The position numbers were made by a program, and so were the translations under genes. Positions 1 to 34,354 of a stretch of DNA of 34,354 nucleotides are shown here, piece after piece. Below the pieces are notes generated by a model, which was given only the letters and a program-made list of their open reading frames with translations, was not told the DNA's origin and did not search any database. Location of the stretch: positions 1 to 34,354 of the forward strand of contig JANYDQ010000082.1 of the NCBI GenBank assembly GCA_025363555.1, given 5' to 3'. Each line of letters begins with the position of its first letter. Within the stretch, counting starts at the first letter, position 1. Source of the stretch: Bacteroidota bacterium. Lineage in GTDB: Bacteria > Bacteroidota > Bacteroidia > 2-12-FULL-35-15.

Positions 1-56
1 CTCCGCTAACCGGTACAAGTGGTTATGTTTTTATATATGCAACAGCCATTAATTAG
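1..56 (+). CDS. possible 3' end of an unidentified upstream gene (partial)
   Basis: One forward frame is open from the window edge and stops at TAG 54-56. It would encode a tail reading PLTGTSGYVFIYATAIN, alternating small and aromatic residues like a beta-strand end. It stops four bases before the ATG of the next gene, which would fit an operon. Another frame is also open to 54 or so, and 17 residues are too few to identify a family. This is a weak call based on edge position and spacing only. Confidence 0.28.
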   Translation, partial: PLTGTSGYVFIYATAIN

Positions 57-60
57 TAAG

Positions 61-1356
61 ATGAATTTAAAAACAACAATAAGCAAAAAGGTAGTCTCTA
101 CCTTTTTGCTTTTTTTTCTTTTCAGTATAAGTTTTGCTCAATCCAAAAAAACGTGCGAAATACTTACCAAAACAATAGAAAAATATGCAAGTAATGTAAA
201 TGCTTTTAAAGTTAATTATATCTTTCAATCCGGTAGTGGTGATACTTCAAGATTTGAAGGAAATTTGTATTACAATAATACTATTCCCCATCAGCCGCCT
301 TATTATATTTTGGAAGCTGACGATAATATCCATACTTACTTTAATAATAAAAACTACTATGGTTGTAATAATAGTGGTGCCAATAAGTTTACGGATTTTT
401 TATTAACTGATTCTACAAAATTGTTAAAACGTAATCTCATTCGTTATATGATTCCTGCTTTTTTAATGTATCATCCTTTTTTAAAAGATTACATAGAAGG
501 GTGTAATACCAAAACAGTTGTATTAAAAGAAACCAATGAATCTTATATTATTTCGATAGCCGATAGTACGCTTTGTAATGGAGTTGCAGATGGTGTTACT
601 ATTGGCACTTCAAATTATGATTTAGCATTAATTGAAATTGATAAAAAAACATTTCTGATAAAAAAACATTATTCTGAACTGGATTCAAAAGTGGGTGGTG
701 TTATAAGCAAGCAAATAGATGAATTAAGATTTACTCAACTCCCAATATTAAAAGAAGCAATTATTGCAAAAATAGATAATGAAAAACCATTAGCAAACCG
801 AGTTACCCCAATAAAGGATTCGCTGCATAAAAGCGCGGAATTAGGCAGTTTCCCAAGCTTTAAATTAAAAGATATGAATAATACTGATTTCACTGACGAT
901 TTAATAAAATCGAGATATGTGTTAGTAGAGTTTTGGTACAAAAGCTGCGCACCTTGTATTTTAAATTTACAGCAACTGAATAAAATAGATTCGATGTATT
1001 CAAAAACGGACTTAACCATTTTAGCGGTTAATGATGTAGATACCGGGTTAACAAATCTTAGTAGTTTTATTAAAAAATTTAATCTTACCTACCCTGTTTT
1101 ATATCGCGGCAAATCATTAGCAGATACGTTTCATTTTTATTCGCACCCACAAACATTTATTTATGATAATAAAGATAGGAAAATAGTTTTTTCGAGTATG
1201 GGCGGTAGTCCTAATTATGCCGCAGATATAAAAATTGCTTTTGATGGAATTTTAAAAAAGGAAACAAACTCATTTTTTACACTCTTAATAATTGGTTTAG
1301 GTTGTATGTTGGTTTTAATAACTGTTTTTGTAAGGTTGCGAAGCAAAAAAATATAG
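61..1356 (+). CDS. secreted TlpA/thioredoxin-like protein with C-terminal membrane anchor
   Basis: The ATG at 61 is preferred over earlier in-frame starts because it begins a clean signal peptide: basic MNLKTTISKK, a hydrophobic core, then SFAQ. The product is 431 aa. Residues about 25-260 form an unrecognised beta-rich region, possibly LolA-like. Residues about 270-400 are a thioredoxin fold of the TlpA/AhpC-TSA type with the redox motif C296-A-P-C299 in the context FWYKSCAPC. A hydrophobic stretch near the C-terminus (SFFTLLIIGLGCMLVLITVF) followed by RLRSKK predicts an inner-membrane tail anchor with the redox domain in the periplasm. Family knowledge suggests a thiol-disulfide reductase for exported proteins; substrate unknown. 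The C-terminal anchor is unusual, since TlpA proteins are usually anchored N-terminally. Confidence 0.8.
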   Translation: MNLKTTISKKVVSTFLLFFLFSISFAQSKKTCEILTKTIEKYASNVNAFKVNYIFQSGSGDTSRFEGNLYYNNTIPHQPPYYILEADDNIHTYFNNKNYYGCNNSGANKFTDFLLTDSTKLLKRNLIRYMIPAFLMYHPFLKDYIEGCNTKTVVLKETNESYIISIADSTLCNGVADGVTIGTSNYDLALIEIDKKTFLIKKHYSELDSKVGGVISKQIDELRFTQLPILKEAIIAKIDNEKPLANRVTPIKDSLHKSAELGSFPSFKLKDMNNTDFTDDLIKSRYVLVEFWYKSCAPCILNLQQLNKIDSMYSKTDLTILAVNDVDTGLTNLSSFIKKFNLTYPVLYRGKSLADTFHFYSHPQTFIYDNKDRKIVFSSMGGSPNYAADIKIAFDGILKKETNSFFTLLIIGLGCMLVLITVFVRLRSKKI

Positions 1357-1364
1357 CAATACAT

Positions 1365-1665
1365 ATACTCCAGTTGGGCGTAGGGTCCCCCTACGTCCAG
1401 TTTAACAAGGCGTCCCCGCCTTACAGCAAAAAAAATAAATATTCAATAGTTTTACTTACCAATAAAAAAGAGAAGAAAAAAATCTTCGCTTTTTTTATTA
1501 TTTTCTTTGCGTCCCCGCAAAAAAGCTAGGAGAGTTTTTTATTTCTCTGTGTAGCTCTGTGTCTTCTCTGCTTCCATCTGTGTAACAAAAAAAATACCCG
1601 AGTTGGGCGTAGCCTCAGTTGCCAATAAAAAGCGGGGCAAAAATCTCTGCTTTTTTTATAAATCT
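1365..1665 (+). repeat. composite dispersed repeat, copy A (inverted relative to 11072-11385)
   Basis: Most of the 404-bp gap between the thioredoxin-like gene and htpG shares long stretches with the reverse complement of 11072-11385. Shared modules are GAGTTGGGCGTAG, a hairpin (CGTAGGG/CCCTACG, 1379-1395), AAGGCG/CGCCTT (1407-1422), TATTCAATAGTTTTA, the TTTCTCTGTGTAGCTCTGTG block near 1540-1575, and AATACCCGAGTTGGGCGTAG near 1597-1616. The modules are in a different order from the other copy. No convincing gene is present. The A/T-flanked hairpins could also end transcription of the upstream gene. Confidence 0.75.
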
Positions 1666-1760
1666 ACCAATCCCAGTTGCCATCTTGTCAGTTACTTTCC
1701 CCTTGGCATATCCTTTGAAATCACCCGCCCGAAATTCATAATTATTAATTCCAAAAAAAA

Positions 1761-3686
1761 ATGTCAACAGGCAAAATAAATGTTCAAACGGAAAATATCT
1801 TTCCGATTATCAAAAAATTTCTTTACTCGGACCATGAAATATTTCTTCGCGAATTGGTTTCCAACGCGGTGGATGCTGCACAAAAATTAAAAACACTTGC
1901 CTCCATAGGCGAATCTACCGCACCGATTGATAAATTGCAGGTGGAAGTGATTGTTAATAAAGAAGCCAAAACCCTTACCATCCGCGATAACGGTATTGGT
2001 ATGACAGGCGAAGAGATTGAAAAATACATTACCCAGATAGCTTTTAGCGGTGCCGAAGAGTTTGTAAATAAATACAAAGACACAACGGCAGAAGCCAATG
2101 CCATTATTGGTCATTTCGGACTGGGTTTTTATTCATCGTTTATGGTGGCTAAGAAAGTAGAAATATTTTCGCTGTCGCATAAAGAAGGGTCTGTGGCAGT
2201 TCGCTGGGAATGCGATGGCAGCCCGGATTATGTGTTGGAAGAAGGAACAAAAACCGGGATAGGAACAGATATAGTATTGCATATTGCAGAAGATTCGGAA
2301 GAGTTTTTGGAAGAATACAGGATAGGTGAATTGCTGAAAAAGTATTGTAAGTTTTTACCTGTGGAAATAAAATTTGGAACTAAAAAAGAATTTATTGGTG
2401 ATGAAGATGAGAACGAAGAGGTAGAAGAAGGCAAGGATAAAAAGAAGAAAAAAGACAAAAAGGAAAAGAAAGAAATAGAAGTTGATAATATTATCAATAA
2501 CCCCTCTCCAGCCTGGACCAAGAAACCGGCAGATTTGACAGACGAAGATTACAAAAAATTCTATCGCGAATTGTACCCGATGAATTTTGAAGACCCTTTG
2601 TTTCATATTCATCTCAATGTGGATTATCCTTTTAACCTTACCGGGATATTGTATTTTCCAAAGCTGAAAAAAGCTTTTGAACTGCAAAAAGATAAAATAC
2701 AATTGTACAGCAACCAGGTGTTTGTAACCGATTCGGTAGAAAACATTGTTCCTGATTTTCTTGCCTTGTTGCAGGGAGTGCTCGATTCGCCTGATATTCC
2801 TTTGAACGTAAGCCGTAGTTATTTGCAAAGCGATGGGAATGTGAAAAAGATTTCGGCACACATTACTAAAAAAGTTGCAGACAAACTGGAAGAGATTTTT
2901 AAGAACGACAGAAAAGATTTTGAAGCAAAATGGGAAGATATAAAAGTGTTTGTTCAATATGGAATGCTTTCGGAAGACAAGTTTTATGATAAAGCGCAAA
3001 AGTTTGCCTTGCTGAAAAGCATGGATGGTACCTATTCAACGCTGGAAGAATATGCAGAGAAAGTAAAACCGGTTCAAACAGATAAAGACAAACGTATTAT
3101 TTATTTATATACGACCAATATAGATGAACAACACAGCTTTATAGAAACCGCTAAAAGCAGGGGTTACGATGTAATTGTATTTGACAGCCCGATAGATTCG
3201 CATTACATCAATCATTTGGAACAAAAAATAGAAAACACTTCTTTTGTAAGAGTAGATGCTGATACGATTGATAAATTAATTAAGAAAGACGAAGCACAGC
3301 CTTCTAAATTATCAGAGAAAGAACAGGAAACACTGAAACCAATTGTAGAGAGTATTGTTCCGAAAGAGAGATTTTCGGTAGTGTTCGAAAGCTTGAGCGA
3401 AAAAGATGCACCAATGATTATTACCAAACCCGAATTTATGCGCAGGATGAAAGACATGAGTGCTATGGGCGGAGGTGGAATGCAGTTCTATGGCTCATTA
3501 CCGGATATGCATAACTTGGTTGTAAACAGTAATCATCCTTTGATTTCAAAAATATTAAACGAAAAGGATGCAGACAAGCAAAAACAGTTGACCAAACAAA
3601 CCGCAGATTTAGCAATGCTTTCGCAGGGATTATTAAAAGGGGAAGAACTTACTAAATTTATAAAGCGAAGTGTGGAATTGATATAA
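1761..3686 (+). CDS. htpG: chaperone HtpG (Hsp90 family)
   Basis: ATP-dependent cytosolic chaperone of the Hsp90 family, 641 aa, near the usual bacterial length. The GHKL ATPase domain at the N-terminus shows the catalytic Glu31 and Asn35 in ELVSNAVDA, then DNGIGM, GHFGLGFYSSFMV and GTDIVLHI. The middle domain follows from PAWTKKPADL, with the NVSRSYLQSD segment, and a C-terminal dimerisation domain completes it. Residues about 212-242 are a strongly charged segment (acidic, then Lys-rich KKKKKDKKEKKE) between N and middle domains, resembling in position the charged linker of eukaryotic Hsp90. No clean TAnnTTTG promoter is seen; TATCCTTTG near 1708 is a poor match. A hairpin follows the stop. 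Confidence 0.97.
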   Translation: MSTGKINVQTENIFPIIKKFLYSDHEIFLRELVSNAVDAAQKLKTLASIGESTAPIDKLQVEVIVNKEAKTLTIRDNGIGMTGEEIEKYITQIAFSGAEEFVNKYKDTTAEANAIIGHFGLGFYSSFMVAKKVEIFSLSHKEGSVAVRWECDGSPDYVLEEGTKTGIGTDIVLHIAEDSEEFLEEYRIGELLKKYCKFLPVEIKFGTKKEFIGDEDENEEVEEGKDKKKKKDKKEKKEIEVDNIINNPSPAWTKKPADLTDEDYKKFYRELYPMNFEDPLFHIHLNVDYPFNLTGILYFPKLKKAFELQKDKIQLYSNQVFVTDSVENIVPDFLALLQGVLDSPDIPLNVSRSYLQSDGNVKKISAHITKKVADKLEEIFKNDRKDFEAKWEDIKVFVQYGMLSEDKFYDKAQKFALLKSMDGTYSTLEEYAEKVKPVQTDKDKRIIYLYTTNIDEQHSFIETAKSRGYDVIVFDSPIDSHYINHLEQKIENTSFVRVDADTIDKLIKKDEAQPSKLSEKEQETLKPIVESIVPKERFSVVFESLSEKDAPMIITKPEFMRRMKDMSAMGGGGMQFYGSLPDMHNLVVNSNHPLISKILNEKDADKQKQLTKQTADLAMLSQGLLKGEELTKFIKRSVELI

Positions 3687-3700
3687 CCTCACCCCTTCAT

Positions 3701-3800
3701 CCCCTCTCCGAAGGAGAGGGGACAGGAGGTGAAAAATTTAACACAAAAAATAAGTAACAAACGTCACGCACTGGCTCCCCTCTCCTTTTTCAAGGAGAGG
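3701..3800. repeat. two CTCTCC/GGAGAG palindromes, the first a likely htpG terminator
   Basis: Two perfect 9-bp stems lie in the htpG-lemA gap: 3701-3709 with 3713-3721 (loop GAA) and 3779-3787 with 3792-3800 (loop TTTC). They share the same core and similar flanks (ACCTCACCCC on one side, GGGGGAGGTC on the other), so they look like two copies of one interspersed palindrome. The first, 14 bases after the htpG stop, could act as terminator, although it has no T-run. Confidence 0.65.
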
Positions 3801-3891
3801 ACCGGGGGGAGGTCTAAGTGTAGAATTAAAAATTAATCAAATCAAAAAACAATAGTACTTTTACAAAATCAAACTTTAAAAACAATCTCAA

Positions 3892-4497
3892 ATGAAAAAA
3901 GGAACAATCATTTTATTAGTAATAGTAGGAATAGTTTTATTAATCGGATTTCGCGGTTGCAGTTCTTACAACAATATGGTAACTATGGACGAAGGAGTTA
4001 CCGCCCAATGGAAACAGGTGGAAGTAGCTTACCAGGCACGTATGGATAAAACCAAAAACCTGTTTGAAATAGTTCAGTCGTCAGCCGATTTCGAAAAAGG
4101 AACATTGACCGCAGTAATGCAGGCAAGAAGTAAAGCTACCAGCATAACGATAGACCCAAGTAATATAACCCCTGAAAAATTGGCTGAATTTGAAAAAGCA
4201 CAAAATGCTTTTGGTTCTTCTTTGGGAAGATTAATGGCTGTAGCTGAAAATTATCCTCAACTTCAAAGTGTGGGAGCATTCAGGGATTTCCAGGCACAAT
4301 ACGAAGGAATGGAAAACCGGATATCTACCGAACGCAGAAGATTTAATGAAACCGCACAGGAGTTCAACACTTACATTCGCAGATTCCCGGCAAACATTTG
4401 GGCAGGAATGTTTGGTTTCCAGAAGCGCGCTTATTTTGCAGCACAGGAAGGCGCGGACACTGCTCCGGATATTCATAGCATGAGAGAAAAAAAATAA
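3892..4497 (+). CDS. lemA: LemA family protein
   Basis: 201 aa, a typical length for LemA. Residues about 4-22 form a single N-terminal membrane helix (IILLVIVGIVLLIGF) followed by GCSSYNNMV. The rest is a long alpha-helical domain with the family pattern VTAQWKQVEVAYQARMDKTKNLFEIV. LemA proteins are membrane-anchored helical bundles of unclear function that often sit beside TPM-domain (YgcG-like) genes, as here. The gap to the next gene is 42 bases and all three genes point the same way, suggesting one transcript. The Cys after the helix (FRGC) is not a standard lipobox, so a membrane helix is preferred over a lipid anchor. Confidence 0.93.
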   Translation: MKKGTIILLVIVGIVLLIGFRGCSSYNNMVTMDEGVTAQWKQVEVAYQARMDKTKNLFEIVQSSADFEKGTLTAVMQARSKATSITIDPSNITPEKLAEFEKAQNAFGSSLGRLMAVAENYPQLQSVGAFRDFQAQYEGMENRISTERRRFNETAQEFNTYIRRFPANIWAGMFGFQKRAYFAAQEGADTAPDIHSMREKK

Positions 4498-4539
4498 GTC
4501 GGAAATAAAATTCTAATATCCAACTCTAAATTCTAATCA

Positions 4540-4977
4540 ATGAGTGCCAAAAAATTCTTTACTCCGGAACAACAACTTGCCATTCAAAAAGCAATTGCCG
4601 ATGCTGAACATTCCACTTCAGGAGAGGTGCGTGTGCATATTGATGATGAATGTAAAGGCGATGTGCTGGATGTTGCTGCTGATGTTTTTCATAAATTAAA
4701 AATGAATAAAACAGAATTACGAAATGGGGTGTTGTTTTACCTGGCGGTATCGAACAGAAAGTTTGCAATACTGGGTGATAAGGGAATTAATCAAAAAGTT
4801 CCTGAAAATTTCTGGGATACTATTAAAGATGTAATGCTGGAACATTTCAAACAACAACAGTTTACAGAAGGTTTATGCAAAGGAATTGAAATGGCAGGAG
4901 AAAAATTAAAATCACATTTTCCATTGCAAAGCGATGATACCAATGAATTGAGTGATGAAATAAGTTTTGGGAAATAA
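4540..4977 (+). CDS. TPM domain protein, cytosolic or peripheral form
   Basis: 145 aa with no signal peptide. The fold is the TPM domain (named for TLP18.3, Psb32 and MOLO-1): an N-terminal helix FTPEQQLAIQKAIADAE, the strand SGEVRVHID, then GVLFYLAVSNRKFAILGDKGI and a late helix EGLCKGIEMAGEKLKSHF. Lies between lemA and a secreted TPM paralogue (58 bases before its ATG). Characterised TPM domains include a phosphatase-like plant protein and photosystem repair factors, but no biochemical role is assured here. The trio is a recurring Bacteroidota arrangement, possibly a cell-envelope quality-control module; that part is inference. Confidence 0.88.
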   Translation: MSAKKFFTPEQQLAIQKAIADAEHSTSGEVRVHIDDECKGDVLDVAADVFHKLKMNKTELRNGVLFYLAVSNRKFAILGDKGINQKVPENFWDTIKDVMLEHFKQQQFTEGLCKGIEMAGEKLKSHFPLQSDDTNELSDEISFGK

Positions 4978-5035
4978 AAGTACGAATAACAAATAAATAC
5001 GAATTTACAAATCCAGACTTAAAGTATTGATTAAA

Positions 5036-5851
5036 ATGAATTTATTTTCTCTAACTCATATTCGTAAATTCGTAACGATTAGTTATCTGTACCTTTTTGC
5101 AACTTCAGGTTTATTCGCAATTACAGATAGCATTCCCGAACGACCTAATCCACCTCGTTTAGTAAATAATCTTTCCAAACAAATGCCCGATTTTCTTTCT
5201 GTGCAGGATGCAGATAGATTAGAACGAAAGCTGGAAGATTTTGCAAATCAAACCTCCAACCAAATTGTAATTGTAATTGTTGACGATTTAAAAGGGTTGG
5301 AACCTTACGATTTTGCAGTTCGTTTGCATCACAATTGGGGAGTTGGGCAGGCAAAGCAAGACAATGGAATTGTAATAGTAGTGAAACCCACCGGGGGGCA
5401 GGGACAACGAAAATCTACTATTTCTGTAGGTTATGGTTTGGAAGGCGCCATTCCTGATTTAACTGCAAAACAAATAGTAGATAATGAACTAAACACCAGT
5501 TTTGCAAAAGGAGATGTATATGGAGGGTTTGATAAAGCAACTGATGTGTTGATGTCGCTTGCTAAGGGAGAATACAATTCTGACCAATATGGTCAAAAAC
5601 ATTCACGAAAAGGTTTTCCAAGAGGAATTATTATCCCCTTAATTTTTCTAATTATCTTTATTATCATACGTTCCTCGGGTGGTAGAGGAGGAAGAGGTGG
5701 CATGAGTATGGGTTCCGGTTTTTTATTAGGCTCTATGATGGGAAGAGGATTTGGCAGTGGTGGGGGTTGGGGAGGAGGAGGTTCGTCAGGAGGCTTTGGT
5801 GGCTTTGGAGGTGGAAGTGCCGGAGGTGGCGGAGCAAGCGGAAGCTGGTAA
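5036..5851 (+). CDS. secreted TPM domain protein with Gly-rich tail (YgcG-like)
   Basis: The ATG at 5036 is chosen over a TTG nine bases upstream. The 271-aa product starts with a signal peptide (residues about 1-28, ending near SGLFA). Residues about 45-180 are a TPM domain with LEDFANQTSNQIVIVIVDDL, VGYGLEGAIPD and the helix ATDVLMSLAKGEY. A membrane helix follows (GIIIPLIFLIIFIIIRSS), then about 60 residues of Gly/Ser-rich repeats ending GGGASGSW. This is the usual YgcG-type layout, placing the TPM domain outside the inner membrane. Third gene of the lemA group. It ends ten bases from a convergent gene, leaving little room for a terminator. Confidence 0.9.
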   Translation: MNLFSLTHIRKFVTISYLYLFATSGLFAITDSIPERPNPPRLVNNLSKQMPDFLSVQDADRLERKLEDFANQTSNQIVIVIVDDLKGLEPYDFAVRLHHNWGVGQAKQDNGIVIVVKPTGGQGQRKSTISVGYGLEGAIPDLTAKQIVDNELNTSFAKGDVYGGFDKATDVLMSLAKGEYNSDQYGQKHSRKGFPRGIIIPLIFLIIFIIIRSSGGRGGRGGMSMGSGFLLGSMMGRGFGSGGGWGGGGSSGGFGGFGGGSAGGGGASGSW

Positions 5852-5861
5852 ATTTATAAAA

Positions 5862-6809
5862 TTATTTCTTCAGCCATTTCTCCAGTTCACTTTGGTCTAA
5901 TACCATATAATTTACGTCATGTTCCACCATACTGTTATTAACTAAATAAATAGTCGGCATAACGGTTCCTGCCAGGTAAATAAAACTTCTTCCGTTAAGA
6001 ACACAATGCGGAATATTTTCCGTGTGAGTGTCGTCAAAAAAAGTCTGCAGCTTTTCATCTTTTCCGTTCAACACAAAATAAAAAGGTATCTCCGGATTTT
6101 TTTCATGCATAATTCTCATCTTTTTTGCTGCTATTCTGCAATGTCCGCATGTTAAACTCATAAAAGCAATGACGTGCTTCCCGTAAGATAAAGTTTTAGG
6201 TGGCATAGTTAGTTTTGCGTTATTATACAACGTATCCAACTCTATTTTAAAATTATCTTCCGGTTTATTAAGGTATGCTTCCGAATAATCTAATTCTACC
6301 GGGTTCAGAATAAATGGCATTACCAAAGCAAAGGCATACGGAAGAATATTCAGAAATTTATATTTTTTGCTCAACTGCCATCCTTTACTGTGTTTGTAGA
6401 GAACGAGAAGTATAACAATCATTATGATGTTTTTTATCAATGCTTCTAAAGGTGTCATTTGAAAATAAGTTCCAAAACAACCACAGTTGCCTTTATTGCC
6501 AACAAACGCCATCAGTAAAATTAAATAGATACTAAAAAACAATAAAATTCCTAAAGCAAGTTTATAAGTTTTGCGAAGGTTAAAATTTAAGACCAATAAA
6601 ATTCCAATCAGAAATTCAGCAGCTATCATTAGTCGGGCAATAAATGGAGCTATTTGCCAATTAATAAAACCTAAATCTACAAAAGTGTATTCAAACGGCT
6701 CAATAGGATATAACTTAGTATAACCTGAAAAAATAAAAACCAACCCAATAACAACAGTTGCATTAAAACAATGAATGGAGTATAAAGTAGGGCTGGTTTT
6801 ATTTTTCAT
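5862..6809 (-). CDS. DoxX/MauE-type membrane protein fused to a thioredoxin-fold domain
   Basis: 315 aa. The first about 175 residues hold several membrane helices (VVIGLVFIFSGYTKL, MIAAEFLIGILLVL, LALGILLFFSIYLILLMAF and others) and the motif GNCGCFG at about residues 107-113, a Cys pair typical of the MauE/DoxX redox-associated membrane family. The C-terminal part is a thioredoxin-like domain with C221-G-H-C224 in SLTCGHCRIAAKK and the cis-Pro region TVMPTIYLV. The fusion suggests electron transfer between the membrane Cys pair and the CGHC domain, on either side of or within the membrane. No partner gene is adjacent, although the next leftward gene encodes a Cys-rich lipoprotein. A terminator hairpin separates the two. 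Confidence 0.86.
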   Translation of the reverse strand: MKNKTSPTLYSIHCFNATVVIGLVFIFSGYTKLYPIEPFEYTFVDLGFINWQIAPFIARLMIAAEFLIGILLVLNFNLRKTYKLALGILLFFSIYLILLMAFVGNKGNCGCFGTYFQMTPLEALIKNIIMIVILLVLYKHSKGWQLSKKYKFLNILPYAFALVMPFILNPVELDYSEAYLNKPEDNFKIELDTLYNNAKLTMPPKTLSYGKHVIAFMSLTCGHCRIAAKKMRIMHEKNPEIPFYFVLNGKDEKLQTFFDDTHTENIPHCVLNGRSFIYLAGTVMPTIYLVNNSMVEHDVNYMVLDQSELEKWLKK

Positions 6810-6829
6810 AAATTACATAGATAAAAAAA

Positions 6830-6861
6830 AAGCGTTTCGCTGAATGCGAAACGCTTTTTTT
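6830..6861 (-). terminator. bidirectional rho-independent terminator
   Basis: A perfect 11-bp stem (AAGCGTTTCGC, 6830-6840, with 6846-6856) and a 5-base loop are flanked by an A-run on the left and a T-run on the right. It lies 17 bases past the stop of the small lipoprotein gene on the minus strand, just ahead of the DoxX/thioredoxin gene, so it should end the lipoprotein transcript. Confidence 0.88.
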
Positions 6862-6877
6862 AGAAATGCTACCGAAA

Positions 6878-7081
6878 TTAGTTGATAGAACAAGTAATTC
6901 CTGAACCTGCATAAGCAGAAGCATCTGCTGTACAAGCAGCTGTTGCTTTTTTCTTAGTGTCGTGAATTGTAACAGAAGCAGAAAAACCGCTATTGTCTTT
7001 ACAAGTACATGTGTAATTTTTTTTGCAAGAAGCAAAAGTAAACGAAGCTGTAACAGCAACTAATAATAATAATTTTTTCAT
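6878..7081 (-). CDS. small Cys-rich lipoprotein
   Basis: 67 aa. MKKLLLLVAVTASFTFASC is a lipoprotein signal with lipobox FASC, lipidated Cys at residue 19. The mature part is only about 49 residues with five more Cys (CTC, C, C pattern: NYTCTCKD, TAACTAD, GITCSIN) and is otherwise Ser/Thr/Ala-rich. No family is recognised; similar tiny lipoproteins with YTCTC motifs occur widely in Bacteroidota. It has its own promoter (7115-7143) and terminator, so it is a monocistronic unit. The extra cysteines could form disulfides, which would suit the redox protein encoded next to it, but this is inference. Confidence 0.82.
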   Translation of the reverse strand: MKKLLLLVAVTASFTFASCKKNYTCTCKDNSGFSASVTIHDTKKKATAACTADASAYAGSGITCSIN

Positions 7082-7114
7082 TTGTTTTTTGTTTTTAGAT
7101 TGTTAATTCGGGTG

Positions 7115-7143
7115 CAAATATATAAAAAAATTTATCTGGCAAA
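7115..7143 (-). promoter_or_regulatory. Bacteroidota-type promoter of the small lipoprotein gene
   Basis: On the minus strand TATATTTG (7115-7122) matches the -7 box TAnnTTTG and is followed by CACC; TTTG (7140-7143) lies 17 bases upstream as the -33 element. Spacing is slightly short of the usual 19-20. The transcript would start near 7110 with a leader of about 30 bases. Confidence 0.62.
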
Positions 7144-7207
7144 TATTTTATTTTATTTTATTAAAACACGAATAACCCTTAAAATGATAAATTAAGAACA
7201 TTATTTT

Positions 7208-7609
7208 TTATTTCATTTCCTTTACGGGAACCGCGCTGTATATGTTTGATCCGCTTACTGCCTGTATGTTTACAGGCAATCCATAGCTTGAATTGATAGA
7301 ACTCCCATTAATTTCTTTAACATTTATTGGTAAATTCCCATAAAAACTGTTACCTCCAATTTCTTTCAGATTAATTGGCAAGGTTCCATTCACGCTGCTT
7401 CCTCCTATACTATGAATATTTACATCCATTTCGCTTTCCATTTTAACATTAATAGAACCATCGGCATTAACAGGAATTGAAGAAAATTTATTAAAGTTGG
7501 TTTTATCTGCCTTTGCTTCATTTACCAGTTTTGTGTTTTGAATAACAAGGGTTATAAGAGCAACGGCTATCACCGTTAAAACTGCTTTGGTGTAATAATC
7601 CGGTTTCAT
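7208..7609 (-). CDS. hypothetical single-pass membrane protein with short internal repeats
   Basis: 133 aa, not recognised. MKPDYYTKAVLTVIAVALITLVI is an N-terminal membrane helix (about residues 8-23) without a clear cleavage site. The C-terminal half is about four degenerate repeats of 16-18 residues with the pattern PIN(L/V)KEIxGxSxxG: MDVNIHSIGGSSVNG, PINLKEIGGNSFYG, PINVKEINGSSING-like and PVNIQAVSGSNIYS. This would suit a small beta-solenoid outside the membrane. It begins 39 bases after the stop of the hydrolase gene on the same strand and is probably co-transcribed. The repeats make functional assignment by similarity unsafe. Confidence 0.72.
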   Translation of the reverse strand: MKPDYYTKAVLTVIAVALITLVIQNTKLVNEAKADKTNFNKFSSIPVNADGSINVKMESEMDVNIHSIGGSSVNGTLPINLKEIGGNSFYGNLPINVKEINGSSINSSYGLPVNIQAVSGSNIYSAVPVKEMK

Positions 7610-7648
7610 TATTTTTGTTTTTAGGTTATTTTAAATGTAATTCGAAAG

Positions 7649-8503
7649 TTATTCTCCGAAATATTCTTTGAGAGTAAATAGTTCTTTTACCCGCACACCT
7701 TTTTCAGTATGCTGAACAGTGCAGCATTCGTTTATCGAATCATGTTCAAGAAACAGAATATAGCCTTTGTCTGCCGCCTCGTTCATAAATAATTCTTTTT
7801 CTGTAAGTGTCAATAGCGGGCGGGTATCATAACCCATAACATAAGCTAATGGAATATGCCCGACAGAAGGCAGCAAATCCGCCAGATATACTATTGTTTT
7901 TCCTTTATAATTAATGTGCGGGAGCATCATAGCATCTGTATGGCCACGCATGTACTTAACAGAAATGGAATTACCGAATTGTTTTGTACTTTCTCCGTCA
8001 ATAAATTTTAATTGCCCGCTTTCCTGAATTGGAAAAATATTTTCCTTCAGAAAACTTGGTTTCTCTCTCGTGTTTGGTTTGGTTGCCCATTCCCAATGTT
8101 CGGTATTGCTCCAGTAGATAGCATTTTTAAAGGTTGTTTCCAGTTTGGTTTTATCATTACTGTATTTAATGCTTCCACCGCAATGATCGAAATGAAGATG
8201 AGTTAAAAACATATCGGTAATGTCTTCGGGGCTGAAACCTGCCTGTTTCAATGAATTTTGAAGTGTATCAGTTCCGCTTAAATAATAATGACTGAAAAAT
8301 TTTGCATCTTGTTTATCTCCCAGCCCATTGTCAATAAGAATTAACCTGTTTTCATCTTCAATAAGCAAACAGCGCATTGCCCAGTTGCACATATTATTCT
8401 CGTCAGCCGGGTTCAATTTATTCCAGATGCTTTTCGGAACCACACCAAACATGGCCCCTCCATCTAATTTAAAATTTCCGGTATTTATGGTGTACAGTTT
8501 CAT
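7649..8503 (-). CDS. metallo-beta-lactamase fold hydrolase
   Basis: 284 aa, cytosolic (no signal peptide). The metal-binding motif HLHFDHCGG (HxHxDH) lies at about residues 107-115; further ligands are the His in MRGHTDAMM, the Asp in VYLADLLP and the His in FLEHDS. The overall pattern, including LIDNGLGDKQD near the start, fits the glyoxalase II/AHL-lactonase-like branch of MBL hydrolases, which cleave small esters, thioesters or lactones. The substrate cannot be told from sequence. It starts 14 bases after the stop of the OmpA-family gene, so it is likely translated from the same mRNA. Confidence 0.9.
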   Translation of the reverse strand: MKLYTINTGNFKLDGGAMFGVVPKSIWNKLNPADENNMCNWAMRCLLIEDENRLILIDNGLGDKQDAKFFSHYYLSGTDTLQNSLKQAGFSPEDITDMFLTHLHFDHCGGSIKYSNDKTKLETTFKNAIYWSNTEHWEWATKPNTREKPSFLKENIFPIQESGQLKFIDGESTKQFGNSISVKYMRGHTDAMMLPHINYKGKTIVYLADLLPSVGHIPLAYVMGYDTRPLLTLTEKELFMNEAADKGYILFLEHDSINECCTVQHTEKGVRVKELFTLKEYFGE

Positions 8504-8517
8504 ATCCGCTATTCCCT

Positions 8518-11007
8518 TTATTTAATTATCACCATTTCCACGCGCCTGTTTTTCTGCCTTCCTTCCGGAGTTTTATTATCAGCAATAGGCATTGTTTGTC
8601 CAAAAAATTCTACTTTAAACCTGTTTTCGTTTATTCCTTTATTGATTAAATATTTTTTAATCGCCTCTGCTCGTTTTTGAGAAAGTTTTAAGTTAGCTGC
8701 CGGAATTCCCTGGTTATCGGTGTGCCCGGAAATTTTTAATCTCCATTTCGGCTTCTTCGCCAATAAATTTGCCAGTTCATCTAACGAAGAAAAAGATTCT
8801 TTTTTAATCACATCATTGCCGGTTGCAAATTCCAGGTTACTGAATGCTTTCGATACAATTGCTTTTTCCACTGTATCCAGCTTTATTGCTACATCCTGGT
8901 TTTTTTCCTGGTTGAGTTTGCTTACATCTGTTTTCAAAACAATAAAATGTAAGTATCCGTCCCGTGTATCTTTAATTGCTTTTTTGGCAATTCCGCCTAC
9001 CACCACTTTTACATCAAACACAGTATCCACATGGTCGCCTTCTAATTTGAATCTTACTAATTCATCTGCCGGCAAATCGTCAAAGCTATAGCTACCATCT
9101 TTGTTTTGTATTACTGATCGTAAACTTGCACCTGCGGTATCCACCAAAATAAGTTTTACTTCCGGGCAACCATTGTTGCTTGCCGGTCCGGGTTTGTCCG
9201 GGCATTGGTCTAATTTATCCATTACCCCATCATTGTCTCTATCCGGGCATCCTTTAAATTGAATTAAACCAAACTCTGTAGGACAATCATCTTCTTTGTC
9301 AATAATTCCATCTCCATCTGTATCAGGGCAGCCGTTATATTGAGGCAATCCAAATACATCGGGACAGGCATCCTGTTTATCAATAATTTTATCTCCATCG
9401 CGGTCCGGGCAACCATTAAACTCCGGCAATCCCGGGTCGTCCGGACAAAGATCATCTTTATCTTCCACATGGTCGTGGTCTCTGTCGGGACAGCCATAAA
9501 ACTCCCAAACACCTGCCACATCAATACAGCGGTCTCTGTCGTCCGACACATGGTCGCCATCGCGGTCGCGAACTTTTGGATGTAGCAACGAAAATTTCAG
9601 CATGGCTTCTATATCGGCTCCATAAATAGCTTTGGTTGTTACAAAAGGGGCAAGGTTAGATGTTCCAATTATCAAAGGTCCGATGCGCACTCCTAAACCT
9701 ACTTTAAACATTCCCATCTGGTCGTAAGTAAGTGGTACAAACACTCCGAAATGACGATGGTCCCAACGGGGAGTTAAACTTACCAGCGACATTTCGTGAA
9801 CCTTTGCTTCTTTGTTTTTAAACTGAAATGCCAGTCTGGGAGTTAAGTTTACATAAAAATCTTTCCAGATATTATAATCTATTTGCGCAGCCAGCACTGT
9901 AGGCAAATTCATTGTAAAACTTTTATCGGCTTTCGGATTAAAATTAATATACCTCTGGTGCATTACGCTATCTAACTGCGGAACTGTGTTGGCGCTGATG
10001 TTATGAATATCCCAGTTGGTAGTGTTTGGCGCAAAAGTTTGACTTACCGAATTTTTAAACGTTACCCTTCCTATATCCAGCACCGAAATACCGATACGCA
10101 ATTTGTATTTATTCAAATCCTGGCGGGTAAGGTCTTTTTCTCCATTCATTTCATATTTATATTTCATATACTCCGGTCGCCATTCGTACACCACTCCCAA
10201 ATCTAAACCCAATGTAGGTTGAGAAGACATTTTGTAACTCAAATCGTTTGCACTGCCCACAAAATTGGAAGAATGCCCGTAACCTGCATCGCCATGAGAA
10301 ATGGTAAGCACTGTATCGTTTGTAAATTTATATTCAAAATCTTTTATATAAAGATAAGTAGCCGAAAAACCTGCAATTAACTTGGCAGTAATTCCTGCTT
10401 TTAAAAAATGTTCGCCTTCGGCTTTTAGCACATGTCCGTAAGTAAGCCCATATTCTGCCCAGGTCATGGTTTGAATATTTAATTCTTTGTTTTTTAAATC
10501 TGTGTTCCAAAGTGGGGGAGTGTTTAACTGGTTAAACAGTAAATTGGCAAGGTCGGCATCCAGCCCATCCACGTTTACAATGGTACGCACCTTCCATTTC
10601 AAAGCTATTGCATCCTTTTTGCCAAGCGTTACCATTAGCGATGGCAGGTAAAGATTATTGTACAAATAAACCGACTTTGGCTTAGGTCCGTTTCCTACAT
10701 CCAAATGTTTTTGAAACGGAGTTTCTTTAAACGCATAATAATTATCGGGAGTAAAATCCGTCCATTTATATTTATTCGAATTGTAATCCAGGGCTTCGTG
10801 TTTCAATCCAATATAATTATTGTACAAACCCAGGCTCATTCCAATTAAATTAAAATCGGTTTTCAAACGGCTGTCCACTACCGATGCTGGCTGCAAATCT
10901 GTTCCTACTATACCCGAATAATTACTGTTACTGTATCCCAAAAAATCCTGGGAAGAAGCCGAAAGCCAAAGTAAAACCAAACAACATGCAGAAAGTATTT
11001 TTTTCAT
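8518..11007 (-). CDS. outer-membrane DUF5723 / thrombospondin type 3 repeat / OmpA-domain protein
   Basis: The ATG at 11007 is preferred over a TTG two codons upstream; 829 aa. Signal peptide MKKILSACCLVLLWLSASSQ. Residues about 20-470 match the DUF5723 pattern, starting FLGYSNSNYSGIVGTDLQPA, probably a beta-barrel. Residues about 480-614 hold five Ca-binding type 3 thrombospondin repeats (DRDGD, CPDRDHD, CPDRDGD, CPDTDGDGI, CPDRDNDGV). Residues about 715-829 are an OmpA-type peptidoglycan-binding domain (FATGNDVI, ISGHTDNQG, LSQKRAEAIKKYL, RRVEMVI). It likely anchors the outer membrane to peptidoglycan. A strong promoter lies just upstream. Confidence 0.93.
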   Translation of the reverse strand: MKKILSACCLVLLWLSASSQDFLGYSNSNYSGIVGTDLQPASVVDSRLKTDFNLIGMSLGLYNNYIGLKHEALDYNSNKYKWTDFTPDNYYAFKETPFQKHLDVGNGPKPKSVYLYNNLYLPSLMVTLGKKDAIALKWKVRTIVNVDGLDADLANLLFNQLNTPPLWNTDLKNKELNIQTMTWAEYGLTYGHVLKAEGEHFLKAGITAKLIAGFSATYLYIKDFEYKFTNDTVLTISHGDAGYGHSSNFVGSANDLSYKMSSQPTLGLDLGVVYEWRPEYMKYKYEMNGEKDLTRQDLNKYKLRIGISVLDIGRVTFKNSVSQTFAPNTTNWDIHNISANTVPQLDSVMHQRYINFNPKADKSFTMNLPTVLAAQIDYNIWKDFYVNLTPRLAFQFKNKEAKVHEMSLVSLTPRWDHRHFGVFVPLTYDQMGMFKVGLGVRIGPLIIGTSNLAPFVTTKAIYGADIEAMLKFSLLHPKVRDRDGDHVSDDRDRCIDVAGVWEFYGCPDRDHDHVEDKDDLCPDDPGLPEFNGCPDRDGDKIIDKQDACPDVFGLPQYNGCPDTDGDGIIDKEDDCPTEFGLIQFKGCPDRDNDGVMDKLDQCPDKPGPASNNGCPEVKLILVDTAGASLRSVIQNKDGSYSFDDLPADELVRFKLEGDHVDTVFDVKVVVGGIAKKAIKDTRDGYLHFIVLKTDVSKLNQEKNQDVAIKLDTVEKAIVSKAFSNLEFATGNDVIKKESFSSLDELANLLAKKPKWRLKISGHTDNQGIPAANLKLSQKRAEAIKKYLINKGINENRFKVEFFGQTMPIADNKTPEGRQKNRRVEMVIIK

Positions 11008-11023
11008 CTTCAAAAATTTTTCT

Positions 11024-11053
11024 CAAAAGTAAAAATAATTTTTGTATGGACAA
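11024..11053 (-). promoter_or_regulatory. Bacteroidota-type promoter of the OmpA-family gene
   Basis: On the minus strand TACTTTTG (11024-11031) matches the -7 box TAnnTTTG exactly; TTG (11051-11053) lies 19 bases upstream as the -33 element. The start codon is only about 16 bases downstream of the box, so the leader is very short. This also supports the ATG at 11007. Confidence 0.65.
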
Positions 11054-11154
11054 CGAGGGGACTGAAAACGATAAAAAAAGCGGAGATTTTTGCCCGCTTT
11101 TTTATTGGTAAATAAAACTATTGAATATTTTTTTGCTGTAAGGCGGGACGCCTT

Positions 11155-11301
11155 GTTAAACCAGACGTAGCGAGGACGCTACGCCCAGCGGGGGCTACGC
11201 CCAACTCGGGTATTTTTTTTGTTACACAGTTAAACCAGACGTAGCGAGGACGCTACGCCCAGCGGGGGCTACGCCCAACTCGGGTATTTTTTTGTTACAC
11301 A
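11155..11301. repeat. 74-bp direct tandem duplication inside copy B
   Basis: Two near-identical units, 11155-11228 and 11229-11301, differ only by one T in a T-run. Each begins GTTAAACCAGACGTAGCGAG and ends TTGTTACACA. The near identity suggests a recent duplication by slippage or unequal crossover. Confidence 0.9.
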
Positions 11302-11340
11302 GAGGGAAGCAGAGAAGACACAGAGCTACACAGAGAAATA

Positions 11341-11376
11341 AAAAACTCTCCTCACTTTTTTGCGGGGAGAGTTTTT
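11341..11376 (-). terminator. bidirectional terminator-like hairpin
   Basis: A perfect 11-bp stem AAAAACTCTCC (11341-11351) with GGAGAGTTTTT (11366-11376) and a 14-base loop. The A/T ends give a T-run on either strand. It sits downstream of the leftward lipoprotein gene and the T9SS remnant and could end their transcript. Confidence 0.55.
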
Positions 11377-11405
11377 CTTGTTTATTAAGCCTGCCAGGTT
11401 TATGT

Positions 11406-11520
11406 TTACTGTAAAACTATTTTCCTGTTCATCATATTTTTATTTTCATCTTCTATTCTTACAAAATAAATTCCTTTTGAATAACTGCTCATATCAATGG
11501 TTGCGGATTTTTGATTTTTG
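11406..11520 (-). pseudogene. remnant of a T9SS type A C-terminal sorting domain
   Basis: The minus strand 11520 to 11406 reads SATIDMSSYSKGIYFVRI then EDENKNMMNRKIVLQ and a TAA stop. This is the second half of a Por secretion system (type A) sorting domain, whose hallmark is a TxxIDLSxxxxGxYxVxI strand pair and a KIVxQ-like end. There is no start codon, no cargo and no PNP motif of the first half. It lies just past the stop of the lipoprotein gene (11533) but in another reading frame. It is therefore a decayed cargo tail or the result of a frameshift; the lipoprotein upstream does not itself look like T9SS cargo. Confidence 0.8.
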
Positions 11521-11532
11521 TTGTTATGTTTT

Positions 11533-12243
11533 TTAATTGGTAACAAATATTTTATCATAATTAACGTTTTTTATTTCTAAGTAGATGTTTGTTTTTCCGG
11601 AAGAAACATATTTATAAATAGATATTTCTGCTTTACTTTCATTACCGGCATCGTCAATAAATTTTATTTTTGTATTGTTTTCCATTAATTCATATTTTCC
11701 TTTCTCTGTTACTGACATAGAAGCATTTTGCCCTTGTTTCATAAATTGATATTTCCCATTTTCCTGAAAATGAGCTATAGTTCCTTTGTCATCGCTTTTA
11801 TGGGATTCGGGTTTGTTTCTGTCTTCAATCATTGTCCATTCTTTAAATAAAGTTAGAATAAAATTGTTATTATCAATTATTGGTATTTGGGTTTCTGAAT
11901 ATTTGATAATCGGGTCTGTTTTTAACTGAATGGCTTTTGCCTTTACAGTTACATGTACCCTTCTTCCCTTTACAGTAATTTCAAAACGAGGGGCAAGAAG
12001 CAAATCAGCACCCTTCAGTTGACCTATGGCAGTATAAAGTGCATTCTCTTTTGCCATATCAATAGCTTTGATTCCTTTTCCTTTTGCATGGCCTTCTCCT
12101 TCAACATCACCTAGAATGGTATATTGCTCTTTTGACGGAATTATTGTAAGCGAAGCTGTTGTTTGTTGCATAGAGCGATATTCGTGACGGCACCCCTCGA
12201 AAACTATTGTAATTATCAAAAGTAATATTGAAATTTTTTTCAT
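11533..12243 (-). CDS. uncharacterised lipoprotein with a lipocalin-like C-terminal part
   Basis: 236 aa. MKKISILLLIITIVFEGC is a lipoprotein signal with the lipid-bearing Cys at residue 18. Residues about 40-115 are an unrecognised domain (YTILGDVEGEGHAKGKG, AKENALYTAIGQLKGADLLLAP, VKAKAIQL). Residues about 130-236 resemble a small lipocalin-like beta-barrel: FKEWTMIED, IAHFQENGKYQF, GKYELMENNTKIKFID, IYLEIKNV. Function is unknown, probably envelope-located. The 5' side carries the 21-bp palindrome array 66 bases upstream of the ATG, so the array could control this gene. The 3' side abuts a T9SS sorting-domain remnant in another frame. Confidence 0.75.
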   Translation of the reverse strand: MKKISILLLIITIVFEGCRHEYRSMQQTTASLTIIPSKEQYTILGDVEGEGHAKGKGIKAIDMAKENALYTAIGQLKGADLLLAPRFEITVKGRRVHVTVKAKAIQLKTDPIIKYSETQIPIIDNNNFILTLFKEWTMIEDRNKPESHKSDDKGTIAHFQENGKYQFMKQGQNASMSVTEKGKYELMENNTKIKFIDDAGNESKAEISIYKYVSSGKTNIYLEIKNVNYDKIFVTN

Positions 12244-12309
12244 TTTGTTTTGGTTTTATTTTTTTCTACTCTATTTTCGGCTTTTCGGGTTTCGCCTTTT
12301 ATTAAATTT

Positions 12310-12582
12310 AGTACTTCATTTGTCAAGGGAAGTACTTCCTTTGTCAAGGGAAGTACTTCCTTTGAGATGGGAAGTACTTCCTTTATGATGGGAAGTACTT
12401 CGTTTGTTAAGGGAAGTACTTCATTTGTTAAGGGAAGTACTTCCTTTGAGATGGGAAGTACTTCCTTTGAGATGGGAAGTACTTCCTTTGAGATGAGAAG
12501 TACTTCCTTTGTTAAGGGAAGTACTTCCTTTGTGAAGGGAAGTACTTCCTTTGTGAAGGGAAGTACTTCCTTTAGGTTTTCG
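12310..12582. repeat. 21-bp tandem array, 13 units, with repeated GGAAGTACTTCC palindrome
   Basis: AGTACTT recurs at 12310 and every 21 bases to 12562, 13 times, with no indel. Nine units contain the full 12-bp palindrome GGAAGTACTTCC; the other four have one or two changes. The 9-base spacers vary among TTTGTCAAG, TTTGAGATG, TTTATGATG, TTTGTTAAG and TTTGTGAAG. The 21-bp period equals two helical turns, so all palindromes face the same side of the helix. The array lies upstream of a leftward lipoprotein gene and past the end of another. The reading frames through it stay open only because 21 is a multiple of three. Confidence 0.97.
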
Positions 12583-12615
12583 AAAACTAACTTTAGCTAA
12601 TAATCAATAGGTTAT

Positions 12616-13239
12616 CTATTTGTTTATAGAAAACTTTTTCCAGCTTGTCCAGTCTGAATATTTTCCATTTGTTAAAATTTGGCGGTTTCTTAACCAAAAA
12701 AACGTGTTTAAAGGCAGTTCCGGAATCACCGCTTCGCCTTTTCCGGTAGGGTCGAGTTGTTTAGAAGTTACTCCGTTGTCAAAAGAAATTTCTAACTGAT
12801 GAGGTCCGGTGCCATACATTCTATACAATGCAGAACTGGGTACAGGTCCGGCTAAAATTTCGTCCTGGCGGGGACCATGTGCTGTATGGGTTTTCAATTC
12901 CATATCAAAACTTACAGCAATTTGCTGCGCCAATGTTTCAGTTTGTGCAGCATTTACCAACGCCTGGCAAGCAAGGCGGTAACTTTCCACATTGGTAAGC
13001 ATCGTGTTCACTTTCTCATCGCGGAAAGCAAAGGTAACCGTTGGCGGATTTGTTTTTGTAGCTGCTTCGGCATCCGAAGCGTTTTCGATGTTTACTTTAA
13101 AAATTGCAGCCGTTGGCACAGGCGTAGGATAATAGCCGTTTGTGGATATTGCATTTTTTATACTTGTGCATTTTACCACTTGATTAGGCACATCATCGGG
13201 CATGTGTACCGCTACTTCGAATTTTGGTGTTGTTGTCAT
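12616..13239 (-). CDS. hypothetical protein
   Basis: 207 aa, no signal peptide, no membrane helix, family not recognised. The N-terminal half is helical (VNTMLTNVESYRLACQALVNAAQTE), followed by a beta-rich C-terminal part (LYRMYGTGPHQLEISFDNG, LNTFFWLRNRQILTNGKYSDW) that could be a fibronectin III-like end. A clear ATG start at 13239. A weak promoter candidate TTATTTTGCACC on the minus strand about 70 bases upstream resembles the -7 box with one base missing. The gene is alone between repeat-rich gaps. Its real-gene status rests on length, ordinary composition and an uninterrupted frame. Confidence 0.7.
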   Translation of the reverse strand: MTTTPKFEVAVHMPDDVPNQVVKCTSIKNAISTNGYYPTPVPTAAIFKVNIENASDAEAATKTNPPTVTFAFRDEKVNTMLTNVESYRLACQALVNAAQTETLAQQIAVSFDMELKTHTAHGPRQDEILAGPVPSSALYRMYGTGPHQLEISFDNGVTSKQLDPTGKGEAVIPELPLNTFFWLRNRQILTNGKYSDWTSWKKFSINK

Positions 13240-13454
13240 TTTGTTTTTTTTTAGTTAATACTATTTTTTTTTATTTATACTTTTGTTTAATTGAGGTGCA
13301 AAATAATGCAATTAATCTGAAACTAACTAATATTTTTTTAATTATTTTATGGAGATAGAAGAAGTTGATTAACCGTTAGATAACGATAATTTCCTTTTTT
13401 GCCTTTAAAAATGCACTGTTTACGAGTTTATACCCATAAAAAAATGTTGGACAC

Positions 13455-13490
13455 AAAAAAAAAGCCGGGCATAAACCCGGCTCTTTTTTT
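13455..13490 (-). terminator. rho-independent terminator after the orphan sorting-domain ORF
   Basis: AGCCGGG (13463-13469) pairs perfectly with CCCGGCT (13476-13482), loop CATAAA, with an A-run on the left that becomes a long T-run on the minus strand. It begins two bases past the stop at 13492. A T-run also follows on the plus strand. Confidence 0.88.
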
Positions 13491-13491
13491 A

Positions 13492-13893
13492 TCAGAAAAT
13501 AAAATTTATTTCACTAAGGTAAACTTTACCTATATAATCGTGTTTTTCTTTATTGGTATCTTTTATATGAATAACATACACATAGGTATCTTCCTGTTGC
13601 ACCACTTTGTTTTCGTTCAAATCTCCCATCCAGTAATGAAGCAAATCGTCTGTAAAGAAAACCTTTGCTCCCCAGCGGTCGTATATAGTCATTTCAAAAG
13701 TAAGCACATTGGTAGCTTTGCAATAAAACTCATCGTTTATTCCATCATGGTTTGGCGAAAAAGCATTTGGAATAAAACAAGTGTATTCCGGGGTAATGTC
13801 CACACATATTTGCAAAGAGTCGAAACACATACGCCCGGATGGAAAATTCATCTGCCCGGATGGAAAATCCATTCGCCAGGATGGAAATGTCAT
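13492..13893 (-). CDS. orphan T9SS type B (gliding motility-associated, CHU_C) C-terminal domain
   Basis: 133 aa. Residues about 40-133 are a near-complete type B sorting domain: FIPNAFSPNHDGINDEFYC, then MTIYDRWGAKVFFTDD, YWMGDLNENK, DTYVYVIHIKD and YIGKVYLSE. Such domains normally end cell-surface or adhesin proteins of several hundred residues and direct them through the T9SS. Here the cargo is missing: the first 21 residues come from three 21-bp repeats (MTFPSWR, MDFPSGQ, MNFPSGR) and there is no signal peptide. It is either a truncated remnant or a fragment of a rearranged gene. It keeps a good terminator, and sprA, encoding the pore, lies next upstream on the same strand. Confidence 0.8.
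   Translation of the reverse strand: MTFPSWRMDFPSGQMNFPSGRMCFDSLQICVDITPEYTCFIPNAFSPNHDGINDEFYCKATNVLTFEMTIYDRWGAKVFFTDDLLHYWMGDLNENKVVQQEDTYVYVIHIKDTNKEKHDYIGKVYLSEINFIF
13831..13893 (-). repeat. 21-bp tandem repeat, 3 units, at the 5' end of the orphan sorting domain
   Basis: On the minus strand three units start with ATG at 13893, 13872 and 13851, and a fourth diverged one at 13830. The shared core is TTTCCATCC followed by GGGC or TGGC. Each unit encodes M-x-F-P-S-x-x in frame with the sorting domain. The sequence is unrelated to the other arrays, but the period is the same. Confidence 0.85.
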
Positions 13894-14047
13894 TTTTCTG
13901 CTAATTTGGTTATTTTATTAGGGTAATTTTAAGTTGCTGTGTATTGAATTTTGAATATAAAATAATAGAGCTTGGGGAATACCTGGGGGAAGTTTTGAAA
14001 CGAAAATAATAGCGATAGACGTTAGAACTGCGCCCGACCCGCGCGAA

Positions 14048-14214
14048 CAATGTCATTAAGTTAAGCCCGATGCTGTATGGCATCTTATGTTTATAGTACT
14101 ACATGTGAAAGCGGAAACATGCGACCCCGAATGGGTCGAACAATTTCATTTGAATTTGTTACTATAAACAGGTGACCTTTTCAAGGTCAAAAAATCTTTA
14201 ACTTAATGACATTG
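14048..14214. repeat. nested multi-hairpin element (structured RNA or MITE-like repeat)
   Basis: A perfect 17-bp closing stem (14048-14064 with 14198-14214) encloses three branches. Branch 1 is GATGC/GCATC (14069-14073 with 14080-14084). Branch 2 is TGTTTATAGTA/TACTATAAACA (14088-14098 with 14160-14170), which itself holds CGACCC/GGGTCG (14122-14127 with 14133-14138). Branch 3 is TGACCTT/AAGGTCA (14173-14179 with 14183-14189). It fills much of the 385-bp gap between the orphan sorting domain and the end of sprA. No ORF fits. The nearly symmetric structure does not tell which strand, if either, is transcribed. From memory, GACCCC-type hairpins are common in Bacteroidota spacers. Confidence 0.82.
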
Positions 14215-14278
14215 GCGGGAATATGGAGAGGGGATGCAGAAATGTGCTCGCCCAAATTATTGGATTAGTTGGATGGGA

Positions 14279-17200
14279 TTAGTTGGCGAGAGTTAGTCTA
14301 AGGCTGATTCCGGCATTGGTGTTGGTGGTGGGGAAGGAGGAGGAGATGACGGGTTTGTTGATGATGTGGTCGTAAAACAGGCGGATGGAAATGGTAGTGT
14401 TGATAACGTAATCTGCCGATACTTTGATGGAAATAATGTTGGTTCCGCCTGTTGGTTGGCTCACTCCTTCAACAATTCGCCTTATGGTGGTGATGTTTTT
14501 TCTGAAGGATAGGTCTCCTTTGAGGTTGAGGTCGGCTTTGATTCTTTTACCTTTGATGGTGAATGCTGCCGGCATTTGTAAGCCGGGTATGCGGTATCCT
14601 GCTCCTGCGATGATTTCACGGCCGGCTATTTCGGTGATGGCTTTGCTGGTGAGTCCGAGGGATATGGTTCGGTCTTTTTTGTATTCGAAGTTGAGGGAGA
14701 TGCTGTTGTTGAAGATGACTTCGCATTTTATCAACGGGCTCCATTGTTCGGATATGGTGACGGTGTTTATTATTTTTTCGGTAAAGTAATTGGGATTTGG
14801 GTCTGTGGAGACGGTATCCCTGTATGGTGTGTGGCCTGCCTCATCGCCATGGAAGAGGAGGTTGGAGTTATATCCTCCCACGCTGTAGGTGGAGCGATAA
14901 GCATGGCTAAGGGTGACGGTTTTAAAATATTTTTTAACTTGTTTGAGTTTCGATAGTCCATCGTAAGTAATTCTCCAGTTTGGTTTTGGTACTTTAGGGA
15001 ACACGGTGGTGGAGGCTTTGCCGGAGATTTTTCCGGAATAGGCTTCGAGGAATGCTGGAATGAGAACTTCCTGGGATACGGGGTTGTATCCTTTGGAGTA
15101 TCCGTTTATGATGGTGTCGCGGGAGTATGGGTTGTCCTGTCCTAGTTTGAGGGAAACTGCCTGGCGATTGTCGAGGAAGTTGCCAAATACGGCATCACCT
15201 TTCATAAAAGAGGTGCGGTAAGAGGAAAAGGACATACTGAAGTTTCCGGACTCGGTAGGAGACTGGTGCACAAATTGGGGGTCGGAAACTCCACCCCATT
15301 TAAAAAATTCGCTGTTCGCCCTGGATTGGGTATGTAGGGCAGAAAGTTCTACTTTTAGGTCGGGCATGGGTTCGAGGTTTGCTTTTATGTTAAGGTTTCT
15401 ACTCCAGGTGGTGGTGTATGGGGTGTTGAGTGACTGTGTATGCACAAGCCAGTCGTCATTGCCATGCGCCTGGTCGTGATGTGAGTTGTCTATTGCCAGT
15501 TGGCGTATATCTTTCTGGCTTCCGAATACAAAGCCGGTGGTTGGAGCGTTAAAGTGGGAGTCCATGCCGAGCATTTGGGTGCTTTGGTTATATCCGGAAA
15601 GGAGGATTCCGTCTATCATAGCGTACGTTACGGTTACGGTTTTTAAACTCATGAGGAGTCGGGCTGTGATGAGCCCTGCACCGTGTGGTTCGGTGTTTTT
15701 CTTTTTGGTGGAGTCGTTTGGATTCACATCCTTGAGTTTGCCACCCGCTTTGGGGTCAACGGATTTTCCGCCTCCGGCTTTGGAGTTTACTTTTTTGAAG
15801 TAAGGAATTTTGTTGTAGAGAGTAGTCATGTTGATTTGCCCGTTCCACTGTATGTTCCTGGAGTTTTGAATGGTATTTCCTAATGTATCTACATGGACAG
15901 GAAGGAGGTTTCCACGACCATCGTCAAAAAATTTGGTATCGTAAAGCGGGGAATGCTGCCAGGTGTATGTTCCGGTATATTTAACAGAGGCGGAAGTAAA
16001 ATCGAGATACGGTATCTTATTGATAGGAATGGTGTAGTTCAGGTTAACCTGGTGATTGTATTGAGAAGTTTTTCCGAGGTTTAATAAGTTATTCAAAATA
16101 GTATCTTTCTTTTGTTTGGTATCGATATCCCCGGCAGGCTCGAAAATACGAGCCAGGTTATTGGCAGAGAAATCGAATTTGAGGGCTTTGGTGATGTCGT
16201 ATTTAAGGGTATAGCTGCGGTTGAAATTAAACTGCTTGTTAAAAGTAGGGTTGATGATGATGTCATCTCCGGTGGTGTTGCGGTCTTTGGCGGTGGCAAA
16301 TGTCCTGATTAAATCGGAAGAAAAGCCAATGTTGGTAGGTTTAAGATAAAAATTAACATCGCGGATTAATGCCAGGTAGTTTGACTGGAGCCAAGGGATT
16401 TTAGCCAGGGGCTTTATGTTTTTGGGCTGGGGGGAGAAACTGTAAATGAAGCCACCCCGGTAGTTTTTGACATCGTTGTATTCCACATTCACATTTCGTT
16501 TGAATATTTCGGTGTAAGAATAAGAAGCCGAAAAGTTTGAAATATCATATATATGGGCTTTCTTGACGTTTTTGCCCTTGTCTTTTTTGACATTGGTAAA
16601 ATTCAAACTGTTTCGTTTGGTGTAATCCTGGACGATACTTTTAAGAGAATCCTTGTCGTGCTTATCCATGCCTTTTAACTGGGGAAGAAGAAGTATATCG
16701 GGGTCTAACGGGTTGTATTTAGGAGTAATGAATGTTTCGGAACGACCTATATACATGGGAACATGGATGCCGGCATCCTTAGGTAAGAATTTGCCCAATT
16801 CGAGACTTGACGAGATATCGTACTGACGCATGGTTTCTTTTTTTCGCTGGTCCACTTTGTTTTCCAAACTACCAAAGCCGGGAGTGTAAGTGCTTCCGGA
16901 TAAAGACAGGGACCCGAGATCGGCTAACTTGGCAGTGACCCTGGCATTAGCCGCCCAGCCACCTTTCTGGTCGAAGTCTGTTAAACGCAATTCGTTCACC
17001 CATACCTGCCCGCATTTGGATAAACCATCATCGCTTAATCCGTCTTCATTATCGGCAGGGCTTCTTTTCTTGGGGTTCTTTATACCTATCATTATGGTTT
17101 TAATGGAACTTAGTGTAGGATTACCTTTCACGGTAATTTTTCGGGTTCCGTCTTTTTCGGTGTATTCTGTCGTGAGGGAAATATTGTTCCCAGCATGGAG

Positions 17201-20200
17201 GAGATTATTCCTGTCTTCTTTTACTTTTAATAATTTATCAAATTCGAGCACCATTTCATTTGCAGAGGGCCAGACTTTGTATTGGTCGGCTTCGTTAGTA
17301 CCGGTATAAGTTCCGGGAGCAGTAATTTGTAAGGGAACTGAATATTCATAATAATTGTCGGTATAATCTGTTCCTAAACGGACAAACACACTAAGGTCGT
17401 TACCATAAAGGGGCATAGCGGTGTTGGTGGAAGCTTCGCCATGAATGTACATTTTCAGGGTATGATAGTTTCTCACATCCAGTTCTGTGTTTTTGTATGC
17501 AGCGCGGGCTTTTCCGTCAGCAAGGTTGCAAATGGTAATAGCCAATGCCTGTTCGTTCAGTTGAGTTAAATTAGCCGATGAAGCATTAATTTCGCGATCG
17601 ATGTTGGGTGGTAATACATAATTAACGGGCTGCTTGCTGCCGTTTTCTTCTATGTTTACCGCACCCACATCAAATAATGTTAAATCATCATCGTTAGGAA
17701 TATATAAACCGGGAGATAATAAATCGAAGCCATATTTTCTCCATTCATCACGAACAAGTTCTAGGCGGGCAAAACGCAAAAGGATAGGTTTGTCCACATC
17801 TTTAAAGAACATACGAATAAAACGGATGGACTGGAAATTTTCGATAGAGCCAACTCTTAATTCAGGAGATTTGATAGGTATTTTGAACTGGTACCAGGTG
17901 ATAGGTTTGGTGTTCCCGTTTTGCACCGCTTGCCCGGTGGTGTGAAATACATTTGTAATATAGTTGGTACCCACACCGCTTGTAAAATCATTTGGTTTTA
18001 AACTGATGTGATATTGGAAATAGCTTTCCACTGTAGAAAGGTTGTTATCGTGATTGATGTCTTCCACGTTTGGCAAAGTGGTGGCTGCTGTAGGGTAGCC
18101 ACTGGTAACAATGGCAGAGTTGCCTTCCAGCCCGTTAAATTTTTTGTAACGCTCCCTGGTCAATACACCAGCATTATCATAATCCTGCCCTCTGAAATAG
18201 TGATAATCATCAGCAGAAGGGTCGGATTGTAGAGTTTGCAATCCAGTTCCTGTAACACCAGCAGCACTAGCCGCAGCAATATAATTACTAAAAAAGGTGT
18301 TTTCATTACCATCACTCAAACCATCCAATCCCACATCCTGGTAAGGTCGGTCGCCCGGGTCAGAATTAAAGGCATTGATTAACGGTTGTGTGTTCGGAAC
18401 AATTCCCCAGGCAGTTGAAATAGTTTGAGCAGGCGTGGAAGGAGCAGGTAAGGCATTTTCAGCACTTTTATAATTATCGTGCAAAATATCTTCCGAAACA
18501 TTCCCCAGGTTGAAATATAAATTACCGGTACTGTTCCAGTCTGCTACCGGGTTGTCATCGTTGAACGGGTCCATTACCCAGAACTGGATGTATTCTATGT
18601 TTGCCGCTTCAAAATCGTTGGATGAAATAGCCCGCATAGCTCCTCCCCATCTTGTTTCCGGGTTATTTAAACTACCATCACTTGCCAATCCCTTAGATAC
18701 GGTGGTGGGGTGAGTATCATAGTTATACGGTCCTCTTTCCGAAGGATAATATGCCATATCCAAGGTGGCAATATTAACAGGAACTCCATTTGGAGATTGT
18801 TTGTTTGGAAACACTTCCGTTTCAGGAACCTGTCGTGTAAAGTTATTAGACATCACATTAGTTGTAATGACCGAAGGAGTGTTTCCATCAGGTCTTAAGA
18901 ACATGGGGTCTATGACATACCAGGCAAGTTTAGCCCTGTTGTATCCTGACGTTAAAGACGTATCTAAAACGGCAGTTTCTTTAAAGAGTTGAGGCTGCCC
19001 CTGGGGCGTACTTGCCAGGTTCCATGCTCCCTGCGAACGTAAATCTATGGTAGAAGTGCTGCCTTCGAAATCATCAATGTAGGCATTTCCATTTTTACCT
19101 ATTACTTTGTTATGCCCCGGGATTAAATACGCATATTCGGCAGAAGCGGTGATAGTACTCATTTCTTTGGTGGCAAGGAAGGGAAGCTTATCAATTAACC
19201 GGGTCAGCCAGGGGGCATCGGTACGATAATTTCCATCCAATCCCCAAATAGTGTTATTAATTGGCTCGTCCCCTATGTTTACTTTTTTAGTCAGTGGGCG
19301 TTCTTTCAAATTCATAATAGTACCGCCAATGCTGAAATCTTTATTGATTTTGAAATCGAGGTGAGTACCCATCAATGTTTTTTGCTGAATGGCAAACAGG
19401 GCATTACTTTCCAGGGATACTTTAATGGGAGCGCCAGAATTTAAAATACCTTCATTGATAACTTTCACTCTACCCAAGGTATAATCCACGGTATAATCTA
19501 CGTTCTCGGTAAGTTTTACTCCACCGGCAGTAACTGTTACCGAACCCTGGGGAACATTGGGCGCACCCAACGAAATTTCGGAACCTCCCATAGACTTATA
19601 AGAACCTTTTAATTTAAAACGATTCAGATTGGGTAATTGCTGTGCCTGGACCCGGGTGGAATCGTACAACTGGTGGAATACATATTTGCCTGACTCAAAA
19701 GGGTCGCAACCGGAAGTAAATTTGGATTGCAAATAATCACCGAAGGGTTCTACTACCGGCAAAATAATTCTCCCGGTGGTGGCGTTGATGGTTACTCCAT
19801 CTATAAAATCATACTGCCCGTCAGGGGTCTGGTCGTTTTGCGAATTTAATTTATCAAAACTCAATACTTGGAGCAATGGTTTTCCAACTATTTTTGCCTG
19901 GCAAGAAGAAACAGGCAAATAGTTAATGTCGGTACCGGTTTTAGAGTTGTTATAAAACACATCCAATTTAAAATCTGCCGGGTTGATTTGGTAAGACCCG
20001 ATAGAATAAACGTTTTTCATCATCAAGTCCCATAAAGGAGCACGCGTGTTGGTGGCAGAACTTTTAAGTAATTTTACAAATAATGCTTTGGGAGCTACTT
20101 CGTCTTCCGAAAAATCTCCTACTGTATAAACATTCCCGTTATAGGTATATCGATAGGCAACACATAATACCTGGTCAGGATTTAACTGCTGGTTCAGGGA

Positions 20201-21652
20201 AATAAATCCTAATTTAGGATTAAAGGTATATTCCGTGGGCTGTAGTTTTTTGGCATTCAATATTTCAAATTGTGCGGTTTGCTGCAACTTACCATGAAAT
20301 TTATTATTGATGCCTGACACGGTATAATTAATTACCCTTAGCGTAGTGTCCTTTAAACCATTTGCCGGATAATAACCATGATGGGTGATGTCTTCATATA
20401 AACTATTAGCAAAATTATCGGGCAAATAGGGTGATGCTTCGTGAGGAACAATAGTACCCGTTGCGCTGGAGCCAGTACCTGACAAATTGGAAGGGATATG
20501 CCCCGGGCTACCTTCTCCCAACTCCTCAAAACCAACCACACTGCGAATATCCTGTACCACATTATTGGTGTTGGATACCCATACTTCTATTTTACTGATA
20601 TTAATCTGTGAATTAATAAAAGGCAATCCTGCCAATGCTGAATTATAATTATCACGGAAATACTGGGCAAGGAAAAAGTGCTTGTTGGCTTCATAATTAT
20701 CTCCTGCTATTTCGTATTTGGTAACCTGCGCGCCTCCGGCAGACTCCACTTCGCTCTTTTTTCCTTTTTGCTGGGATAAAATACTGGTAACCGTGAGTCG
20801 TCCGAACTGCAATTGTGTTTTGATACCAAACAATGTCTGACTTCCGGTAATCAACGAACCGGACAACGGCATACTTACATTTCCTGCTTCTATCTTTTTA
20901 ATAATTTCATCTTCGTAACCGGTATATTCCAGTTTCATCTGGTTTTCGTAATCGAAAGTGGATTCGGTATTATAACTTGCCGTTAGTTTCAGCTTGTCCC
21001 CTATTTTCCCGATAACGTTTAATTGTATTTTTTCATTAAAATCAAACGTATGTATTTTTCTTTGTTTTACGGGCAATGCCGGGTTTTCCGTTTTGGTGGC
21101 ATTGTATGCAAATATTAATTCGGCAGAACCATTAGGACGAATATCCACGGTGTTGCCCCCGAAAATACGGTCGAATATTTCGCCTCCTACATGCAGTTTG
21201 GGGATGGTTGCATTTTTTGCCGCATTTTTAGAATCGGCATGTGCGCGGGCTTCCCAGTAACTTTTTACCTGTTTTTTAAACATGTAATCCTGGTACTCTT
21301 CGCTCTCCATGTATGTTGGCGGACGATAATCTATGCCGCCCATGGTTTGATTCATAATGTAGTTTCCCGAAGTGGGGTCGTAATCCACATTGGTATGAAT
21401 GTTAGAAGGATTGTTCAGCATCAGCCCTCCCCCGTTTGGATAAGTAAGAGGATCGCCCGTAGACTGGTCGTTAAAATTATAGTGAAGCGTAACGGGGGTG
21501 ATGGGAGTATCTACCGCCACATAAGGGTCGTAATCGTCCAAATCTTTAGCATGATTGTAAGGACTTACCTTTGCATCGGAACTAACAATAATGGACAATA
21601 ATCCGATGGATACTAATCCTACAAAAATATATTTGGCAACCGATTTAGTCAA
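14279..21652 (-). CDS. sprA: SprA (Sov), T9SS outer-membrane translocon pore
   Basis: 2457 aa, the usual size for SprA. It forms the very large beta-barrel through which folded T9SS cargo crosses the outer membrane. N-terminal hydrophobic segment YIFVGLVSIGLLSIIVSSDA is the signal peptide. The start is TTG: an in-frame stop lies two codons upstream and no ATG follows until far into the mature protein. Family features include PPTYMESEEYQDYMFKKQV, the strand GEIFDRIFGGNTVDIRPNGSAEL, repeated SprA N-domain segments, KCGQVWVNELRLTDFD, and a barrel end GISLRLTLAN. ruvA lies upstream on the same strand. A 21-bp array occupies the upstream gap. Codons in the last about 500 residues strongly favour C in the third position, less so in the first part. 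Confidence 0.97.
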   Translation of the reverse strand: MTKSVAKYIFVGLVSIGLLSIIVSSDAKVSPYNHAKDLDDYDPYVAVDTPITPVTLHYNFNDQSTGDPLTYPNGGGLMLNNPSNIHTNVDYDPTSGNYIMNQTMGGIDYRPPTYMESEEYQDYMFKKQVKSYWEARAHADSKNAAKNATIPKLHVGGEIFDRIFGGNTVDIRPNGSAELIFAYNATKTENPALPVKQRKIHTFDFNEKIQLNVIGKIGDKLKLTASYNTESTFDYENQMKLEYTGYEDEIIKKIEAGNVSMPLSGSLITGSQTLFGIKTQLQFGRLTVTSILSQQKGKKSEVESAGGAQVTKYEIAGDNYEANKHFFLAQYFRDNYNSALAGLPFINSQINISKIEVWVSNTNNVVQDIRSVVGFEELGEGSPGHIPSNLSGTGSSATGTIVPHEASPYLPDNFANSLYEDITHHGYYPANGLKDTTLRVINYTVSGINNKFHGKLQQTAQFEILNAKKLQPTEYTFNPKLGFISLNQQLNPDQVLCVAYRYTYNGNVYTVGDFSEDEVAPKALFVKLLKSSATNTRAPLWDLMMKNVYSIGSYQINPADFKLDVFYNNSKTGTDINYLPVSSCQAKIVGKPLLQVLSFDKLNSQNDQTPDGQYDFIDGVTINATTGRIILPVVEPFGDYLQSKFTSGCDPFESGKYVFHQLYDSTRVQAQQLPNLNRFKLKGSYKSMGGSEISLGAPNVPQGSVTVTAGGVKLTENVDYTVDYTLGRVKVINEGILNSGAPIKVSLESNALFAIQQKTLMGTHLDFKINKDFSIGGTIMNLKERPLTKKVNIGDEPINNTIWGLDGNYRTDAPWLTRLIDKLPFLATKEMSTITASAEYAYLIPGHNKVIGKNGNAYIDDFEGSTSTIDLRSQGAWNLASTPQGQPQLFKETAVLDTSLTSGYNRAKLAWYVIDPMFLRPDGNTPSVITTNVMSNNFTRQVPETEVFPNKQSPNGVPVNIATLDMAYYPSERGPYNYDTHPTTVSKGLASDGSLNNPETRWGGAMRAISSNDFEAANIEYIQFWVMDPFNDDNPVADWNSTGNLYFNLGNVSEDILHDNYKSAENALPAPSTPAQTISTAWGIVPNTQPLINAFNSDPGDRPYQDVGLDGLSDGNENTFFSNYIAAASAAGVTGTGLQTLQSDPSADDYHYFRGQDYDNAGVLTRERYKKFNGLEGNSAIVTSGYPTAATTLPNVEDINHDNNLSTVESYFQYHISLKPNDFTSGVGTNYITNVFHTTGQAVQNGNTKPITWYQFKIPIKSPELRVGSIENFQSIRFIRMFFKDVDKPILLRFARLELVRDEWRKYGFDLLSPGLYIPNDDDLTLFDVGAVNIEENGSKQPVNYVLPPNIDREINASSANLTQLNEQALAITICNLADGKARAAYKNTELDVRNYHTLKMYIHGEASTNTAMPLYGNDLSVFVRLGTDYTDNYYEYSVPLQITAPGTYTGTNEADQYKVWPSANEMVLEFDKLLKVKEDRNNLLHAGNNISLTTEYTEKDGTRKITVKGNPTLSSIKTIMIGIKNPKKRSPADNEDGLSDDGLSKCGQVWVNELRLTDFDQKGGWAANARVTAKLADLGSLSLSGSTYTPGFGSLENKVDQRKKETMRQYDISSSLELGKFLPKDAGIHVPMYIGRSETFITPKYNPLDPDILLLPQLKGMDKHDKDSLKSIVQDYTKRNSLNFTNVKKDKGKNVKKAHIYDISNFSASYSYTEIFKRNVNVEYNDVKNYRGGFIYSFSPQPKNIKPLAKIPWLQSNYLALIRDVNFYLKPTNIGFSSDLIRTFATAKDRNTTGDDIIINPTFNKQFNFNRSYTLKYDITKALKFDFSANNLARIFEPAGDIDTKQKKDTILNNLLNLGKTSQYNHQVNLNYTIPINKIPYLDFTSASVKYTGTYTWQHSPLYDTKFFDDGRGNLLPVHVDTLGNTIQNSRNIQWNGQINMTTLYNKIPYFKKVNSKAGGGKSVDPKAGGKLKDVNPNDSTKKKNTEPHGAGLITARLLMSLKTVTVTYAMIDGILLSGYNQSTQMLGMDSHFNAPTTGFVFGSQKDIRQLAIDNSHHDQAHGNDDWLVHTQSLNTPYTTTWSRNLNIKANLEPMPDLKVELSALHTQSRANSEFFKWGGVSDPQFVHQSPTESGNFSMSFSSYRTSFMKGDAVFGNFLDNRQAVSLKLGQDNPYSRDTIINGYSKGYNPVSQEVLIPAFLEAYSGKISGKASTTVFPKVPKPNWRITYDGLSKLKQVKKYFKTVTLSHAYRSTYSVGGYNSNLLFHGDEAGHTPYRDTVSTDPNPNYFTEKIINTVTISEQWSPLIKCEVIFNNSISLNFEYKKDRTISLGLTSKAITEIAGREIIAGAGYRIPGLQMPAAFTIKGKRIKADLNLKGDLSFRKNITTIRRIVEGVSQPTGGTNIISIKVSADYVINTTISIRLFYDHIINKPVISSSFPTTNTNAGISLRLTLAN

Positions 21653-21719
21653 AACTTAAAATGCTTTTGTTTTCTTTAATCCGTATTAATTAATATTCTT
21701 TCTTTCTATTCTTCTCTCC

Positions 21720-21924
21720 TTCACTTTGGTATTTACCTTCTTCACTTCACTATTTGGCTCCTTCACTTCCCTATTTGCCTCCTTCACTTCGCTATTTGCC
21801 ACCTTCATTTCACTATTTGCCTACTTCAATTTGGTTTTGCCTCCTTCACTTTGGTTTTTGCCTTCTTCACATCACTATTTTCCTTCCATTATTCCCTTTT
21901 TACCTTCCATTATTTTTGCCTCCC
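21720..21924. repeat. degenerate 21-bp tandem array upstream of sprA, about 10 units
   Basis: Units start TTCACTT (or TTCAxTT, TTCCATT) at 21720, 21741, 21762, 21783, 21804, 21825, 21845, 21866, 21884 and 21905. Most are 21 bp; three are 18-20 bp. The second half of the unit is CTATTTGCCTCC-like, or TTTGGTATTTACC-like in others. The array ends 67 bases before the TTG of sprA. The rest of the 407-bp gap to ruvA (21925-22059) is AT-rich with no gene or clear promoter. Confidence 0.88.
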
Positions 21925-22059
21925 ATTTTTGTCTTTTTACGCGTATGCAAACTCATCTTTTTTACCTTTTTCAGTAGTATATTAACGCAAAAAGAACTAA
22001 AATATTGTGTCTTGCCTAAAATATTTTGAATTTATTGATGTTTTTACCAACAAATCAAA

Positions 22060-22647
22060 TTACAAACTCTTCAAAGCCGATTTAATCATTTGTTCCACCG
22101 TTTGTCCGGTTTCTTCCGTTTTTAATACTTTATCCAGCACTTTTTCGGCTGCTAATTTATTAAATCCTAACATAACCAAAGCAGATAATGCTTCTTCTTT
22201 TATTTTATTGTGCGTACCGACAAAAAATTCGGACGAAAGTTCGTCTTTTCCCATTTTTCCTTTCAAATCAATAATAATTCGCTGTGCTGTTTTTTCGCCA
22301 ATTCCCTTAACACTTTTCAGCAATGTCACATTGCCCGTAACTATTGCACTTTGTATTTCGGCTGCGCTTAATGAAGACAGCATCAGCAATGCGCTGGTGC
22401 CGCCCACCCCCGAAACAGAGACCAACTGGCGAAACAAATCGCGCTCGGCAATGTCGGCAAACCCATAAAATTTGGGCATATCATCGCGTATGTAAAGTTG
22501 TTCGGTAAATAATTTGCACTGCTCTCTATCCCCCAATTTGGTGAACGTGTTTAGCGAAATTTGCATTTGATATCCCACACCTCCTGCATCAATTACAGCA
22601 TAAGTAGGGTTTTTTTCCACTAATTTTCCTTGTATAAAATAAATCAT
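22060..22647 (-). CDS. ruvA: Holliday junction branch migration protein RuvA
   Basis: 195 aa, normal length. Residues about 1-65 are the OB-fold domain (MIYFIQGKLVEKNPTYAVID, GVGYQMQISLNTF, LYIRDDMPKFYGFAD). Helix-hairpin-helix motifs follow: LVSVSGVGGTSALLML and LKSVKGIGEKTAQRIIIDLKGK. The C-terminal domain III (EEALSALVMLGFNKLAAEKVLDKVL) binds RuvB. RuvA tetramers bind four-way junctions and load the RuvB motor. It sits between maeB and sprA on the same strand. Confidence 0.97.
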   Translation of the reverse strand: MIYFIQGKLVEKNPTYAVIDAGGVGYQMQISLNTFTKLGDREQCKLFTEQLYIRDDMPKFYGFADIAERDLFRQLVSVSGVGGTSALLMLSSLSAAEIQSAIVTGNVTLLKSVKGIGEKTAQRIIIDLKGKMGKDELSSEFFVGTHNKIKEEALSALVMLGFNKLAAEKVLDKVLKTEETGQTVEQMIKSALKSL

Positions 22648-22745
22648 ATCAATCTTAAATTCTAAAACCTAAATTCTAATTTCTAAATCCTAAATTCCAA
22701 ATTCTAAACGCTGCGAACTCATTAGAATTTAGAAATTAGAACTTG
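22648..22745. repeat. AATTCTAA-rich spacer with inverted repeat
   Basis: The maeB-ruvA spacer is built of variants of TAAATTCTAA. It contains a perfect 13-bp inverted repeat, CTAATTTCTAAAT (22676-22688) with ATTTAGAAATTAG (22727-22739). Similar short words occur before the TPM gene at 4511-4537. It might act as a weak terminator after maeB. Confidence 0.6.
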
Positions 22746-25019
22746 TTATTTTCTCGACTGTGCATCTATCACCGCAATAGTAATCATGTTCACAATTTCG
22801 CGAACGGAACTACCCAGTTGCACAATATGTACAGGCTTTTTCATCCCTATTAAAACCGGTCCGATAGCTTCTGCCTCGCCCATTTCCTGTATTAATTTAT
22901 AGGCAATATTTCCCGATGCAAGATTTGGGAAAATAAGTGTATTTACTTTTTTATCCACCAAATCAGAAAACGGAAATTGTTCTTTTAATAAATCATTGTT
23001 CAATGCAAAGTTTGCCTGCATCTCACCATCCACTATCATTCCCGGATAATTTTTATGTAATATTTCTGTTGCTTCTCTCATTTTTTCAGGTATTTCGCCT
23101 TCGGCAGAGCCAAAATTGGAATACGACAATAAAGCAATCTTAGGAATAATGTTAAATTGTTTCACAGTAGTGGCAGTAAGTACTGCAATATCCACTATTT
23201 CCTGTGCGGTAGGGTTCACGTTCATGGTACAGTCGGCAAAGAAATAAGGACCATGTTTGGTATTGATAATATACATTCCCGCCACACTTTTTGCGCCTTG
23301 CTGCGCCCCGATAATTTGCAATGCGGGTTTAATAGGGTCCGAATATTTTCGGGTAAGCCCAGAAATCATTGCATCTGCCGCACCTGTTTCCACCATCATG
23401 GCTCCAAAATGATTTCTCTCCCGCATAATTTTTCGGGCTTCGAACAAGGTAAATCCCCGGCGTTTTCTTTTCTGAAAAAATATATCCGCGAAAGAATTTC
23501 TCCTGTCTTCTTCAGAAAGACTGCGCGGATCAATGATAGGAATGTCGCCTAATTCCAGGTTATTATCTGCAATCAGCCTTTTTATTTTTATTTCATCGCC
23601 CAACAGTATTGGTTTGGCAATGCCTTCATCAAATACCTGTTGTGCCGCTTTTAGAATTTTGTAATGGTCTGCTTCCGCAAACACCACTCGTTTCGGGTTC
23701 TGTTTTGCTTTGTTGGTAATGTTGCGGATAAGTTTATTATCCAGTCCCAACCTATTAATTAATTCCTGTACATAACCATCCCAGTTGATAATCGCTTTTT
23801 GCGCCACCCCCGATTCCATTGCTGCTTTAGCCACAGCAGGAGCAACCGTGTAAATCAAACGCGGGTCAATTGGTTTTGGAATTATGTATTCGGCACCAAA
23901 GGTCATGTTCTTTAAATTATAAGCCAGGTTTACCGTTTCAGGCACGGGCTCTTTTGCAAGATTAGCAATGGCATACACAGCTGCCAGTTTCATGGCTTCG
24001 TTTATTTGCGTAGCGCGAACATCGAGCGCACCACGAAAAATGAAAGGAAAGCCAAGCACGTTATTCACCTGGTTAGGATGGTCGCTTCTTCCCGTTGCCA
24101 TGATAATATCTTTACGCGAAGCCATTGCCAAATCGTATGCTATTTCCGGGTCAGGATTGGCAAGTGCAAATACAATGGGGCGTTTCGCCATGGACTGTAT
24201 CATTTTTTCGTTCACAATATTTCCTTTTGATAAACCGACAAACACATCAGCATCTTTCATAGCTTCTTCCAGTGTTTTCACATTTTTGGTGGTGGTGGAG
24301 AAAAACTTTTTTTGTTCGTCCGTAATATCATCACGATAAATAGTCAGCACTCCTTTGCTGTCGAGCATCAAAATATTTTCTTTTTTTGCGCCTACGGCAA
24401 TGTAAAGTTTAGCGCAGGAAATGGCAGAAGCACCTGCACCGTTCACTACTATTTTTACTTTATCAATTTTTTTTCTTGCTACTTCACAGGCATTTAGCAA
24501 TGCCGCAGAGGAGATGATAGCAGTTCCGTGCTGGTCATCGTGCATCAGCGGAATGTTTAATTCTTCTTTTAATCTTCGTTCAATTTCAAAACACTCCGGT
24601 GCTTTGATGTCTTCAAGATTAATTCCCCCGAAGGTGGGAGCTATTGCTTTCACCGTGTTTACAAATAAATCAATATCTGTTGCGTCCACTTCAATATCGA
24701 ACACATCAATGTCGGCAAAAATTTTAAATAGTAATCCTTTTCCTTCCATCACAGGCTTGGAAGCCAATGCACCAATATTTCCCAACCCGAGTACAGCCGT
24801 TCCGTTTGAAATTACTGCAACGAGGTTTCCTTTGGCAGTGTATTTATAAACGTCTTCCGGATTCTTTTCAATTTCCAAACAAGGCTCTGCAACCCCCGGA
24901 GAGTAAGCCAGCGAGAGGTCGCGTTGAGTACTGTGAGGCTTGGTAGGTATCACCTCTATCTTCCCCGGTCGCCCTTGCGAATGATAATCTAAAGCATCCT
25001 GTTTTCTTAATTTTGCCAT
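22746..25019 (-). CDS. maeB: NADP-dependent malic enzyme (MaeB type, with phosphotransacetylase-like domain)
   Basis: 757 aa, the length of the long MaeB form. Residues about 1-425 are the malic enzyme: SLAYSPGVAEPC, NGTAVLGLGNIGA, PVMEGKGLLFK, LMHDDQHGTAIISSAALLNA and the nucleotide-binding KIVVNGAGASAISCAKL. Residues about 430-757 are a phosphate acetyl/butyryltransferase-like domain (VVFAEADHYKILKAAQ, TRKYSDPIKPALQIIG, GSAEGEIPEKM, DGEMQANFA), which in studied MaeB proteins is regulatory, sensing acetyl-CoA. The enzyme converts malate to pyruvate and CO2, making NADPH. A possible promoter lies just upstream. Confidence 0.96.
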   Translation of the reverse strand: MAKLRKQDALDYHSQGRPGKIEVIPTKPHSTQRDLSLAYSPGVAEPCLEIEKNPEDVYKYTAKGNLVAVISNGTAVLGLGNIGALASKPVMEGKGLLFKIFADIDVFDIEVDATDIDLFVNTVKAIAPTFGGINLEDIKAPECFEIERRLKEELNIPLMHDDQHGTAIISSAALLNACEVARKKIDKVKIVVNGAGASAISCAKLYIAVGAKKENILMLDSKGVLTIYRDDITDEQKKFFSTTTKNVKTLEEAMKDADVFVGLSKGNIVNEKMIQSMAKRPIVFALANPDPEIAYDLAMASRKDIIMATGRSDHPNQVNNVLGFPFIFRGALDVRATQINEAMKLAAVYAIANLAKEPVPETVNLAYNLKNMTFGAEYIIPKPIDPRLIYTVAPAVAKAAMESGVAQKAIINWDGYVQELINRLGLDNKLIRNITNKAKQNPKRVVFAEADHYKILKAAQQVFDEGIAKPILLGDEIKIKRLIADNNLELGDIPIIDPRSLSEEDRRNSFADIFFQKRKRRGFTLFEARKIMRERNHFGAMMVETGAADAMISGLTRKYSDPIKPALQIIGAQQGAKSVAGMYIINTKHGPYFFADCTMNVNPTAQEIVDIAVLTATTVKQFNIIPKIALLSYSNFGSAEGEIPEKMREATEILHKNYPGMIVDGEMQANFALNNDLLKEQFPFSDLVDKKVNTLIFPNLASGNIAYKLIQEMGEAEAIGPVLIGMKKPVHIVQLGSSVREIVNMITIAVIDAQSRK

Positions 25020-25040
25020 TACCTTAAAAATTTAGAGTTG

Positions 25041-25072
25041 CGAATATAACAATTAATCAATTATCACAAGTT
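25041..25072 (-). promoter_or_regulatory. maeB: candidate maeB promoter
   Basis: On the minus strand TATATTCG (25041-25048) differs at one position from TAnnTTTG, with CAACTTGT (25065-25072) at roughly the -33 position. The leader would be about 15 bases. The rest of the 263-bp divergent gap to the Sir2 gene shows no other clear element. Confidence 0.33.
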
Positions 25073-25282
25073 GTTTAATATATTTTGATGTTTAAGAAAG
25101 TGTTGTTCAAAATATAATTTCTATTTTAGCGAAAATCTATTTAAAATTATTTTTCTATCACCTATACAAAACAGGAAAGCTTATAGAAATGAATATTAAT
25201 AAAACCTATGATTCTATTTGCCCATGTTTTTATAGGTTAAAATAATTAAGGAATGAAATTTTAAAGGAAGCTATAAAAGCAA

Positions 25283-25981
25283 ATGACAAAACAGTCAAAA
25301 CAAAAAGTAGTAGTATTTACAGGTGCAGGCATAAGTGCGGAAAGCGGACTAAAAACATTTCGCGACAGTGACGGATTGTGGGAAGAATATAAAATTGAAG
25401 ATGTGGCAACTCCTGCTGCTTGGGCAAATGACAGTGAATTGGTTCTGGAATTTTATAACAAGAGGAGAAAACAAGCAATGGAAGCAAAGCCCAATGCGGC
25501 TCATAAAGCCTTGAAAGAATTAGAAAAAAAATATGATGTTTACATCATCACCCAAAACATTGATGATTTGCATGAAAGGGCGGGTTCAAAAAAAGTGCTT
25601 CACCTGCACGGAGAAATAAATAAAAGCAGGAGCACGGTTGACGAAACGCTTGTATATGCAATAAAAGGAGAAGGAATAAGATTGGGAGATAAATGCACCC
25701 GGGGGTCGCAGCTCCGTCCGCACATTGTGTGGTTTGGCGAACAGGTGCCTATGATGGATACCGCTTACGAAATAGCTGCCATGGCTGATATTTTTATTGT
25801 AGTAGGTACTTCCATGGTGGTGTATCCTGCGGCAGGAATAATAGATTATGTTTCGAATACTATTACAAAATACCTGGTTGACCCGAATGATATAAAAGTA
25901 ACCGGAGTTAGAAATTTAACTTTTATAAAAGAAAAAGCAAGCATTGGTTTGCCGAAATTAGTGAAAGAATTATTGAAGTAA
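25283..25981 (+). CDS. cobB: Sir2 family NAD-dependent deacylase (CobB-like)
   Basis: 232 aa, cytosolic. The NAD-binding motif FTGAGISAESGLKTFRD (residues 12-28), TQNIDDLHERAG (90-101) and catalytic His109 in HLHGE are intact, as is GTSMVVYPAAG. The pair Tyr58 and Arg61 (FYNKRR) matches the YxxR motif that in class III sirtuins (CobB, SIRT5) favours removal of succinyl or malonyl groups. Only one Cys (DKCTRGSQLRP) is present where classical sirtuins have four zinc ligands, so structural zinc is probably absent. It is followed 13 bases later by the DUF1186 gene, likely one transcript. Targets are unknown. Confidence 0.93.
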   Translation: MTKQSKQKVVVFTGAGISAESGLKTFRDSDGLWEEYKIEDVATPAAWANDSELVLEFYNKRRKQAMEAKPNAAHKALKELEKKYDVYIITQNIDDLHERAGSKKVLHLHGEINKSRSTVDETLVYAIKGEGIRLGDKCTRGSQLRPHIVWFGEQVPMMDTAYEIAAMADIFIVVGTSMVVYPAAGIIDYVSNTITKYLVDPNDIKVTGVRNLTFIKEKASIGLPKLVKELLK

Positions 25982-25994
25982 AAAAAGAGAAACA

Positions 25995-27041
25995 ATGAAT
26001 TTGTTATGGCATATGTTGAACGGAACTTTCGAAAGAACAGTCGAAGATATCGTACAACAGGAAAGAGCAAAAACAAGAATAAAATTAACGATTATTCCAA
26101 AAGAAGTGGTGGAAGAAACCAGTGAATCTCCCGAATTCTTTCATTCGGAAATACAATGGTTGTATGAATATCATTACACTATCCCTAACGAATACCTTGA
26201 TAAAATAAAAGCACTGCCACGGGAAACACTGTTAAGGGATTTGAACAAAGTGGTGTACGATGCTATAGCACGATATTCTCTTTTTTCTGATAAAGATAGT
26301 GAGAGTGAAAAAATCTGGTTTCTGATACACGCTTTTTATTTACTTCGCGATTTAAAAGCAACTGAATCATTGGAAGTAATTTTAGATTTTCTTAGCCAGG
26401 AAGACGAATTAATTGAATTCTGGATGGGACAAATTCGTTATAAAAGCTGGACAGTTATTGCCATGTGTGGCTTCAATAATCTTGAACGCTTAAAATCTTT
26501 TATGAAGGAGCCTGGTCGTAGCTGTCTTTCACGAATTGAAATTGGAGAAGCCATCCAGCAACTTTATTTCCTTTCTTTAATTGAAAGAGAAGTTGCTTTG
26601 GAATGGTTCAGAGAAGTATTTAGTTATTATATAACAAATAATACTGTTGAGAATTTAACAGATACAGACGGGAATAGCTTTTTGGTTCGCAGTTGTATGG
26701 CTATGCGGGCAAAAGAGTTGTGGAAAGAAATTAAAACACTTTTCTCCAAAGACCTTGTTGACTCATATATTACAGGCAACATTGATAAAATTATTGAAAA
26801 GCTGTATGCATCGGTGAACGAAGATAGTAAAGAAGAAATAAAATCTATTGCCGATGATTATGCGCTGTTGATTATTGATGCTGATGGAAAAGAAGATGCA
26901 GACAATGATGACTCTGATGAATTAGATTGGGATAAATACTATCCTGCCGAGCCTTTTATTCGCACGGATGCAAAAGTAGGTCGCAACGACCAATGTACCT
27001 GCGGCAGTGGGAAAAAGTATAAAAAATGTTGCGGGAAATAA
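25995..27041 (+). CDS. DUF1186 domain protein with C-terminal SEC-C motif
   Basis: 348 aa, no signal peptide. The central part is an all-helical HEAT-like repeat region matching the DUF1186 pattern (LPRETLLRDLNKVVYDAIARY, HAFYLLRDLKATESLEVILDFLSQ, EIGEAIQQLYFLSLIEREVALEWF). After an acidic stretch (DADNDDSDELDWD) it ends in a SEC-C zinc motif, GRNDQCTCGSGKKYKKCCGK, with the expected CxCx8CC arrangement. SEC-C motifs bind zinc and in SecA contact SecB or ribosomes; here the role is unknown. Downstream partner of the Sir2 gene. Its terminator overlaps the last codons of the convergent hemB. Confidence 0.88.
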   Translation: MNLLWHMLNGTFERTVEDIVQQERAKTRIKLTIIPKEVVEETSESPEFFHSEIQWLYEYHYTIPNEYLDKIKALPRETLLRDLNKVVYDAIARYSLFSDKDSESEKIWFLIHAFYLLRDLKATESLEVILDFLSQEDELIEFWMGQIRYKSWTVIAMCGFNNLERLKSFMKEPGRSCLSRIEIGEAIQQLYFLSLIEREVALEWFREVFSYYITNNTVENLTDTDGNSFLVRSCMAMRAKELWKEIKTLFSKDLVDSYITGNIDKIIEKLYASVNEDSKEEIKSIADDYALLIIDADGKEDADNDDSDELDWDKYYPAEPFIRTDAKVGRNDQCTCGSGKKYKKCCGK

Positions 27042-27043
27042 AT

Positions 27044-27067
27044 GGGATGGTTACAACCACCCTTTTT
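27044..27067 (+). terminator. terminator of the Sir2-DUF1186 unit, overlapping the end of hemB
   Basis: GGG-(bulged A)-TGGTT pairs with AACCA-CCC around a 2-base loop (27044-27062), followed by TTTTT (27063-27067). It starts three bases after the DUF1186 stop and its right half lies inside the last codons of hemB (stop at 27051-27053). Confidence 0.65.
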
Positions 27068-28019
27068 CAAAAATATCTTTGGTGTGATAGGTTATAATAA
27101 TGTTTGCTCCCGCACGGGCAAAAGCAAACATATTTTCCATTACAATTTTTTGTTCATCTATCCACCCGTTTGCTGAAGCGGCTTTTACCATCGAGTATTC
27201 TCCCGACACATTGTAACAAGCAATTGGTAAAAGTGTTTGCTGGCGCAAATTAAATATCACATCCATATATGCCAGTGCAGGTTTAACCATTAATATATCT
27301 GCACCTTCCGCTTCATCCAGCAAACCTTCCGTCATCGATTCATTTCCATTTCTGAAATCCATTTGATATGATTTCCTGTCTCCTTTTTGCGGAGCAGAAT
27401 CAGCGGCTTCGCGAAAGGGACCGTAATAAGCAGAAGCATATTTAATGGAATAAGACATTATTGTTGTATTCTCAAAGCCGTTTTTGTCAAGCAGGTTTCT
27501 TATGGCGTGTATTCGCCCGTCCATCATATCACTGGGTGCAACCATATCTGCACCTGCCTGTGCGTGGGCTAATGCCATCTTTGCTAACACTTCAACAGAC
27601 GAATCGTTATGCACATACTCATCGTGCAATATTCCGCAATGCCCATGGGTCGTATAAGCACACACGCATACATCGGTGATTACATAAATGTTTTCACCAA
27701 ACTTTTCTTTCAGTGATTTCACTGCTTTAACAACAATAGAATCGGCACTGAATGATGAACTTGCATCTTCCGTTTTATTTTCTCCGACACCAAATAATAA
27801 AATTTTATTGATGCCAATTTTTAATCCTTTCTCCACATCTTTCAAAAGTTCATCTACTGAATAATGATTGATGCCGGGCATAGCATCTATTGGGTGAATC
27901 ACATTTTTTCCATCCACCACAAAATAGGGATAAATAAACATGTCCTTCGAAAGCCTTGTTTCTGCAACCATTTCCCGAATGATTGAATTTTTTCTTAATC
28001 TTCTTGGTCGTTGTATCAT
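27051..28019 (-). CDS. hemB: delta-aminolevulinic acid dehydratase (porphobilinogen synthase)
   Basis: 322 aa, normal length. It condenses two 5-aminolevulinate molecules to porphobilinogen. Schiff-base lysines lie in SIKYASAYYGPFREAA (about residue 193) and MVKPALAYMDV (about 246). The triad DVCVCAYTTHGHCG at about residues 117-130 has all three Cys of the zinc-dependent class. N-terminal RPRRLRKNSIIREMVAETRL is typical. The ATG overlaps the hemCD stop by four bases (ATGA), so translation is probably coupled. Confidence 0.97.
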   Translation of the reverse strand: MIQRPRRLRKNSIIREMVAETRLSKDMFIYPYFVVDGKNVIHPIDAMPGINHYSVDELLKDVEKGLKIGINKILLFGVGENKTEDASSSFSADSIVVKAVKSLKEKFGENIYVITDVCVCAYTTHGHCGILHDEYVHNDSSVEVLAKMALAHAQAGADMVAPSDMMDGRIHAIRNLLDKNGFENTTIMSYSIKYASAYYGPFREAADSAPQKGDRKSYQMDFRNGNESMTEGLLDEAEGADILMVKPALAYMDVIFNLRQQTLLPIACYNVSGEYSMVKAASANGWIDEQKIVMENMFAFARAGANIIITYHTKDIFEKGWL

Positions 28020-29584
28020 TTATTTTCCATTCCGAATACCGCTTCTGCTAATCCCACTTCATCAAACGAAACAGGCAATATGCACTTTACTATTCCTTTT
28101 TCTGTCAATGCTTTTTCTGTTGATTTTCCTATGGCTATTACTTTTTGATTGGCAGAAATTTTTCCTTTTTTAAAATAAGAATCTACATTGGATGGGCTTG
28201 TAAAAACTACTATTTCTACTTCCGGAAGAACCAGGTTTTCTTTTTTCACTGTTTCGTAAACTACTAAATCGAAAAGTTTGGTAGTGTCTGCAAACTGCTG
28301 TTGAATGGTTCTTAACCCTCCTTTTGCTTGCGGAAACAAAACGGTTTCTTCGCCCACTGCTTTCACAAATTTTTTCCCCACTACTTTTGTATCATTGATG
28401 GAACCAACAAATGCTGCGTTCCTGTTATGTTTCTTTAATTCCTGTTCGGTAGATTTACCTATTACTCCAAATTTTGTTTTGGCTTTTATTTCCGGGTTTT
28501 GCGAAAAGAATTTTTCAATTGCACTGGTGCTTGCAAAAAATATCCAATCAGTTTGCGGAATAGTATTTATTGCAACAACTTTTGTTTCAATAAATGAAAT
28601 GCCCTGAACGCTATATCCATTGCCTTCCAGCACATTTTTAAAAAAAGAATCTTCTTTTAAATCTCTTGTAATTAAAACAGAAGTTGGTTTTATTGCATTT
28701 AACTTATTCACTATCTTCTCTGCAAACCCTTCGTCAGTAAACGATTCGAAGTACAACCGTTTTGGCATTGTGTTCCAGGCATCGGCTTTGGAAGTCCAGA
28801 CTTTAAATTTATTTTCTTCTTTAATGCAATAAACCCCCAGCGGCAAATGACAACCGCCATCGAATAAATTTAATACTTTGCGCTCTATGCCCACAATATC
28901 CTGAACCTTTTCAAAATTTAATTTGTTAATGTATTCAAACAGTTCGTGGTCGTCTTCTCGTATCTGCATTGCCAGCACACCTTGTGCAGGTGCAGGAATA
29001 AATTCTTTCGGGTCAATACGAATTACTTTAAATTCGCTCAAATCAATATGCAAACGTTCTACCCCGGCAATGGCTATCATTATGGCATCATACTTTTTGT
29101 CGCGCAGTTTTTGAATACGTGTAGGTACATTTCCACGCAAATCGTGTAAGGTAATATCTGTGCGGAAAGCAAGCAGTTGCGATTTTCTTCTTGCCGAAGA
29201 TGTTCCAACAACAGCATTTTTTTTGAACGAATATTTTAAAGTATTATCCACCGATTCTTTCCGGATAACAATTAATTCTGCGGCATCTTCGCGTTCCGAA
29301 ACGGCTGCTATCTTTAACCCTTCGGGTGATGTGGTAGGTAAGTCTTTGTGAGAATGAACGGCTACATCTATTTCTTTGTTCAGCAAAGCTTCTTCAATTT
29401 CTTTTGTAAAAAAACCTTTGCCTTCCAGCTTATCAAAACTCAATTCCTGCGCTGCATCGCCTTGCGTGGTTATTATTTTTATTTCTGCGGTAAGTCCGAG
29501 TTTAACTAATTTGCGAAGTATATAATTTGCCTGCCACAATGCTAAATCACTTCCGCGACTTCCTATTATTATTTTTCTTTCCAT
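28016..29584 (-). CDS. hemCD: fused hydroxymethylbilane synthase and uroporphyrinogen-III synthase
   Basis: 522 aa, much longer than HemC alone (about 300). Residues about 1-300 are HemC: IIIGSRGSDLALWQANYI, VAVHSHKDLPT, GTSSARRKSQL and LRGNVPTRIQKL, with the dipyrromethane-cofactor Cys245 in FDGGCHLPLG. Residues about 300-522 resemble HemD: TSVLITRDLKEDSFFKNVLE, TDWIFFASTSAIEKFF, KFGVIGKSTEQEL, VVFTSPSNVDSYF, VIAIGKSTEKALTEKG. The fusion would make linear hydroxymethylbilane and close it to uroporphyrinogen III within one chain, limiting release of the unstable intermediate. It lies between hemA and hemB on the same strand. Confidence 0.95.
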   Translation of the reverse strand: MERKIIIGSRGSDLALWQANYILRKLVKLGLTAEIKIITTQGDAAQELSFDKLEGKGFFTKEIEEALLNKEIDVAVHSHKDLPTTSPEGLKIAAVSEREDAAELIVIRKESVDNTLKYSFKKNAVVGTSSARRKSQLLAFRTDITLHDLRGNVPTRIQKLRDKKYDAIMIAIAGVERLHIDLSEFKVIRIDPKEFIPAPAQGVLAMQIREDDHELFEYINKLNFEKVQDIVGIERKVLNLFDGGCHLPLGVYCIKEENKFKVWTSKADAWNTMPKRLYFESFTDEGFAEKIVNKLNAIKPTSVLITRDLKEDSFFKNVLEGNGYSVQGISFIETKVVAINTIPQTDWIFFASTSAIEKFFSQNPEIKAKTKFGVIGKSTEQELKKHNRNAAFVGSINDTKVVGKKFVKAVGEETVLFPQAKGGLRTIQQQFADTTKLFDLVVYETVKKENLVLPEVEIVVFTSPSNVDSYFKKGKISANQKVIAIGKSTEKALTEKGIVKCILPVSFDEVGLAEAVFGMENK

Positions 29585-29594
29585 TTGCTTTTAG

Positions 29595-29685
29595 AATAGA
29601 ACGCTGATTATTATGATTGTTATGATTTGCGCTGATTAATAAAATCATGTTTTATCAGAAAAATCATGATAATCTGCGTTCTATT
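29595..29685. repeat. imperfect 24-bp inverted repeat between hemA and hemCD
   Basis: AATAGAACGCTGATTATTAT (start of the arm 29595-29618) pairs with 29662-29685 with two mismatches. Between the arms are further variants of the words GCTGATT and TATGATT. The right arm includes the hemA stop codon (29681-29683). It occupies nearly the whole hemA-hemCD spacer and could act as a partial terminator or mRNA-stability element within the operon. Confidence 0.7.
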
Positions 29686-30904
29686 TTTGTTCGGTTAGTA
29701 TTTCTTTCGCCATTTTCATTGGCACACTGATGTATTTTTTTTCCATATACAGCAGCATTTTATCCAGCACTTCTTTCGATTCATTATCCATCATAGCAAG
29801 TTCTTTTGCAAAAACTTCGTTGGCGGTTGCTCTTATTTGTTTCACCTTTATGGGCACTTCGCTCATTGCCAGTTCTATTTTTCGTGTCTTTAAAAGTTGT
29901 TTAAATTCTTCTGTATTTTTTTTGATAATGATGTTACATGCCTCCAGTTCCTGCTCTCTTGCTTGTAAATTCTCTTTTGCTATTTCCTGCAAATTAGTTA
30001 TTGCAATTAATTTTACATCATAATTATTCAAAATTTCTGCATCCAAATCGTTTGGTATTGCCAAATCTATTACCACCTTTTTTGTTTTGTCTTCTCCCAC
30101 CAAACTTTTATACACTTCAGTAGTAATCACACTTTCGGAGGCACCTGTGCAGGTTACAATAATATCAAATCCTTGTTTAAAGTTTTTTATTTCAGAAAGA
30201 GGAAATGCTTTTCCGTTCAGTTCGTTCGCCAGTTTTTCGGCATTGGCAAGGGTTCTGTTGAATACCGTAAAATTGGTAAACTGATGTTTTTTCAAATACT
30301 TTGCCATGGTAGTATTGGTAACTCCCGAACCGATAATAATAAAGCGCGCATCTTGTTTTACATTCAGTGCTTTTAGTTTTCGATATGCCAGCGACACTAC
30401 AGATACTGGGTTTCGGGCTATGTTGGTATGTGTGTAAACATCTTTGGCAGTTTCAATTGTTTTTTTAATTGCCAGCCTGATTACATCTCCGGTTATGCCT
30501 GTTGCATTACATTTTTCGTACGCATTGCGAACCTGTGTAATAATTTCTCTTTCGCCTACTACCAGCGAATCTATTGACGAAGCCACTTCAAACAAATGTT
30601 TCAAGGCTTGTTCGCTTTCAAACACCTGTGCATTTTCCATTGCCCAGGCAATGTCGTTTGCTTTCCAGTTTTTATCGAAAGCAATAAAGAAGTTCATTAA
30701 AAATTCTTTGTCCACCACGTGTGAAGTAACCACCATAAACTCCACACGGTTGCAGGTGGAAAGGTAATACAGCTCTTCCAAACTAAGAGTGGATTTAATA
30801 TGTTGTAACCGTAAGCCTGCTGCATCGTCTTCTATATGCAGCTTTCCGATGGTATTGAGCCCGGTGGTTTTATGTGTAAATGCTATTATTTTTATCCGTT
30901 GCAC
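29681..30904 (-). CDS. hemA: glutamyl-tRNA reductase
   Basis: 407 aa, normal length, first step of C5-pathway tetrapyrrole synthesis (glutamyl-tRNA to glutamate-1-semialdehyde, with NADPH). The catalytic Cys51 lies in YYLSTCNRVEF; ASSIDSLVVGEREIITQVRNAYE and the NADPH-binding IIGSGVTNTTMAKYL are clear. The start is GTG at 30904, placed where HemA proteins normally begin (IIAFTHKT). Promoter unclear: CAAGTTTG about 28 bases upstream has one mismatch to TAnnTTTG. With hemCD and hemB it covers several early steps; hemL, the step in between, is not in this window. Confidence 0.96.
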   Translation of the reverse strand: MQRIKIIAFTHKTTGLNTIGKLHIEDDAAGLRLQHIKSTLSLEELYYLSTCNRVEFMVVTSHVVDKEFLMNFFIAFDKNWKANDIAWAMENAQVFESEQALKHLFEVASSIDSLVVGEREIITQVRNAYEKCNATGITGDVIRLAIKKTIETAKDVYTHTNIARNPVSVVSLAYRKLKALNVKQDARFIIIGSGVTNTTMAKYLKKHQFTNFTVFNRTLANAEKLANELNGKAFPLSEIKNFKQGFDIIVTCTGASESVITTEVYKSLVGEDKTKKVVIDLAIPNDLDAEILNNYDVKLIAITNLQEIAKENLQAREQELEACNIIIKKNTEEFKQLLKTRKIELAMSEVPIKVKQIRATANEVFAKELAMMDNESKEVLDKMLLYMEKKYISVPMKMAKEILTEQK

Positions 30905-31136
30905 AGTCTTTTTTTATAGAGTACAAACTTGATTATTATTTGTTAATTAATTGTCATAGTAGTGTCAATAGGTGGGAGGAGCGGGATTAGTTTATCAACA
31001 GGAAGGGAATAAAAGTAAATACAGGAGTGCAACTATTTTTTTATTTTACTTCTTTCATCATTCGTTTTGTTTTTTATGCAAAAGGGGCTTGCCGGGACAA
31101 ACCTGGCGCTAATTACTATACTATATTGAATAGCTT

Positions 31137-31210
31137 ACGTCATTGCGAGCTTTTCGCGAAGCAATCTTTTCGTTTGTTGAGTTTGCTTCGCGAAAAGCTC
31201 GCAATGACGT
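31137..31210. repeat. perfect 28-bp palindromic repeat (CATTGCGAGC type)
   Basis: 31137-31164 and 31183-31210 are exact reverse complements over 28 bases with an 18-base loop. The arms begin ACGTCATTGCGAGC and contain TTCGCGAA. The core GTCATTGCGAG is, from memory, a common interspersed palindrome in Bacteroidota and other genomes. It lies in the 811-bp gap downstream of the PAS-side genes and upstream of hemA. 30905-31136 holds nothing else I recognise. Confidence 0.88.
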
Positions 31211-31313
31211 GTACTTCTTAACTATAATATAATGCTTAATATTTCGTTCTTTTGAGTTCTATTCTTATTCCTGTGGAATAAAAAATAATAGAAGTTGATA
31301 CTCTTTTTTTTAC

Positions 31314-31396
31314 CACATAGTAACATAGACACATAGAACAGAAGGATAACTAAAAATAAAACTATGTGAAAAACTATGTTACTATGTGTCTATGTG
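31314..31396. repeat. CACATAG-type inverted repeat
   Basis: CACATAGTAACATAG (31314-31328) pairs perfectly with CTATGTTACTATGTG (31374-31388). ACACATAG and CTATGTG words extend both sides. This is a second, unrelated palindrome in the same gap. Confidence 0.8.
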
Positions 31397-31449
31397 ATAA
31401 AAATATTTATTAGTCCAAAGGAGTTAGAATAGAAACATCTTTTGAAAAC

Positions 31450-31591
31450 CGCGCAGTAAGAGCGAACTACAGGAAGCGCAGCGTGAGGGATTGGAGCGAA
31501 AATCCTTTTTTGTTGCGGGGCAATGGCGGGGCAACAAAAAAGATTGTAGCGTAAAGCCCGACCCCTGATTCTTCATCAGGGGGCACGCCCA
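31450..31591 (+). repeat. multi-hairpin interspersed element (AGGGATTGGAGCG type)
   Basis: Successive stems: GGATT/AATCC (31488-31492 with 31501-31505), TTTTTTGTTGC/GCAACAAAAAA (31506-31516 with 31531-31541, directly adjoining) and CCCCTGAT/ATCAGGGG (31562-31569 with 31575-31582). Conserved-looking words between them are GCGTGAGGGATTGGAGCGAA, GTAGCGTAAAGCCCGACC and GGGCACGCCC. From memory, elements with these words recur in many Bacteroidota spacers. It is likely a structured RNA or mobile palindrome. No ORF fits. Confidence 0.72.
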
Positions 31592-31645
31592 AATTATTTT
31601 AGTATCCGGTTTTATTTTTTAAATCTTTTCTTTCGATTTATTAGT

Positions 31646-31675
31646 TAAAAAAAGCCTTGCATTTCTGCAAAGCTT
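31646..31675 (-). terminator. rho-independent terminator of the 310-aa hypothetical gene
   Basis: AAGC-TTGCA pairs with TGCAA-GCTT around a short loop, with one C/A internal mismatch. The A-run on the left (31647-31653) gives a T-run on the minus strand. About 40 bases past the stop at 31716. Confidence 0.65.
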
Positions 31676-31715
31676 CTTTATTTTTAATCGCGATATTTTA
31701 TTTTTTACTACTCTT

Positions 31716-32648
31716 TTACAGTGCCACCATATTTATCACTACCGTGTAAATGGTAACGCCAGTAAGGAAAGTAACCACATGTGTGTTTTGCATAAAACCA
31801 GGTTTGTTGGTTATTAAAGTAGCCCGGTCGGCAGCGGTAGTTTTAATTTGAATGATACCCAATGCATCCGAAAGATGAGTAGAATCGCCTTCTTTAAAGA
31901 AAGTAGAGGCTGCGTCAATGGGAATGGCGGTGCCATCTTTTACCACAGTAATATTAATAGTTATGACCGTGTCGGACACATATACAACACCCCAGGGGCG
32001 GCATTTGTCGCGCTTTGTAGCGGCAGGCAGCTCGTTATAAAATGTTTCTGCCTCGTCCCACATTTTTAAAATTACAGCATCAGCTTCTGTTTTGAGGTTG
32101 GTACGCACCAGCAGTGCGGCTTTCCAGGCGGCTGTTTTCACGTCCTGGTCGTTATTTGCATTTGAAAAAGCAGTTAGTGCTGTTCCCACTTCGGCAGCCG
32201 TAGGATTAGCCATGGCAGCGCCTCCGGCAGCCACGCGGGCTGCGTCTCCGTCCACAATGCGGTTTCCCCACAAAATTATTTCCTCCTCTGTAACTATTGG
32301 TGGCAGGGCATCGCTGTTTTTGTCGAGATAATAAAACGCGCGATCGCCTTTGGGATACACCGCGCGCTCGACACCAAAATTGAACACCATAATAAAATGA
32401 CGGGAAAACAAGGCTGCGGTTGCCTTTGTGCTTTCCACTAATATGGTAGCATTAAATTTTTCGCGCTCTGTTGACTGCACATTGTCGTTTGCCGATTTCC
32501 AGTTGGTGTAAAGTGCCAGTTCCCTTGTTTTGGTGGGGGGAGTAAATGGAACTTCGGCAGGAATCACCACTCCTAATTCGGTTTTTGCGGTGTTGACGGC
32601 AATGGTTCGCTCATCATCTGTTCTTGGTAATCTTCTTTTTATACTCAT
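31716..32648 (-). CDS. hypothetical protein with Ala-rich helical core and beta-sandwich-like end
   Basis: 310 aa, no signal peptide or membrane helix, not recognised. Residues about 90-120 contain FSRHFIMVFNFGVERAVYPKG and RAFYYLDKN. Residues about 150-215 are Ala-rich and helical (ARVAAGGAAMANPTAAEVGT, WKAALLVRTNLKTEADAVILKMW). Residues about 228-310 look like a carboxypeptidase-regulatory type beta-sandwich (INITVVKDGTAIPID, SDALGIIQIKTT, NKPGFMQNTHVVTF). It has a clean ATG, a terminator and the 42-bp array upstream. Like the 207-aa hypothetical (12616-13239), it is isolated among repeats; no homology between them is evident. Confidence 0.72.
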   Translation of the reverse strand: MSIKRRLPRTDDERTIAVNTAKTELGVVIPAEVPFTPPTKTRELALYTNWKSANDNVQSTEREKFNATILVESTKATAALFSRHFIMVFNFGVERAVYPKGDRAFYYLDKNSDALPPIVTEEEIILWGNRIVDGDAARVAAGGAAMANPTAAEVGTALTAFSNANNDQDVKTAAWKAALLVRTNLKTEADAVILKMWDEAETFYNELPAATKRDKCRPWGVVYVSDTVITINITVVKDGTAIPIDAASTFFKEGDSTHLSDALGIIQIKTTAADRATLITNKPGFMQNTHVVTFLTGVTIYTVVINMVAL

Positions 32649-32740
32649 TGTTTTTGGTTTTTATATTAGTTATTTTATGAATTTGTTTTAATGTCTAATT
32701 TAGTTGGTTTTTTACTTAAAATGCTGATACTCTTTGGTGC

Positions 32741-33032
32741 GATTTCATGTTTTGAAAAGCAAACACGAATGCGCACAACGAACAACCTATGTTTTTTTTA
32801 TAAAAGGTTACTTGTACTTTGTGCCAAAACAGGTTTTAAAAAATTTTTGCCACTTGTTCGGTGTAGCAACATAAGTTTTGAAATTTTTTTGCCACTTGTA
32901 CTTTGTGCGTACTTATGTTTTGAAAAATTTTTGCTACTTGTTCGATGTAACAACCTATGTTTTGAAAAATTTTTGCCACCTGTTCGATGTAACACATCTT
33001 GTTTTATAAAACTTTTGCCACTTGTTCGGTTG
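32741..33032. repeat. 42-bp tandem array, about 7 units
   Basis: Units begin at about 32741, 32783, 32825, 32867, 32909, 32951 and 32992. The core is TATGTTTTGAAAAATTTTTG then CCACTTGTTCGATGTAACAA, with variants such as CTTGTACTTTGTGC. TTGTT and AACAA flank the CGATGT word as a small inverted repeat. Units differ at many positions, so the array is older than the 21-bp palindrome array. It fills the 588-bp divergent gap between the 310-aa gene and the PAS/HTH-like gene. The period is twice 21 bp. An eighth, very weak unit may precede it (32699-32740). Confidence 0.88.
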
Positions 33033-33236
33033 CTCCTTTTTTATTTTATAAATAAAACAAAAATGGTTTTTGCGGGCAATTGGTTTTTATTTTTTCAAAG
33101 AACTGTTGAAACAAAAAACAATTGTTAGTTTTTTTTTCATTGCAAATATGTGCGAAAAACATAATCAAAAATACCACCGCTGGCAGAGGTTATTTTGATT
33201 AATAAATATGCTGTTATTTATTAAAATATTTCAATA

Positions 33237-34016
33237 ATGAATTTCAGACAAAATACGAAACAAATAAAAGCCGATGCGGTTATACGGAAATATATGAACC
33301 TGCTTCGAAAGTCTTGCAAGCAAATAGATATTGACGCTTTTTTGGAAAGTAATCCTTCTGTTTTAAATCAAATTTTAAATTCGAAAGATGCGCATTATCT
33401 ATTAGATATTTCCACGATGAGTTATGTTTTTCTGAATGATAAATTTGCATTTATTACCGGCTATGATAATACTATATTAATTAAAGATAAATGGCGATAC
33501 CCGGAAAAGCTGGTGTTGGAGGAGGATAAGCTGGCGGTATGTGTGGTGTTGAAAGAATATTATAGTCAACTAAAAAGTTTGAAACCAGGAAAAAGGAAAA
33601 CAATAATTGGAGAAATTTCGTATCGGTTGGAAAATAAAAATGGAGAGATTCATAAAATTTTGCAGGAGTTTGTAACCATTGCCCTGGACCGGGAAGGACT
33701 GCCATCACTGGAAATGGGAACATTGAAAGTTATTACTCATCATAAAAAAGACAATGCAGTAACCGGGACTATTAATGATGACGGTAGTGTGAAACCTATT
33801 GAACCTATAAAATTATTACCGGCATTAAAACCTTATACCGTGAATCAAGCTACAGTGGCTGCTCTTGTGCAGGAAGGAATGGAGAATACAGATATTGAAC
33901 AGAAAACAGGGTTTAAGGTGAGTGATATTGAAACCATCAGAAAAGGCATTATACAAAAGGAAGGCGCTAACAATATGATAAATGCTATTTTTAAAAAAAA
34001 TAATCGGGGAGCTTAA
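33237..34016 (+). CDS. probable transcriptional regulator: PAS-like domain and LuxR-like HTH
   Basis: 259 aa, cytosolic. Residues about 50-170 resemble a PAS fold as seen in Bacteroidota regulators: HYLLDISTMSYVFLNDKFAF then ITGYD, and later strands IIGEISYRLENKNGEIHKIL and FVTIALDREGLPSLEMGTLKVI. Residues about 203-255 resemble a LuxR-type helix-turn-helix: VNQATVAALVQEGMENTDIE, then KTGFKVSDIETIRKGIIQK and NNMINAIFKK, where the usual form is a sensing IAxxLxxSxxTVxxHrxxIxxK. The HTH is divergent, so DNA binding is likely but not certain. It faces away from the 42-bp array and its 5' end is 204 bases from it. Confidence 0.68.
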   Translation: MNFRQNTKQIKADAVIRKYMNLLRKSCKQIDIDAFLESNPSVLNQILNSKDAHYLLDISTMSYVFLNDKFAFITGYDNTILIKDKWRYPEKLVLEEDKLAVCVVLKEYYSQLKSLKPGKRKTIIGEISYRLENKNGEIHKILQEFVTIALDREGLPSLEMGTLKVITHHKKDNAVTGTINDDGSVKPIEPIKLLPALKPYTVNQATVAALVQEGMENTDIEQKTGFKVSDIETIRKGIIQKEGANNMINAIFKKNNRGA

Positions 34017-34193
34017 TGAAATAATAAAATATATTTTTGCATTAAAACAGGTTTTATAAAAAAATTTGTTTTTGTTTTTGTTTTGTTTGGTTTAAATAAA
34101 AAACAAAGTGAAAAAGAAAAATTAATAAAACAAGAAGCAATAATAAAAAATAAAATTATATAAGATTATATTTCAAGTGCAGGTTATTCAACC
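34017..34193. other. AT-rich spacer with a fragment resembling the 42-bp repeat
   Basis: 34045-34069 (AAAACAGGTTTTATAAAAAA...) closely resembles 32826-32849 in the array (AAAACAGGTTTTAAAAAATT...). The rest is A/T-rich low-complexity DNA. A TATTTTTG at 34032-34039 matches the -7 box, but no -33 element or gene follows it. Confidence 0.5.
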
Positions 34194-34354
34194 TTACCAA
34201 ATCTTCACTCTCACACTATCTTCCCTGTACATCTTATCTCCTTTGGTAATATTAAAAGCAGAATAAAATTCATCAATGTTGGATAGCGGTCCGATAACGC
34301 GGAAAGCAGGAGGTGCATGTTCGTTGCTCATTACCTGCTTGGCAAGCGAAGCAT
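34194..34354 (-). CDS. M13 family metallopeptidase, C-terminus (partial, gene continues past window)
   Basis: The minus strand from 34353 is open for about 52 codons to TAA 34194-34196. It reads MSNEHAPPAFRVIGPLSN, IDEFYSAFNITKGDKMYRED and ends SVRVKIW. The pattern HxPxxFRVxGxLxNxxEFxxAFxxxxGDxM and terminal IW is characteristic of M13 (neprilysin/PepO-type) zinc endopeptidases. The zinc-binding HExxH lies outside the window. These enzymes usually act in the periplasm on oligopeptides. Confidence 0.85.
   Translation of the reverse strand, partial: ASLAKQVMSNEHAPPAFRVIGPLSNIDEFYSAFNITKGDKMYREDSVRVKIW

Follow-up and report, generated by a model that had tools for sequence, protein, structure and literature searches.

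Phased direct repeats of approximately 20-22 bp are known from plasmid iterons (pSC101, R6K, RK2), where they lie in cis to a gene that possibly encodes the binding protein. Centromere-like arrays (parS/parC clusters, iteron-type) usually present one kind of site per replicon and have partners of the ParA/ParB type. The window analysed here, i.e. the whole stretch of 34,354 nucleotides from a Bacteroidota genome, contains an array that resembles the iterons in having an exact 21-bp period, no indels and a position in cis to a gene. Its proposed role as a DNA-level protein platform built of phased repeats would make it similar to centromere-like arrays as well. Comparison with related genomes indicates that the period, the indel-free phase and the place beside the gene are constrained in these elements, whereas the sequence is free.

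The array occupies positions 12304-12576, belongs to no strand and consists of 13 units of AAGGGAAGTACTTCCTTTGTG, i.e. a GGAAGTACTTCC dyad and a 9-bp spacer, repeated with a period of 21. The original prediction described it as free of indels, and indeed AGTACTT is present at 12310 + 21n for every n from 0 to 12 with zero indels; TRF reports a period of 21, 12.6 copies, 91% matches and 0% indels at 12310-12573. The full palindrome was likewise confirmed as exact in nine units, while three units contain one mismatch and the first unit is degenerate. If two or fewer mismatches are allowed, GGAAGTACTTCC has 18 matches in the window vs. 0.9 in dinucleotide shuffles of the window. A search of the organism's own genome (4.32 Mb, 400 contigs, 97% complete) placed all nine exact copies inside the array and none elsewhere, and two copies at 21-bp spacing were found in 0 of 40 relatives.

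It had also been suggested that the changes are concentrated in the spacer. This holds when deviations from the consensus are counted with the edge unit left out (3 of 144 cells in the palindrome vs. 16 of 108 in the spacer, Fisher p 0.0002). As a column test, however, the difference is weak (p 0.03 by random column permutation, p 0.24 with circular windows), since almost all changes fall into a small number of columns and the spacer itself has several invariant columns (TTT). The spacers, which are part of the 21-bp unit, fall into a few recurring types. In the very few comparisons between loci, based on consensus units aligned by hand, the core gave no sign of diverging as fast as the spacers: relative to its homologue at G004:C42, the unit is unchanged at 11 of the 12 positions of the palindrome and at 6 of the 9 in the spacer, and of the three pairs altered relative to G004:C63 two changed symmetrically. 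An assembly artefact is argued against by the homologous array of about 15 copies at G004:C42, which belongs to a different genome.

On the minus strand the array follows a gene for a 207-aa protein (12616-13239), from whose stop codon it is separated by a 42-bp gap (12574-12615) containing a second perfect palindrome, GTTTTCGAAAAC. The 236-aa lipoprotein-like gene on the other side (11533-12243, minus strand) was correctly said to lie 66 bp from the array, but a DUF805b RNA (Rfam RF02914; 12263-12298, minus strand; 42.1 bits vs. a gathering cut-off of 35.6) sits in this interval, which suggests that the lipoprotein gene has its own leader. Past the other 3' arrays there is no evident common gene family. 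We take the 207-aa family as the partner because it is constant, whereas the genes past 3' arrays vary by locus; this neighbour comparison and the DUF805b leader led us to reject the lipoprotein gene, which is a bystander and not the regular partner of the array. As a separate observation, the intergenic DNA at 11155-11302 holds two 74-bp copies of a GC-rich sequence that are 98% alike.

The 207-aa protein has no match among Pfam, NCBIfam or PHROG families, and in some of its relatives an fn3 match was found below threshold. Its AlphaFold2 model (pLDDT 85, pTM 0.55, nine sequences) contains four helices at the N-terminal and an FN3-like domain at the C-terminal. A PDB fold search with this model returned FN3 domains only and recognised no DNA-binding fold. 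A phage or plasmid origin appears unlikely since the protein was without a match in phage and plasmid searches. The contig bears sprA and ruvA. A family search assigns the protein to family 1, an undescribed, basic, multicopy family with four-helix and FN3-like domains, whose median pI is 9.5 as compared to 7.6 (p 2e-17).

According to a profile search, family 1 is present in 11 of 36 members of the genus with up to 15 copies detected per genome, and across the class it is found in 45 of 295 genomes and 18 of 155 genera. A 21n-bp array lies within 650 bp at 62 of 87 family-1 loci, compared to 26 of 239 ordinary ORFs (about 11%) in 400 kb of genome G014; the p value of 5e-40, like the other p values, overstates the significance because neither paralogous loci nor related genomes count as independent. 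Arrays were called with TRF at fixed score cut-offs (80 to 100, depending on the script) that were not varied systematically, the distance of 650 bp was set after inspection of the first loci, and the genomes compared are mostly MAGs. The array is absent at about 29% of family-1 loci, and most of another 25 loci, which with few exceptions come from other genera and families, have an adjacent array.

The array lies 5' of the gene at 39 family-1 loci, 3' at 23 and on both sides at none. The 3' arrays often start 33-45 bp past the stop codon, and the 5' arrays are mostly found 40-300 bp ahead of the start codon. A tree of 84 proteins places all 22 rows with 3' arrays in one half, and along it the side label changes 6 times as opposed to 19.6 times for shuffled labels (0 of 500 shuffles). 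The array side is thus fixed within protein clades.

There are a few further features of family-1 loci that deserve mention. Two loci with a 3' array, L072 and L073, also have a palindrome-like motif of the TGTAAA-n-TTTACA type upstream of the gene (3770-3951 and 3875-4027, respectively, in gene-sense coordinates), with spacings of 21, 32 and 53-54 bp, i.e. two, three and five helix turns. At L105, L110, L099, L124 and L091 the 60 bp that precede the start codon contain a common leader, ACCTTTCGGTG-n-GAGG-n-AACCGA, which could fold as a pseudoknot and has no Rfam match at the gathering threshold; a Flavo-1 RNA at L105 (2594-2666) lies apart from it. Repeats of 76-77 bp resembling Bacteroidota CRISPR arrays are found 3' of the family-1 gene at L099 (2465-2743) and L255, and at L099 a fragment of a Cas9-like ORF (MKNILGLDLGTTSIGWAYV) is close to them. 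Finally, many family loci are at contig ends, as if arrays or duplicated genes broke the assembly, and the family genes are equally offset from the contig ends in the pairs G004:C70/C71, G027:C57/C89 and G027:C1/C59.

The association is also visible at the level of genomes. In eight family-bearing genomes, 858 kb of sequence yielded 28 noncoding 21n arrays, whereas the 780 kb taken from eight family-free genomes yielded 0; this co-occurrence is partly phylogenetic because the genomes are related. Such arrays occur in 6 of the 8 family-bearing and in 0 of the 8 family-free genomes sampled; the stretches sampled from the family-bearing genomes G007 and G046 contain none, and G015, a genome with only one family copy whose 60 kb sampled hold no array, belongs to neither group of eight. 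The sample of the organism's own genome contains 3.0 arrays per 100 kb, which by extrapolation gives about 130 arrays in the whole genome. One of these is a third 21-bp array in the window, eight copies of CTCCTTCACTTCGCTATTTGC at 21716-21884 (no strand), located between sprA and ruvA with no family gene detected alongside, and such orphan arrays, i.e. those with no known family gene beside them, are present in the G014 sample too.

The window contains a second array-linked gene, identified by family search as a member of family 2. It encodes a 310-aa protein (31716-32648, minus strand) that matches no Pfam, NCBIfam or PHROG family and for which AlphaFold2, run on the single sequence, gave no usable model (pLDDT 33). 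The array on its 5' side (32781-33028, no strand) has a 42-bp period, with an identity of 0.27 at lag 21 and 0.72 at lag 42. Relatives of this gene occur in largely the same genomes as family 1. No homology was detected between the two families (hhalign probability 1.7%). A 21n array lies within 650 bp at 19 of 38 family-2 loci vs. 26 of 239 ORFs (p 2e-9, which is optimistic as the loci are related) and is absent at the other half; in G106, G200 and G254, where family 2 was found and family 1 is not listed, the family-2 gene is without an array. The family-2 arrays are on the 5' side and have a 42-bp period, and one locus has an extra 126-bp array on the 3' side.

The periods of the two families are clearly distinct. 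Family-1 arrays have an identity of 0.70 at lag 21, while family-2 arrays are at background level at lag 21 (0.24) and reach 0.79 at lag 42; strict 21-type arrays make up 42 of 60 in family 1 and 0 of 19 in family 2 (Fisher p 2e-8). Since B-DNA has 10.5 bp per turn, 21 and 42 bp correspond to two and four turns, and the array period follows the gene family, i.e. two turns for family 1 and four for family 2. Arrays in G014 also adjoin the genes of two more proteins (translated lengths of 333 and 252 aa) that are found again in a comparable set of genomes. These are families 3 and 4, which are inferred from single searches; at the one further locus looked at, a 41-bp array (L196:2536-2782) is found just before a relative of the 333-aa protein.

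One could argue that the arrays are neutral minisatellites, created by slippage and unequal exchange in intergenic regions close to dispensable genes, where selection is relaxed. Bacteria commonly contain tandem repeats, and arrays with drifted periods of 41, 40, 20 and 62 are indeed present near the family genes. Moreover, in a rough test based on wedge values, the units are not predicted to bend more than shuffled units do, which fits neutrality and by which we also reject selected intrinsic curvature. The bend of any in-phase array is predicted to be coherent (6.6 vs. 2.1 degrees per turn in the same test). Neutral repeats would however be expected to show many periods, yet multiples of 21 predominate; arrays with zero indels are maintained in different families of the class, the period is specific to the gene family and the sampled family-free relatives have none. 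We therefore consider this explanation improbable.

Even though the period is fixed, the sequences of the arrays are not. The similarity of units between loci drops to chance level below 60% protein identity. A conspicuous example is a pair of paralogues in G046 (91% identical as proteins, 92% as DNA over 986 bp) whose arrays have an equal period and unrelated units, CACTTAGCCTCCGATTTCTGT and CTCGGCAGTAATTTGCCTAGC, between homologous flanks of 28 bp before and 22 bp straight after the array. The close paralogues G013:C141 and C179 similarly have unrelated units, while in other pairs the units are related (0.76-0.88 identity), so both gradual divergence and replacement occur. Judging from these alignments, the array sequence is locus-specific and can be exchanged in full while period, place and flanks stay.

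Such replacement is what one would expect if these genomes had a repeat-making activity that, close to certain genes, converted short stretches of local DNA into 21n-bp arrays, with the arrays themselves doing little. Besides the unrelated arrays of the G046 paralogues, this is favoured by the gene-proximal flanks at G046:C85 and G046:C282, which contain inverted or direct copies resembling the unit, and by the arrays found away from the known families. On its own, however, it leaves unexplained why the period depends on the family (21 vs. 42) and the side on the clade, and no enzyme for the process was identified. It is the main rival to a protein platform, unlikely in our estimate but the least so among the alternatives, and the two may coexist.

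Several observations bear on whether the element acts as DNA, RNA or protein. At five 3' loci a terminator-like hairpin with a T-run, detected by eye in the folds, is positioned between the stop codon and the array, an arrangement that would place the array outside the mRNA at these loci; together with the periods of 21 and 42 bp this points to an element of B-DNA. RNA hairpins were rejected as G.T and A.C mismatches are about equally frequent in the stems (38 vs. 36), with two double changes in 1108 cells. The Bacteroidetes -7 box (TAnnTTTG) gave no signal between array and gene (6 vs. 3.7 expected).

Translated repeats of 7 or 14 residues would account for main periods that are multiples of three and for the long open frames that span arrays. 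The variability, however, has no 3-base pattern (0 of 46 arrays at p<0.05), the open frames are barely above expectation (181 vs. 158), and phased spacings of 32 and 53-54 bp exist too (L072, L073), so that coding repeats were rejected and appear extremely improbable.

The original prediction also held that the dyads are presented on the same face of the helix. Exact helical phasing is indeed a constrained feature at many loci and dyads are commoner than chance (Fisher p 3e-8), but the dyad is not general: only 17 of 64 units exceed shuffles in palindromicity at p<0.05, a count in which at least one array, that of the window, was entered twice, and in about half of the arrays palindromicity does not rise above the level of shuffles. 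The dyad was thus discarded as a universal principle.

We tentatively favour, though at less than an even chance, the explanation that the array belongs to the 207-aa gene as a cis element at the level of DNA and is one of a large set in this genome located beside several uncharacterised multicopy families. The array would then serve as a platform along one face of the helix, with protein molecules bound next to one another, and dimeric binding would fit the dyads found in some arrays. The basic family-1 proteins are candidate binders. Because the arrays beside close paralogues are unrelated to one another, a common factor that senses periodicity or DNA shape would fit at least as well. The 207-aa protein is favoured as a candidate binder by its basic charge and by the linkage, while the unrelated arrays beside near-identical proteins, along with unit similarity at chance level below 60% protein identity, argue against the encoded protein recognising its array by sequence. 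The weakest step is that the bound array might control or insulate the adjacent gene.

A stricter version would have each protein bind its own array and repress or activate its own gene, by analogy with a replication initiator and its iterons. The arrays are in cis, phased and often dyad-bearing, the proteins are basic, and the position of most 5' arrays would suit an operator. On the other hand, the arrays beside close paralogues are unrelated, a 3' position, in some cases beyond a terminator-like hairpin, is odd for an operator, and the family-1 model is without a known DNA-binding fold. We regard such autoregulation as more doubtful even than neutral minisatellites.

Taken more broadly, the arrays might define a new type of bacterial genome element, and we put this only slightly below an even chance. 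It would consist of dispersed, locus-specific arrays that carry information in their period (two or four turns, depending on the family) rather than in their sequence. Every array would have as its partner a gene from one of the undescribed families, of which there are at least two and probably four or more; the sequences would be rewritten at gene duplication, and the arrays would be made or read by a trans factor common to them all. If this is true, gene families and DNA geometry are tied together class-wide in Bacteroidota, and elements are recognised not by sequence but by a spacing that depends on which family the adjacent gene belongs to. The arrays would then provide a natural system for studying how proteins read helical phase and how an exact period is held during sequence replacement, as well as a route to the role of several unannotated multicopy protein families. 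We found no description of such arrays in open-access papers, and novelty is provisional because the literature search covered these papers only. For the present, the gene-linked helix-phased arrays seen in certain uncultured Bacteroidota resemble no described system that we found.

It remains to compare the arrays with known systems. As opposed to plasmid iterons, they occupy many loci per genome, with a unit that differs by locus and a period of 21 or 42 bp depending on the family; the adjoining gene is not a replication initiator (its four-helix and FN3-like model has no Rep fold), and family 1 is absent from the plasmid collection (0 matches among 72,556 plasmid records). Centromere-like arrays differ in that here there are many arrays of unrelated sequence. 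With minisatellites and VNTRs, including STAR-type repeats, the arrays share intergenic tandem repeats and a turnover of sequence and probably of copy number, but here the period is tied to the gene family and the side to the protein clade, and the sampled family-free relatives have no arrays. CRISPR arrays are similar in their regular direct repeats and locus-specific content; the arrays described here, however, have no unique spacers since the whole unit repeats, and a Pfam scan of the neighbouring genes gave no evident cas genes. Finally, REP, BIME and REPIN elements with their RAYT transposases are also short palindromic intergenic repeats linked to a gene, but REPs have one sequence genome-wide, whereas the arrays here are locus-specific and GGAAGTACTTCC is confined to its array.
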